From NCBI GenBank assembly GCA_030694985.1, contig JAUYTV010000045.1:1-64000 (forward strand): 64,000 nt of DNA. The letters run 5' to 3'. The DNA is from Methanoregula sp. (GTDB taxonomy: Archaea; Halobacteriota; Methanomicrobia; Methanomicrobiales; Methanospirillaceae). A program made the translations under genes and the position numbers. Of the stretch, positions 1 through 64,000 are shown piece after piece (position 1 is the stretch's first letter; each line of letters begins with the position of its first letter). Under the pieces are notes generated by a model. The model had not been told where the DNA came from. It was given only the letters and a program-made list of their open reading frames with translations, and did no database searches.

Positions 1-223
1 CTAACCTGATCCAAAGCGAGATCGTCTTGCCAATTGAGCCTAATTGCGCACATTTGACCTTCCGACGTTATTTTTTTGAATCCGGGCTCGCAGGAAAGAG
101 ATAAAAATGAATTTACATCCAATTGCCCTGAATTCCGCACATCTCCCGATCCCGGGTAAGACATACCCCGGATTGAAAACGCTAAAATGACCTCCATTTG
201 CCGAAAGGAGCCCGATTTAAAAT
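1..223. repeat. Direct repeat copy 1 (5' end may be cut by window edge)
   Basis: 'ctaacctgatccaaagcgagatcgtcttgccaattgagcctaattgcgcacatttgacc...' near-identical to 335-557, offset 334 bp, diverging after 'cccgattt'. Confidence 0.9.
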
Positions 224-334
224 ATCGCATCACTCCCGTAAGTCACATCCCCAAAAGAGTTTTGCCATCGACGTTGACCATCGGAACCCGGAGGGGGGAC
301 TCCCAAAACAGGGGTTCCTTTCGTTTTGCCTGCT

Positions 335-557
335 CTAACCTGATCCAAAGCGAGATCGTCTTGCCAATTGAGCCTAATTGCGCACATTTGACCCTCCGAC
401 GTTATTTTTTTGAATCCGGGCTCACATCGATGAGATAAAAATGAATTTACATCCATTTTCCCTGAATTCCGCACTTATCCCGATCCCAGGTAAGACATAC
501 TCCGGATTGAAAACGCTAAAATGACCTCCATTTGCTGAAAAGAGGCCGATTTGAAAG
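335..557. repeat. Direct repeat copy 2
   Basis: Near-identical to 1-223 with scattered substitutions. Confidence 0.9.
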
Positions 558-1504
558 ACGAGTTCCGGTCCCTTTTCGATACTCCTGAGAAATATCAGCA
601 CTGACGGAGACTACCCGGGAAAATGTGGAAATTTTGGGTTCATGAAGGGTTTGAAGGGTTCGTGGCGGGTTTGGCGGATTTATGTCGGGTCCTTGGGGGG
701 AAATAGTGAGGTCATGTGTTTTTTCATTAGACTGCTGACAAGCGCTGGTGGCTGCCCGTCAGATGATTTATACTGTACGTATATCTCTTAAGAAGACGGG
801 GAAGTTTATCGCCATAGACATTTCTTGGCAGTTTCATACAGCCATCAGTTCTTCTTTTAACCTGGTGCAGTCTGAGAAAACGGAGTCGATCCTTTGTTTT
901 GAAATGGCAGGATACTGCATCATGAACCATTTCATTGTGTTCTTTAAAACGTATCAGCTTGAGTGAATATCGACTACTGTAATGATCGTGGCTCGTAACC
1001 ACCTTACGGTGATTTTTCAATAATAAAAAAAATTACAGTGTCCTTGTATTTCGTCATTGATAATCCACATCTTTTCATACATATTCAATAGTTATGTTCA
1101 TCAACTTTTCAGTTGACAAAGAAATGTGTGCGGGGTAACTTAAAAAAATCTGGATGAATTCTGTGTCATTCCGGTACTCTGTGCTCCTTTGTTTGTAATG
1201 CGATTGTACACTCAAATTTAATTGATATTCTCATTGCAGTGCTTACTGTTGCTGTTTACTTTAGCTGATGAAAATGGCGGTCGTGAAACCGGTTTACCCA
1301 AAAACTTAAAGAGCCAATCGCGGATCCTGGCAGAATATAAGAAAACATGTCCAAAACTATCAAACACTTCGATTTTTAATTTACAAATCTGCCCGAATAC
1401 CAGATAACCGGCTCAATGCAGAAAAAATTTAATTTAAAACCAAAGAACGCTAAATAACAATATACATCTAATAAAATTACTACCGACATTTTACGGTGAA
1501 ACCA

Positions 1505-2182
1505 ATGAGTGACAACATTATCCTTCCCGACCAGCAGCCACTGGGTGCGGTGACTTTTGCAGAGAACCCGGAGCCGCGGTGCCCCTGTCTCTTATTGCTC
1601 GATACATCCGGATCGATGGCGGGACAACCCATTGCCGAACTCAATGCCGGGATCCGTGAATTTTACAATGAGTTGCAGACCGACTCGCTTGCAATCAAAC
1701 GTGTTGAGGTTGCCTTGCTCTCGTTTGGTCCGGTCAGACTCATCTCTGAGTTCAATACAGCAGAATGTTTCTTTGATCCAGAGCTCAAGGCTGACGGTGA
1801 CACACCTATGGGTGAAGCAATACAAAAAGGAATCGAACTCATAAAAACCCGAAAAGAACAATACCGGGCTAACGGCATCTCATTCTATCGGCCCTGGATC
1901 TTTCTTATCACTGATGGTGCACCAACTGATGCATGGCAGACTGCCGCTGCAATGGTCCGGGAAGGTGAGGATACAAAATCGTTTGCGTTCTTTGCTATCG
2001 GGGTCCACAAGGCAGACATGAAGATCTTAAAACAGATATCAGTACGGGATCCGGTAAAACTTCAGGGTTTGAAATTCCGCGAATTTTTCCAGTGGCTCTC
2101 AAACTCAATGAAATCAGCTTCGCGGAGCAATCCCGGTGACCGGATCATGCTCTCTCCACCTCTTGGCTGGAGTGAGATATGA
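1505..2182 (+). CDS. vWA domain protein, TerY/YegL-like
   Basis: MIDAS motif 'LLLLDTSGSMAGQPI', 'DGDTPMGEAI', 'LITDGAPTDAW'; ORF extends to GTG at 1496, ATG at 1505. Confidence 0.85.
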   Translation: MSDNIILPDQQPLGAVTFAENPEPRCPCLLLLDTSGSMAGQPIAELNAGIREFYNELQTDSLAIKRVEVALLSFGPVRLISEFNTAECFFDPELKADGDTPMGEAIQKGIELIKTRKEQYRANGISFYRPWIFLITDGAPTDAWQTAAAMVREGEDTKSFAFFAIGVHKADMKILKQISVRDPVKLQGLKFREFFQWLSNSMKSASRSNPGDRIMLSPPLGWSEI

Positions 2183-2943
2183 GATGGAAGTTTACTTGCA
2201 CATCTGTTACCGGAAAAGCACACACCGATCACGGAGAGAGCGGGCAGGATTTCTGCAGGGCTGGTACAATCCTGCTCTCGGATTCGGAATTTTTTATCGG
2301 GATTGCCGCTGATGGCGCTGGCAGCACAACGGACGGGGGGCGTGGGGCAGAAATTGCGAGTGGCACGCTTTATACCAAAATCATTGACGCAGTGCGAAAT
2401 ACTGGCGATTTATCGAGCATCACTGATGAGGATGTCAGGAACTGGATCACTGCGTCGCGCGAAGCGATCGTTGCTGATTCACAGGAAAGCAAGAAGCGGT
2501 TGAGAGAGTATGCCTGTACGATCCTCGGCTCGGTAGCCGGAAAAGATCGTGCGATTTTTTTCCAGATCGGTGATGGCGCTATCGTAACAGGTTCCGGTTC
2601 GGAGTACAATACAATTTTCTGGCCGGAACAGGGAGAATACGCCAACACTACGTTTTTTATCACGGATGAACAGTATCTCGATCATCTTAATGTACACCAT
2701 GCAGAATCACCAGACGAGATCGCGTTATTCACTGACGGCCTGCAAAACCTTGTCCTCTCGTTTGCGCAAAAAAAAGCCCATCCCGGTTTTTTTAAGCCGC
2801 TCTTTGAAGCTCTGAAAAAGAACCCGGTGGATGATTTCTCTGTTTTTTCTGCACAACTTAATCATTTTCTTTCCCGTGACGATATCACAGCGAGAAGCGA
2901 CGATGACAAAACACTCGTCCTTGCTCTGCGCATGACAGGTTGA
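2179..2943 (+). CDS. PP2C-family Ser/Thr phosphatase (YegK-like)
   Basis: 'GIAADGAGSTTDGGRGAEIAS', 'FFQIGDGAIV', 'ALFTDGLQNLVL'; 4-bp overlap with upstream vWA gene. Confidence 0.85.
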   Translation: MRWKFTCTSVTGKAHTDHGESGQDFCRAGTILLSDSEFFIGIAADGAGSTTDGGRGAEIASGTLYTKIIDAVRNTGDLSSITDEDVRNWITASREAIVADSQESKKRLREYACTILGSVAGKDRAIFFQIGDGAIVTGSGSEYNTIFWPEQGEYANTTFFITDEQYLDHLNVHHAESPDEIALFTDGLQNLVLSFAQKKAHPGFFKPLFEALKKNPVDDFSVFSAQLNHFLSRDDITARSDDDKTLVLALRMTG

Positions 2944-2947
2944 TTTT

Positions 2948-4966
2948 ATGGCGTCTGTTCCCCTCAAACCATTTTTAGATAGTTCCGGCACAAGGATCCT
3001 GCTCGGAAAAAAGATCGGGAGCGGAGGAGAAGGGGATGTGTATGAGATCCTTCCTCTGCACCAGAACCTTGTTGCCAAGATCTATCATAAACCGCTTGAA
3101 GCGCACAAGCAGGAGAAATTACTCTTAATGGTGAGAGGGTGCAATGACGAGCTCAAGAGCATTTCGGCATGGCCAACCGAGGTCCTCCGTGCCCGCGAAG
3201 GGGGTCCGGTTGTAGGCTTTCTCATGCCAAAAATCAGCGATTACGAACCGGTGCACAAAGTGTACGGGCCAACGCATCGGAAAGAACACTTCCCCCACGC
3301 GGACTGGCGGTTTCTGGTGCGCACAGCAAAAAACCTCGCAGCCGCATTTTTCGTAATTCACAAATTCGGGTACGTGATTGGCGATGTCAACGAGGGAAAC
3401 ATACTTGTCAACAATGAAGCCTGTGTCCGGCTGATCGACTGCGACTCGTTCCAGGTCCGGACAAACAAACGACTCTATTACTGTGAAGTTGGCGTAGCCC
3501 AGTTCACCCCGCCCGAGATCCAGAACTCGAAAAATTTTAAGATGGAGCGAACGGCAAACCATGACAATTTCGGGCTTTCTATCCTGTTTTTTCAGCTTCT
3601 CTTCTTTGGAAGGCATCCCTTCTCGGGCGTTTACGGTGGAAAAGAGGATATGCCGCTCGATAAGGCCATTGCCGAATTCCGGTTTGCATATGGTAAAAAT
3701 TCCCCGCTAAAATCCATCTCTCCTCCGCCAAACTCTGTGGGGCTTTCCGTTGTCCCCCATGATGTGGCCGGGCTTTTTGAGCGCGCTTTTTCTGAGACGG
3801 GAGCTAGTTATTCCGGCCGTCCCATTGCCGGGGACTGGTGGGACGCATTTGAATCCCTTGAAAAACGGATGAGACGGTGCAGTGCAGACTCCGTTCACAG
3901 TTACTATTCAGGACTTGCGACATGCCCGTGGTGCAGGCTCGAAGAAAGTTCCGGTCTCTTACTCTTCTTAAGCGCAGACCGGATCACAAAAATTGATCTC
4001 CATCGTGAGTGGCTGAAAGTAGAAGCAATCGCATCTCCGGGACCGATTCCACATATCAGCCTTGGAACATTCATCCCTCATCTTGCGCCGCTTGCTCCTG
4101 ATATTAAACGATCCCTTGACTTCAGGAGTTTCCGCCAGATTGCCGGCATAGCAATAATTGCAGGATGCGTGGTGATGGCACTGGGTGAGATGATAACTGA
4201 CTATCTCATGCTCCTGCCGGTTGTCATTGTTGTGATGGCACTGTTCCTGTATCCGGGCGAAGCTGCTGACGAGAAGAAAAAAAGATTGGGAAATCTTACC
4301 AGCGCCCGGTATATGTGGGATTTGTGGAACAAAAAGTGGATAGCCGAAGCGGGTGATTCAGCATTTATCACCCAGCTGAATCAGCTGCGGGATCTTAAGA
4401 GAAAATATGAAAGTATTGATCGGGAATACAGGACAAGCCTCCTCTCTTTAGAGAGAACGATGAAAGAGCGGCAGCTAAAAAAATTCCTTGAGCACTGCAG
4501 CATAAACACCTGTACATTACCACGGCTCAATACCGGACTGAAAAATATCTTAAAGTCTTTGGGGATCGAGACTGCTGCTGATATCACCCGGAATCAGTTA
4601 CTCGGCATTCCCCAGCTTGACAACACCCTCACTAACGAACTCATCGCATGGCGGGACAAAATGGAGAGGAATTTCCTCTTCGATCCTACACAAGGAATCG
4701 ATCGATCCGATCTCCAGACTCTAATCCATAAGTACCAGCCGATGATAAAACCCGTAGAGCGGGATCTTTTAACCGGGACTTTGAAGTTGCACAGGATTCA
4801 GGAAAATATCTTAAAGAAACGGATCACACTAAGGCCCGCTGTTGAAAAGCGGGCACGGGAACTCGCACAGGCAGAAGCGGATTTCGAAATTTTTTACCAT
4901 ACCCCGGAAGAATTGATCAAGCAGGAGATTGTCGGGATTTTTCATCCAGGAAAATATTCCCGGTAA
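2948..4966 (+). CDS. Ser/Thr kinase-like protein with TM segments and C-terminal helix-hairpin-helix (YegI/TerY-P kinase-like)
   Basis: Gly loop 'GSGGEGDVYEI', 'VAKIYHK', catalytic 'YVIGDVNEGNILV', 'RLIDCDSFQV'; hydrophobic segments about aa 400-440; HhH-like 'LKSLGIETAADITRNQLLGIPQL'. Confidence 0.85.
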   Translation: MASVPLKPFLDSSGTRILLGKKIGSGGEGDVYEILPLHQNLVAKIYHKPLEAHKQEKLLLMVRGCNDELKSISAWPTEVLRAREGGPVVGFLMPKISDYEPVHKVYGPTHRKEHFPHADWRFLVRTAKNLAAAFFVIHKFGYVIGDVNEGNILVNNEACVRLIDCDSFQVRTNKRLYYCEVGVAQFTPPEIQNSKNFKMERTANHDNFGLSILFFQLLFFGRHPFSGVYGGKEDMPLDKAIAEFRFAYGKNSPLKSISPPPNSVGLSVVPHDVAGLFERAFSETGASYSGRPIAGDWWDAFESLEKRMRRCSADSVHSYYSGLATCPWCRLEESSGLLLFLSADRITKIDLHREWLKVEAIASPGPIPHISLGTFIPHLAPLAPDIKRSLDFRSFRQIAGIAIIAGCVVMALGEMITDYLMLLPVVIVVMALFLYPGEAADEKKKRLGNLTSARYMWDLWNKKWIAEAGDSAFITQLNQLRDLKRKYESIDREYRTSLLSLERTMKERQLKKFLEHCSINTCTLPRLNTGLKNILKSLGIETAADITRNQLLGIPQLDNTLTNELIAWRDKMERNFLFDPTQGIDRSDLQTLIHKYQPMIKPVERDLLTGTLKLHRIQENILKKRITLRPAVEKRARELAQAEADFEIFYHTPEELIKQEIVGIFHPGKYSR

Positions 4967-5199
4967 GAGAACACAATTATCAATGGAATTTTTTTTTTTT
5001 TGCTTTGCATGAGAGAGTATACTGGGGATGATGGCTGAGACGGATAAAAGTAATTAATGCGGTTAAGATATTTTAAAGTCGGCCAGATCGTTTGATTCCC
5101 ACATCCTTCTGATGATACAACCGGTAATTTTCGTAACCAGATATCCCGGAAAATAAAAACGATATTCTTTTTAAGTCATATATCGACAATTACTATGCC

Positions 5200-5216
5200 A
5201 TGCTATATCATAGCAT
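5200..5216. promoter_or_regulatory. Palindromic operator candidate ATGCTA-TATCA-TAGCAT
   Basis: Perfect inverted repeat directly upstream of the ORF at 5229. Confidence 0.6.
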
Positions 5217-5228
5217 AGGGGATTTGAA

Positions 5229-6557
5229 ATGAAATACCAGGTTCTCTTCATCGCGGTTCTGCTTGTCATGGCCGCACTCATCGCCGGCTGTACCCAGCCG
5301 GCAGCTACGCAGCAGACAACGACGGCATCTCAAGGGATAATCAAAATCGGTGTTATCGTATCACAGACCGGCCCGGCAAGCAATGTGGGCAATAACATGT
5401 GGCAATCGGCCCAGGTTGCAGCCGATAAGATCAATGCTGCGGGTGGAGTAGCCTTAAAAGACGGAACAAACGCCCAGATCAAGCTGATCGTTGGGGATGA
5501 CGAATCCACACAAGCGGGTGGCCAGAAAGCGGCAACCAAGCTTATCACTGATGACAAAGTAGACATCCTTGTCGGAGGGTATTCCAGCGCAGTTACTTCC
5601 TCGTATCAGCAGACCATTGCGGAGTATAAGATACCTTACATCGTCACTGGCGCATCGAGCCCTATCATCACTCACCGTACCGACATCGATACAAGTTACA
5701 TCTTCCACCACTGCCCGACCACTGATACCTACGGCCAGTACACTACGACCTTCATAGATCAGGTTATCCGGTCAGCGATTACAAAGAAGTATGGTTTTGC
5801 CGCTGACCGCCCGCTCCGGCTCGCGCTCCTGTACCAGGATACCGCTTTTGGTAAGGGTGTTCAGACTGCAGTGAACAATACCATCACAAAGGAGAAGCTC
5901 AATATCCAGCTCGTCTCGCAGCAGAGTTTCAAAATGGGCGAGAGCGATTTCCGGACCCCGTTAACCGTAATCAAGGCGACAAACCCGGATGCAGTCTACA
6001 TAGCGGCATTCCCTAATGAAGGCGCTCCAATCATCACACAGGCACGCCGGGATATCGGACTGAATACGATATTTTTAAATGTAGAAAACAATGACAATGC
6101 CCAATTCTACAAAGACCTCGGTCAGTACGGAGATGGGGCTATTATCGAGAGCCGGTTCTCGCCCTATACTGCACCGGCCGGTGCAGTTGCAGATGCCCAG
6201 AACGCATTTAAGCAGGCATACTTTACACGGTTTGGCACATACCCGGACATGATGGGTGCGTCTACCTATGAGGGAGTGTACATTGCTGCAAAAGCTATCG
6301 GGAATGCGGGAACCACCGATAAGGCAACTGTCAGGCTGGCACTCGTAAACCTGAAGATGCCACAAGTCATCGAGGCAATGAAGGACCAGACCATCTCGTT
6401 CTCACCGGACTTCCGGGAATCAACCTTTGACCTCTGGATGGAACAGCTATCGTTCAACCAGACCCTTGGTGAGACACGACCCACAATCGTCTGGCCGGAC
6501 AACCTCAAGACAACGGACTTTACCCTGCCTTCCTGGTACAAAGCCGGAAGCGCTTGA
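5229..6557 (+). CDS. ABC transporter substrate-binding lipoprotein, branched-chain amino acid/amide family
   Basis: Lipobox 'LIAGCTQ', 'IKIGVIVSQTGPASNVG' type I periplasmic binding fold; followed by LivHM. Confidence 0.9.
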   Translation: MKYQVLFIAVLLVMAALIAGCTQPAATQQTTTASQGIIKIGVIVSQTGPASNVGNNMWQSAQVAADKINAAGGVALKDGTNAQIKLIVGDDESTQAGGQKAATKLITDDKVDILVGGYSSAVTSSYQQTIAEYKIPYIVTGASSPIITHRTDIDTSYIFHHCPTTDTYGQYTTTFIDQVIRSAITKKYGFAADRPLRLALLYQDTAFGKGVQTAVNNTITKEKLNIQLVSQQSFKMGESDFRTPLTVIKATNPDAVYIAAFPNEGAPIITQARRDIGLNTIFLNVENNDNAQFYKDLGQYGDGAIIESRFSPYTAPAGAVADAQNAFKQAYFTRFGTYPDMMGASTYEGVYIAAKAIGNAGTTDKATVRLALVNLKMPQVIEAMKDQTISFSPDFRESTFDLWMEQLSFNQTLGETRPTIVWPDNLKTTDFTLPSWYKAGSA

Positions 6558-6614
6558 AATCCGATACACTCCATTTTTATTACAGGCAGTATGATTTTAA
6601 GACAATAAAAAAAC

Positions 6615-7505
6615 ATGCGGGTGACAATGGACGACATTGGGATATTTTTACAGATCCTGTTCTGGGGACTGTATGCCGGCTGTATCTATATCCTGCTTGC
6701 CACCGGCCTTAACCTTATCTTTGGGGTCATGAAGATCGTAAACTTCGCGCACGGGGAGTTCCTGATGATCGGTGCTTACATCACCGCCACGATCTTTCTT
6801 TTAACCGGCATCAATCCCTATGTAATCCTTTTATTGTCCATGCTCGCCCTCATCGGAATCGGGGCAGTTGTCGAACGGCTTTGTTTCCGTCCGATCCTCG
6901 GCACCGGCAAACTCAACGAGATCTTCCTCTCCATCGGGCTCATCTATGTCTTTCAGAACGGGGCTGCAATGGTATGGGGTGATGCATGGCAAAGCGTAAA
7001 GAGCCCCTATGATGGTATCACAGTTCCTGTAGGTTCACTCAACGTCCCCATCGACTACATCATCATCATTGCGTTTACTGCTGCTATCCTCATTGCCCTG
7101 TTCATCTTCCTCAAAAAAACGAGGATTGGCATGGAGATGCGGGCAACAAGCCAGAACCGGAAAGGGGCTATGCTCATTGGTATCAATGTCGAACGGATAG
7201 ACGTCATCAGCTTTGGTATCGGATGCGCACTTGCGGCTGCTGCAGGGACGCTCTGGGTGGTGAGCGGACAGGTCTTTAACCCGTATATGGGATCGATTCC
7301 TGCAGTCAAGGCCTTTGCTATCATTATTCTCGGCGGGCTTGGCAGTATTCCGGGCGCTATCATTGGCGGGCTCTTAATGGGTATTGCCGAGAACAGCGCG
7401 GCATTCTATCTCGGCGGGGTATGGAAAGACGCGGTCTCGTTTATTATCCTCATTGTTGTACTCGTAGTACGGCCAACCGGATTATTCGGGGAGAAGGGGG
7501 AGTGA
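6615..7505 (+). CDS. Branched-chain amino acid ABC permease (LivH-like)
   Basis: 'LATGLNLIFGVMKIVNFAHGEFLMIGAY' signature. Confidence 0.92.
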   Translation: MRVTMDDIGIFLQILFWGLYAGCIYILLATGLNLIFGVMKIVNFAHGEFLMIGAYITATIFLLTGINPYVILLLSMLALIGIGAVVERLCFRPILGTGKLNEIFLSIGLIYVFQNGAAMVWGDAWQSVKSPYDGITVPVGSLNVPIDYIIIIAFTAAILIALFIFLKKTRIGMEMRATSQNRKGAMLIGINVERIDVISFGIGCALAAAAGTLWVVSGQVFNPYMGSIPAVKAFAIIILGGLGSIPGAIIGGLLMGIAENSAAFYLGGVWKDAVSFIILIVVLVVRPTGLFGEKGE

Positions 7506-7509
7506 AAAT

Positions 7510-8499
7510 TTGAATTTCGGACGGGATAAACTGATAAAATACGGACTCGTTGCAACACTCGCCATTGCAGCAGCTTTCCCGTTCCTGTCTGACAGCATGT
7601 TCCTTTTGAACCTCCTTGTCCTGATGCTTATCTCCATCATCTTTGCATCGGCATGGAACCTTCTCGCATTCTCCGGGCAGGGTTCGCTCGGTCACGCCGC
7701 ATTCCTTGGAATTGGCGCATATGCTTCCACCCTGATTGCGATTCAGAGCGGGATTTCGCCGTTCATTACTATCTTTCTCGGGGCCACTGTTGCCGCGTTC
7801 ATAGGTGTCCTCATCGGGCTTACCTGCGTCCGGCTCAAAGAGTGGTTCCTTGCGATGGTGACATTCGGGTTTGCAATCATCGTCCAGGCACTGACTGTCA
7901 GCGTACTCGCCCCGATGACGGGGGGCTGGGATGGGATCGCATCGCCCCGGCTTGTAAGCCCGTCCATACCCGGATACCAGCTCATCGAATACTACGCAAT
8001 CCTTGTCATTACCATTGCATCTTTAATCGCAATCTGGTATATTATGAAGTCCCGTCTCGGGCTTGCATTCCTCGCGATCCGGGAGAACGAGTTAGAAGCC
8101 CGTGCTTCCGGAGTGGATCCTGTCCGATACCGGCTCATCGCATTTGCCATGAGTGCATACCTTGCCGGAGTTGCCGGGGCTTTGCAAATCCATCATATCG
8201 GTTACATTACACCGGAATTGTATGGTGTTGACAATTCGTTCTGGCCAATTACCTTTGTAATTCTTGGCGGTCTAGGCACCCTTGCAGGGCCGGTTATCGG
8301 GACGATTGTTCTTACCATCATCTGGGAGGGGTTAAAGGCAACCGGGCTCACTTTCGGGAGATACGTAATTGTCGGGTTCATTCTTATCCTCACGATCATC
8401 TTCCTCCCAAAGGGGCTTGTGAATTTGCCGGAACGGTTGCAGGTATGGTGGAGGGGACGTGGAAGGAAAGAGACTTTTGTGGAGCCTCAAAGGGAATAA
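7510..8499 (+). CDS. Branched-chain amino acid ABC permease (LivM-like)
   Basis: 'WNLLAFSGQGSLGHAAFLGIGAY'. Confidence 0.92.
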   Translation: MNFGRDKLIKYGLVATLAIAAAFPFLSDSMFLLNLLVLMLISIIFASAWNLLAFSGQGSLGHAAFLGIGAYASTLIAIQSGISPFITIFLGATVAAFIGVLIGLTCVRLKEWFLAMVTFGFAIIVQALTVSVLAPMTGGWDGIASPRLVSPSIPGYQLIEYYAILVITIASLIAIWYIMKSRLGLAFLAIRENELEARASGVDPVRYRLIAFAMSAYLAGVAGALQIHHIGYITPELYGVDNSFWPITFVILGGLGTLAGPVIGTIVLTIIWEGLKATGLTFGRYVIVGFILILTIIFLPKGLVNLPERLQVWWRGRGRKETFVEPQRE

Positions 8500-8515
8500 A
8501 CACTGACTTGCGTCT

Positions 8516-9211
8516 TTAGAATCCGAGGTACGCCTTCTGGATGTGCGGATCGCGCTTGAGCTCCTTTGCCTTTCCCTCTTTAATTATCCTCCCGTTCTCA
8601 AGCACATACCCCCGGTGACACATATCGAGCGCGTGCCTGACGTTCTGCTCAAGCAGAAAAATTGTCATCCCTTCCCTGCCAAGCTGTTCGAGTGACCTGA
8701 AAACCTGTCCAACAAGAATGGGCGAGAGACCGGTTGAAGGTTCATCAAGGATTAGGAGCCGGGGTCGTGACATCAGTGCCCGGCCGATAGCAAGCATCTG
8801 CTGCTCACCGCCACTAAGCGTTCCGGCCATCTGGTTTTTTCGCTCCTGCAGGATTGGGAATAACTGGAAAATATGTGCAAGGGTCTTTTCTGTTTCATCT
8901 TGTCCAATCCTTCCAAGAAGGAGGTTCTCTTTGACCGGCATCTTAGAGAAGATCTCGCGTTTCTCCGGAACGAGTGCGAGCCCTTTTTTAAATAGATCGT
9001 AAGGGGTATGACCGAGGATATCTTCTCCTTCAAATACAATTGAGCCCGAGGCTTTCCGGTTAAGCCCTATGATGGTCTCGACTGTCGTTGTCTTGCCGGC
9101 ACCATTTGGTCCGATCAGAGTCACAAGTTCGCCTTTCTTAACGTGAAAACTCAGGTCCCAGACGACCTGCAGGTTCCCGTGAAAAACATTGAGGTCGGTC
9201 ACTGCGAGCAT
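8516..9211 (-). CDS. ABC ATP-binding protein (LivF-like)
   Basis: Walker A 'GPNGAGKTTTVETI', 'LSGGEQQMLAIGRALMSRPRLLILDEPSTGLSP'. Confidence 0.92.
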   Translation of the reverse strand: MLAVTDLNVFHGNLQVVWDLSFHVKKGELVTLIGPNGAGKTTTVETIIGLNRKASGSIVFEGEDILGHTPYDLFKKGLALVPEKREIFSKMPVKENLLLGRIGQDETEKTLAHIFQLFPILQERKNQMAGTLSGGEQQMLAIGRALMSRPRLLILDEPSTGLSPILVGQVFRSLEQLGREGMTIFLLEQNVRHALDMCHRGYVLENGRIIKEGKAKELKRDPHIQKAYLGF

Positions 9212-9230
9212 GTTTTTTCCCTTTTTTTAG

Positions 9231-9947
9231 TTAAAACGCGTTGAAGTCACCAAGATATGTATCAATGACCTGCTGGTTATTCACAACCTCGTACGGTCGG
9301 CCGTCGGCGATCTTCTCGCCATGATCGAGTACTACGATGCGGTCAGAAACTCCCATAATGACACTCATGACGTGCTCGATAATAAGAATGGAAATTCCCT
9401 TGTTACGGATCTTCCGGATCAACTCCACGGCCTCTTTGCTCTCTTTTGGGTTGAGACCGGTGGTGAGTTCGTCAAGCAGCAGGAGTTTCGGGCGTGAAGC
9501 GAGCGCCCGGGCGAGCTGCAGTCGCTTGAGCTCAACGACATTTAAGTTACGGTTGAGGGTTTCGGCCTTCTCAAGGGGAAAGTTGACCTCATCAAGTATC
9601 AAAAGCGCCTGGGACTGTGCCTCTTTCATACCCGGCGCCGTGTCATTTCCAAAGAGCACCCCAATCATCACGCACTCTTTGGCGGTTAAGTCGGGAAATG
9701 ATTCAGCGATCTGAAACGTCTTTGCGATTCCCTTCCGGCATATCCGATCCGGTTTCATACCTGTAATGTCTTCACCACAGAATGATACCTTCCCGGATGT
9801 TGGAGGAGTGATACCGGATATAATGTTTAAGAGAGTTGTCTTTCCGGCACCGTTTGGTCCCACAAGACCTACGATCTGATCGTTTCCAATCTCAAGGTCT
9901 ACATTGTTCACTGCGGTTAGGCCACCGATCTGTTTGGTCACAGCCAA
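9231..9947 (-). CDS. ABC ATP-binding protein (LivG-like)
   Basis: 'GPNGAGKTTLLNIISG', 'LARALASRPKLLLLDELTTGLNP'. Confidence 0.9.
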   Translation of the reverse strand: MAVTKQIGGLTAVNNVDLEIGNDQIVGLVGPNGAGKTTLLNIISGITPPTSGKVSFCGEDITGMKPDRICRKGIAKTFQIAESFPDLTAKECVMIGVLFGNDTAPGMKEAQSQALLILDEVNFPLEKAETLNRNLNVVELKRLQLARALASRPKLLLLDELTTGLNPKESKEAVELIRKIRNKGISILIIEHVMSVIMGVSDRIVVLDHGEKIADGRPYEVVNNQQVIDTYLGDFNAF

Positions 9948-9996
9948 GAGACTTAGAATGTTTTAATACCCCCATCAGGTGCCGGTTTTTTTTACT

Positions 9997-10013
9997 GTGC
10001 TATAGTTTAGCAC
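9997..10013. promoter_or_regulatory. Palindromic operator candidate GTGCTA-TAGTT-TAGCAC
   Basis: Perfect inverted repeat upstream of the minus-strand ATPase pair; same core as 5200-5216. Confidence 0.6.
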
Positions 10014-10162
10014 GGAGGAGTATTAAACATATTTTAATGATGGATCACAGGTCCGGTTTTCTTTGAATCTGATTAACGTTGAGGAATTTTGGAGTTTATG
10101 AAAATGAATCGTATCATCCCTTACATTACACCGAACAATTTCGATTATGTTATATGTTAGCA

Positions 10163-10177
10163 TGCTACAAATTAACA
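10163..10177. promoter_or_regulatory. Operator candidate TGCTA-CAAAT-TAACA (one mismatch to core)
   Basis: Just upstream of the small ORF/SSF unit; overlaps TAGCATGCTA palindrome at 10158-10167. Confidence 0.45.
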
Positions 10178-10184
10178 TGGTACT

Positions 10185-10289
10185 ATGTTTGGATTACCAG
10201 ATATCACAATCCTGGTTTTTGGTGCGGTGACAATCATCGCTATTGCAGCGCTCGTTTACTGGGGACTGACTTTTAAGGGGCATGATTAA
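10185..10289 (+). CDS. Small single-TM protein (34 aa), putative symporter accessory peptide
   Basis: MFGLPDITILVFGAVTIIAIAALVYWGLTFKGHD*, ends 1 bp before SSF ATG at 10291; below the ORF-track size cutoff. Confidence 0.65.
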   Translation: MFGLPDITILVFGAVTIIAIAALVYWGLTFKGHD

Positions 10290-10290
10290 C

Positions 10291-11811
10291 ATGACCGATA
10301 TCATCACTATTGTTGTTATCGGCCTTTATTTCGTGGCCATGCTTGGTATAGGTGTCTGGGCATCGAAAAAGATCAAGAACACCGAGGACTACCTGCTTGC
10401 CGGGAGATCCCTTGGGTTCTGGATGTTTGTGCTCCTGATGATCGGCACTGTCTGCTCTGGTATGTCGCTTCTCGGTGTATCAGGTCTCGGATATAAAATG
10501 GGATGGCCGACCATGTGGGAACAGATCTTTGTCCCGCTCTCGATTGCGTTCTGTATCATATTTTTTGGCGTGAAACTCCACAATGTAGCTAAAACATCGG
10601 GATATATTACGGTACAGGATTATCTAGCTCATCGTTACGAGAGCCCTACCGCCATGAGGTCTCTTGCGGCAGTTGCCGGTATCATCGTCTCAATGATCTA
10701 TCTTGTCGGGCAGTACACGGCAATCGCGATTGTACTCATATGGCTTTTCCAGATCCCGCTCTGGCTGGCACTCGTAATTGCTATGGTAGTAACCATGGTA
10801 TACACAGCTATCGGGGGACTCTATGCAGTTGCATGGACCACGCTCATCCAGTCCATCATCCTTATTGGGGGGGTGCTCATCATGGCGCCCATCATCATCT
10901 TCTATGCCGGTGGTTTTACCCATGTCAATGAATTTATTGCATCAGTCAACCCGGCATTCGTACAGCCATGGATGCCAAGCGGTGCGTTTGCCATCCCGTA
11001 CATCTTCTCGTTTGCCATTCTCCTGATGGTCGGGCTTGCCTGCGCCCCGCATGTGATTAACAATGTGCTGGCAATAAAAGATGTCAAATATTTCAAGTGG
11101 GCACCCCTTATTGCCTTTATTATTTATCTCGTAACAATGGTACTGCTGAAATTCACCGGGTTTGCTGGGCTCACCATGGTCAAGCAGGGTGTATTCACTC
11201 TCCCAAGCGTTCCCAATGCCGGGGATTTTGTTATCCTTTATGGGATCCAGTATGCGTTGCCCATCATTGCGCTTTGGGCAGTCTTTGCCGTGATCGTACT
11301 TGCAGCAGTCATGTCAACAACCGACCGGCTGATGCTGACCATCGGTGCAATGTTCTCGTGGGATATTTATAAAAAAGTGCTAAAACCTGATGCAGATGAC
11401 AAGACCGTGCTCAGGCTATCACAGGTTGTTGTTGTACTATCAGCGGTAGGCTCGGTGCTCCTTGCCATCAGCCCGCCGGAGATGCTTGCCAGTCTCATCT
11501 GGATGGGAATCGGTGTCATGCTCGCTACATTTGCAGTCCCGCTCCTTGCCGGACTTTACTGGCGGGGTGCAACACGGCAAGGTGCCCTTGCTGCAATGTC
11601 GCTGGGATTGATATCATCGCTTCTCATCGGCTTTTTGAACTATTTCAAAACCATTGCAATGGGTATTGAATTTTTAAAAATCCCCATGCACTTCTCGTTC
11701 TATGCATTTGTTATTGCAATCCTTGCGATGATAATTGTCAGCCTGCTGACGAAAAAGACAGCAGAGAAAGTGCTCGATGAGACCCAGACCGGGTTTTATT
11801 TCTCAAAATAA
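10291..11811 (+). CDS. Sodium:solute symporter (SSF family)
   Basis: 'TEDYLLAGRSLGFWMFVLLMIGTVCSGMSLLGVSGLGYKMGW', multi-TM; ORF extends to 10282. Confidence 0.9.
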   Translation: MTDIITIVVIGLYFVAMLGIGVWASKKIKNTEDYLLAGRSLGFWMFVLLMIGTVCSGMSLLGVSGLGYKMGWPTMWEQIFVPLSIAFCIIFFGVKLHNVAKTSGYITVQDYLAHRYESPTAMRSLAAVAGIIVSMIYLVGQYTAIAIVLIWLFQIPLWLALVIAMVVTMVYTAIGGLYAVAWTTLIQSIILIGGVLIMAPIIIFYAGGFTHVNEFIASVNPAFVQPWMPSGAFAIPYIFSFAILLMVGLACAPHVINNVLAIKDVKYFKWAPLIAFIIYLVTMVLLKFTGFAGLTMVKQGVFTLPSVPNAGDFVILYGIQYALPIIALWAVFAVIVLAAVMSTTDRLMLTIGAMFSWDIYKKVLKPDADDKTVLRLSQVVVVLSAVGSVLLAISPPEMLASLIWMGIGVMLATFAVPLLAGLYWRGATRQGALAAMSLGLISSLLIGFLNYFKTIAMGIEFLKIPMHFSFYAFVIAILAMIIVSLLTKKTAEKVLDETQTGFYFSK

Positions 11812-11861
11812 TTTTTTGTGATTACAGCTTAAAGCCACCAAAAAATACCCGTGTATTTTTT

Positions 11862-12197
11862 TCACCTCTTCAGTTTGAGCACCCGCTCCGCGTTGCGGTG
11901 TGCGATATTCTCGATATCATTTGGGGTGAGGGGCAGGTGGGTTAAGAAATCAACTGCCACGGTGTTCAGCTCATCAGGCCAGTCCACTGAGAACAAAATA
12001 TTATCAACGCCGAGGGTGCCTGCCGTGCAGAGCAACGATTGCGTGGAGAAATTCCCGCTGGTCGTGACCAGCAGGTTATCCCGTATATACTCTGCCGGGG
12101 TCTTTTTGAATTTCTTTTCCTGCGTAAACAGGAGCAGGTGATTACTCAGTACTCGTAGTTGTGCTATCGTGCATTGCCAGAGTCCGATTTGATTCAT
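11862..12197 (-). pseudogene. Truncated amidohydrolase (ACMSD/dihydroxybenzoate decarboxylase-like) C-terminal remnant
   Basis: 'KKFKKTPAEYIRDNLLVTTSGNFSTQSLLCTAGTLGVDNILFSVDWPDE...NIAHRNAERVLKL' resembles the C-terminal third only. Confidence 0.6.
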
Positions 12198-12460
12198 CCA
12201 TCAAGGGTTGTGAGTTTATAGTAGTGGCTTAAATTAAGGAATCATATCGAGTCTTTAAAACTATGCCTCATCAGCGTTTTTAAGTAAGTAAGAGGAATGA
12301 AAAAGTTTGCTTACATGCAGTCACTTGAACCGCGTTTCCCAGGCAAAACCCGACGAGGCGTAGTATCGACCTCCATCTGGGAGTGGGATTCATCATAATG
12401 CTGGGGTTTTTGGACGGCAGTCTACAATCAATAAGGTACATCTGCAATGAATTTACCCAC

Positions 12461-14266
12461 TCATTTTGCTGAAGCACTGAAAAATACGATGAGGAAATAG
12501 ACCAGAAGCAGCAGGGATACCAGAAAGAGGCCGTATCCCGAACCCCGGATCAGTTCCGGGTCTCCCGGGTACAATTGGATTTTATCCTCAAGATCCCGTT
12601 CAAATGCGGAGGCCCGCTCTTCTGGTAATACCCTGCAAGCAATTGGGGCAATACCGGCCATGGCAAGGAGTGGGAACGAAGCAGCGGGATTCCGGGCAAA
12701 CCATTCCAGTCCCCTGATGACCCGGTCCTGCGCCGAAGTTAGCCAAACCGCGAGCCGGGTAAGGGGAACGGTGCAGAACCAGATGAACCCGTTACCGCAG
12801 GAGCGGTACAGTTCCATGAATTCGGGGACATTCTTGTCCTTTGGCACAAACAGTTTCCTGGCAAGGAACAGGATTGCTGCTGCTGCGCCGATAACCAGTG
12901 CGGATTCTGCAAAGTGGGACAATCCGAACGCATGGTAATCGACCGGGTATGGTAAGATGGCGTAAAGGAGTGCCGGGTACAGACCATAAATAATACAGCA
13001 CGTAGCTGCGATGACCATTGCAATGAGCATCGGGAGCGGCGCTTCACGGGCCTCGATCCCGTCATTCTTTGCAAAGAATGCGTAGTAAGTGAGCTTGGCA
13101 AAGGAAAGGAGCGTGCCGACCGATCCGGCAATCAGGATAATCTCGAGGACCCCCAAATGCGCCTCTGCTGCCGATGAGATGATCATTCCCTTGCTGATGA
13201 ACCCGTTAAAGCCGGGTATGCCGGAGATTGCGGCAGCGGCGATTACGCAGGTTACGAGAGTGACAGGCATCTTCTTTGCCAGACCGCCCAGTTCTGACAA
13301 GTTGCTCCTGCCGGTCTGGGCGATCACGGCACCCATGCACATGAACAGGAGGGATTTGTAGAGGATATGGTTAAAGAGGTGCGCTATGCCCCCGTTGACG
13401 GCAAGGGCGGTACCGATGCCAATCGCGGCAACCATGTACCCCACCTGGCTCACGATATGGTAGGAGAGGAGTTTTCTGACATCGTTCTGGAGGAGGGCAA
13501 AGATCACCCCGTAGATGACCATCAGCCCACCCATGTAGGCAACTCCTTCTGCTCCGGGCGAGGTCCGGGCAAGCAGGTAGATGGCAGCCTTGGTGGTGAA
13601 GATACAGAGGATGACCGCCCCCGGGACAGTTGACCTTGGATAGGAGTCCGGCAGCCAGACATGGAGCGCGATAAAGGCGGCATTCACGCCAATCGCCACA
13701 AGGAGCAGCAGCAAGCTGAGGCCGGATTCGACCGGGCCCACGACAAAGCTGCCGGTCGCCGCCACGCTTATAACAATGGCCCCCAGCAGGCACCCCCCGC
13801 CAAAGATGTGCAGGAGAATGTACCGGAGCCCGGCATCCCGCGATACCGGTGTTGCGCCATACCAGATGAGCATGACCGAACTGACAGCAAGGAGTTCCCA
13901 GAACACAAAGAGCGTGAAGAAGTCCCCGGCAAAGACAATCCCTAGACCGCTGCCGATCTGAATCAGGGATGCAACCTGGTGACCGGCCCGTTCTTCGTCA
14001 CGGGCATAGATCAGGGCAAGGAGCCCGGCAAATGCAAAGATATAGCCGACGACAAGGCTTAAGGCATCGACATGGAGGAGGGAGGCAGTATACCCCTGGA
14101 GGACAGTGATGTTGCACTGCATCCCCGGCGCAAGCAGGAGGGTTACCCCGAGGGCCACAAGGGATACCGCAGGCACGTACAGCTTACGAATCTGTCCTTT
14201 GAGGAAAGGTACCAGGAGTGCTCCTGCGATGAGAATTAAAGCCGGGGGGATCATCACATCAGTCAT
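12461..14266 (-). CDS. Proton-conducting antiporter subunit, MrpD/NuoL-M-like (third paralog)
   Basis: 'GDFFTLFVFWELLAVSSVMLIWYG', 'YHIVSQVGYMVAAIGIG'. Confidence 0.85.
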   Translation of the reverse strand: MTDVMIPPALILIAGALLVPFLKGQIRKLYVPAVSLVALGVTLLLAPGMQCNITVLQGYTASLLHVDALSLVVGYIFAFAGLLALIYARDEERAGHQVASLIQIGSGLGIVFAGDFFTLFVFWELLAVSSVMLIWYGATPVSRDAGLRYILLHIFGGGCLLGAIVISVAATGSFVVGPVESGLSLLLLLVAIGVNAAFIALHVWLPDSYPRSTVPGAVILCIFTTKAAIYLLARTSPGAEGVAYMGGLMVIYGVIFALLQNDVRKLLSYHIVSQVGYMVAAIGIGTALAVNGGIAHLFNHILYKSLLFMCMGAVIAQTGRSNLSELGGLAKKMPVTLVTCVIAAAAISGIPGFNGFISKGMIISSAAEAHLGVLEIILIAGSVGTLLSFAKLTYYAFFAKNDGIEAREAPLPMLIAMVIAATCCIIYGLYPALLYAILPYPVDYHAFGLSHFAESALVIGAAAAILFLARKLFVPKDKNVPEFMELYRSCGNGFIWFCTVPLTRLAVWLTSAQDRVIRGLEWFARNPAASFPLLAMAGIAPIACRVLPEERASAFERDLEDKIQLYPGDPELIRGSGYGLFLVSLLLLVYFLIVFFSASAK

Positions 14267-15774
14267 GGCAGCACGCTCCCGGTGATAATCGCTTCTGCGA
14301 TCGTGACAAGGGTGAGAAATGGCCAGTCGGGAAAGAGGAAGAGGAGGACTGAGCAGATACCGGTGATGGTGAGCGGGATGAGCATGAATAGCGGGGCTTC
14401 ATGAACACCGGTATCAACATCGGGCTTCTCGAAAAAGGCGGTCGATATAATCGGGAAGAAATACAGGACGTTTAAGATCGAGCTCGAGAGGATGACTACT
14501 AAAAAGATGAGCTGGCCGGCCTCAATTGCGCCAAGGGCAAGATACCATTTGGTGATGATCCCGCAGACCGGGGGCAGACCGCAGATACCGATCGCACCGA
14601 TTGCAAACATCAGCATCGTTATGGGCATCTTCCGCCCTATCCCCTTCATCTCGCTGATATTTTCAATGCCCGTCATGACAATGATGGCCCCCGCAGAAAA
14701 GAATAGTGTGATCTTCATGAAGGCATGGAACGGAATATGGATAAGGGCAGCGATGATTCCCGAAGGAGTGAGCAGTGCCACACCGAGCAGGATGTACGAG
14801 AGCTGGCTGATCGTGGAGTACGCAAGCCGTTTCTTGAGATTGTCCTGCGTGAGCGCCATCATTGAAGCAACGATGATGGTAAAGGAGGCTATGCTGGCCA
14901 GCAACAGGCCAAGCCCGAGTGCTGAGACCATGTCGATTCCAAAGATGTAAAAGACCACCCGGGCGATCCCAAAGACGCCGGCCTTGACCACCGCTACCGC
15001 ATGGAGGAGAGCGCTGACCGGAGTAGGAGCTACCATTGCGCTTGGGAGCCACGAGTGGAGGGGGATCCATGCAGCCTTTGCAAAGCCGATGAGGAAGGTG
15101 ATGAACAGGATCATCATGAGGAGTGCAGAACCCTGCCCGGTCAGTATGCCGCCAGGTGCAAATGCTGTTCCACCGGTAAGGAAGTAGGTTAGGAGGACTG
15201 AAAAGAGGAAAAAAATACCAGCGGTGAGGAGATAGGCCAGGTATTTCCTGCCTGCCATCCGTGCCTCCTCTGACTCAGCGTGCACTACGAGCGGGTACGT
15301 GGAGAGGGTGAGGATCTCATAGAAGATGAACATGGTGAGCAGGTCGGCAGAGAACGCAACACCGAGTGCAGCAGAGATGGCTACCGAGAAGCAGAAGAAG
15401 TATCTCGTAAGGTTTTTGCCGTGGTGCGCCTGCATGTACCCGATAGAGTAAAAGGAGTTCAGCACCCAGAGGCTTGAGGACGTGAGGGCAAAGATGAGTG
15501 CGAACGCGTCGGCCCGGAACGAGATGGAGAGCCCGGGCAGGATCTGGAAAAGTGCCGCGTAGGGTTCCGCGCCCGAGAAAACGAGCGGGAGCATCGAGAG
15601 GACGCAGGCAAGAGTTGCAAAGGAGGCAAGGATGGTCCAACTCTCCCGGATCATCGGATGATTCCGGAAGATCAGGATCAGCACTGCGGCAACTGCCGGA
15701 ATGCAGATGGCAAGCACCGGTACAAACGAGATCTGGTCCATTGGATCAGATACCCCCGAGAATGCCGGTAACAA
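14263..15774 (-). CDS. Na+/H+ antiporter subunit D-like (MrpD)
   Basis: 'SADLLTMFIFYEILTLSTYPLV', 'AYSTISQLSYILLG'. Confidence 0.85.
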   Translation of the reverse strand: MLPAFSGVSDPMDQISFVPVLAICIPAVAAVLILIFRNHPMIRESWTILASFATLACVLSMLPLVFSGAEPYAALFQILPGLSISFRADAFALIFALTSSSLWVLNSFYSIGYMQAHHGKNLTRYFFCFSVAISAALGVAFSADLLTMFIFYEILTLSTYPLVVHAESEEARMAGRKYLAYLLTAGIFFLFSVLLTYFLTGGTAFAPGGILTGQGSALLMMILFITFLIGFAKAAWIPLHSWLPSAMVAPTPVSALLHAVAVVKAGVFGIARVVFYIFGIDMVSALGLGLLLASIASFTIIVASMMALTQDNLKKRLAYSTISQLSYILLGVALLTPSGIIAALIHIPFHAFMKITLFFSAGAIIVMTGIENISEMKGIGRKMPITMLMFAIGAIGICGLPPVCGIITKWYLALGAIEAGQLIFLVVILSSSILNVLYFFPIISTAFFEKPDVDTGVHEAPLFMLIPLTITGICSVLLFLFPDWPFLTLVTIAEAIITGSVLP

Positions 15775-17242
15775 AAGGCTCGATTACCTCAAGCGGGATG
15801 GAGACGAAGATGCCAAAGAGCACGCAGGCTGCCGCAAGGATCAGGATTGGAACGAGCATCCCTGCCGGGGGATCGCGGGCGGTGCTGACAACCTCTGCGC
15901 ACCTGGTGCCGGGATCCCTGAAGTACATGTATTCGATAACTTTCCAGAAGTAGATGGCCGTAAGGAGGCTGCTTGCAAGGATGACGAGGACGAAAATCCA
16001 CTGCCCGGACTCAAGCGCCCCAAGTGCGATAAACCATTTGCTCATAAACCCCGCAGTCGGGGGAATGCCGATCATTGAGGCTGCCGCAATAACAAACGCC
16101 GCAGCGGTCAGCGGCATGGTGCGGGCGATCCCCCTGAGGTCGTCAATCGACCGTATCCCGGAGGTGTAAATAAAGGCCCCGGCGATCATAAAGAGGCACC
16201 CTTTCATCACCGCATGATTCAGGATTTGAAGGATCCCCCCGGTCACTGCAAGGTTGTCAGCAATACCGATACCGAGCAGGATGTACCCCATCTGGCTCAC
16301 GCTCGAGTATGCAAGCATCCGCTTGAGATCGGTCTGGGCAATGGCAAGGACCGACCCTCCGATGATGGCAACTGCCGCTAACCAGCAGAATACCTCCATG
16401 ACGGGAATTTCGATGATGATGAAGGCTGGCGTGAAAACGGAAAACAGGATCCTGATGAGGGCATAGACCCCAATCTTGGAGACCACTGATGCGAGGAGGA
16501 CAGTGACAGCTGACGGGGAATACCGGTAAGCATCCGGGAGCCAGAGATGCAGGGGAAAGAGCGCTGTCTTGATGCTTAAACCTATGATGAAGAAGATAAA
16601 TGCCGACTGGATGACCGTTGACCCGTACAGGGGAGGGAGTAAGCGGGCGAGGTCAGCCATGTTCAGGGTGCCGGTAGCGATATACAGGTGGCCAATCCCT
16701 AGGAGGATGAAACAGGCAGAGACAGAGCCCATCACAAGGTAGGTGAAGCTGGAGACGAGGGATCGCTTCTCCCTGCCGAGCGCCACAAGGGCATAGGCTG
16801 CAAGCGATGAGATCTCAAGGAAGACATACAGGTTAAAGAGATCCCCTGTGACCGCAATACCACAGACCCCGGTGACAAGGAGGAGGAATACGGTGTAGAA
16901 TGCCGGGATCTTCTTCTCATCAATCTCTGAATGGATGCTCCTGTACGAGTACAGGCAGGTGAGTACGCACAGGAAGAGTATGACAACGAGGACAAAACCG
17001 TTCAGCTGGTCTATGACATACTCGATACCCCACGGGGGAAGCCAGTTGCCAAGGTTGTAGTGGAGCGGGCCGGTCTGCATCACCCTTGACAGGATCTGGA
17101 GCGAGATGCAGAACTGGATGAACGTAGTCGCCATTGCGATAGGAAAGCAGAGCCGGCGGTCTGCCCAACCGGCAAGGAGGGTGACAAATGCGCCGACGAG
17201 AGGGAGGACAACTACGAGGACCGGAAAGTGATCGATGATCAT
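15746..17242 (-). CDS. Na+/H+ antiporter subunit D (MrpD)
   Basis: 'GDLFNLYVFLEISSLAAYALVALG', 'AYSSVSQMGYILLGIG'. Confidence 0.9.
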   Translation of the reverse strand: MIIDHFPVLVVVLPLVGAFVTLLAGWADRRLCFPIAMATTFIQFCISLQILSRVMQTGPLHYNLGNWLPPWGIEYVIDQLNGFVLVVILFLCVLTCLYSYRSIHSEIDEKKIPAFYTVFLLLVTGVCGIAVTGDLFNLYVFLEISSLAAYALVALGREKRSLVSSFTYLVMGSVSACFILLGIGHLYIATGTLNMADLARLLPPLYGSTVIQSAFIFFIIGLSIKTALFPLHLWLPDAYRYSPSAVTVLLASVVSKIGVYALIRILFSVFTPAFIIIEIPVMEVFCWLAAVAIIGGSVLAIAQTDLKRMLAYSSVSQMGYILLGIGIADNLAVTGGILQILNHAVMKGCLFMIAGAFIYTSGIRSIDDLRGIARTMPLTAAAFVIAAASMIGIPPTAGFMSKWFIALGALESGQWIFVLVILASSLLTAIYFWKVIEYMYFRDPGTRCAEVVSTARDPPAGMLVPILILAAACVLFGIFVSIPLEVIEPFVTGILGGI

Positions 17243-17613
17243 TCTTTTGCCTCCATTGCGATGAGCTCGTCTTCTTCGATCGTGCCATAGGCTTCATATA
17301 TCCTGATCACCAGGGCAAGTCCCACTGCGGTAGTGCTGACTGCCACAACGATCGCAGTCAGGATGAGCACATGAGGGAGCGGGTTCACGTACACGGACGC
17401 AGGATCCGACGTGAGGATGGGTGCAGTCCCGCCAATAATGTCCGAGCTCGATATGTAGAAGAGGAAGATCGCAGTCTGGAAGATATTGAGTCCGATAATC
17501 TTCTTGATCAGGTTGCCTTTTGCGATCATCGCGTAGAGGCCGATGAGCATGATGATGACGGCCATGTAGTAGTTATACCGCAGGAAGAGCCCGGGCAGGA
17601 GCGTCTCGATCAT
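17239..17613 (-). CDS. Na+/H+ antiporter subunit C (MrpC/NuoK-like)
   Basis: 'GLNIFQTAIFLFYIS...DPLPHVLILTAIVV(A)VSTTAVGLAL'-like pattern; operon context. Confidence 0.88.
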   Translation of the reverse strand: MIETLLPGLFLRYNYYMAVIIMLIGLYAMIAKGNLIKKIIGLNIFQTAIFLFYISSSDIIGGTAPILTSDPASVYVNPLPHVLILTAIVVAVSTTAVGLALVIRIYEAYGTIEEDELIAMEAKE

Positions 17614-18038
17614 GCTGCCTCCTCATCCACAGCGATATCATAAAAGATGGAGGTCATGACCGCCATCACAGTAATCCCGATCCCGATCTCGACTGCCTCT
17701 GCCGCAAGACCACGGATCTCCGGGCCGGGGAGCGGCAGCGGGAGGAAGGAGTACCCTAAGAAGTTCCCGCCAAAGATGATGCAGAGGATCCCGATACCGG
17801 CATAGATGCTAAGCCCGGTTGCCGAGAACAGGACCGTGAATTTCTCCGAGATCCGTTTACGTGCATCGGTAATCCCGAATGCAATTCCGATAAGAATAAA
17901 CGAAGATGCGAATATCACGCCTCCCTGGAATCCGCCACCCGCACTGGATGCACCGTGAATGATCACGTAAAGGGCAAAAAGCTGGATGAACGGGACCACA
18001 AGCCTGCAAACGGTCCGGATCACCACGTCCTGCTTCAT
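17610..18038 (-). CDS. MnhB domain antiporter subunit
   Basis: 'FALYVIIHGASSAGGGFQGGVIFASSFIL'. Confidence 0.88.
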   Translation of the reverse strand: MKQDVVIRTVCRLVVPFIQLFALYVIIHGASSAGGGFQGGVIFASSFILIGIAFGITDARKRISEKFTVLFSATGLSIYAGIGILCIIFGGNFLGYSFLPLPLPGPEIRGLAAEAVEIGIGITVMAVMTSIFYDIAVDEEAA

Positions 18039-18310
18039 AACCGGCCACCCCGCCGCAGGAGGAGAAGGACTGCGACTCCGGCAGTGAAGATTACCGTGAG
18101 TTCCCCCAGGGTATCGTACCCCCGGTAATCTGCAAGAATGGCTGTTACCATGTTCTTTGTTGCCGTATCGTTATGGGCATCGCTGATGTACCGGTCCGCG
18201 ACATAATTGTAGGACGGTGCCATAGGATCGCCAAACGCCGGTATGTCACCTTCTGCCCAGAGGAGGAGCACTCCAATGAGCAGGACCGAGACAAGTGCCC
18301 AGATCTTCAA
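18035..18310 (-). CDS. MbhE-like antiporter subunit
   Basis: 'FGDPMAPSYNYVADRYISDAHNDTATKNMVTAILADYRGYDTLGE'. Confidence 0.8.
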   Translation of the reverse strand: MKIWALVSVLLIGVLLLWAEGDIPAFGDPMAPSYNYVADRYISDAHNDTATKNMVTAILADYRGYDTLGELTVIFTAGVAVLLLLRRGGRL

Positions 18311-18576
18311 TCTTTCGACCTCCGCGTGGTACGAGACAGCGCAGCAACAAAGAGGATGGTGGTGATACCTGCGCCGACTGCAGCCTCAGTGAAACTGACA
18401 TCGACTGCCTGCATCTCTGCCCACAGCACCGCCATGATCAGGGAATAAACCCCAAGAATCACGACCGCTGACAGGAGGTTTCGGACACTGATTGCCGCAA
18501 TGGCGCAGATGACCAGGAACAGGAACAGGGCAAAGTTGAACTCCCAGATCATTGCCGGTCCTCCCCCGGTTTCCAT
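18307..18576 (-). CDS. MbhD/DUF4040-like antiporter subunit
   Basis: 'SLIMAVLWAEMQAVDVSFTEAAVGAGITTILFVAAL'. Confidence 0.82.
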   Translation of the reverse strand: METGGGPAMIWEFNFALFLFLVICAIAAISVRNLLSAVVILGVYSLIMAVLWAEMQAVDVSFTEAAVGAGITTILFVAALSRTTRRSKD

Positions 18577-18878
18577 GCATGGTATTTCAGGATGTGGGCA
18601 GCCCGCACTATGGCATGGGTTGCTGTCGGGCTCATGACATAGAGGAAGATAATGAGCATGAGAAGCTTGACTGCATCGAACGTGAACCCTTCGTAAACAA
18701 TAAGCCCCAGCAGGATCATTGCCTGCCCGAGCGTATCACACTTGCCCGAAGCATGGGCCCGGGTGTACAGATCGGGGAGTCTTATGAGGCCGATTGACCC
18801 AACGATCATAAAGAACAAGCCCATGGCGATCAGCATAACAGTCACCAGGGTAAAAAAGTCGATCATCAGCAGATGCAC
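18549..18878 (-). CDS. Antiporter subunit G (MrpG)
   Basis: 'GSIGLIRLPDLYTRAHASGKCDTLGQAMILLGL'. Confidence 0.88.
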   Translation of the reverse strand: MHLLMIDFFTLVTVMLIAMGLFFMIVGSIGLIRLPDLYTRAHASGKCDTLGQAMILLGLIVYEGFTFDAVKLLMLIIFLYVMSPTATHAIVRAAHILKYHAWKPGEDRQ

Positions 18879-19129
18879 CCCTTCTCAAGGTACTTGGCTA
18901 TCGCGAGGGTTGCAAGGAAGTTGATCATTACGTAGACAAGGGCAATGTCTAAAAAGAGGTTCCTGCCGTAGATGTATCCGACAAGGACAAGCAGGAGGAT
19001 GATCTTCGTACCGATTATGTTGGCGGCAATGAGCCGGTTGCAGGCACCGGGCCCGACAATGACGCGGTAAAGGCAAAGGAAAAGCGTGCAGATGAGCACG
19101 AGGCCGGTTGCAGTGAACAGATCGATCAT
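18866..19129 (-). CDS. Antiporter subunit F (MrpF)
   Basis: 'YRVIVGPGACNRLIAANIIGTKIILLLVLVGYI'. Confidence 0.87.
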   Translation of the reverse strand: MIDLFTATGLVLICTLFLCLYRVIVGPGACNRLIAANIIGTKIILLLVLVGYIYGRNLFLDIALVYVMINFLATLAIAKYLEKGCIC

Positions 19130-19723
19130 TTATGTCTCCTTAAATATCCGGTGCACTCGTTTCTCGATCGATCTCCCCTCGGTGAGATCCCGGGAGGCTT
19201 CAGAGGTGAGCGCATGGACGGTATAGGTGCTCCCGATAACGTCGACTGTTATAGTCCCGGGTGTGAGCGTCATGGAGTTGGCAAAGACCGTCCGTACAAT
19301 GTCATCGGAGAAAGGTGTCTCGAAAGTGATGACCTGCGGGTCGATAGGAAGGCTCGGGTGGAGAACCCGATAGGCAACATCGAGACCAGCGAGCCAGATC
19401 TCAATAAAGAGCCAGCCGCAGTAATGGATGAAATACAGAAATGTGAGGATCCCGCCGCGGACGGGTTTGGTAAAGAGGAGATCGTGGGAGAGTACGGCTA
19501 CGATCATGGCACAGGCAAGCCCGGCCACCAAATGAAAAGTATCGAAGTAGGCAGACAGCAGGATCCAGAAAAAAAACAAGATACCCGCTGTGACAATGAT
19601 ACTGATTATCCTCTCTTTTCCCTTCATTTTTAAGAGCACCGGGATTTCTTGTATATACTTGACCGGGGGTCTTAAGAATGTTAAGTTCTCCAGCGGGTTC
19701 CCCCAATCAATGACATTCTTCAC
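19130..19723 (-). CDS. Antiporter subunit E (MrpE)
   Basis: 'NSMTLTPGTITVDVIGSTYTVHALT'. Confidence 0.88.
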   Translation of the reverse strand: MKNVIDWGNPLENLTFLRPPVKYIQEIPVLLKMKGKERIISIIVTAGILFFFWILLSAYFDTFHLVAGLACAMIVAVLSHDLLFTKPVRGGILTFLYFIHYCGWLFIEIWLAGLDVAYRVLHPSLPIDPQVITFETPFSDDIVRTVFANSMTLTPGTITVDVIGSTYTVHALTSEASRDLTEGRSIEKRVHRIFKET

Positions 19724-20087
19724 ATAACGGCCTCGTTACGGAAAAAATACCGGAAAACCCGCAGCATTTCAGCCAAGTTCTGTAAATGGTAATGCTTTAT
19801 TCCATGCAGCTCAGGATGCCCAGAGACATTATGGCTCTCCACTTATCATCCCGTGCGATCCTTGTGACCCGTCATTGACCTGCTCATGATTGCCCTGCCG
19901 GTATCTGCAGGTGCCAGGCCGATCAATCAATAATTGTCATATAACAAAAATCTTTGAAAAAAGGCGATGCCCCCCTCAGTATCTCGTTCTTCAGCAAAAT
20001 CACCATTCTTGTAACAGAAGATGGATCATTTCCCTGCCATATCACTTAAATACCGGAATGCCATGTATATTTTAAAAGGGCAATGAC

Positions 20088-20972
20088 ATGTTTGAAAAAG
20101 TACTTCTGACTACTGATTTTTCCCCAGACAGCCAGAGAATCCTTGGCTACGTGCGCGATATACCCGGCATCATAAAAGTTACCCTTCTCCACATAGTTGA
20201 AGCCTCCAACCCGCTGCAGCGGGAATTGGATCAGGGCCCACAGACAAAAAATCCCCAAAATCTCTTAGAAGAAAACCGGAAGGTGCTGGAGAAGGACGGG
20301 GTAGCAGCAGAACTCGCTGTCGAAACCATGGTAAAAACGATCACGCAGGGCGATTTACCGTTTTCGATTCTTGAGACTGCCGAAGCGGAGAATATATCGT
20401 TAATCATGATGGCAGCCCGAAGAGAGAGTACGGATACTACTTTCCTGACTGGCAGCGTATCAGCAAACGTTATCCGCAGTGCAAAAGTTCCCGTACTCCT
20501 CCTGAGGTTCTTGCCGGAATCCGGAGCCGTGGAGGATCACCGGAACCTTTTTTCCTGTGTACTGGTGCCGGTGGATTTCTCAAAACCCTCGGAACAGACC
20601 CTCGCACTGATAAAAGGCATTCCAGCCGCAGAGCGTGTCATCCTCCTGCATGTAGTGAATAACGGTAAATCAGATACTATGGACGCATCAGTACAGGCCG
20701 CAGTACAGGCAGCACGGGATAGACTGGAAATTATCCGGAACGATCTCGCAGCTTCCGGCATTACAGCAGAAGTCCGTGCATGTGCCGGATATGCCCCCGA
20801 TGAGATCAGTGCAACCGCTGAACGGGACAATGTCACGCTCATCCTGATGAGCCCGCATGGTGAAGGCTGGTCGCGAAATATCAGGACCCTCTTTATTGGT
20901 AGCACCACTAGTGCAGTTATCCGCAGGGTACACCGGCCGGTCCTTGTTACTGCCGGCGAAAAAACAGCGTAA
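20088..20972 (+). CDS. Tandem UspA universal stress protein
   Basis: Two UspA repeats ('MFEKVLLTTDFSPDS', 'FSCVLVPVDFSKPSEQ', C-terminal 'GSTTSAVIRRVHRPVLV'). Confidence 0.9.
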   Translation: MFEKVLLTTDFSPDSQRILGYVRDIPGIIKVTLLHIVEASNPLQRELDQGPQTKNPQNLLEENRKVLEKDGVAAELAVETMVKTITQGDLPFSILETAEAENISLIMMAARRESTDTTFLTGSVSANVIRSAKVPVLLLRFLPESGAVEDHRNLFSCVLVPVDFSKPSEQTLALIKGIPAAERVILLHVVNNGKSDTMDASVQAAVQAARDRLEIIRNDLAASGITAEVRACAGYAPDEISATAERDNVTLILMSPHGEGWSRNIRTLFIGSTTSAVIRRVHRPVLVTAGEKTA

Positions 20973-21192
20973 CGGATCTGGTATGGCATCAAAAGCACGT
21001 CATCGCATCCCGGATGCATTCCCGCAATGATTAGCGCAGCTGCGGGAATGAAGAAAAAATGAATTGCACGGTCATATCCGGGAGCGATTAGGCGTTTTGC
21101 TTCCGTTACCGATCAGGGTACCCTCCAGACGGTTGAACGGATATATCCGTCACGCTTATGGGAATTTTGTCTGACCGTTTTCTAATGTGGCC

Positions 21193-22014
21193 TTACTGGA
21201 CGATAACAGACGCGTTTTTATCAAAGGGATTCTGCCGCATGGCAAGTGAGAATAAGAATGGGTAGTCATGCCTGAGGAACTGCATATGCCCGAGCCATTC
21301 GATTACTAAAAGACGGTACACCCGGTTGAAGTCTCCGGACAGGTGGGCATAATCAGCCGGGGGGAGATTGGTGAGACGCTCCCGTGCCATCATCTCATCG
21401 GTCAGGTGATACAGCGCCTGGATAAGAGGCGTGAAACTGTCATGTTCGAGCAGCCGGGGATTATGGAGCATGGAAAGGAGGAAAGCCTTATGGTCCATCA
21501 GGAAATGGTACAGGTCTTCTATAGGAACAGAACAACTGTCAAGGGTATAGGAATGCTTCTCAATAACTGACCGGGCACGGGCAAAGTCTGCATCAGACCA
21601 GTCTTGAGAAACGACAAGTGCTGACCGGATCTCATCAACTGACGGGTCATGTTCGCTTAATTTTTTTAAGATCTCAAGTCCGATCTCGGAAAAGAAGGAC
21701 CCGATGATCATGTTGAGTTTCTCAAGCCGGCTCTTGCGCTCCCGCTCCTCGATCACCGACTCGATCATATGTGCGGCAATACCAACAAAACAACCAACAC
21801 CGGTGATGATGATGAGCATGACAAGAACCTTGCCTGCGGGGGTAACCGGATGAATGTCTCCATACCCCACGGTTGCGATGGTCACGATCAGGAAATACAG
21901 CGCGTCAAGGTGGGAGAGCTGTTCAAAAATCTCAAGACCGATCATACCGACAATAACAACACAGATCAGGATGCTCAGGTACACCCGCATCCGCACGGAG
22001 AGGGAGAACTTCAT
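21193..22014 (-). CDS. K+ channel (2TM) with non-RCK C-terminal region
   Basis: Selectivity filter 'ALYFLIVTIATVGYGDIHPVT'; no recognisable TrkA-N nucleotide-binding motif in the C-terminus. Confidence 0.85.
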   Translation of the reverse strand: MKFSLSVRMRVYLSILICVVIVGMIGLEIFEQLSHLDALYFLIVTIATVGYGDIHPVTPAGKVLVMLIIITGVGCFVGIAAHMIESVIEERERKSRLEKLNMIIGSFFSEIGLEILKKLSEHDPSVDEIRSALVVSQDWSDADFARARSVIEKHSYTLDSCSVPIEDLYHFLMDHKAFLLSMLHNPRLLEHDSFTPLIQALYHLTDEMMARERLTNLPPADYAHLSGDFNRVYRLLVIEWLGHMQFLRHDYPFLFSLAMRQNPFDKNASVIVQ

Positions 22015-22237
22015 CAGTCATAGATCGCTTCCGGGAGTATATATTCCGTTGCCTTTCATTATCGTATTGATAGCAAAAAAGGATGACATCGCCGATCCCC
22101 CGATCCCCCGAAATTTGCTGATTGACGAAAATTTATCCCTTCTTCTATCACAATTATAGCTATTCTTTCATTACCTCACGTCCAAAAAAAAAATTGCCCC
22201 CCTTCTTGGGCCCTATGGTAAGAACAGAGGTTAAACG

Positions 22238-23725
22238 ATGATCCCCGCAATCGAATTCATCCTTGTTGGTGCTGCTGCCCTTATCATCATCAGTATCATT
22301 GCCAACAAGGTATCGGGAAGGCTTGGCGTCCCCGCACTGCTGATCTTCATTCTTGTGGGTATGCTGGCCGGTTCGGAAGGTCCGGGCGGGATTGTGTTCG
22401 ATAACCCCGCAATAGCCCAGTCAGTTGGTGTCCTTGCTCTTGCCCTTATCCTCTTCTCAGGAGGAATCGACACCCGTTGGTCGGAAGTGAGACCGGTTCT
22501 TTCCCGGGGCATCTGCCTTTCCACTGTGGGCGTACTTTTAACTGCTTTCGTAGTCAGTGTGGTTGCTGTGCTCCTGCTCGGCTTCACACCCATTGAGGGA
22601 TTCTTACTGGGAGCCATTGTCTCTTCTACGGATGCGGCAGCAGTATTTGCCACCCTCCGCTCCAGGCGTGCAAGCCTGAAAGGAGATATACGTCCCCTGC
22701 TGGAGTTCGAGTCGGCGAGCAACGATCCCATGGCGGTCTTTCTCACAATCGGGGCGATCATGCTTATCATGAATCCCGGATCCTCGATTATGACCCTCGT
22801 CCCCTTGTTCGTCCAGCAGATGGCGTTCGGCGGCATTGTCGGTTATGGTCTTGCGAAGGTCACGGTATGGCTGATCAATGCCCTGAAACTCGAGTATGAA
22901 GGGCTCTATGCCGTCATGACTCTTGCAATGGCCATTTTTATCTATGGGATTGCGGTACTCATTGGCGGCAACGGGTTCCTTGCTGTCTATATTGCCGGGT
23001 TGGTTATAGGAAACAGCGCGATCGTCCACAAGCGGAGCCTGATCCGGTTCCACGAAGGTATCGCATGGCTGATGCAGATCACCATGTTCCTTGCCCTGGG
23101 ACTCTTTGTGTTCCCTTCAGAGCTCCTCCCGGTGCTTGTACCTGGCCTGATTTTATCCCTGGTCCTCATCTTTATTGCCCGGCCACTGGCCGTGTATCTC
23201 TGCCTCATGCCGTGGAAGATGGGGAAAAACGAGAAGCTCATGGTCTCATGGGTCGGGCTTCGTGGGGCAGCGCCCATCGTGCTTGCCACCTTTCCCTATC
23301 TCGCGGGGATACCGCAGGCCCACCTCATCTTCAACCTGGTCTTCTTCATTGTTATCACATCAGCCCTGCTCCACGGGACCTCAATTCCTTTCATTGCACG
23401 GATAGCCGGACTGGCAGCTCCGCTCAAAGGCCGTTCCCGGTTCCACATGGAGTTCGATCCTGACGATGAATCAGGCAGCGAACTGCTTGAACTGGTAATC
23501 CCGCACCAATCGCCGGCCATCAAAAGGCAGATCGTGAACCTCGGCCTTCCTGCAGGCACCCTCATCATCCTTATTGGTAAGGGCCAGGATCAGTTCGTCC
23601 CCCGTGGAAGTACCGTACTTGAGGAGAACGACTCGCTCCTTATCCTTACTACCACAGACAAGGCAGATCATATACGGCAGATGATTCTTCCGGTCGCAGT
23701 TCCGGAACCTGAGGGTGAAAACTGA
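22238..23725 (+). CDS. CPA1-type K+/Na+:H+ antiporter with RCK_C-like tail
   Basis: 'SSTDAAAVFATLRSR', 'ESASNDPMAVFLT', 'SWVGLRGAAPIVLATFP', C-terminal 'RGSTVLEENDSLLILT'. Confidence 0.9.
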   Translation: MIPAIEFILVGAAALIIISIIANKVSGRLGVPALLIFILVGMLAGSEGPGGIVFDNPAIAQSVGVLALALILFSGGIDTRWSEVRPVLSRGICLSTVGVLLTAFVVSVVAVLLLGFTPIEGFLLGAIVSSTDAAAVFATLRSRRASLKGDIRPLLEFESASNDPMAVFLTIGAIMLIMNPGSSIMTLVPLFVQQMAFGGIVGYGLAKVTVWLINALKLEYEGLYAVMTLAMAIFIYGIAVLIGGNGFLAVYIAGLVIGNSAIVHKRSLIRFHEGIAWLMQITMFLALGLFVFPSELLPVLVPGLILSLVLIFIARPLAVYLCLMPWKMGKNEKLMVSWVGLRGAAPIVLATFPYLAGIPQAHLIFNLVFFIVITSALLHGTSIPFIARIAGLAAPLKGRSRFHMEFDPDDESGSELLELVIPHQSPAIKRQIVNLGLPAGTLIILIGKGQDQFVPRGSTVLEENDSLLILTTTDKADHIRQMILPVAVPEPEGEN

Positions 23726-23856
23726 TCGGATTAAGTATTGCCTGTCCAGGACAGGACCGAATGGGAAATATCCTGTATTGCTTGCAGTACACTTTTTAAC
23801 TTTTCAATTGAAAAAGAAAGAATGAAAATAACGGTAATTCAGGCAGGATAATTTCC

Positions 23857-25272
23857 ATGGAACGCTGGTCGTCAAATCTTGGATTTATACTCGCAACAGT
23901 AGGTGCAGCAGTAGGGATTGGCAATATCTGGCGTTTCTCCTCTTTAGTCGGAGAGAACGGCGGTGGAGCATTCCTTATCCCCTACCTCATCGCCGTCTTC
24001 ATTGTCGCGCTGCCCCTGATGATCCTTGAGATCACCATGGGGCGCCGGTTCCGCGGAACTGTCGTGAGTTCCTTTGCTGCACTCCGGCCAGAGTTCCGGA
24101 TCCTCGGGTGGCTTATCTGTGCGGTTGTCTTTCTCATCCTCAGCTATTATATTGTCATCACCGGCTGGACGCTCGCCTATGCCACGTTCTCTGCGCTTGG
24201 GACAACAACAACATTTGCCGCATTCACGGGCTCCTATATCCCGGTAATTTTTGGGATCATCGCCATCGTTCTGACCGGCATTGTTGTCTCGTTTGGGATC
24301 CAGAAGGGAATTGAACGCATTGCCATTACCCTCGTCCCGCTCATGATCGGCATTCTCATCCTAATGGCAGTTTTCTGTGCCACTCTATCAGGATTCTGGG
24401 ATGCCGTCTTGTTCATCTTCACTCCCGATTTCTCTGTCTTGTCCCGTCCGGATCTGTGGGTTGCCGCATTCGGGCAGGCGTTTTTTTCCCTCTCGGTTGG
24501 TGAGGGGATCCTGCTTACGTACGGCGCATACCTGTCAAAGGATGAGGACATTTTAAAATCAGCAACAATTATCACGGTTGCCGATACGGCCATCGCACTC
24601 CTGGCCGGTGTGATCATCTTTTCCATTGTATTTACCTTCGGTCTCGCCCCAACTGCCGGCACACAGCTGGCATTCACCACGCTTCCGCTCGCGTTCGCCC
24701 TCATGCCGGCCGGGTACTTTGTTGCAATCGCTTTCTTTGTCGTGCTTTTTGTTGCCGCCTTCACATCTGCGATCTCACTGCTCGAAGTCTGTGTTGCATC
24801 CGTACAGGAAACCTCAGGCTGGTCCCGCACAAAGACAGCTACAATCCTGACCGCGATTCTCCTGCTCGTGAGCCTTGGACCGGCACTGAGTTACAGTGCA
24901 GCACAGCTCTCCTTGTGGGGTATTCCTGTGCTCGATTTCATGGACGAAACGATCGGCACGCTCGGTCTCTATTTTACCGCGATCATAATCGCCGTAGCCT
25001 TCACCTGGTTCCTGCCTCCGAAGACTGACGGGGCTAAACCTGCAGCGGGTTCAGCCATAAAGCGGGCGGTCTTTTTCGTCTGCAAATACATTATTCCTGT
25101 GACCATGGTCATCCTCATCGTTTTGCATATGATTATGAGTTTCGATCCCACTGACGCTACCTACCTTATCGGTAAACGATATGTCCAGTCGTTCGTCCAG
25201 ATGGGGGGCGTCTTTATTACCATCGCCGGAATCTATATCATGTATCTCCTGATCAAAACCATCAGAAAATAA
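23857..25272 (+). CDS. Sodium-dependent transporter, SNF/NSS family
   Basis: 'WSSNLGFILATVGAAVGIGNIWRFSSLVGENGGGAFLIPYL'. Confidence 0.93.
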   Translation: MERWSSNLGFILATVGAAVGIGNIWRFSSLVGENGGGAFLIPYLIAVFIVALPLMILEITMGRRFRGTVVSSFAALRPEFRILGWLICAVVFLILSYYIVITGWTLAYATFSALGTTTTFAAFTGSYIPVIFGIIAIVLTGIVVSFGIQKGIERIAITLVPLMIGILILMAVFCATLSGFWDAVLFIFTPDFSVLSRPDLWVAAFGQAFFSLSVGEGILLTYGAYLSKDEDILKSATIITVADTAIALLAGVIIFSIVFTFGLAPTAGTQLAFTTLPLAFALMPAGYFVAIAFFVVLFVAAFTSAISLLEVCVASVQETSGWSRTKTATILTAILLLVSLGPALSYSAAQLSLWGIPVLDFMDETIGTLGLYFTAIIIAVAFTWFLPPKTDGAKPAAGSAIKRAVFFVCKYIIPVTMVILIVLHMIMSFDPTDATYLIGKRYVQSFVQMGGVFITIAGIYIMYLLIKTIRK

Positions 25273-25451
25273 TCACCCGTAAATTCCTGGTACTCCTCGT
25301 GAAAAGCAGGGTCCGTGTTCGGGAAAAAATCCAAATCGTCAACAGAATTCTTAAACATTCATGGAAAATATTCGACCTGGCACTTAGCATACCTTTTTCG
25401 ATCTAAAGACAAAAACTGTATAAACCCGTTCGTACCGAGGAGATTACAACA

Positions 25452-26276
25452 ATGCCAATCACACAACATGACATTTCCCGTCCGGAAAAGAAGACCTCGT
25501 GGAGATGCGCTGTCTGCCATTTTATCTTTGAAGGCGAAAAACCGCCCAAAGGCTGCCCGGTCTGCCATAGCCCGTCTTCTGAATTTATCCTTGACGGGGC
25601 AAGGGAACCCCTTCGTTATGATGGGGGAAAATTTGATGTACTCATCATCAATGGCAGTACCCACCGGGCCGGCAACACCAGCTACATGGCCGATATTGCC
25701 GAAGCATATCTCCGTGAACGGGAGGTTAGCTGCCGCAGGTTCAACTTAAGCGAGCATGCTATTGATTATTGCTGGTGCTGTTATGCGGTGCGGGCAGAGT
25801 CCTGTACCTTCCCGTGCCGGAATAAAAACGACGATATGCCGGCTTTCCACCAGATGCTCGCACAGACAAAAGCCGTGATCATCGCCTCTCCTATCAACTG
25901 GAACGGCATGTCCGGAAGACTGAAGGTTTTTCTTGATCGTACCACCTGCATGGAGAACCTCTTCCACCTCGGAAAACATGGGCTTACTGAAGGGAAAGTG
26001 GCAGGTATCCTTGTCTGCGGCCATGAGGACGGCGCTATCAAAACCGCGATGGATATCTGGCTGAATTTCCAGCAGCTGGGATTTATCCTTGCGCCATTTG
26101 GCATCGCGTTCCGGACGCACGGTTCGCAGTTCAACAGCAGCACGGACCGTGAGTTCTTCCGGACCGATGAACTGATTGTCAGTCATACCAGGGGTATTGT
26201 CAACAACGTCATCGAGATTATGCAGCTCGATACCGAGGCAAAACTCAAAGGGAAGCTGGTGCCGGTCACGGAGTAA
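25452..26276 (+). CDS. Rubredoxin-like domain + NADPH-dependent FMN reductase/flavodoxin-like protein
   Basis: 'WRCAVCHFIFEGEKPPKGCPVCHSP' CxxC...CxxC; 'VLIINGSTHRAGNTSYMADIA'; 'ASPINWNGMSGRLKVFLDRT'. Confidence 0.88.
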   Translation: MPITQHDISRPEKKTSWRCAVCHFIFEGEKPPKGCPVCHSPSSEFILDGAREPLRYDGGKFDVLIINGSTHRAGNTSYMADIAEAYLREREVSCRRFNLSEHAIDYCWCCYAVRAESCTFPCRNKNDDMPAFHQMLAQTKAVIIASPINWNGMSGRLKVFLDRTTCMENLFHLGKHGLTEGKVAGILVCGHEDGAIKTAMDIWLNFQQLGFILAPFGIAFRTHGSQFNSSTDREFFRTDELIVSHTRGIVNNVIEIMQLDTEAKLKGKLVPVTE

Positions 26277-26360
26277 GCCCACACCATCGTTTCCGATCCC
26301 GCAGGTATATCTGGGAGGGGTTCCCAGATTTAATATTAATCGGGGGAGCGTCGTGCATCC

Positions 26361-27947
26361 ATGGTCTCGTGGGAACTGGTCTTTGCAATAATTCCGGGTA
26401 TCATCCTCTTCCTGTACGGGATCGAGCAGTTCTCCCGCGAAGTCCAGCTCGCCGCTGGTGAATACCTGCGAAACATCATCCAGCGACTGACGCAGACACC
26501 CGTGCGTGGGACAGCAGTTGGCGCACTCGTTACAGCAGTTGTCCAGTCCAGCACCGCGACAACCGTCATCACAGTCGGGCTTGTGAACGCAGGCATCATC
26601 TCCTTTGCGGCATCACTTGGGATCATCTTTGGCGCAAACCTTGGTACCACGCTCACCTCCCAACTCGTAGCCCTGAACCTGACCGCTTTTGCCCCGATCT
26701 TCATTCTTATAGGATTCATAATCGGGATCATCCCGGGGAGGTTGCGGATCTTTGGCCGGCCGATCTTCTACTTCGGCCTTGTCTTTTTCTCCCTCTCGCT
26801 CATCTCCAGCGTGATGGCACCTTACCGCACCGATCCGCAGCTGATCGCACTCGTTGCCCTGATGGATACGGTCTTTTTACAGATCGCGTTTGGGTTTCTC
26901 ATCACCAATATCTTCCAGTCCAGCTCGGTGACGACCGGTCTTGTGGTCGTGATGTCCCAGAACGGACTCATCACGCCGGAAGTGGCAATTCCTATTCTTC
27001 TCGGCTCCAATCTCGGTACCCCGACAACATCCCTCCTCGTTGCCGCACGGATGAACACATCGGCAAAACGGGCAGCTGTTGCACATTTCCTTTTCAACTT
27101 CCTCGGGGTTCTTATGTTCCTGCCGATCCTCGGTATGTTCACAAACCTTGTTATATCACTTGGGGGGGATGCCGGCCAGCAGGTTGCAAACGCCCACCTG
27201 CTCTTCAACCTGACCTGCTGCATTGTTTTTCTGATCCTGATCACACCGTTCTCCCGGCTCGTGATGCGGGTTGTTCCCGGCAGAGAGGATGATGTGGTAT
27301 TTTTACCAAAACATCTCCGGCATCCCCTGCCTGCGTCCACTCCGGAGAGCATTGTCCTGATCGAGCAGGAGATCCAGAACCTTCTGAGCATGCCGGGCCG
27401 GCTGCTTGAGGAACTGGAGAGCATGGTTGCCGACCCGAAGAAGTATTCTCCTCAGGTGGGCCAGCTTCAGGATTATGCGAAGTACCTTGACGGACAGATC
27501 AACGAGTCCGCACTTGAACTATCAGGACGGAACCTTACACCGCAGGAGAGTGCCCGTGTTGCCGGCCTTGTCCGCATCTCCAAGCTCGGGCAGGTGCTTG
27601 CCGAGCAGACAGGAGAACTTGTGGAGATCACCCATGTAGTCCAGGAGAAAGGAATTGTTCTTTCCGAAGAATCAAAAGCTGCTGTGCAGCTCACCCTCAT
27701 CCCCTGCACAATGAATTTAAAAACCCTTGCAGACAACTTCCCAAAAATTAACGATTTGGTCAACAAGGCAATGCGTGAGCAGGATGATCTGCTCCGGAAT
27801 AATGTGACTGCCCAATACCGTGACTACCTGGATCGTTTCGCATCCCACAAAACACCCTCGGGAAGTGAGTTCTCCCGTATCCTCTTCCAGATCGAAGGGA
27901 TGACAGGAACGATAAGGGAGATCCGCAAGTCCACCCGGCTCTTGTGA
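26361..27947 (+). CDS. Na/Pi cotransporter family protein with PhoU-like C-terminus
   Basis: 'GALVTAVVQSSTATTVITVGLVNAG', 'FGANLGTTLTSQLVAL', second 'QSSSVTTGLVVV' repeat. Confidence 0.9.
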   Translation: MVSWELVFAIIPGIILFLYGIEQFSREVQLAAGEYLRNIIQRLTQTPVRGTAVGALVTAVVQSSTATTVITVGLVNAGIISFAASLGIIFGANLGTTLTSQLVALNLTAFAPIFILIGFIIGIIPGRLRIFGRPIFYFGLVFFSLSLISSVMAPYRTDPQLIALVALMDTVFLQIAFGFLITNIFQSSSVTTGLVVVMSQNGLITPEVAIPILLGSNLGTPTTSLLVAARMNTSAKRAAVAHFLFNFLGVLMFLPILGMFTNLVISLGGDAGQQVANAHLLFNLTCCIVFLILITPFSRLVMRVVPGREDDVVFLPKHLRHPLPASTPESIVLIEQEIQNLLSMPGRLLEELESMVADPKKYSPQVGQLQDYAKYLDGQINESALELSGRNLTPQESARVAGLVRISKLGQVLAEQTGELVEITHVVQEKGIVLSEESKAAVQLTLIPCTMNLKTLADNFPKINDLVNKAMREQDDLLRNNVTAQYRDYLDRFASHKTPSGSEFSRILFQIEGMTGTIREIRKSTRLL

Positions 27948-28319
27948 ACTGTTCTGGTAAATGCTTTAAACCCTGTAATACTGTTTTTTACCAGGTTAAC
28001 AGCCTCCATGTGAGGATTTGGATCCTCGCAGGTAACGTCTCTCTTTTGTTGCAGATGTCAAGGATTTTCCTGGCATCACCCTGCTCATACTCAACATTGT
28101 ATTATCGGCTTCTGGCAGCCTTTTTGGGTCTGGATGGGGTAGGCCAAGTGGCAAAACCGCCGAGGTTTAATGGCCTTATACAGGATTCAGGAGAAAGACA
28201 ATTCTGCCGTATTTTGATAATTTTCCCGCTGATTTCGCTAAACAGCCAACCTTTTTCCCTTTATCCCATTTGCGATACATGCAATTCTTTATTGCAGGGG
28301 ATAGCCAAATTAACAGGTA

Positions 28320-28988
28320 ATGGATCCCCTGTTTGCCTTTATCGACTTCGTTATCCATTTCGATCATTACCTTCCGGGTATTATCGAAAGCTATGGCTTC
28401 TGGACCTACCTGATTCTTTTTGCCATCATTTTTCTCGAGACGGGTTTTGTCATCATGCCATATCTCCCGGGAGATTCACTTCTGTTTGTTGCCGGGGCCC
28501 TTGCCGGGGCCGGATATCTTAATGTCGAGATCCTCATCATCAGTCTTTTTATCGCAGCCGTTCTGGGAGATACGGTGAACTACTGGATCGGTAATTCGGT
28601 CGGTATGAAGGTACTTGAACGAAAGTGCAGTTTTGTCAAGAAAGAACATTTGGAGCTAACTCGTGACTATTTCCAGAAATACGGGGGACTGACCATTGTT
28701 ATTGCCAGGTTCGTACCTTTTATCCGGACATTCGCACCGTTCCTTGCCGGAGTAGGAAAAATGGATTACCGCTGGTTCATTACGTATAATGTCGCCGGTG
28801 CCGCCATATGGGTCCTCTCCTTCATCCTTGCCGGCTACTTCCTTGGCAGCATGCCGATTGTGCAGGACAATTTCAGTTTAATCATCTACGCTATCATCGG
28901 GATCTCGCTCCTTGCCGTAGGTTCTATCATCTACAATATCCTGCGGGGAACCTGCATGATTGATTCTGATAAAAAAGAGTCATCGTGA
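28320..28988 (+). CDS. DedA/SNARE-associated family membrane protein
   Basis: 'IFLETGFVIMPYLPGDSLLFVAGALAG', 'ARFVPFIRTFAPFLAGVGKM'. Confidence 0.9.
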   Translation: MDPLFAFIDFVIHFDHYLPGIIESYGFWTYLILFAIIFLETGFVIMPYLPGDSLLFVAGALAGAGYLNVEILIISLFIAAVLGDTVNYWIGNSVGMKVLERKCSFVKKEHLELTRDYFQKYGGLTIVIARFVPFIRTFAPFLAGVGKMDYRWFITYNVAGAAIWVLSFILAGYFLGSMPIVQDNFSLIIYAIIGISLLAVGSIIYNILRGTCMIDSDKKESS

Positions 28989-29112
28989 GATGGCTGGCCC
29001 CATTTTTTTTAGTTACGCTCCAGCCAACATTTACGTAATGGCAGTTGGGATACTTCCCGGATATTGACACAACCAATTACTATTTGAATTCCCCCTGCAT
29101 AGGGTACAGATT

Positions 29113-29997
29113 ATGAAATGGAAACGCGACTGGGGTCTAACTGCCAGGGTCTGGTTTACAGGGCTGCTGCTCTTACTCCTGTACCTGGTGTTCATGACCA
29201 TACTCCTGGCTTTCGGGGTCGGGTACTGGGTCATCATTCTCCTTGCCGTGGGGATGGGACTGATCCAGTATTTCTTCTCAGACAGAATCGTGCTCTGGTC
29301 TACCAAGGCCAGGATCATTGAAGAATCTGAGTATCCCGGGTTACACCGGATGGTTGAAAAACTCTGCAAACAAGCAGAACTTCAAAAACCACGGATCGCC
29401 ATCATGCCAAGTCCGGTACCGAACGCATTTGCGACCGGCAGGAGCCCAAAGCATGCAGTTGTTGCCTGCACTGACTCATTAATGCGGCTCCTGAACCAGG
29501 ACGAGCTTGAAGCCGTTCTCGCTCACGAACTCGCACACGTCAAAAACCGTGACATCCTGACCATGACGCTTGCCAGTTTCATTGCGATGATCGCATCGAT
29601 GATCATGCAGAGTTTCTTTTTCTCGGCGCTCTTTGGCGGCAACAACCGGGAGAGTGGGGGGGCATGGATTATTGTGTGGATTGTCGCGATTGTCGTCTAC
29701 GCTGTAAGTACGCTCCTGATTCTCGCCCTCTCGAGGTACAGGGAGTTCGCTGCGGACCGGGGCAGTGCCCAGATCACAGGAAATCCCCGGGCACTCATCT
29801 CTGCCCTGACCAAGATCAACGGGCGCATCGATGTCCTTCCGGCAGATGTAAAAGAACGGGTTGAAGGTGCCAATGCATTCTATATTATTCCGGCCCTCTC
29901 TGGCAATGCTGTCATGGAACTCCTGTCCACCCACCCCCCGCTCGAGAAACGGATCGCCAATCTCCAGAAAGTCGAAACCGAACTCAGGGGATACTGA
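29113..29997 (+). CDS. htpX: HtpX-type M48 zinc metalloprotease
   Basis: 'VLAHELAHVKNRDILTMT', 'SRYREFAADRGSAQITGNPRALISAL'. Confidence 0.92.
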   Translation: MKWKRDWGLTARVWFTGLLLLLLYLVFMTILLAFGVGYWVIILLAVGMGLIQYFFSDRIVLWSTKARIIEESEYPGLHRMVEKLCKQAELQKPRIAIMPSPVPNAFATGRSPKHAVVACTDSLMRLLNQDELEAVLAHELAHVKNRDILTMTLASFIAMIASMIMQSFFFSALFGGNNRESGGAWIIVWIVAIVVYAVSTLLILALSRYREFAADRGSAQITGNPRALISALTKINGRIDVLPADVKERVEGANAFYIIPALSGNAVMELLSTHPPLEKRIANLQKVETELRGY

Positions 29998-30148
29998 TCT
30001 CCTTTTTATTGCGCGGGTTCCGATGGTCAATTTTCCATCCGTGTGATTGTAAAATGGTAATGACACTGGTGTTATTCATTGACTCATACATACGGACAGA
30101 AGATAATTATGGATCCCACGTAAACAATTGTGAAACCGTGGCTGGAAC

Positions 30149-30709
30149 GTGGAAAATGTGACCGGAAAAAATCTTTTTATTTCCATCATCCTGATAGTAC
30201 TCGTCTTTGCAGGCGCGTGTACTGAGAATACGGCCCCGGTCCAGCTGGCAGAGCAACGAAGCCTGGCCCCACCCGGCCAGCCACTGGTTGCTATCGGAGA
30301 GATCATTGGTGTCGGCCAGCTGGGAGGCGTGCTCGTCTCTGGCACAATTGATACCATCACCTTTAAAGTCGGTCTTGCACAGGGCGAAAAATCCATCAAC
30401 ATGGAGAATGTCACCATCATCTACGGAGATGCGATCCGGACAGAGACACTTGTTCCGGTTGAAGGATACCGCGGATCTCCCCCGCAGGGTGCATGGGGTA
30501 TCATCGAAGTAAAAAATGAGATTGGCAATCCCAACAACCGGCTTGATGACAATGAACAGTTCATCATCCAGATTAATCCCAAAGCCCCTCTTGTACCCAG
30601 GCAGCTGATCACCATCGCGGTTCAACCGCCCTTTGGAAAATCTCTCATCCTGCGCCGGATTGCCCCTTCAACCATCATGGCAGAGAACAATATTCTGACA
30701 ATTGTCTGA
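30149..30709 (+). CDS. Archaellin-like beta-domain protein with lipoprotein-like N-terminus
   Basis: 'GTIDTITFKVGLAQGEKSINMENVTIIY', 'FGKSLILRRIAPSTIMAENNILTIV'; N-terminal 'LFISIILIVLVFAGACTEN'; GTG start. Confidence 0.6.
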   Translation: MENVTGKNLFISIILIVLVFAGACTENTAPVQLAEQRSLAPPGQPLVAIGEIIGVGQLGGVLVSGTIDTITFKVGLAQGEKSINMENVTIIYGDAIRTETLVPVEGYRGSPPQGAWGIIEVKNEIGNPNNRLDDNEQFIIQINPKAPLVPRQLITIAVQPPFGKSLILRRIAPSTIMAENNILTIV

Positions 30710-30821
30710 TTCAAAACCAGATTCTTTTCGTTATTTTCTTTTTTTAAAAAAAACTACCGGATACAGCGGCACCTTTACGGATATATCTATAAATTATCTC
30801 CCGGGAAAGGATACTTAAACA

Positions 30822-32132
30822 ATGTCTTATCTTCTGGAAATTCTTATCATCCTTATCCTGATTGCCCTCAACGGCCTCTTTGCCCTGTCGGAATTTGCCA
30901 TTGTCTCGGCCAGGAAATCACGGCTCCAGCAGCAGGCAGACGAAGGGGATAATCGGGCAGCTGTGGCACTCAGCCTTGCTGATGAACCAACATCGTTCCT
31001 CTCGACCATCCAGATCGGGATCACCCTTGTCGGCATCCTTGCTGGTGCATACGGAGGCGCCACCCTTGCCGGACAGCTCGCGCCATCGTTCTCGGTATAC
31101 CCGGTACTGGCACCGTACGCAGAAGTGCTCAGCATTACGCTAATCGTGCTTGTTATCACCTACCTGACCTTGATCTTCGGGGAACTCGTTCCAAAACGGA
31201 TTGCGCTCAACAATCCAGAAGCTATCGCATCTGTTGTTGCCCAGCCCATGCGGTCCCTTTCTGTTATCGCGTCGCCGCTCGTCTTCATCCTCAGCCGCTC
31301 AACTGAGGCAGTGCTCCGGATCCTGCGGGTCCGGAAAGGAGAGGAGCTCCCGATCACAGAAGAAGAGATTAAGATTATGATCGAGGAAGGAACCGAAGCC
31401 GGTGTATTCAAGAAGTCCGAACTGAGCATGGTTGAAGGTGTTTTTGACCTTGATAACCGCCATGTTGATTCCGTCATGACGCACCGCTCTAATCTTGTCG
31501 CTCTGGACCTGAATGATACAGATGAAGAGAATCTAAGGAAAATGACCGTGAGTGGCCGCTCGAATTTTCCGGTATATGAAGGAGATCTCGATAATATTGT
31601 CGGCATGGTCTCAGTAAAGGACGCTCTGGCAAGGATGGTGGATGGAGGAAAACCTGATATCAGGGCCTCAGTGACAAAACCACTCTTTGCTCCTGAATCC
31701 ATTACGGTCTTAAAGCTGCTCGAATCATTTAAGGGAACCGGCTTGCATTCCGCTCTGGTCACGGATGAGTACGGCAGTATCCGGGGCATCATTTCCCTGC
31801 ATGATGTCCTTGAAGCGATCGTAGGCAATGTCCGGACTCTCGGAGAACCGGTGGATTTGCCGGTTGTGGTGCGGGAGGATGGTTCGTGGCTGATCAACGG
31901 GGATACAACGATTGAAGACCTCAAGGACGTCCTTATGGTGGATTCCTTTTTGGAAGAAGAACAGGGACATTATCGTACCATTGCAGGTCTTATCATGTTT
32001 CTCATGGGAAAGATCCCACAAACGGGTGCTTTCTTTGAAACCGGAGGACTGCGGTATGAGGTCGTGGATATGGATGGCAATCGGATCGACAAAGTGCTGG
32101 TTACACGGATTATGCCCAAAAATTCTGATTAA
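30822..32132 (+). CDS. CNNM/CorC-type (DUF21-CBS-CorC_HlyC) membrane protein
   Basis: 'ALNGLFALSEFAIVSARKSRLQQQA', CBS region 'RSNFPVYEGDLDNIVGMVSVKD', C-terminal 'WLINGDTTIEDLKDVL'. Confidence 0.92.
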   Translation: MSYLLEILIILILIALNGLFALSEFAIVSARKSRLQQQADEGDNRAAVALSLADEPTSFLSTIQIGITLVGILAGAYGGATLAGQLAPSFSVYPVLAPYAEVLSITLIVLVITYLTLIFGELVPKRIALNNPEAIASVVAQPMRSLSVIASPLVFILSRSTEAVLRILRVRKGEELPITEEEIKIMIEEGTEAGVFKKSELSMVEGVFDLDNRHVDSVMTHRSNLVALDLNDTDEENLRKMTVSGRSNFPVYEGDLDNIVGMVSVKDALARMVDGGKPDIRASVTKPLFAPESITVLKLLESFKGTGLHSALVTDEYGSIRGIISLHDVLEAIVGNVRTLGEPVDLPVVVREDGSWLINGDTTIEDLKDVLMVDSFLEEEQGHYRTIAGLIMFLMGKIPQTGAFFETGGLRYEVVDMDGNRIDKVLVTRIMPKNSD

Positions 32133-32481
32133 ACTACCCTGACCCGAGTGTTAAATACCCTACCGGCAGGAAACTTGGGCAGTATAAATGATTCATTCGG
32201 AGGTTGGGGGAAAAAACCACGCATACAATGAGTATTTACATTGAAGAAGATTTTTTGTAACATGGCAACTAACGATGAAAAAAACTCTTAAATTTTGAGA
32301 TGTTTACTTATAGGCCAGGAGAAATACTCTGTAAAAAAATTTCATCGTATAGGGACCGTGAGAAATATCTTGGTAAAATCTAAAGCATTAAAAAAAAGAG
32401 GTTCTTCGTCATTTACTATGGGTTGACAAAGAAGACTAAATGCTATTTTGAATGGGTTAGATTATAAAGACAGGGGCTAAT

Positions 32482-32545
32482 GCTCCTATATCTCCTGAAC
32501 ACGATGAACGCCGCCGCCCCCAGTCGGGGCGCCCCCGCGGCGCTT
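32482..32545 (-). repeat. GC-rich stem-loop element, copy 1 (minus strand)
   Basis: Minus-strand 'CGCCGCGGGGGCGCCCCGACTGGGGGCGGCGGCG': nested stems CGCCGC/GCGGCG and CGCCCC/GGGGCG; related copy at 62331-62380 on plus strand. Confidence 0.6.
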
Positions 32546-33251
32546 TTAATGAGTAAATGTTAAACCGCATTGCCCCGCCGTACCTAAAGAGAGACCATGA
32601 GGCGGGGAACCCTCACATTTATTTTTGAACTGTATCTTACCCACACAAAAAGTCGGCGAGCCAAAAAAAATTGAATATTTTCCTCGGATATGTAAATATC
32701 TGTTGAAAAATACCGTTCTTCTCCTGCCTTGTTTGCCAAAACCAGCACGTCAGAAAATGAATGTCATATTCGCTTTCCAGCAGCCTTTTTTTGCTCTATT
32801 GGGCCAAACGAGGTGAAAAAAATCGCATCAGTTTAAGACCTTTGGCGACCAATAGCAGAGGGATATACCTACAGCATTTTGACATTTGTGGCGATTTTTT
32901 TCCGTATTTTCCACATGACCCTAAACGGACGGTTTTTCGGAGTTTTCTGGTACAGACCGTACTGTCGGAGAGAGAAAAGAAGCCTGAAATGGACGTATCC
33001 ATGTTAAGCCTCCACCATGAATAGCAAGAATGATAACCTATAAGAAATAACGATTGTGATTTGAATACAAAGTGCCCGTTAAAAAAAGTGCCCTCCGCTA
33101 AAAAGGTGTGGCATATTTCTACAGAAATGCTGCTTTCTTCGGGAAAATGATTGAAAACCGGAATTATGCCAGGATATTGGCAAGCGGTTTTTTTCAAGTA
33201 TCCAGATGATTGCCTCAAGTCGTATTACCCATATTGATCAGGAATGATGTT

Positions 33252-34097
33252 ATGATTACCGAATTCATCACCACGTATTACATCGATCCCATCCGGTATG
33301 GCCAGCCCTATAATGTTGTAGACACCCTGACGTATGCAATTATTCTCATTGCTGCGGTGTTTCTTATCTACCGCTGGTTTAACCGCACCGGCTTTCCATT
33401 GGACGGGAAGTTTGTCCTTGCCACAGTTCCATTCATCATTTTTGGCGGACTCCTGCGGGTGGTTGAAGACACCGGATTCATTACATCCGATCTTCATTTT
33501 CTCCTCATCACACCGCTGATTTTTTTTGTAATGTTCTTTTTTACAATCGCGGCATTGTTCATTTCACGGACCCTTGAACGAGCCAAAATAATCACTTCGT
33601 ATCAGATTATGTATGCCGGTATCGGGACGGTGAGTTGTCTTATCGCTGCCACATTCCTGACGTGGTTCGGGCTTACGTACACACAGATATCGGTCAGTAT
33701 CCTTCTCACTATCCTTGCACTTGCCATTGTCACTTCTGGTGCAGTCTGGGGATTCATGCGGTACGTTCTAAAATGGGAATATGCAAGTGATCCGCTGTAT
33801 TGTGTCCTTATCTTCGGCCAGATGCTGGATGCAAGCGCCACGAGTTATGGTATCGATCTGCATTCCATTGTCTACACAGAATCGCATGTTGTTGGGGGAG
33901 CCCTTATCGCATGGACCGGAACGGCATTTTCGATGTTCCCACTGAAACTTGCAGTTTTGTTTCCCGCTGTATACATCCTACAGCATTACCGGAAGGAAGC
34001 TCAACCGGTCCTCTGGCACCTGATCCTGCTTGCCATGATCATTGTGGGATTTGGACCGGGTGTGAGGGGGATGATCAGGATGGTATTGTTTATCTGA
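33252..34097 (+). CDS. DUF63 family membrane protein
   Basis: 'FVLATVPFIIFGGLLRVVEDTGFI', multi-TM archaeal family; ORF extends to 33210, ATG at 33252. Confidence 0.8.
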   Translation: MITEFITTYYIDPIRYGQPYNVVDTLTYAIILIAAVFLIYRWFNRTGFPLDGKFVLATVPFIIFGGLLRVVEDTGFITSDLHFLLITPLIFFVMFFFTIAALFISRTLERAKIITSYQIMYAGIGTVSCLIAATFLTWFGLTYTQISVSILLTILALAIVTSGAVWGFMRYVLKWEYASDPLYCVLIFGQMLDASATSYGIDLHSIVYTESHVVGGALIAWTGTAFSMFPLKLAVLFPAVYILQHYRKEAQPVLWHLILLAMIIVGFGPGVRGMIRMVLFI

Positions 34098-34250
34098 CAT
34101 CCCCCGTAAGTTTGGGAAATGACAGACTATCACGATGTGCTGGAAGCGAACAGAACACTGTTGTGCATTTCCATTCACCGTTTGGGGATTTTTGGAGTAC
34201 CCCTGTTTTTTAATGAACACATAGTCTGGTGAAACAAAAAAGGTACTGTC

Positions 34251-34343
34251 ATGAGTGATATTCTTATTCTGATAGCACTTCTTGCGTGCATTGTATTCAT
34301 CGTTTCAGGAAAGGCAAAGAAATATGCAAAAAGTATCGGATAG
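34251..34343 (+). CDS. Small hydrophobic peptide (30 aa)
   Basis: ATG..TAG: MSDILILIALLACIVFIVSGKAKKYAKSIG; purine-rich upstream sequence. Confidence 0.35.
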   Translation: MSDILILIALLACIVFIVSGKAKKYAKSIG

Positions 34344-34380
34344 ATACTCATCGTCGTTAATCTCCTGATTAGAAGTCCCC

Positions 34381-35035
34381 GTGTATCTTACTTTTGGTAA
34401 TTTTCTTTACATGGCGATTGCAGTTTTGCCTGTGCCGTTTCTAGCAATCACTATCCTGCATCTCATTTCAGACAATCCGATGGCCTTACAGATGTCAAAC
34501 GCAGGCGCTTTCGCCACACTCATCTAAATTCCATTTGCTTTTGTTCCATTGTATCATGATACCCTCATATATGGGGTTGTCCAGCAGGTAGTCTGGCTGC
34601 TCCATGTCACCAGCCATGACGCCCGGCGTGAAGGATGCAATATCATCATGCAGAACGGGTTTTCGATCGAGATAATTCCTAAATGTACTGGCATAATGGC
34701 GATGGCGATTTTGCTTGGGGGTTGCAACCGGGGTACGAGATTTCTCGTTTATACAGGGAATTAACACAATCCTCATCATTGTCCCTACCATTTAAATTCT
34801 TAATATCCTCTGAGTTCCCGGCATTATTATCACATGGTCAGACCCGTGGTTTGCTATCCTCCCGGACCCCACAGGCACGATAAAATTTAGTCTTGGTTAT
34901 GCCAGTTTTTTTCTGGGAGCATAATGAGTTCTCTGAAAAACTTTTACTCGTGGTGCTGGTAATCATAACCTTATGGCTTTTTTTTGGATCGTCCCGCTGC
35001 CCGCTGAATTCGCCTGCGATCTGGTGACAATCTGC
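34381..35035 (+). pseudogene. Decayed archaeosortase/exosortase-family gene
   Basis: Conceptual fragments with in-frame stops/frameshifts: 'SNAGAFATLI*IPFAFVPLYHDTLIYGVVQQVVWLLHVTSHDA...NGFSIEIIPKCTGIMAMAI', 'GINTILIIVPTI*ILNIL*VPGIIITWSDPWFA', 'FFWIVPLPAEFACDLVTIC'. Confidence 0.6.
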
Positions 35036-35129
35036 AGTTTTTAATTCTTACGGAATTTCTGTATGCGGATAGAACCATTCTTCCATCGGCAATCCTTTAT
35101 CTTAACAGTAGTAATTTTTAAATTTAATT

Positions 35130-35351
35130 ATGAAATGTCCGGCACACGGTATTGACCTGCTCATGGGTGATCGATTGACTGTACACATCGACTACTGCCC
35201 CAAGTGCCGTGGGATCTGGTTTGCGAACGGCAAACTCGACAAACTACTTAAAAGTTCCACAACAGAGCCTGATAAAACAAAACAGAACCGACTGAGTAAA
35301 GAAGACAATGTTGGCAGGATTGGTGGATTCCTGATTGAAACTTTCAATTGA
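35130..35351 (+). CDS. zf-TFIIB-like zinc ribbon protein
   Basis: 'MKCPAHGIDLLMG...IDYCPKCRGIWFANGKLDKLL'. Confidence 0.75.
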   Translation: MKCPAHGIDLLMGDRLTVHIDYCPKCRGIWFANGKLDKLLKSSTTEPDKTKQNRLSKEDNVGRIGGFLIETFN

Positions 35352-35469
35352 TTGCACGAATATTTTTTTAAATTTCACTAAGAGAAATACTCATCTAAAA
35401 CACACACCTCTCTCCCTCGCGATCATATAATCCGGCCTCAACAGACTACACAAAAAGAACGTATGCCCG

Positions 35470-37011
35470 ATGAATTCACTCAGCCCATCCCCAAAACTTT
35501 CAAAAGATGAGGTTGAGCAGGGATTATCCAATATTATTTTCGATGGGATTACCACCCACACCTTTGTCACCCTGACCAGTGGTATCTTCCTTATTGCATT
35601 TGCTCTTGAACTTGGGGCACCAAATATTGTGATCGGTCTTCTTGCGGCAATCCCACCGCTTGCCGAGCTGGTGCAAATCCCGGCTGTAGGACTTATTGAG
35701 AAATTCCGGAACCGGCGTTTCATCACGATTGTAACATCAGTCATGTCACGCGGGCTCTGGATTATAATAGCCGTCATTCCATTCCTGTTCTCTCAGCAGA
35801 TTGGGATTTATTGCCTCATCTGTTTCCTGTTCCTGTACTCATGTATCTCATCTGTCAAGCACTGCTGCTGGAAATCATGGATGAAAGATCTCATTCCGGA
35901 TGAGATTCTTGGCTTGTTCTTCTCGCGCAGGATGGCACTTTCGTTTGCGCTTGCAACGGTACTCAGCCTGTGTGCCAGTTTCTTTCTCAATATCTGGCAG
36001 AGCGACAGTCTGCGGACGCCGGTTTATGGCTACTCGTTCATTTTTCTTGCCGGAAGCCTTATCGGTCTTGCAGGAACCTACTTCCTGATCAAAACACCCG
36101 AGCCACGGATGATAACAACCCCCGGTATTCCGCTCAGGCAACGGTTAACGGAATGGTATTCGGATACAAATTTCAGGAACCTGATTATTTTTTTGAGTCT
36201 CTGGAGCTTTGCAGTCAATCTTGCCGCACCTTTCATGACCGTGTACCTGTTAACACGCTTATCGCTTGACATTACCATCGTCATCCTCTTGTCTATTGTG
36301 AGCCAGATATGCAGCATCATGTCATTCCCCCTCTGGGGTTCAATAACCGACCGGTTCAGCAACAAGTCCGTGCTCAGCATAGCCGGCCCCCTGTTCCTGC
36401 TCTGTTTCCTTGCACTGACATTTACTAACCTGCCTGAACCCCACGCAGTGACATTTCCGCTTCTGCTCATCATCCATATCATCATGGGGGTTTCTACAGC
36501 TGGCGTTACCCTTGCTGCCGGAAACATCGGCCTGAAACTGGCACCGAAAGGATCTGCTACTTCCTATCTTGCGGGTATCAGTATATTCACAGCACTGGCT
36601 GCCGGGATATCACCGATCATCGGGGGATATTTTGTCGATCACCTTGCCGAATGCGAATTATCTTGGAACCTGACCTGGCGGAGTCCTAACCTCCAGATCA
36701 CTATCCCGACCCTCCATCTCCAGCACTGGGATTTTTTCTTTGTCTTTGCATTCCTGATCGGTCTGTATTCTATCCACCGTCTCTCGTATGTTCAGGAACA
36801 GGGAGAAGTTGATGAGCCAATCTTCATCCCCTCCCTTATTGCCTATGGTAGGGACATGCGGAACTTCTCAACTGCCGGCGGAATCAGGAATCTTCTGCGG
36901 TTCCCCATGAATGACATTGATATTCAGTCCGACAATAATGCTTTGCAGTGCCGTCTGGGCCAGAATCTGCAAGAAGTCGCAGATGATGACAGGAAAACGG
37001 GTAAACGGTAA
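35470..37011 (+). CDS. MFS transporter
   Basis: 12-TM-like pattern, 'GAPNIVIGLLAAIPPLAELVQIPAVGLIEKFRNRR'. Confidence 0.82.
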   Translation: MNSLSPSPKLSKDEVEQGLSNIIFDGITTHTFVTLTSGIFLIAFALELGAPNIVIGLLAAIPPLAELVQIPAVGLIEKFRNRRFITIVTSVMSRGLWIIIAVIPFLFSQQIGIYCLICFLFLYSCISSVKHCCWKSWMKDLIPDEILGLFFSRRMALSFALATVLSLCASFFLNIWQSDSLRTPVYGYSFIFLAGSLIGLAGTYFLIKTPEPRMITTPGIPLRQRLTEWYSDTNFRNLIIFLSLWSFAVNLAAPFMTVYLLTRLSLDITIVILLSIVSQICSIMSFPLWGSITDRFSNKSVLSIAGPLFLLCFLALTFTNLPEPHAVTFPLLLIIHIIMGVSTAGVTLAAGNIGLKLAPKGSATSYLAGISIFTALAAGISPIIGGYFVDHLAECELSWNLTWRSPNLQITIPTLHLQHWDFFFVFAFLIGLYSIHRLSYVQEQGEVDEPIFIPSLIAYGRDMRNFSTAGGIRNLLRFPMNDIDIQSDNNALQCRLGQNLQEVADDDRKTGKR

Positions 37012-37138
37012 GTTCCGGTGGATTTCTTTAATATAGTTCTGAAAATTTCCGTGGTTTTTTACCGGGATGGACATAAGGGATTATATAGTGCCATGTTTTA
37101 TACCCATTGAGCAAAATGCCATGTGACAACTGATTGAA

Positions 37139-38680
37139 ATGGTTTTACTGATGTCAGTAATTTATGTCGATGACGGACCAGATCTCCTGGACATCGGCAA
37201 ATTGTTACTCGAGCGGTCCGGTTTTTTTTCTGTAACTACGGCACAGTGCGCACCGGATGCAATCCGGTCACTTGAACAGGGAAGATTTGATGCAATCATC
37301 TCTGATTACCAGATGCCTGGCATGAACGGGATCCAGTTCCTTACTCATGTGCGATCACGCTTTGGATCGATTCCGTTCATTCTCTTCACCGGCAGGGGGT
37401 GTGAAGAGGTAGTTATCGAAGCCATTAATAACGGGGCTGATTTTTACCTTCAGAAAGGTGGAAATCCTCTCCCAATGTTTGCCGAACTCGCACAAAAAAT
37501 TAAGATAGCAGTTGAAAAGCAAAAAACGATAGTAAGCATCCATAAACAAACAATAGTTCTGGAAGAGCGGGTCAAGGAACTGAACTGCCTGTACCGTTTT
37601 GCTGAAGCCATCAATAAACCCGGTGTTCCTTTAGATGCGATGCTTCAGGACTGTGTCGATCTCCTGCCATCAGGGTACAACCATCCTGAGTACACCAACG
37701 TCAGGGTTGTCTACCTGGAAAAAGAGTACACAACAACCGGCTTTAAGAAATCCGTCTGGAACCAGAACGCTCCTATAATACTAAATGGCGAGTGCGTGGG
37801 CACTGTTGAGGTCTCATACACCGGGGAATGGGCAGACCGGACAAAAGAACCATTCCTTGCAGAAGAAAATTCTTTCCTCAATGGTATTGTGCAGCTTCTA
37901 AAAAACTGTATAGCTCTGAAAATCGCCTCCGGACCTCTCAAAAAAATCGGCAGGAATCAGGAGATTGTAATTAGCGGGGGGATCTCCGGGCTTCCTGATC
38001 CCGGTCAGTTGTTGACAAGTGAGCGGACCCTGCGCCTTGCTGCTGAAAAAGATCTCCATGAATTACAGGAACAAAAAGAAATTCTGCTCAGTGAGATCCA
38101 GAACCGTGTCAAGAACAACCTGCGGGCGGTTCATAGACTGCTGGATCTTCAGTCCAAATATATACGGGACGAAAAGGTCTTAAAAGCACTTCATGAAAGC
38201 CAGAACAGGATAAGAGCTATGGCACTTGTCCATGAAATACTGTATCAGTCTCCCGAAATTACCAACATTGATCTCGATACGTATGTCAATACTCTGGCAA
38301 AAAACCTGTTTGAGTTTTACGGGATCAAAGAACAGAGAATCTCTTTACAGACCGATATCCCTGAAATTTTTTTAAATGTCAACTCGGCAATACCTGTCGG
38401 CCTTATTGTCAATGAACTGATGTCTAATTCTCTTAAACATGCATTTCCCAGTAAAAACAATGGTGAGATATTCATCAAAGTCCGGAAAAAGAATCATACA
38501 CTCTCTATGCTCTTCCGGGACACCGGAATTGGCATTCCAAAGGATCTGAACTGGCGCGATACAAAATCACTGGGATTACGGATGGTTTTTTCTCTTGTGG
38601 AACAGATGAAGGGTAATATCGGACTTGACCGCAGCAGGGGAACGGAATTTTCCATGGTGCTGGAGGAGAAGAAACCGTAA
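37139..38680 (+). CDS. Response regulator receiver - HisKA_2-type histidine kinase-like protein
   Basis: REC: 'IYVDDGPDLLDIG', 'IISDYQMPGMNG', 'FTGRG'; kinase: 'LLSEIQNRVKNNLRAV', 'NELMSNSLKHAF', 'DTGIGIPKDL'. Confidence 0.88.
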   Translation: MVLLMSVIYVDDGPDLLDIGKLLLERSGFFSVTTAQCAPDAIRSLEQGRFDAIISDYQMPGMNGIQFLTHVRSRFGSIPFILFTGRGCEEVVIEAINNGADFYLQKGGNPLPMFAELAQKIKIAVEKQKTIVSIHKQTIVLEERVKELNCLYRFAEAINKPGVPLDAMLQDCVDLLPSGYNHPEYTNVRVVYLEKEYTTTGFKKSVWNQNAPIILNGECVGTVEVSYTGEWADRTKEPFLAEENSFLNGIVQLLKNCIALKIASGPLKKIGRNQEIVISGGISGLPDPGQLLTSERTLRLAAEKDLHELQEQKEILLSEIQNRVKNNLRAVHRLLDLQSKYIRDEKVLKALHESQNRIRAMALVHEILYQSPEITNIDLDTYVNTLAKNLFEFYGIKEQRISLQTDIPEIFLNVNSAIPVGLIVNELMSNSLKHAFPSKNNGEIFIKVRKKNHTLSMLFRDTGIGIPKDLNWRDTKSLGLRMVFSLVEQMKGNIGLDRSRGTEFSMVLEEKKP

Positions 38681-38995
38681 TTTTCTTGGGATCAATCCAA
38701 AAAACAGTAACGTTTACTATGAGCGTCCCTTGTCATAATAATTCCCGCCCAATCATTAGCCACATTCTAGACCCGTCCGACAGAAAATGGATTTAACATG
38801 ATTAATTATTAATAATAGCGGGGAATATTAAGTTATGATGTACCATCTTTTGGATCCCGGCACAATCAGACCTGGGCGGGTACATGTCGCAATGACTAAG
38901 CGGCAGCTTTTCTTCAGTAGATAATAATCTGGAAATTTTGTATCGTCAAATGACAGAACCTGCAAGAGGGTTCTGACTAAAATTTCAGGTGCATT

Positions 38996-39442
38996 ATGGG
39001 AATGATTTCGGATAAAATGGCTGATGAATGGGATAGTGCCCTCCCAAAAACGGATGGGATATACTGTCTCATCGAAAAAACAATGGAAAGCAGGAGTTCA
39101 AAAGTGCGGATCTGGGCAATCACAGCCCTCGGAAACAGCAAAGATCCCCGTGCAGTCAGGTCTTTAATTGACTGCTGCCAGGACCAGAACCCGGAGATCC
39201 GGCTTCGTGCAATTGAAGGATTGCAAAGCCTAAGAAGTGGTCGGGCAGTAAGTGTCCTTATCGACCGCCTCAGGGATAAGGAAGAACTGCCGGAAACCCG
39301 GCAGCGGGCCGCTGCTGCGCTGGCCACCATCAGAAGTTTTGGCGCGATTCGGGAACTGAATGAACGGCATGCAGATACTGAAGAAGATAGTGCGTTGCGC
39401 ATCTTCATCGGCAGTGAGCTGGACAGGGTGCACCAATGGTAA
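38996..39442 (+). CDS. HEAT repeat protein
   Basis: Repeats 'VRIWAITALGNSKDPRAVRSLIDCCQDQNPEIRLRAIEGLQSLRSGRAVSVLIDRL'. Confidence 0.8.
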   Translation: MGMISDKMADEWDSALPKTDGIYCLIEKTMESRSSKVRIWAITALGNSKDPRAVRSLIDCCQDQNPEIRLRAIEGLQSLRSGRAVSVLIDRLRDKEELPETRQRAAAALATIRSFGAIRELNERHADTEEDSALRIFIGSELDRVHQW

Positions 39443-39613
39443 GCACTGGTGTCATTACGGCACCAGTTCATTCTTTTTTAAGATCGGGTTCTCCACTCAA
39501 AAACGCATGTACAGTCGCGTTTCAGCAATGGACTCGAAAGAGCAATGAGACCCGCGATGATTTATGTGTGGTTCAACCGATCGAATTTCTGAATGTCCCA
39601 AAGAGGTTGACCT

Positions 39614-41353
39614 GTGTACACTAAACATCCTCACAAAATCAGCATCACGGATACAACACTCCGCGATGCTCACCAGTCACTCATGGCAACCCGACTCCGT
39701 ACAGAGGATATGCTCCCCCTTGCACGGGAACTTGACACATGTGGTTTTTTTTCTGTTGAAGCATGGGGAGGCGCCACTTTCGATACCTGCATACGATTCT
39801 TAAATGACGATCCCTGGGATCGTCTCCGATCCCTCAAGGCCGAGCTGAAACAGACACCTATCCAGATGCTCCTCCGTGGACAGAACCTTGTCGGGTACCG
39901 TCATTACCCGGACGACGTTGTCGACAAATTCGTTACAACGGCTCATAACAGTGGTGTGGATATATTCCGGGTCTTTGACGCCCTGAATGATATCCGCAAC
40001 ATGACGCAGTCGATGAAACAGATAAAAAATGTCGGCGCCCACCTACAGGGCACCATATCCTACACAACGAGCCCGGTACACAACACAAAAACATTCATCG
40101 AGATGGCAGGGGAACTCTACTCGCACGATTGTGATTCCATCTGCATCAAGGATATGGCCGGGCTCATCATGCCAAACGCCACACAGGATCTGATTACCGG
40201 CATTAAAAAAGCAGTAGATGTAAAGATCAGCCTGCACAGCCATTGCACGAGCGGGATTGCTCCCCTGAGTTACCAGGCTGCGATCGATGCCGGTGTTGAT
40301 ATTCTTGATACCGCAATGTCGCCGTTCTCAATGGGTACATCCCAACCGCCGACAGAAAGTATTGTTGCATCACTCATGGGCACGCCGGGCGATACCGGCA
40401 TCGACCTGATTAAACTTCGTGCGGTCCGTAATACCTGCATGAATATCCGAAAAAAATATGCCGGTCTTATTAACCCGATATCAGAACGTGTTGACAGCGA
40501 TGTCCTCATCTACCAGCTTCCCGGAGGAATGATCTCAAATCTTGTATCCCAGTTGGCGGAACAAAATGCCCTCAACCGGATGGATGAAGTGCTTGCAGAA
40601 ATTCCAAGGGTTCGTAAAGAACTCGGATACCCTCCGCTTGTCACTCCCACCAGCCAGATTGTCGGCACACAGGCAGTTCTCAATGTCTTAGCTGGTGGAG
40701 AACGATACCGAACGGTGACACAGGAGGTCAGGGACTATGTCCATGGGCTCTACGGGAAACCCCCTGCGTTGGTCGACGAAGAGATCCGGAACCTGATCAT
40801 CGGTAATGATCCGGTGGTTACCGTCCGCCCGGCAGACCTGCTCGAACCCGCGTATGAAAAAATGAGAGGTAATGCAGAGAAGGCCGGGCTGATAAAAAAA
40901 GAGGAGGATGTGCTCACGTATATCCTCTACCCGGCCATTGCCCCTGCATTCCTCAAGGGGGAGAAAAAAGCCGAAGAGCTGCCGAAAAAAGAATCCCTTC
41001 CCAGTCAGTCGGGAGGGATTTCGGATCAGATGGAGGTGGAGGTGGATGGGGAGGTCTTCTCGGTCCGCATCGTATCTGTTGGCGGGAGCAAAGTTGTAGT
41101 GGCGGGAATCACACCACAAAAGATCCCACAAGGAGATGTTACCGGGGGCATTAAGAGCAACATGCAGGGTATGGTGCTCAAAGTCATGATCAGCAGGAAT
41201 GCTGCCGTAAAGAAGGGCGATACCCTGCTGGTTCTTGAAGCAATGAAGATGGAAAACCCGATCCACAGTCCCGTTGATGGGAAAGTCACTGAGATCTTTG
41301 TTGATACCGGAGATACGGTACAGAACGGTGATGTTCTGGTGGTGGTGCAATGA
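39614..41353 (+). CDS. pycB: Pyruvate carboxylase subunit B / oxaloacetate decarboxylase alpha-type with biotinyl domain
   Basis: 'ITDTTLRDAHQSLMATRLRTEDMLPLA', biotin site 'VLEAMKMENPIHSPVDGKV'. Confidence 0.92.
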   Translation: MYTKHPHKISITDTTLRDAHQSLMATRLRTEDMLPLARELDTCGFFSVEAWGGATFDTCIRFLNDDPWDRLRSLKAELKQTPIQMLLRGQNLVGYRHYPDDVVDKFVTTAHNSGVDIFRVFDALNDIRNMTQSMKQIKNVGAHLQGTISYTTSPVHNTKTFIEMAGELYSHDCDSICIKDMAGLIMPNATQDLITGIKKAVDVKISLHSHCTSGIAPLSYQAAIDAGVDILDTAMSPFSMGTSQPPTESIVASLMGTPGDTGIDLIKLRAVRNTCMNIRKKYAGLINPISERVDSDVLIYQLPGGMISNLVSQLAEQNALNRMDEVLAEIPRVRKELGYPPLVTPTSQIVGTQAVLNVLAGGERYRTVTQEVRDYVHGLYGKPPALVDEEIRNLIIGNDPVVTVRPADLLEPAYEKMRGNAEKAGLIKKEEDVLTYILYPAIAPAFLKGEKKAEELPKKESLPSQSGGISDQMEVEVDGEVFSVRIVSVGGSKVVVAGITPQKIPQGDVTGGIKSNMQGMVLKVMISRNAAVKKGDTLLVLEAMKMENPIHSPVDGKVTEIFVDTGDTVQNGDVLVVVQ

Positions 41354-41847
41354 TATCGCACATTAATTTACACAACGGTCCCGTAATGAGTGCGGCAATG
41401 AGGGCTCTTGAGACCGGAGAAGCCCATTATATCCTGATCTGGATCCCGGAAGCATCGGAGAACAAGCTGAAAAATCTTTTGGAAAAAGCATACTATGAAC
41501 GCTACACCCAAAAGAATGCGCATACTCATATTGTTGACTGGTATTTCACGACAGTCAATCACTTGCATTCCGGATATTTCGGGCCCCGTAATCTGGATAT
41601 TTCCAAAAAAAACCCGGAAGAAAAAATGACAATATCTCTTGTAGAGAGAGCCTTTGAGAACGGAAATTTCGAAGAGATAGGCACGATTATACCTGATACA
41701 CCCACTGGAGAAATGCGACAACGATTCGATGATGTTATGAAAAAGAGAGATTATCGTGAGAAAAATATTGCTGCTGGTCGTGTTTACGTTTCAGCGTTCA
41801 CCGATTTCATCGTATTTGTGAATAACATTCGTTCAGGGTCTATATGA
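41350..41847 (+). CDS. DUF6448-like protein
   Basis: 'HINLHNGPVMSAAMRALETGEAHYILIWIPEASENKLKNLLEKAYYERYTQ'; 4-bp overlap with pycB stop. Confidence 0.6.
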   Translation: MISHINLHNGPVMSAAMRALETGEAHYILIWIPEASENKLKNLLEKAYYERYTQKNAHTHIVDWYFTTVNHLHSGYFGPRNLDISKKNPEEKMTISLVERAFENGNFEEIGTIIPDTPTGEMRQRFDDVMKKRDYREKNIAAGRVYVSAFTDFIVFVNNIRSGSI

Positions 41848-42054
41848 GCGAAATAGAAAAACTCCTGATATCTGACCATGGAAGTACTCAGATACATATC
41901 AAGCGTATGGGATTACTCTGGGAAATGAATAAAACAATGAACCTGTTTGCAGATGAGAAAAATCAAAAATCATCGGAATGCGTTCCATCCGGACATTTAT
42001 ATGATGCGGATAGTCAGGGAGAACTGTATGAATCGTGAATTGGCATTTGCTGCC

Positions 42055-42219
42055 GGACCGTGCCGGAGGGATTGTGAAGAAAAGAGAGACCCTGCTTGTT
42101 CTCAAATCAATGAAGATGGGAAACCCATTCCACAGTCAATGGATGACAAAGTCATCAAAATCTTTGTCGATACCGGTAATGCGGTCCGGAATGGTGATAT
42201 GATGCTGGAGATGAAATGA
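42055..42219 (+). pseudogene. Frameshifted duplicate of PycB biotinyl domain
   Basis: Frame 1 'GIVKKRETLLVLKSMKMGNPFHSQ', then frame 2 'MDDKVIKIFVDTGNAVRNGDMMLEMK*'; matches PycB '[49 protein letters not shown]' with a ~1-nt deletion between. Confidence 0.85.
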
Positions 42220-43691
42220 AATATTTTGAAAAACTCCTGATTGCCAACCGGGGTGAGATTGCCATACGGGTGATGCGAGCCTGTCGCGAGCTCGATATCG
42301 AAACGGTTGCCATCTATTCTACTGCTGACAAGAACGCACTCCATGTAAAATATGCTGACGAGGCGTTCCATGTCGGAGAAGCCCACCCATCGAAGAGCTA
42401 CCTCAACATGGAGCGAATCATCGATATCGCCAGGAAAAGCGGTGCAGAGGCCGTGCATCCGGGGTACGGGTTCCTTGCAGAGAATTATAAATTTGCAAAA
42501 CTCTGCCTGGACGAGAACGTGACCTTTGTCGGACCGCGCTGGAAGACCATCAAGGCAATGGGGTCCAAGATCGGCAGTAAGCAGATAATGAGAGAGAGTG
42601 GGGTGCCGGTCATTCCGGGTACTGAAGGTGGCATCAAAGATCCTGAAGAGGCAAAGAAGATTGCGTCCGTTATCGGGTACCCGGTCATCGTCAAGGCGAG
42701 TGCCGGTGGCGGCGGTATCGGGATGCAAATCGTCAATGATGAGAAAGGGATGGAAGAGGCGATCTCCGCAAGCATGCGGATTGCCCAGTCTGCTTTTGGC
42801 GATGCCACGGTCTTTATCGAGAAATATCTCGTCAAACCCCGGCATATCGAGTTCCAGATCTTTGCTGATGAGCATGGCAATGCAGTCCACCTCTTCGAGC
42901 GCGAGTGCTCTATCCAGCGCCGGCATCAGAAACTGGTAGAAGAAGCACCCTGCACAATCATGACCCCCGATCTGCGCGAACGCATGGCAGATTCCGCCAT
43001 CAGGGTAGCAAAGGCATCGGACTACACCAACGCAGGAACTGTCGAGTTTCTCTACAGCAACGGGAACTATTACTTTATGGAGATGAACACCCGCCTCCAG
43101 GTTGAACATACGATCACGGAGTTCATCACTGGCGTGGACATTGTAAAACAACAACTGGCGATTGCCGCAGGTGAGCCCCTTTCCTTTGAACAAAAGGACC
43201 TCTCTATCCGGGGGCATGCCATCGAATGCCGGATCAATGCCGAAGATCCCCTCAACAACTTCGCAGCAGACCCCGGTAAGATCGTGCGGTACCGCTCTCC
43301 GGGCGGACCGGGCATCAGGATCGACAGCGGTATCCATATGGGCTATACCATATCCCCGGTTTACGACTCCATGATCTCGAAATTGTGTGCATGGGATCGC
43401 ACCCGTTATGACGCAATCAAGCGGATGCGCCGGGCCATCTCAGAGTATATTATCCTCGGAGTAAAGACCACCCTTCCACTTCACTATGCGATCATGAACA
43501 ACCAGCAGTATATAGATGGCAATACTCATACCCATTTCCTTGAGGAAGAACATATCTTTGACACTCTCGAACGCTATACACGTGATGAGGAGGCCCGGAT
43601 GCAGACTCTTGCAGGGTCGTTTGACCAGGGGAAAAAAGTCGCCGCGATCACAGCGGCGGTGAACACGTACCTGCAGCAGAAAAATGGCTGA
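42216..43691 (+). CDS. pycA: Pyruvate carboxylase subunit A / biotin carboxylase
   Basis: 'KLLIANRGEIAIRVMRACREL', 'KASAGGGGIGMQIV', 'FMEMNTRLQVEHTITEFITGVDIV'. Confidence 0.93.
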   Translation: MKYFEKLLIANRGEIAIRVMRACRELDIETVAIYSTADKNALHVKYADEAFHVGEAHPSKSYLNMERIIDIARKSGAEAVHPGYGFLAENYKFAKLCLDENVTFVGPRWKTIKAMGSKIGSKQIMRESGVPVIPGTEGGIKDPEEAKKIASVIGYPVIVKASAGGGGIGMQIVNDEKGMEEAISASMRIAQSAFGDATVFIEKYLVKPRHIEFQIFADEHGNAVHLFERECSIQRRHQKLVEEAPCTIMTPDLRERMADSAIRVAKASDYTNAGTVEFLYSNGNYYFMEMNTRLQVEHTITEFITGVDIVKQQLAIAAGEPLSFEQKDLSIRGHAIECRINAEDPLNNFAADPGKIVRYRSPGGPGIRIDSGIHMGYTISPVYDSMISKLCAWDRTRYDAIKRMRRAISEYIILGVKTTLPLHYAIMNNQQYIDGNTHTHFLEEEHIFDTLERYTRDEEARMQTLAGSFDQGKKVAAITAAVNTYLQQKNG

Positions 43692-43884
43692 TATCCAAGT
43701 GGAACTCTTACCAGAACTTTAACAGGTTTTACCTGGATCAAACCACTTTAATGCTGCGAGATTCTGCGGGGAGTTCAATGATTATCATATCTGAAAAATT
43801 ACCGGTTGACAAAAAAGACCCCGTAAACAATTTTTCAGTCACGTTAAAAAATACCCGGTAAAGAAAAGGATCTTAAATCATAAA

Positions 43885-44772
43885 TTGAGTCAGGTTAATC
43901 CTCTCTGCACTCTTCAAAATGACACCCTTAACACATATACACGGAAGGAACCTCCCGTGATTGAATATTTCACTGCATTTCTGATATCGATTGGGATTGG
44001 CATTATTGCTGCCATCATCGGGCTTGGGGGAGGTTTTCTGTTTGTCCCCACCCTCACCCTCATCTTCGGCCTTGATACAAAGACAGCAATTGGCACGAGC
44101 CTTGCGATCATGGTCTTTTCATCAATATCAGCCTCATTCTGGTACCGGAAGCAGGGATTGATCCTCTTAAAAGTGGCACTGATCCTTATCATTCCCAGCA
44201 TGCTCACCTCCATGGCAGGTTCCTACCTCACCACGCTCGTCGATGCCCGGATCCTGGTAACCATATTCTGTCTCATGCTCACCCTGATCTCGCTCGAGAT
44301 GCTTTTTCCGTGGTTCCGGTTCCTAACAGAAATACGGTTTGGGCCTTCTTTTGTGCTGTCGGCGAGCGTGCCACAACAGGGCACTCAGCCAGTCAGCCGT
44401 ATCTGGTATTCCCACCTTATTTTCTGGGGCGCAGTTGGAGGTCTCCTCAGTGGGGTAACAGGAACAAGCGGTGGAGCGGTCTTCGTGCCGGCTCTCGCCA
44501 CAGCAGGTATCCCCATGCATTACGCCATTGCCACATCAATGTTTACGATCATCATCGTCGCATTAACCGGGGCTACAGCGAATGCTGCGTTCGGCCAGAT
44601 CGCGTGGCCCTTTGTTGCAATATATGGAGCCGGGGCTGCATTAGGCGCATTCATCGGGACCCAGATCGCCCCCCGTATTAAAGAGGCCCAGATCAAGAAG
44701 ATATTCAGTATCCTTCTCCTGTGCGTTGCTGCCCTTATGTTCCAGCAGAAAGTCCTGATAAGTTTATGGTGA
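43885..44772 (+). CDS. TSUP (TauE/SafE) family membrane protein
   Basis: 'GLGGGFLFVPTLTLIFGLDTKTAIGTSLA', 'GVTGTSGGAVFVPALATAGIPMHYAIATSM'; start codon position uncertain. Confidence 0.87.
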   Translation: MSQVNPLCTLQNDTLNTYTRKEPPVIEYFTAFLISIGIGIIAAIIGLGGGFLFVPTLTLIFGLDTKTAIGTSLAIMVFSSISASFWYRKQGLILLKVALILIIPSMLTSMAGSYLTTLVDARILVTIFCLMLTLISLEMLFPWFRFLTEIRFGPSFVLSASVPQQGTQPVSRIWYSHLIFWGAVGGLLSGVTGTSGGAVFVPALATAGIPMHYAIATSMFTIIIVALTGATANAAFGQIAWPFVAIYGAGAALGAFIGTQIAPRIKEAQIKKIFSILLLCVAALMFQQKVLISLW

Positions 44773-45078
44773 TCGTTTCAGAAAATGGTGCATTTGGCAC
44801 CCGTAAGACATATCCCAAAAATTTTTTAGATTAAAAAAGTGAATGAAGTTGCTGCAGTTGGGGCCCGGTTTATCAATTTTTTCGTAACTTTGGTGTAATA
44901 TATTTCACAGAGATTTGGTTTTATTATAAGAATAAAACTATGCGAATAAATAATTCTTTAAAAAAAAACATAAAACCTCTGTTTTTCATAGATATCAATA
45001 TGTATCACCTCAGGTCAACGATATAATTATGAACTCTGAGATGGTGAGTGCATCCGGACAGTTCAATTGGAAGTGGTT

Positions 45079-46371
45079 ATGACCAAAGAATCGCTGTACT
45101 TGCGGCTCGACTACGAGCCCAAAAAAAGTGATCTCATCTGCCGGTGGTATATCGAGCCGGCAGAAGGCATGTCACTGGATGAAGCGGCAGAGAATACCGT
45201 AACGGAAAGTTCGATTGGAACCTGGACCGAGATCAAAACGGCAAAAAAATATACCCAGCGGCTTGCTGCAAAGGTCTTCAGGATTGATGAAAAGACCGGA
45301 ATTGTCGATACTGCATATCCGGTCGAAGCGTATGATCCTTATGACATTTCGTGTATTCTCGCATCGATTGCCGGTAATATTTTCGGGATGAAGTGCGTAA
45401 ACAACCTGCGCCTGATGGATGTCAGGCTGCCAAAAGAGATTGTCAAAGCACATAAAGGACCTGAATTCGGGATTAAAGGGATCAGGAAACTGGTGAATGT
45501 TACGGATCGCCCCCTCATTGGAACAATCATAAAACCAAAGATGGGGTTAAACACCAGGGATCACGCAGATCAGGCGTACGATGCGTGGGTTGGCGGCGTG
45601 GACATTGTCAAGGATGATGAAAATCTCACGGGCCAGAAGTTCAACCCGTTCTACAAGAGGGTAAAAGAGACATTAAAAAAACGGGACCGGGCCGAACAAA
45701 AGACCGGTGAGCGCAAGATGTACATGGCCAACGTGACTGCCGCAACAACGGACGAGATCATAAAAAGAGCCGAGTACGTGCAGGAACAGGGAGGAGAATA
45801 TGTCATGATCGATGTGTGCATTGTCGGATGGCCGACACTCCAGACCCTGCGGGAACACAACGAGGATCTCGGGCTGGTGCTGCACGCCCACCGGGCAATG
45901 CATGCTGCATACACGCGGAACGAGAAGCACGGGATCTCGATGCTGGTCCTCTCCAAGTTCCTTCGGCTGTGCGGTCTTGACCAGCTGCATATCGGATCCA
46001 TGGTAGGCAAAATGGTCGATGCCGGCCCGCAGTCCGTGCTCCGCAGCAGGGACGCACTGGTCAGCGAAGATGTCCCCGCCGATGATTTTGCCGTGGGACA
46101 GAAATGGTACGGGAAAAAAACCGTCTTTCCCGTGGCATCCGGGGGTCTCCACCCGGGACACCTGCCGTACATTGTAAAAGCGTTTGGGAATGATGTAATC
46201 ATCCAGATGGGTGGAGGAATTCACGGTCATCCTCAAGGTACGGTATCTGGCGCAAAAGCAGCACGCGACATGCTTGATGCCGTTATCAAAGGCGTTGCGC
46301 CCCGCAAATACAAGAGCCGTGAACTCCAGCAGGCTATCGAAACCTGGGGCATAATTGAAGATCCAAGGTGA
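45079..46371 (+). CDS. rbcL: Type III ribulose-1,5-bisphosphate carboxylase/oxygenase large subunit
   Basis: 'GTIIKPKMGLN', 'GGVDIVKDDENL' (carbamylated Lys motif), 'HAHRAMHAAYTR', 'SGGLHPGH', 'MGGGIHGHPQGT'; ATG at 45079, ORF from TTG 45067. Confidence 0.93.
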   Translation: MTKESLYLRLDYEPKKSDLICRWYIEPAEGMSLDEAAENTVTESSIGTWTEIKTAKKYTQRLAAKVFRIDEKTGIVDTAYPVEAYDPYDISCILASIAGNIFGMKCVNNLRLMDVRLPKEIVKAHKGPEFGIKGIRKLVNVTDRPLIGTIIKPKMGLNTRDHADQAYDAWVGGVDIVKDDENLTGQKFNPFYKRVKETLKKRDRAEQKTGERKMYMANVTAATTDEIIKRAEYVQEQGGEYVMIDVCIVGWPTLQTLREHNEDLGLVLHAHRAMHAAYTRNEKHGISMLVLSKFLRLCGLDQLHIGSMVGKMVDAGPQSVLRSRDALVSEDVPADDFAVGQKWYGKKTVFPVASGGLHPGHLPYIVKAFGNDVIIQMGGGIHGHPQGTVSGAKAARDMLDAVIKGVAPRKYKSRELQQAIETWGIIEDPR

Positions 46372-46415
46372 AAATACAATATAACATACCAATGTTTCCA
46401 CGAAGAGAGAGTAAC

Positions 46416-47120
46416 ATGAAACAGCAAAAACTACTGCAATCCGGCAAGGTAAAATCAGTGTACAGAACGGATACACCGGGACAATTAATCATAGAGTTCC
46501 GTGATGATATTACTGCTTTTGATGGCGGTAAAAAGGACGTACTGGCAGACAAAGGACGTTTCAATGCAGAGGTCTCCGCGTTTTTCTTCGAGTATCTTGA
46601 AAAATATGGGGTTAAAACCCATTTCGTGAAGATGCTGGATGAAAAAAGGATGGTGGTGCGTGACCTTCAGATGATACCCCTTGAAGTTATTGTCAGAAAT
46701 TTTGCAGCTGGGTCACTGGTTCGCAATTACCCTTTCAAAGAAGGGACAAAACTCAACCCGCCAATTGTCGTGATCGATTACAAAGACGATTCACGCCATG
46801 ATCCCATGCTTAACGATGAAATCATTGGGGCGCTCGGGCTTGCAACTCCCGCAGAACTCAAAAAGATTAAAAAAATCGCCCTTGAAGTCAACAGCCATCT
46901 TGTACGGTTCCTTGCTGAACTGGATATTACCCTTGTTGACTTCAAACTGGAGTTCGGCAGAGGGGGAAAAACGATCTATGTCGGGGATGAGATCAGTATG
47001 GATTCAATGCGACTCTGGGATAAAACGACCGGTGAATCGCTCGACAAGGATGTTTACCGGTTCGACAAAGGGGATGTCATTGCAACCTATAACCGGGTCT
47101 CAAGACGAATATGCACATGA
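46416..47120 (+). CDS. purC: Phosphoribosylaminoimidazolesuccinocarboxamide synthase
   Basis: 'GKVKSVYRTDTPGQLIIEFRDDITAFDGGKKD', 'VRNFAAGSLVRNYPFKEGTKL'; ATG at 46416. Confidence 0.92.
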   Translation: MKQQKLLQSGKVKSVYRTDTPGQLIIEFRDDITAFDGGKKDVLADKGRFNAEVSAFFFEYLEKYGVKTHFVKMLDEKRMVVRDLQMIPLEVIVRNFAAGSLVRNYPFKEGTKLNPPIVVIDYKDDSRHDPMLNDEIIGALGLATPAELKKIKKIALEVNSHLVRFLAELDITLVDFKLEFGRGGKTIYVGDEISMDSMRLWDKTTGESLDKDVYRFDKGDVIATYNRVSRRICT

Positions 47121-47263
47121 GAGGAATCGGTATTAACGTGCAAGAGAAAACGTGTGCCTGTAAGAAAATTACTCGTCCAACCCCCCATACCACCATTTTT
47201 TTTAATTGCCGGTTATCAGATTGGGAGAGAAAATTTTACCATCATAGGGGAATAAGTTCAATC

Positions 47264-47428
47264 ATGCCAGCGATAATCACCCTGGTAGCCGTAATAATAT
47301 TCTTCATTACAATTCTTCTCTCCATGATCTATTTCATTTTGCAAAACGAAAGGAGTTATGATGGCTGCGATCGTGCTGAGTGCAATTGTTGTTATCGATA
47401 TCCTGACACTTGCAATTCTTTTGCATGA
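47264..47428 (+). CDS. Small membrane protein (putative)
   Basis: MPAIITLVAVIIFFITILLSMIYFILQNERSYDG...; upstream of antiporter. Confidence 0.35.
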   Translation: MPAIITLVAVIIFFITILLSMIYFILQNERSYDGCDRAECNCCYRYPDTCNSFA

Positions 47429-47444
47429 CACCATTGTCGATTAA
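47358..47444 (+). CDS. Small membrane peptide (28 aa, putative), overlaps previous in another frame
   Basis: 'aggagttatgatg' then MMAAIVLSAIVVIDILTLAILLHDTIVD*. Confidence 0.35.
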   Translation: MMAAIVLSAIVVIDILTLAILLHDTIVD

Positions 47445-47553
47445 AATACATGTGATTCATAAAGCAGGACATGCCATTCCTAGTGTTCGCCCGGATTCAC
47501 GCACCTGTCCAGCATGATGATGAACACGTGATCTCCTGTAAGAGGCACCCTTA

Positions 47554-49569
47554 ATGATCGCTACGTACATCCTTGACATCGTCATCGTTCTTGCCCTTGC
47601 CATACTTGTAATTACCATTGGCACCCGCTTAAAGATCCCCGGGGTAGTTGGTTTCCTTCTCACTGGTGTTGTTGTCGGACCCTATGGTCTCGGACTTGTC
47701 AAGGATGCCCAGATGGTCGAAGTACTTGCAGAGATCGGCATCATTTTTTTGCTGTTTACCATCGGGATGCAATTCTCGTTCAAGACCTTGTTTGAGATGA
47801 AAAAGATCGTGCTTATCGCCGGGACAATGCAAGTCGTCCTGACTATCCTTGCTGTCTATGCAATCATGTACTTCTTTGGAACCCCAGCTGGCATTGCACT
47901 GTTTTTCGGGTTTCTGATCTGCCATAGCAGTACTACGATCACCTTAAAAATATTCCAGGAACGCGCTGAAGTCAACACCCCGTATGCACGGTCTACATTA
48001 GGGATATCGCTCTACCAGGACATCATGACCGTTCCCATGCTCATTGCCCTTCCCATCCTTGCCGGACGTGAAGCCGATCTCACCGGGGCGATGCTCAATC
48101 TTGGAGTCACACTCGTTCTTCTTCTTGTCGTCGTTCTTGCCATGGCAGTCTGGGTTCTCCCAAAAATAATGACCCATGTTGCCGTTATGCGGAACTCTGA
48201 AATTTTTCTGCTGAGTATCATCCTGATCTGCTTTGTCATTACCTACATATCTTCAAGTCTTGGTCTGTCTCTGGCACTGGGTGCGTTCCTTGCCGGTCTT
48301 ACGCTCTCGGAGTCTGATTATTTCCACCAGGCGTTTGCAAGTATCATCCCTTTCCGGGATATCTTCACAAGTTTCTTTTTCATTTCCGTGGGCATGTTGC
48401 TCAACTTCTGGTTCGTAATGCAAAATCCTGTCATGATTATTATTCTCGTAATCGGCATCCTCTTCCTCAAGGCAGTCATTGCTGCTGGAAGCACGCTGCT
48501 TATCGGCCAGTCCCTGCGAACATCATTACTTGCCGGCCTCGCACTCTGTAATATCGGGGAATTTGCGTTCGTGCTTTCGGTTCCCGGGAAGGAGTATGGA
48601 TTTTTTACCGAGACTACTGACCAGTTCTTCCTAGCTGTGGCTGTGATTACAATGGCTCTGACGCCGTTCATCATTAATGCCGGTCCGCAGATAGCCGATC
48701 GGATCTGCCGGCTGCCCCTTGGAGACCGGTTAAAGGCAGGGTGCAGCCCCCAGAATGAAGGGAAAAATGAAAAACTGCCTCTTTCAGATCACGTGATCAT
48801 TGTCGGATATGGGCTCAATGGCAGGCATCTTGCAAAGGTGGCCGCGATCGGTAAGATCCCCTATATGATCATTGACATGAACCCGGATACTGTTGACCAG
48901 GAACAAAAGAAAGGTGAACCGATATTTTTTGGCGATGCCACCAATGAATCGATCCTGTCCCATGCGGGTATCGAACAAGCCCGTATCATGGTAATTGCCA
49001 TCAACGACCCGTTCTCGACACGGGCGATTACCCGGATTGCCCGCTCGATGAATCCGAATCTGCACCTGATAGTCCGCACCCAGTTTGTCCCTGAAGTAAA
49101 AGTTCTCCGCGAACTGGGAGCAGACGATGTGATACCAGAAGAGTTCGAAACCTCCGTTGAGATCTTTTCACGGGTACTGAAAAAATACCTGATCCCAAAA
49201 GGAACGATAGAACAGTTTATCAGGGATATCCGTTTGGATACGTACAAGGTATTGCGGAGTCATTCTGAACCTTCTGCTGACATATCAAATCTCAAACTCA
49301 ATATCCCTGATGCGGATGTTACTGCCCTCAAAGTGTCCCCTGAATCGTCAGTTATCGGAAAGAACCTTTCTGCTATCAATGTCCGGAAAGAATATGCAGT
49401 TTCAATTCTTGCGATACGGAGAAACGGGGAGGTTTTTGTCAACCCTTCCGGAGAAATGGATCTCAAACCAGAAGACGAGTTGATCGTGATCGGTGTGCCG
49501 GATGCCATAAATAGGTTGTCCCTGCTATTACATCCCGAGGAAATTCCGGAGCAATCCCCTCCCGTATAA
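47554..49569 (+). CDS. CPA2 (KefB-like) cation:proton antiporter with TrkA-N and TrkA-C domains
   Basis: 'VGFLLTGVVVGPYGLGLV', 'HVIIVGYGLNGRHLAKVAA', 'LKPEDELIVIGVPDAI'. Confidence 0.92.
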   Translation: MIATYILDIVIVLALAILVITIGTRLKIPGVVGFLLTGVVVGPYGLGLVKDAQMVEVLAEIGIIFLLFTIGMQFSFKTLFEMKKIVLIAGTMQVVLTILAVYAIMYFFGTPAGIALFFGFLICHSSTTITLKIFQERAEVNTPYARSTLGISLYQDIMTVPMLIALPILAGREADLTGAMLNLGVTLVLLLVVVLAMAVWVLPKIMTHVAVMRNSEIFLLSIILICFVITYISSSLGLSLALGAFLAGLTLSESDYFHQAFASIIPFRDIFTSFFFISVGMLLNFWFVMQNPVMIIILVIGILFLKAVIAAGSTLLIGQSLRTSLLAGLALCNIGEFAFVLSVPGKEYGFFTETTDQFFLAVAVITMALTPFIINAGPQIADRICRLPLGDRLKAGCSPQNEGKNEKLPLSDHVIIVGYGLNGRHLAKVAAIGKIPYMIIDMNPDTVDQEQKKGEPIFFGDATNESILSHAGIEQARIMVIAINDPFSTRAITRIARSMNPNLHLIVRTQFVPEVKVLRELGADDVIPEEFETSVEIFSRVLKKYLIPKGTIEQFIRDIRLDTYKVLRSHSEPSADISNLKLNIPDADVTALKVSPESSVIGKNLSAINVRKEYAVSILAIRRNGEVFVNPSGEMDLKPEDELIVIGVPDAINRLSLLLHPEEIPEQSPPV

Positions 49570-50024
49570 GAGAATTCATCTCGTCCATTGAGGATTCTTT
49601 CCCAATAAAGGGATTTCTTAGATCCGGAGATCTCAACAGGGCTTTAAGCATAAATATCCCGGTTCACATCACTGATCAGGGGTTATACAGCATGTCTTGC
49701 GTCATCCGGTATATCTTTTAAAAAAAAGGTGCAGGGTAAAAGGAGAAATTCTCAATCGGTTTTTTGCCCGGTAAACAAGCCAGCATCTTTTGCACTATCT
49801 TACGGTGTTGCAGAGATGATCGCACTATCCCCGGTTTCAATCCGGGTCTCGCCGCTAAGACCGGTCAGCACTTTTTACCCCGCCAGATTGCCAGAACGAG
49901 AAGATTATACCATTTTGCAGGTTAATTTTCCGTGGCGTAGGTCCGGCAGGCGATGATCGGTTTTTAATATTGAGTGCGGTAATGGAAATATTAAGGAGAT
50001 GCAACACATGGTTGGGCAGCGTTC

Positions 50025-50270
50025 CCTGCACAATGGACATTAAAAACGCTTTTTTAACAATTTCCCGACAATAAGCGATCCGGTTAACGAGGCGATGTGA
50101 GAGCAGAAGAACCTGCTCTGGGAAACAGCAACTGCCCAGTACCGTCATTATCTTGACCGGTTCGCCCCGGATAAAACCCATTCCGGCAATATTTTTCCCC
50201 GTATACCCGTCAATATTGAGAAGAAGGCAGCAACAAGACAGGAGATCCGAAAATCCACTCGCCTCATCAG
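50025..50270 (+). pseudogene. 3'-end remnant of a Na/Pi cotransporter-PhoU gene
   Basis: 'ccctgcacaatggacattaaaaac...actgcccagtaccgtcattatcttgaccggttcgcc...gagatccgaaaatccactcgcctc' parallels 27705-27945; encodes 'TAQYRHYLDRFAPDKTHSGN...EIRKSTRLI' vs 'TAQYRDYLDRFASHKTPSGS...EIRKSTRLL'. Confidence 0.85.
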
Positions 50271-50327
50271 ATCATGCTTGTGCGGGAAATGCTTTATACC
50301 CGGCAATACAGGTTAAATTGAGACTCT

Positions 50328-52841
50328 ATGGATCTTCCCAAAGCCCCCCAGGCGCTTTCTTACGAAGAAGTCAAAAACCTGCTCGCAACCGGGCCGGACG
50401 GCCTTTCGGACGCTGAAGTACAGGTCCGGATCAGGACGTTTGGAAAGAATACCCTCAAAGAAGAAAAGACCAGCCGGTTTGTCATCTTCCTGCGCCAGTT
50501 CAAAAGCATCCTTGTCTATATCCTCATCGCAGCTGCTATCATCTCGCTTCTCGTGTCTGATGTCAAGGACTTTTTTATCATACTCATCATCATCGGGGTC
50601 AACAGCATCATCGGGTTCTGGCAGGAGGTAAAAGCCGAAGCATCGCTTGACGCGCTCAAAAAACTGACCGGCAGCAAGGTCAAAGTCATCCGCAATGGCA
50701 CCGAACGCATCATCCCATCTGAAGAACTGGTCCCTGGTGACAGTGTTTCTCTCACTGAAGGAGATATTGTCACTGCCGACATAAGGCTTTATGAGACATC
50801 GGCACTCACGGTCGATGAATCCTCACTTACAGGGGAATCGCTGCCGGTTCTTAAGGATCATACTGCTGTAGTGGCAAAAGACGCGCCCCCTTATGAGCTT
50901 AAAAACAGCCTGCTCTCGGGAACATCGGTTGTACGCGGATACGGGAAAGGCTACGTAGTGGCTACTGGCAAGAAAACTTATTTTGCGGGTATTGCCGCGC
51001 TCGCGCAGGAGCGGTCTCCTGACAGCCCGTTTACAAAAGCGATCGCTCATTTTTCAAAACGGTATATCCTTCTCCTCATCGGTATCTTCACACTTGTCGG
51101 GATCGTGGCGTTCCTGCAGGGCCGGCCACCCGGAGAGATCGCGTATCTTCTGGTTGCCCAGATGGTCTCTGCGGTGCCAGAGGGCCTGCCCATTGTCGTT
51201 ACGATCATCATGGTGGTCGGGGCACTCGCACTCTCGAAAAGAAAGACCCTGGTGCGCTACCTCCCGGCAGTTGAGACCCTTGGAAGCGCAACGGTCATTG
51301 CTTCAGACAAGACCGGGACAATCACGGAGGGTCTCTTAACCGTTCACGATGTCTATGCACTTGACCGCGAGGCGCTCGAAATGACAGCAGCCCTCTGCAA
51401 CGAGGCACGGGGCACGACTGGCGATCCCATTGATGTTGCGCTGGCAACATGGGTCGGTAATTACGATACGGTGCGAAAACGCAATCCCCGGAGCTGGGTA
51501 TTCCCGTTCGATACCACCCGGCGGCTCATGGCTACAGCAAATATCGTGGGCAACGAGAAGCGGTTCTATGTCAAGGGCGCATACGAAGAACTCAAAAAAT
51601 TTGCCGATAATGCCAGCACACTTAACGATCTCGAACTCCAGATCGATACGATGGCCGGACGAGGGCTCCGGGTGCTGGCATTCGGTGCCGGGCAGTGGCT
51701 TTCTGAGGACCCCGCTGAATGGAGATTTACGATTGTCGGCATTGTCGGGTTCATCGATCCCCCCAAGGAGAGTGCAGCAGAGGCTGTGCGTATTGCGCAG
51801 AAGGCTGGCATCCGCGTCCTGATGATCACCGGCGACCACCCGCTGACGGCCCGGGAGGTTGCCCGTTCCGTCCATATCTGGAAGGAGGGCGACGGGCTCC
51901 TCACCGGGCCGGAGCTCGTGACCATGAGCGATGATGCCCTGGCAGCGGCATTGGAAAAGACCACCGTACTGGCCCGGATCCTTCCCGAACACAAGCACCG
52001 GATCGTGAAGGTATTGCAGGCACACGGGGAGATTGTCACGGTAACCGGTGACGGGGTAAACGATGTACCGGCGCTCCGTGCCGCAGACCTCGGCATTGCC
52101 ATGGGCTCGGGCTCTGAAGCTGCCAAGAGCGCGGCCAAGATGGTGATCGTGGACAACAACCTGTCCGTTATCGTAGACGCAATCCGGAACGCCCGGGTGA
52201 TCGTTGACAACATAAGAAAGGTGATCTACTACCTGGTTTCAACATCGATATCTGAGATTGTGCTCATCAGCACAACAGTTTTTATCGGGCTGCCCCTTCC
52301 GCTCCTGCCGATCCAGATCCTCTGGATCAACCTGGTTACAGATGGGGTGCAGGACAAGACATTTCCTTTCATAAAGGAGGAGGGGGATGTCATGAAACGT
52401 CCCCCCAAGAATCCAGCAAAACAATTTTTTGATGGCAGGCAGATGCGCCGTATCATGACGTTTGGACTGGTCATGGGGGGCCTTGGAGCGGTCCTGTTCT
52501 GGTATCTCCTCGGGCAATACCCGTATGAGCTTGCGGTCTCGATTATGTTTACATCCTTTGTCTGTTTCCAGTGGTGCAACGGGCTCCAGGCCCAGCAGGA
52601 GCACGAACCGTTCCTGCGGGACATACGAAAGAGCATCTCGATCAACCCGTATATTCTCTACGGGATCGGGATTGGTATTATGCTACAGTTGGTTGCCATT
52701 TATGCAGTCCCGCAAATCTTCGGTATAGTTCCGCTGGCCTTCGAACACTGGGGGTATGTTGCCCTGCTCTCGTTTGCGGCATTCGTGATTGTCGAGGCGA
52801 TCAAATGGCTGGAGTACAAGGAGAACCACCCTCAAACATGA
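50328..52841 (+). CDS. Cation-translocating P-type ATPase
   Basis: 'ASDKTGTITEG', 'DESSLTGESLPV', 'TGDGVNDVPALRAADLGIAMGSGSEAAKSAAKMVIVDNN'. Confidence 0.93.
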   Translation: MDLPKAPQALSYEEVKNLLATGPDGLSDAEVQVRIRTFGKNTLKEEKTSRFVIFLRQFKSILVYILIAAAIISLLVSDVKDFFIILIIIGVNSIIGFWQEVKAEASLDALKKLTGSKVKVIRNGTERIIPSEELVPGDSVSLTEGDIVTADIRLYETSALTVDESSLTGESLPVLKDHTAVVAKDAPPYELKNSLLSGTSVVRGYGKGYVVATGKKTYFAGIAALAQERSPDSPFTKAIAHFSKRYILLLIGIFTLVGIVAFLQGRPPGEIAYLLVAQMVSAVPEGLPIVVTIIMVVGALALSKRKTLVRYLPAVETLGSATVIASDKTGTITEGLLTVHDVYALDREALEMTAALCNEARGTTGDPIDVALATWVGNYDTVRKRNPRSWVFPFDTTRRLMATANIVGNEKRFYVKGAYEELKKFADNASTLNDLELQIDTMAGRGLRVLAFGAGQWLSEDPAEWRFTIVGIVGFIDPPKESAAEAVRIAQKAGIRVLMITGDHPLTAREVARSVHIWKEGDGLLTGPELVTMSDDALAAALEKTTVLARILPEHKHRIVKVLQAHGEIVTVTGDGVNDVPALRAADLGIAMGSGSEAAKSAAKMVIVDNNLSVIVDAIRNARVIVDNIRKVIYYLVSTSISEIVLISTTVFIGLPLPLLPIQILWINLVTDGVQDKTFPFIKEEGDVMKRPPKNPAKQFFDGRQMRRIMTFGLVMGGLGAVLFWYLLGQYPYELAVSIMFTSFVCFQWCNGLQAQQEHEPFLRDIRKSISINPYILYGIGIGIMLQLVAIYAVPQIFGIVPLAFEHWGYVALLSFAAFVIVEAIKWLEYKENHPQT

Positions 52842-52873
52842 GAGAAAAAAAAGAGAAGGACCGGGTCAGGAAC

Positions 52874-52983
52874 GATGAGCTGATGGTCTGCCATACCGGG
52901 ACGTTGTCAACAACGTGATCGAAATGATGCAGCTCGGTATTGAGGAAAAACTGAAAGGAAAACTGGTGCCGGTCATGGAGTAA
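52874..52983 (+). pseudogene. 3'-end remnant of a rubredoxin-flavodoxin gene
   Basis: 'gatgagctgatggtctgccatacc...gttgtcaacaacgtgatcgaaatgatgcagctcgg...ctggtgccggtcatggagtaa' parallels 26166-26276. Confidence 0.88.
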
Positions 52984-53037
52984 ACGATAATTGCAGGAAA
53001 ATGATGAACGTATTATACCAGTATCAAGACACCGGAT

Positions 53038-53220
53038 AGTATCCATGGAACTCTGGTCATCACCATCGGTGTGCACCTCATTTCTGGCGTCGGGATACCC
53101 GATGCCACGAATATTTTCGGGTCTCGCTACCTGAATACGTGGCTCCGGACGGGTAGAGATGCAATATTTATTATCGGAATTTTTGCCATCATCAACCTTA
53201 TGAGGGTAATATGCAGATGA
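53038..53220 (+). pseudogene. 3'-end remnant of an SNF-family transporter gene
   Basis: 'TLVITIGVHLISGVGIPDATNIFGSRYLNTWLRTGRDAIFIIGIFAIINLMRVICR*' vs intact C-terminus 'TMVILIVLHMIMSFDPTDATYLIGKRYVQSFVQMGGVFITIAGIYIMYLLIKTIRK*'. Confidence 0.7.
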
Positions 53221-53243
53221 GCCACTGAAAGATGGCAGTTCCT

Positions 53244-53693
53244 TTATTCTTCTCTTCTGGTTTTTTGACCAGTCCGCAGGACCAGAACCGGTTTTTTCGC
53301 CCTGCGGGTTACAGTAAAAGTTGTGCTTCCCAGGATCAGCGTGCGCAGCCAGTCGGTGCCATGAGCATTCATTGCAATAAGGGACACATCATCGTCTTCT
53401 GCTTCGGACAGTATCATTTCTGTCGGATCTCCGACAAAGACCCTTGAGATTGCTGAAATACCGGCATTGGCAAGGTCCTGCCGGAGTGCTTCAATCAGTT
53501 CCGATTTCTCTTCAACGCTTTTGTCGATCTCTTCTTTAGTTTCTACACGACTGGCGACATTGAGTAGTATAACTTTTTTTAACCCTTCAATTGTTTTTAG
53601 AAAGGAGCTTACCGGCCGTTCTTCTCCACCGGTTTTCCACCATCCGTCTTTTTTTTTTAAATTGTCTGGCGTTTTGTCGAATTCATCCGACAA
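53244..53693 (-). CDS. UspA universal stress protein
   Basis: 'VILLNVASRVETKEEI', 'VSLIAMNAHGTDWLRTLILGSTTFTVTRRAKKPVLVLR'. Confidence 0.85.
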   Translation of the reverse strand: MSDEFDKTPDNLKKKDGWWKTGGEERPVSSFLKTIEGLKKVILLNVASRVETKEEIDKSVEEKSELIEALRQDLANAGISAISRVFVGDPTEMILSEAEDDDVSLIAMNAHGTDWLRTLILGSTTFTVTRRAKKPVLVLRTGQKTRREE

Positions 53694-53901
53694 ATAGGTT
53701 TACTGGAACGGACTGTCGCTTCTGGCGTTTTTTATTGTTGCGGTGATTAAGAAGGGTGAGTAATGCTTTTAGTATTGAAAATTCTGACAATGAAAATCTG
53801 ATTACTTTTTTTTAAAAGTAAATCACGACTGTAAAACGTTGTTCTGACCGATCAATTCAGCCTTATTAAAAGAGATTAAAACCGTGCCTTCATATCCGTT
53901 C

Positions 53902-54363
53902 TCAGAGAAGTTGGCGCCGGCGGAACGTCCAGAGGATAATCGATGCGCTGATGAAGACAAGGAAAAAAGTAAATCGCAAAAGAATTGCCTGGGATACTGC
54001 AATTCCCTGTGGGGAGACAAGAAAACCGCCAACCAGGAAGAGAATGGTAACGATGCAGACCGTGGGAATTGCATAGATTCTCTCCGACCAGTATGACAGG
54101 ACCAGAGGAATGAAATAGAGAAGCCAGACCGGTTCTCCCAGCGGAGTAATGGTATCGACCAGGTAGACTGCAAGGAGAACCACAGCGGCAATGATAACGA
54201 TACCGGGATCCGATGAAAGGGAGTTGAGTACCTTTGTCATCGGGGATTGGTTATGGTGCCTGGCGGGTGACATGTACTTCTCCATCTTTTTTACGGGAGC
54301 GATCTTCTTGCAATATGCTACAGTATTCAGGTGTACGTTGAAAATTCTTGCGTTCTTTCCCAT
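53902..54363 (-). CDS. Membrane protein resembling the N-terminal TM module of sensor kinases
   Basis: Four predicted TMs, 'PLGEPVWLLYFIPLVLSYWSERIYAIPTV'; no kinase domain. Confidence 0.5.
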   Translation of the reverse strand: MGKNARIFNVHLNTVAYCKKIAPVKKMEKYMSPARHHNQSPMTKVLNSLSSDPGIVIIAAVVLLAVYLVDTITPLGEPVWLLYFIPLVLSYWSERIYAIPTVCIVTILFLVGGFLVSPQGIAVSQAILLRFTFFLVFISASIILWTFRRRQLL

Positions 54364-54476
54364 GGTTGGCGAGAAAGCCCCGTGTTGAAAAATCCCGGGA
54401 TAATGGGGCCGGCAGATTTGCCCGGGTGAGGGATGATGGAAAACCCTGTACGGGTCGCAGCGATAATCACCGGGTC

Positions 54477-55814
54477 TTAGGTAATTTTGAGCCGCTGCCC
54501 GTTTCTCATCAGGTGCACATCGTTGTCCAGCGTATACCCAAGCTCGCTGGCAAAGTCTGCGTAACCGGCAGTCATTTTCATGTCTGCGTGGGCAGGGATG
54601 ATGTGCCGGGGCTGGAGCATCTGGAGAAACTCGTAGTGATCTTCACGGTACGCGTGGCCGCTCACGTGCAAATCGTCAAATATGCGGGCACCGGCCATCC
54701 TGAGTTGCTGCTCGATTACGTACCGGTTCCCGATGTTCATCGGGTTTGGGATGATATTTGCTGAGAAGAGTACCTTGTCACCCTTAGCCAGTTGATACGG
54801 GGTATCGCCTTGTGCAAGCCGGGTCAGGATCGATCCGGGCTCGCCCTGGTGGCCGGTGACAATCGGCAGGAACTGCTCCTTTCCCTCCTTCATCATTCGC
54901 CGCATCATCCGGTCAACGGTTCTCCGGTTCCCGTACACGCTTGCCGTCTCAGGGAATGAAACCAGTTTCATCTGTTCTGCGGTAACGGAGTATTTCTCCA
55001 TAGATCGCCCGAGAAAGATCGGCTTCCTGCCGATCTCGTGGGCGCATTCCGCAATGGTCTTTACCCGGGAGATGTGGGACGAGAACGTAGATACTACGAT
55101 CGCATTCTTGTCGTCTTCGAAACTGGTGATAACGTCCCGCACGAGATCGCGTGCGATCCGCTCGCTGGGGCACCGGCCCGGGCGGTGGATATACGTGCTC
55201 TCCACGATGAGAGCCAGCACCCCTTCCTTGCCGAGCTGTCGGAAGCGGGCAAAGTCCGGAGGCTGGCCGATGACCGGTGACCGGTCGAACTTGAAGTCAC
55301 ATGCATAGACGATCGCACCATGAGGGGTGTGAAGCACAGGTGTCACGGTATCGATGATCGAATGCTGTGTGCGGACAAACTCCAGAATAAGGTTTGGAGA
55401 AAGCGTGTACCGCTGCCCGGCAGGGAGAGCGAAGAGCTTGTTCTTGGCATCGAATTTCTTCTCTCCTGCGATCTGCTGGCGGATAAGTTCAGTTGCATAC
55501 GGGGTTGCGATGATGGGCGCATTGTACCGGTGTGCAAGTTTCGGGATGGCACCGATATGGTCCAGGTGCCCGTGTGAACATACGATGGCCTTGACGGTAC
55601 CTTCAACCTTTTGCAGCACGGTGTCGTCCGGGATCGCCTTGATACTGATCAGGTCAAGGGAATGCATCTCGTCAACTTCCACGTCTTCGTGGATCATCAG
55701 CTGATCGAGGCGGAGCCCCATGTCAAAGATGACAATTTCCTTTCCGCAGCGAACGGCAGTCATGTTCCGCCCGACTTCGTCGTATCCGCCCACGGTAATA
55801 ATTTCTATTTCCAT
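54477..55814 (-). CDS. rnj: RNase J-type beta-CASP metallo-beta-lactamase
   Basis: 'CSHGHLDHIGAIPKLAHRYNAPI', 'VTGHQGEPGSILTRLAQG', 'VSGHAYREDHYEFLQMLQPRHIIPAHADMKM'. Confidence 0.92.
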   Translation of the reverse strand: MEIEIITVGGYDEVGRNMTAVRCGKEIVIFDMGLRLDQLMIHEDVEVDEMHSLDLISIKAIPDDTVLQKVEGTVKAIVCSHGHLDHIGAIPKLAHRYNAPIIATPYATELIRQQIAGEKKFDAKNKLFALPAGQRYTLSPNLILEFVRTQHSIIDTVTPVLHTPHGAIVYACDFKFDRSPVIGQPPDFARFRQLGKEGVLALIVESTYIHRPGRCPSERIARDLVRDVITSFEDDKNAIVVSTFSSHISRVKTIAECAHEIGRKPIFLGRSMEKYSVTAEQMKLVSFPETASVYGNRRTVDRMMRRMMKEGKEQFLPIVTGHQGEPGSILTRLAQGDTPYQLAKGDKVLFSANIIPNPMNIGNRYVIEQQLRMAGARIFDDLHVSGHAYREDHYEFLQMLQPRHIIPAHADMKMTAGYADFASELGYTLDNDVHLMRNGQRLKIT

Positions 55815-56836
55815 TGTGTGTTATGTCTCCTGGATTTTTGTTTTGCCGGGTATTTTTGGCAGGAATTTTTTTCCTGATCTGGGATTGTATCACCGTATTT
55901 TTTAGTGACACTGCACATATCAGCCGGATAAACTGCCGGCTCAATTTCCCTATGTTATTCCAAAGAGGACGTCCTTTGGTTACCCCTTCTCGACATATCG
56001 GCGAAATTCCCTTAACAAATCGTCCGGGTAATTACCCGCAGCGGTTAAAGGGATCTGGGGCCTTCACCACGTGATCGTGGATCATCGGGACCCCGCACGG
56101 ATATCACTTATTGCGATGCCGTTTTTTCAATGACAATTCTGTCATCGTCCGTATGATTCCTGCACTATAATTTCCCACGCAGGCCATTCCGTCATGCTAT
56201 TATTGCCGGAATTGTGTCTAAACTAAATAGCGGCGCAAGCTCATCAACCTTTGTCTTCCGGCAGACTGTGTGTCGGTAACCTTTTTTCACGATCAAATCC
56301 CGTGAACGCGGACATTTTTATTCGCAGATTACCATCTGGTTTCATGGGGAGCCAGGCCATTAACGGATACTCCTGTTTTTTTAATCGCCCTGCCAAAAAA
56401 AAAGTTCTCATATTTGCATTACGGCAAGGACCGGGAGGCCCGGATGGAGTGAACTATGTGGCAAAAAAAGCCACGGTTTAAAGGCCCGTGGCAGGCTATA
56501 GGCGAGGGCGTTTCCGTCCGCTTCCTGACATTCGGGGCAATAATCAGGTGTATTTTTTACTGGATCCAAATCGGGGAGATTTACGGGGTTTTCCGGTCTG
56601 CACTAAAAACATGCTACCCAGTCGTGTCATTATTCACCCCCCGTTTACCATTCCTGACATGCAAAAATTGAAAACAAACATAAAGGGTTTAAAGGGTGAG
56701 CCCCAAAGGGAAGATTACTGAGTGGTGCACTTAGTTACAATCAATTTCTGTTAATACTTAAATCCGGAAATTTTTCGCACCGCTCGACCCCTGCCCTCTG
56801 ACGGGCAGAGCACAACCCCAGAACCGAGGTGAAGCA

Positions 56837-57961
56837 ATGAATACAAAGTACGTTACATCAATTTCAGAGCTCGACAACCTTGTCGGGCTCGCCCCAAAAG
56901 CGAGGGAGATGATGGAGACGGTTACCGAACTGTTCCCGTTCCGCTCCAACGAGTATTATCTCTCGCTTATCGACTGGAAAGACGGGCATGATCCGATCAA
57001 AAGGATTGTTATTCCCGATTCTCGTGAACTTAACACCGGGGGATCTGCTGATCCGTCGTGTGAAAAAGATTATACCAAAAAACCCGGCCTGCAGCACAAA
57101 TATAACCAGACCGGCCTTTTACTCCTCACTGATGTCTGCGGCGGTATCTGCCGCTTCTGTTTCCGGAAACGCCTGTTCATGTCCTGTGAACGCGAGACCG
57201 TAAAAGACGTTTCTGATAATATCGAGTATATCCGTGAGCACAAGGAGATAACAAATGTCCTGTTGACCGGAGGCGACCCGCTCACGCTCGAAACCCGACA
57301 GCTCGAATCAGTCTTGCGACAACTTCGTGAGATCGAGCATGTCAACATCATCCGTATCGGCAGCAAGATGCTCGCCTACAATCCCTACCGGATTCTCAAT
57401 GACCAGAACCTTCTCTACATCCTCTCCCGCTATAGCACGCCGGAGAAGCGCATCTACCTGATGGCGCATTTCAACCATCCCCGCGAACTGACCGACGTGT
57501 CGAGAGAGGCAGCAGAAGCACTCCGTAAGGCCGGGGTGATGGTGGTCAGCCAGACCCCCATCCTGAAAGGGATCAATGATGACCACGAGACCCTGACCAC
57601 ACTCTTCCGCCAGCTCTCCTTTGCCGGCATCTCGCCGTATTATGTCTTCCAGTGCCGACCGACGACTGGTAACCAGTTCTTCCAGGTCCCGGTCGAGCAG
57701 TCCTACGAAGTCTTACAGAAATCCTGGCAAGCGTGTTCCGGGCTTGCAAAACGGGCACGGTTCGTTATGTCCCATGCGACCGGCAAAATTGAGATGGTGG
57801 GAAAGACCGCTGAACACGTTTTCATGCGGTACCATCAGGCTGCGGATTCTGCAAACATCGGGAAGTTCATGGTCTTTAAGAGCAACCCGGTGGCCCGGTG
57901 GTTCGATGATTACCGCCACGCACTGACGGACTTCGAGCCGAAAAAGTTCTGGATGCTATAA
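56837..57961 (+). CDS. KamA-family radical SAM protein (short form)
   Basis: CxxxCxxC 'LTDVCGGICRFCFRKRLF', 'VLLTGGDPLTLETRQLESVLRQL'; lacks the C-terminal Cys cluster of the next gene. Confidence 0.87.
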   Translation: MNTKYVTSISELDNLVGLAPKAREMMETVTELFPFRSNEYYLSLIDWKDGHDPIKRIVIPDSRELNTGGSADPSCEKDYTKKPGLQHKYNQTGLLLLTDVCGGICRFCFRKRLFMSCERETVKDVSDNIEYIREHKEITNVLLTGGDPLTLETRQLESVLRQLREIEHVNIIRIGSKMLAYNPYRILNDQNLLYILSRYSTPEKRIYLMAHFNHPRELTDVSREAAEALRKAGVMVVSQTPILKGINDDHETLTTLFRQLSFAGISPYYVFQCRPTTGNQFFQVPVEQSYEVLQKSWQACSGLAKRARFVMSHATGKIEMVGKTAEHVFMRYHQAADSANIGKFMVFKSNPVARWFDDYRHALTDFEPKKFWML

Positions 57962-57975
57962 GGGGCTTTTAAGAT

Positions 57976-59436
57976 ATGACAAAAGCCTCTGACGCACCAC
58001 AACGAGCCCGGCAGAACGATCCAACGGATGAACAAACGTATTCGTTCTTACACCTGAGCGGGCAGGTGAAAAATACCGTAAAAGACCTTGTGTCTATCTT
58101 AAAAGGACACATCCAGGGCGCAGAGACCCGTGGCGATCCGGCACTGCTCCAGAAGGCGCAGGAGCCGGAGAATGCCCCGGAGTACTGGAAAGACTGGCGC
58201 TGGCAGGTCCGGCACCGGGTTAAGGATATCGATACGTTCCAGCAGATTCTCGGCATAAAATTTTCACCTCACGAGCAGTTACAACTCAAAAAGACGATCG
58301 AGAAGTTCCCGCTCAGCATCACTCCCTACTACCTCTCGCTCATCGATGTGAACGATTACAAAAACGATCCGATCTTCAGGCAGGCATTCCCTTCCCCCAA
58401 GGAACTGATTGTGGAAACGTACGAGCTTGCAGACCCGCTGGCAGAAGACAAAGACAGCCCGTGCGACTGCATCACCCACCGCTATCCGGACCGGGTCCTC
58501 TTTTTAGTCAGCAATACCTGCGCCATGTACTGCCGGCACTGCACCCGGAAACGTAAAGTCGGTGACGTGGATTCGATCCCGGACCGGGCAAAAATCCTTG
58601 ACGGAATTGATTACATCCGGAACAACCCGCAGATCCGGGATGTCCTCCTATCCGGAGGAGATCCGTTCATGCTCAGCGACGATTATCTTGATTGGATCTT
58701 AACCGAGCTCCGTGCCATCCCGCATGTTGAAGTGATTCGCATCGGGACACGGGTGCCAGTCGTCCTGCCATTCCGGATCACGGATGAACTTGTCGCGGTC
58801 TTAAAAAAGCATCACCCGCTCTGGATCAACATGCAGTTCAACCATCCCAAGGAGATGACCGAATCAGCCCGGGCAGCCATCGCAAAACTCGCTGATGCCG
58901 GCATCCCGCTCGGCAACCAGTCAGTCCTCCTTGCGGGCATCAACGACTGCCCTCGGATCATGAAAGAGCTCGTCCACCAGCTCGTGAAAAACCGCGTCCG
59001 CCCGTACTATCTTTACCAGTGCGATCTCTCAGAGGGCATCAGCCACTTCCGCACGCCTATATCAAAAGGCATCGAGATCATGGAGAACCTGATCGGTCAT
59101 ACGAGCGGGTTCGCCGTTCCACGGTACGTGGTCGATGCACCGGGCGGCGGGGGCAAGATCCCGGTCTTTCCCAACTACCTGATGACCTGGTCGGTGCACA
59201 AAGTTGTGCTCCGCAATTACGAGGGAATGATCTGCACGTACCAGGAGCCGGCAAATTATGATCGCATCTTTTGCAATGGTGATTGTGTTGCCTGCAAGCT
59301 CCAGCTGAACATTGATCGCGCTGATGAGTCAAAGGTAGTCGGTGTTGCAAAACTGCTCGCCGATTACGATAAAACCACGACCCTGATCCCGGAGAACAAC
59401 GACAGGATCGAACGGAGGAACGATGACTCAGGGTGA
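57976..59436 (+). CDS. ablA: Lysine 2,3-aminomutase
   Basis: '[22 protein letters not shown]', '[21 protein letters not shown]', C-terminal '[13 protein letters not shown]'; followed by ablB. Confidence 0.92.
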
Positions 59437-60289
59437 CATGGTCCTGCACCGGGGAGGAAGCACTATCCAGCATGGCCATTTCAACAACCGGGTCTATGTC
59501 ATGAAACTGGCCCAGTCCGAGATCCATGACATCATCCGGTACGCCGACGATCTCGCCCATAAGGAAAGATATACCAAGATCTTTGTCAAGGTCCCGGAAT
59601 CGTCAGTGGAGATATTTGCGAACTCCGGGTATATCTCGGAAGCCATGGTCCCGTTCTTCTTCTATGGGAAAGAGCCGGCAGTGTTCATGGCTAAATACAC
59701 CGATCCGAAACGAAAGGAGGTCACGGACGCCGCAATAATTGCGGATACGCTCTCGGCAGCACTCTCAGTAGCATTCGGGCATGCTGGTGAAAGATCCGCA
59801 CACGAACTGCCGGATGGATTCTCGCTCATGCATGCCCATGCGGGAGATGCACAGGATATCGCAGCATTATACCGCACGACCTTCAAAACCTACCCATTTC
59901 CCATTGTGGATCCGGATTATATCCGGGAATCGATGAAGGGGCAGATACGGTATTTCGTTATCAGAAGGTCCCATCTGCTGGCAGCGGTAGCGTCCTGCGA
60001 GATCGATGCAGAGAACGGGAACGTTGAGGTGACGGATTTTGCCACGGCCCCGCTCTTCCAGGGAAGGGGTTTTGCCGGAATCCTGCTCCATGCAATGGAG
60101 ACAGAGCTGAAAAAAGAGGGGATATTGCTGGCATACACTATCGCCCGGGCGGGTTTCGGTCCGATCAATGCAGTATTTGCCGGAGCTGGATACCAGTTCG
60201 GGGGACTGCTCCCAAATAATACCAACATCTGTGGATCGATGGAGAGCATGAACGTCTGGCACAAGAAACTGGACGGTGGGAAGTCATGA
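59423..60289 (+). CDS. ablB: Putative beta-lysine N-acetyltransferase (GNAT)
   Basis: Overlaps ablA; GNAT region '[75 protein letters not shown]'. Confidence 0.9.
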
Positions 60290-60332
60290 ACCGGGGTGCC
60301 GCTGAAAAAACGCAGCGTGGGGACATTTCCTG

Positions 60333-61367
60333 ATGGATCACGGTTTTTTGTATGCAGCCGTTACGGTTGCAGCTGGACTGGTATTAGCCGGTGTTGCGCA
60401 TGTCATCATCCAGTGGTTGAAGAAAAAGGCAGAAACAACAGACACGTTGATGGATGATATCATCCTTATGGCCGTGGGAACTCCCCTCGTTGTTGCTATC
60501 CTTGCCCTGTCGGTCTATATTGCCCTGACACAGTTTGATATTGTTCCCGAATCGATGGGCTGGCTCATCACTGACCAGGTAATCAATGCGGTCTTCATCC
60601 TGTTCGGGGCATGGATTGCCTCAGTCTTCTCCTATAATCTCATACGGACCTACGGCACACTCGTTGCAGAAAAAACCGAGACGGATCTCGATGACCGGCT
60701 CATGCCGATCCTGGAGATTGCGGCACGATACCTGATCTGGTTTGTGGCATTTCTCCTGATCCTCGCCAACTTCAGGATCGATATCACCCCTCTGCTCGCT
60801 GGAGCAGGGATCGGTGCCCTTGCTCTTGCCCTTGCTGCGCAGGATATCCTGAGCAACTTCTTAGGTGGGGCAATCATTACAATGGACAAGCCATTCAAGG
60901 TCGGCGACCGGGTCAAGATCGATACGTTCTTTGGAGACGTGATGAGTATTGGCCCCCGAAGTACACGGATCAGGACACTGGACAACCAGATCGTAACCAT
61001 CCCGAACGTGAAAGTCACCTCAAGCGTGGTCATCAATTACGCAATGCCGGATTATTCCCTGAAAGTCCGGATCCCGTTCTCGGTTGCCTATGGGTCCGAT
61101 ATGGATAAGGTAAAAGAGATCCTGCTCGCCATTGCCCACGAGGCAGCAAAAAAAACATCCTGGGTCATAACCGATCCTGCCCCATCGGCGTATTTTCTTG
61201 AATTCGGGGAATCGGGTCTCAACGGGCAACTCATCCTCTGGACGAACAATTACGATAACATATGGGATGTCCAGGATTATGTGAACAGCCGCATTGCCCA
61301 AAGGTTTGCTGAGGAGAAGATCGAGATACCGTTCCGGCAGGTGGATGTGAGGCTGAGAACACCATGA
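60333..61367 (+). CDS. MscS-family mechanosensitive channel
   Basis: 'GAGIGALALALAAQDILSNFLGGAIITMDKPFKVGDRVKI', 'RIRTLDNQIVTIPNVKV'. Confidence 0.92.
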   Translation: MDHGFLYAAVTVAAGLVLAGVAHVIIQWLKKKAETTDTLMDDIILMAVGTPLVVAILALSVYIALTQFDIVPESMGWLITDQVINAVFILFGAWIASVFSYNLIRTYGTLVAEKTETDLDDRLMPILEIAARYLIWFVAFLLILANFRIDITPLLAGAGIGALALALAAQDILSNFLGGAIITMDKPFKVGDRVKIDTFFGDVMSIGPRSTRIRTLDNQIVTIPNVKVTSSVVINYAMPDYSLKVRIPFSVAYGSDMDKVKEILLAIAHEAAKKTSWVITDPAPSAYFLEFGESGLNGQLILWTNNYDNIWDVQDYVNSRIAQRFAEEKIEIPFRQVDVRLRTP

Positions 61368-62239
61368 GCCTGCTGATGATCGACATGCTGACTTTCGGGA
61401 TACTCGTGTGGATCACGATCGTTCTCCTCATCATTGTGGCAGGCAGTGAACTCTTCACGATGATGATCGAAGAACAGATCCGCTATCTCCGCCTGATCAT
61501 CCATTACGCGCCGTTACCCGCGACCGTCAGCATCCCGTCCCGGCCCGAACCGGTTGCCCGCTATGTATCATGGGCGCTGGGAGAAAACCGGAATCCGGTG
61601 AGATGTGTGCATATACGTTTTACTGGCAGGTGTCGGTACGGAAAGAGCGGGCGTTGGATGGATATGGGGGGTGAGGCTTTTTTCTCTGTTGCCATACCGG
61701 GTTTTGTCTGGCGTGCAACCACTACCTACGCTCCCGGCATCTGGCTCAAAACATTCGATTATTACGTTGATAGCAAAGCGGGTATGAATCTCAACCTGTT
61801 CTCCCTCTTCCCGCTGGATAACGCACACGATGATGCGATCAAAACCCCCTCACTCTTCCGGTACCTTGCCTGCACGCCCCTGTTTCCCATGATTCACGGT
61901 CAGGCCGGATTCATCTCCTGGGAAAATATTGATGACTCGACTTCTAAAGCAATTATTTCAGATAAGGGTCGGTCTGTTGAAGCCCTTGCCCGTTTCAACG
62001 GTAGGGGATGGATCGAAAGTATAGACATGCACGACAAGACGAATCCGGAGACCGGTAAGCCGTTAAACGGTCATTTTGCCACCCGGTTCTCCTCCTATAC
62101 CCAAGTGGAAGGTTACTGGATACCGATGCAGGTTGACTCAGACATGATTCTTCCGGACGGGGAATATGTCACTGCAGAATATTCAATTACGGAAATCGAA
62201 TTCGATACGGCGATGATAACAAAACGGAGCGTGACCTGA
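61364..62239 (+). CDS. DUF6544-like protein
   Basis: 'IRFTGRCRYGKSGRWMDMGGEAFFSVAIPGFVWRATTTYAPGIWLKTFDYYVDSKAGMNLNLFSLFPL'; 4-bp overlap with mscS. Confidence 0.6.
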   Translation: MSLLMIDMLTFGILVWITIVLLIIVAGSELFTMMIEEQIRYLRLIIHYAPLPATVSIPSRPEPVARYVSWALGENRNPVRCVHIRFTGRCRYGKSGRWMDMGGEAFFSVAIPGFVWRATTTYAPGIWLKTFDYYVDSKAGMNLNLFSLFPLDNAHDDAIKTPSLFRYLACTPLFPMIHGQAGFISWENIDDSTSKAIISDKGRSVEALARFNGRGWIESIDMHDKTNPETGKPLNGHFATRFSSYTQVEGYWIPMQVDSDMILPDGEYVTAEYSITEIEFDTAMITKRSVT

Positions 62240-62330
62240 ATGGATCCGTCTCCGGATGTCCCGCTCCCCTTTCGGATCGTCGCACTGATGCAGGAGCGGA
62301 ACCGTCTTTTAGCACTTTTGTGTCAGTGAT

Positions 62331-62380
62331 CCGCCGCGGGGGCGCCCTATCGGGGGCGTCGGGGTTTATCGCATCGGGAG
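62331..62380 (+). repeat. GC-rich stem-loop element, copy 2 (plus strand)
   Basis: 'CCGCCGCGGGGGCGCCCTATCGGGGGCGTCGGGGTTTATCGCATCGGGAG' aligns to reverse complement of 32482-32545. Confidence 0.6.
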
Positions 62381-62757
62381 CATGAAGGTAACCCTCCTTA
62401 TAATTCCTTATGGTGATTATTTTCATGAGAAATCATTCGGCAAGCTCTGCCCCTCAGGGTTTTTTCCCCCGAAGCTGTGACACCCCTGATTGCGATGGTG
62501 ACGTATTAACGGTAACCCCATTCATCCTATCACAATATGTCTATATCCTCCAAACGGGGGATAGGAGGCACAAGAGGGCTGCGTTAAATTTTATGACAAC
62601 CGGTTTGAGCACGAGAATAAGCAAACAACGGGGAAATGAGCAACCAAACCGTTAGTTCTTCTGGTTGACCGGTGCCAGTTTCTAAAACCCCCCCGACCTG
62701 CTTTCCACATATCTTTTAATAATCCCCTGTATATACCACAAGTAGGACTGGCAGGAT

Positions 62758-63795
62758 ATGGTAAGTGATGAGAATTCAGATGGCGTGTCCACCGTTATCG
62801 GTTATGAACGGGAATTAAAGGAGATAACCGAAGCTGTCGAACGGTCCGGTTCCGGTGCACCGTCCCATATTGCCATCGTTGCAGAACCGATGAGTGGCCG
62901 TACGACGTTCGTTACCGAGATCCGGCGTCTCTACGGCGACCGGGTGCATTATATATCCCTGAATTTTGTCATACGTAAATCAGACCTTCCGGATGTCTCG
63001 TGCATGAATGAAGATATCATCCTGATTGACAATTGCCAGTTCTTAACAACGAGAGTTATAGGAGGATTTGAGGTTCTTGATACGTTCCTGCGCACACAGA
63101 TCACATCTAAAAAGATCTTCATCACGACTTGGAACACCCACAACTGGAAGTACCTCTCCTCAGTTATGAACATTGACGCATATTTCCCCACGATTGTCGC
63201 TCTGAACAGGATGGATACACCATTAATCAAGCAGTTGATCATGACGCGACACAAGACCGGTGAGATCCGGTTTGCAGACGAGGGAACCGCTGAGCGTTCG
63301 ATGTTTTTTTCCGTGATTCACCGCTCTGTGCCCCTGCCGTTTATTAAAACTGAAATTTCAGTCCCCTGGATAAAACTGAATTTTACGGTGATGCTTCATA
63401 AACTTCCCCGGAAAAAACGCGTACAGATATCGCTTGAAGACATCATTTTTGAAAAGATCAACCGGATAGCACAGGGAAATCCCGGTGTTGCCATCCTGCT
63501 CTGGGACAGGAGCCTGAAAGATAATGCAATATCATTGAGTGCAATCACCGAGAATGCATACTCCATCTCCCTTGACTCGAACGAATCATTCATTCTTTCT
63601 ATCGTCCTGTCTATGGGATCCCGGCATGCGAAGGATCTATCCGTTATTGCCGGTTCCGAGATGAATATCGAACGGGTGCTCTACCGTCTTGTACAGCAGG
63701 GCCTTATCCGGGAGGATGCAGGGTATTACCGTATCGAACCCTTTGCCCTTGGCCCGGTAACGGATTATCTTAAGAAAACCCGGAGGTTGTGGTAA
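62758..63795 (+). CDS. AAA/STAND-like ATPase-fold protein with degenerate Walker motifs and C-terminal winged helix
   Basis: 'HIAIVAEPMSGRTTFVTEI', 'DIILIDNCQFL', C-terminal 'RVLYRLVQQGLIREDAGYYRIEPFALGPVTDYL'. Confidence 0.65.
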   Translation: MVSDENSDGVSTVIGYERELKEITEAVERSGSGAPSHIAIVAEPMSGRTTFVTEIRRLYGDRVHYISLNFVIRKSDLPDVSCMNEDIILIDNCQFLTTRVIGGFEVLDTFLRTQITSKKIFITTWNTHNWKYLSSVMNIDAYFPTIVALNRMDTPLIKQLIMTRHKTGEIRFADEGTAERSMFFSVIHRSVPLPFIKTEISVPWIKLNFTVMLHKLPRKKRVQISLEDIIFEKINRIAQGNPGVAILLWDRSLKDNAISLSAITENAYSISLDSNESFILSIVLSMGSRHAKDLSVIAGSEMNIERVLYRLVQQGLIREDAGYYRIEPFALGPVTDYLKKTRRLW

Positions 63796-63797
63796 CC

Positions 63798-64000
63798 ATG
63801 GCCGATACCCTTCTTTCCAATGTTACCGCGAATGTTGCCGCCGATGTCACGGTGCAACTCCCGATAAAAACCATCGATGCAAACCTAGTACTGTACATCG
63901 TCTTTGTCATCGTCATCGCCTACGTCCTTTCCTACCTGCTCAGTTTCATCCTCGTCCATGTCTCTGAGCGGATCGGCTGGTACCGTACATCGGTCACGAT
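63798..64000 (+). CDS. Membrane protein, likely MscS-like (truncated by window end)
   Basis: ATG 2 bp after upstream stop; MADTLLSNVTANVAADVTVQLPIKTIDANLVLYIVFVIVIAYVLSYLLSFILVHVSERIGWYRTSVT... Confidence 0.5.
   Translation, partial: MADTLLSNVTANVAADVTVQLPIKTIDANLVLYIVFVIVIAYVLSYLLSFILVHVSERIGWYRTSVT

Follow-up and report, generated by a model that had tools for sequence, protein, structure and literature searches.

Finding genes for a vWA protein, a PP2C phosphatase and a membrane kinase side by side in a methanogen raises the question of which known family such a triad belongs to, and whether it serves as a signalling switch or, as had been proposed from the DNA sequence, as a stress or antiviral system. 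We addressed this question for the locus at positions 1505-4966 of the window, the 64,000-nucleotide stretch of Methanoregula sp. DNA that forms the start of a 66-kb contig in a 2.49-Mb assembly (96% complete).

Gene organization and upstream region

ORF reading agreed with the original prediction of three tightly coupled genes: all three are intact and co-directional (+ strand), in the order vWA, PP2C, kinase, with a 4-bp overlap between the first two and a 4-bp gap before the third. The first gene (1505..2182, +) encodes a YegL-like vWA protein of 225 aa (Pfam VWA, 1.6e-9) and has a second possible start at an in-frame GTG at 1496; the second (2179..2943, +) encodes a PphC/YegK-like PP2C phosphatase of 254 aa (Pfam PP2C_2, 2e-42); and the third (2948..4966, +) encodes a YegI-like membrane Ser/Thr kinase of 672 aa, whose kinase domain gives a weak Pfam Pkinase match (7.9e-8) just above the cut-off. 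The grouping is more than chance because relatives with a complete locus keep the three genes in one order, the vWA protein being tied to the phosphatase and the kinase by gene order and co-occurrence only.

Upstream of the triad lie the BRE/TATA-like block GAAAAAATTTAATTTAAAAC (1421..1440, +), a likely archaeal promoter, and the leader TACCGACATTTTACGGTGAA with its GGTGA ribosome site (1481..1500, +). Both the block and the 20-nt leader are kept among close relatives, whereas the DNA beyond them is not; the block is retained with small changes in seven of eight close genomes, G004 having diverged there. The leader motif has a single site in the whole assembly, and on this ground we rejected a genome-wide regulon. 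A leader RNA hairpin with 5 invariant pairs showed zero covariation and thus gained no support as a structure, and an Rfam search of the window matched no family. Just upstream of the triad, window positions 1-556 hold tandemly repeated units of ~333 nt, the copies being ~88-94% identical; this repeat recurs at ~14 places in the host assembly (G000), several of them at contig ends, with contigs C13, C15, C21, C25, C36 and C55 among the contigs concerned.

Relationship to the E. coli yegL-pphC-yegI genes

Full-length similarity, shared gene order and tree grouping all bear out the proposed likeness to E. coli yegLKI. In tblastn searches against E. coli MG1655, the vWA protein was 58.6% identical to YegL, the phosphatase 32.8% identical to PphC (YegK) and the kinase 35.3% identical to YegI over residues 12-646, the matches spanning 94-98% of the length of the three proteins. 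The order of yegL-pphC-yegI is identical to that of the archaeal locus, and the two have in common the two-helix membrane hairpin of the kinase, a zinc-type motif and the active sites. They differ in that the archaeal copies are without the HhH hairpin glycines, without yegJ between the genes and without the adjoining yegD chaperone gene, and in that the archaeal locus has an archaeal promoter. A link to chaperones, for which yegD of E. coli and the J-domain gene seen in Cupriavidus would speak, was discarded, such genes being absent beside the archaeal copies. From these sequence comparisons, the identification of the locus as an archaeal YegL-PphC-YegI triad is well supported. To our knowledge, no function has been assigned to the triad of E. 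coli. As summarised in PMC13232886, the membrane Ser/Thr kinase YegI of E. coli undergoes autophosphorylation and PphC dephosphorylates it, and that summary gives no established inducing condition for yegI-pphC.

Active sites and domain features

Protein alignments that included the E. coli triad and five bacterial triads from plasmids showed that the active sites of all three proteins are intact. The MIDAS of the vWA protein (D33-x-S35-x-S37...T100...D137), read as intact in the original prediction, is invariant in the aligned archaeal and bacterial members, and the assignment of the second protein as a PP2C phosphatase likewise held, its metal-ligand aspartates (D45, D132, D186 and D242) being invariant. 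Near the C-terminus of the vWA protein, at residues 199-208 (window 2099-2128), the serines of a WLS-x-S...S-x-S stretch are invariant in every aligned YegL-type vWA, archaeal and bacterial, and are candidate phosphosites or a candidate structural element.

The kinase domain covers residues about 11-300 (2978..3847, +) and contains the GSGGEG loop, K44, the GDVNEGN site, DCDS and TPPE. The GDVNEGN sequence had been singled out as the HRD-like site and is present exactly as described; Lys44, Asp146 and Asp164 are invariant, as are GxGGEG, GDVN, TPPE and N..DNFG throughout the kinase alignment. An AF2 model of the kinase (mean pLDDT 79) had PknB as its best PDB match (E 8e-8), followed by many eukaryotic kinases. 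After the kinase domain comes a C-x5-H-x8-CPWC zinc-type motif (C311, H317, C326 and C329; 3878..3934, +), in which the three cysteines are invariant among YegI-type kinases and the type-B kinases described below, and H317 is missing from one kinase only. The predicted membrane location is matched by a two-helix hairpin at residues 393-434 (4124..4249, +), with hydrophobic helices at residues 393-412 and 422-434 in both the hydropathy profile and the AF2 model, the confidence of the model being low there.

Beyond the hairpin, modelling of the C-terminal part gives a long coiled coil whose tip is short, helical and HhH-like. The tip corresponds to a degenerate HhH region at residues 518-570 (4499..4657, +), located by alignment with bacterial IPGIGP...PGFG hairpins. 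The C-terminal HhH of the original prediction therefore stands as to position, which matches that of the HhH in E. coli YegI (HHH_5, E 9e-4, itself under that model's cut-off), but not as to sequence: no Pfam HhH model matched the window kinase and the hairpin glycines are replaced. Hairpins approximating PGIGP and PGFG occur in nearly all of 10 bacterial YegI sequences; none of the 24 archaeal sequences keeps the first hairpin unaltered (PRLNT and similar stand in its place), and their second usually reads QLD, ELD or LLD. Because the hairpin glycines have been lost, canonical HhH DNA binding by the tip of the archaeal kinases appears doubtful. A PDB fold search with the C-terminal part returned nothing significant, with a RAD51 filament structure at E 1.6. 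Two proviral YegI-type kinases, on contigs L081 (9200-9574) and L082, end in what was judged by eye to be a topoisomerase-type C4 zinc finger, and for this reason nucleic-acid contact may persist as a theme of the YegI-type kinase family.

Comparison with TerY-P and other triads

TerY-P triads likewise place a vWA protein, a PP2C phosphatase and a Ser/Thr kinase in one operon, and the original prediction had taken the locus for TerY-P architecture. Membership in the TerY-P family proper is favoured by the three enzyme types and order held in common and by a weak PADLOC similarity. The profiles barely match, however: the PADLOC TerY model gave a partial match to the window vWA protein at E 0.029, the STK_OB match (E 0.0011) was confined to a short part of the kinase domain, and the E. 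coli Yeg proteins scored no better on these models. Two forms of TerY-P kinase have been described (PMC11090510), one ending in a zinc ribbon and the other, an antiphage variant, having an OB fold, whereas the C-terminus of the window kinase, consisting of membrane hairpin, coiled coil and HhH-like region, has neither. The present triad thus stands apart from the zinc-ribbon form, and from the antiphage form with an OB fold (Gao et al. 2020), in its PADLOC profiles, in its sequence group and in the C-terminus of its kinase. In addition, neither TerC nor TerD genes were found in the host assembly (96% complete), which extends the predicted stand-alone character of the locus to the whole assembly and led us to reject a Ter tellurite/stress association. 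Taken with the tree, in which the zinc-ribbon triads of sister genomes form a distant, separate group, these differences make membership in TerY-P proper highly improbable.

The zinc-ribbon TerY-P-like triads of the sister genomes are on contigs L065 (2759-6547), L066 (7112-10902) and L067; in L065 and L066 a gene for a repeat protein, of the HEAT kind in L065, comes after the triad. Several genus members (e.g., G011 and G033) have both such a triad and YegLKI; no zinc-ribbon triad was found in the host assembly, where the YegI-like kinase is the only PF00069 match over the cut-off. A third kind of triad, for which we coined the label type-B, occurs in a neighbouring family (G036, G041, G046, G056 and G159; contigs L058-L061 and L128). 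Type-B triads resemble the window triad in their vWA protein (45-47% identical), their PP2C and a kinase with DCDSFQ and CHCC motifs, but the tail of the type-B kinase is BACON/Ig-like, without membrane hairpin plus HhH, and in three genomes a small secreted-looking protein adjoins the kinase.

Distribution, selection and origin

A search of the class found a full-length-type YegI kinase in 26 of the 39 genus genomes and in a single genome (G171) of another genus in the same family, and none of full length was found outside the genus in a 394-genome sample of the phylum. Among the 23 genus genomes that are at least 90% complete, the kinase locus is present in 17, decayed in one (G015, with internal stops, a vWA fragment and no PP2C found) and absent from five (G001, G018, G022, G026 and G193); a vWA search of these five, run without a positive control, found nothing. 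Gene order within the triad is constant in the genus, but the genes on either side belong to several unrelated sets. Thus, rather than a housekeeping locus kept in synteny by every relative, which would have spoken against the original prediction, we found patchy presence and differing neighbourhoods.

All three genes are under strong purifying selection. In comparisons with five relatives (NG86), dN/dS was 0.016-0.058 for the vWA gene, 0.098-0.128 for PP2C and 0.079-0.116 for the kinase, figures that are rough because dS was above 1, and close to saturation, in several of the comparisons. Such constraint, together with the triad's own promoter and the ordinary and transport genes nearby, would suit a housekeeping signalling locus on which these methanogens depend for metal or envelope balance. 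We nevertheless regard that explanation as very unlikely, given that 5 of 23 good genus genomes are without the locus, 1 of 23 has a decayed copy and the neighbourhoods differ.

In a concatenated tree, the archaeal triads join those of E. coli, Pseudomonas and Cupriavidus (beta/gamma-proteobacterial) with a support of 100, the archaeal group itself being supported at 81. This position suggests acquisition from bacteria: the triad was probably acquired by an ancestor of the Methanoregula-like genus and then partly lost, the direction of transfer being what we infer from the tree. Triad and rpoB trees agree in their shallow clades and conflict for G010 and G004. The conflict, which may reflect transfer or mis-binned contigs, led us to reject strict vertical descent.

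Genomic context and the question of defence

Around the archaeal triads lie genes for transporters, methyltransferases, signalling proteins, an RNase and a protease. In the rest of the window, the proteins checked were of kinds such as antiporter, P-type ATPase and universal stress protein. No recurrent defence module was detected by Pfam and PADLOC among 134 neighbours of archaeal triads: the commonest PADLOC families (among the best 25 of 122) matched at most 5 of the 134, and rarer hits included, for example, DNA methylase and RecQ-type helicase matches in 2 members. PADLOC did not recognise the triad itself as a defence system.

Bacterial relatives are found on mobile elements. They occur on plasmids, 47 of 82 predicted to be conjugative, with YegLKI triads among the conjugative ones, and four full-length triads were present among 2.9 million viral contigs (L079, L080, L081 and L082); no full-length relative was found in INPHARED phages. 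On L079 (IMGVR_UViG_3300045454_000139), a complete bacterial YegLKI triad (5989-9363) lies downstream of a primase and between the terminase large subunit and a lambda-family portal, apparently as cargo in a late phage operon. An integrase is near the triad in L080 and L081, and a terminase accompanies that of L082. Carriage in proviruses is typical of defence cargo, but is not specific to it.

The defence role put forward in the original prediction is thus compatible with the patchy locus and with the plasmid-borne and proviral bacterial relatives, and gains no support from the archaeal surroundings. In a TerY-P-like antiviral system, the kinase or the vWA protein would sense infection and a change in phosphorylation would stop the virus or the cell. 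The precedent lies in OB-fold-kinase triads of the same enzyme types, which are stand-alone antiphage systems (PMC11090510) and act against T7-like phages (PMC7699616); patchiness within the genus, with one copy decayed, conjugative plasmids and the proviral contigs L079-L082 point in the same direction. Set against these are the want of consistent defence-gene neighbours around the archaeal copies, the blindness of PADLOC to the triad, strong purifying selection without gene-level signs of an arms race, and the fact that the literature searched yielded no defence phenotype for E. coli yegLKI. On balance, we consider an antiviral function unlikely. A broader version, in which YegLKI would be a mobile phosphorylation-based antiviral family of bacterial proviruses and plasmids, captured on the Methanoregula chromosome with the nucleic-acid-binding tip of the kinase rebuilt for another signal, strikes us as quite unlikely; if true, it would mean a so far unrecognised antiviral family.

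Proposed function

The reading that we prefer, at a probability of roughly 0.7, is that of an archaeal YegL-PphC-YegI operon of bacterial origin forming a membrane-tethered, reversible phosphorylation switch, in which the vWA protein is an adaptor or substrate; the best reading of its use is accessory rather than essential. The YegI-like kinase would be held at the inner face of the membrane by its two-helix hairpin, with almost nothing extracellular, and would autophosphorylate and phosphorylate partners, the PP2C phosphatase resetting it. The vWA protein, by far the most conserved part, would act through its metal site as an adaptor or substrate of the kinase/PP2C pair, and the coiled coil with its HhH-like tip would serve in dimerisation or in contact with other proteins, and not in DNA binding of the classical kind. 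The proposed kinase-phosphatase pairing and the role suggested for the vWA protein draw on analogy with E. coli and with the Sulfolobus ArnA-ArnB-ArnC system. There, ArnC phosphorylates the vWA protein ArnB and alters its binding (PMC12852372, PMC6509490), which provides a precedent of mechanism, with a Ser/Thr kinase controlling a vWA protein in an archaeon. The Arn system has an FHA partner, another gene set and another kinase, and the comparison does not imply relatedness to the triad.

A stand-alone archaeal copy of like anatomy, lost or relocated within one genus, and the proviral bacterial copies together characterise the three genes as one transferable unit, and they make concrete the questions of whether the vWA protein is a substrate, what role the HhH tip plays and whether the triad protects against viruses.
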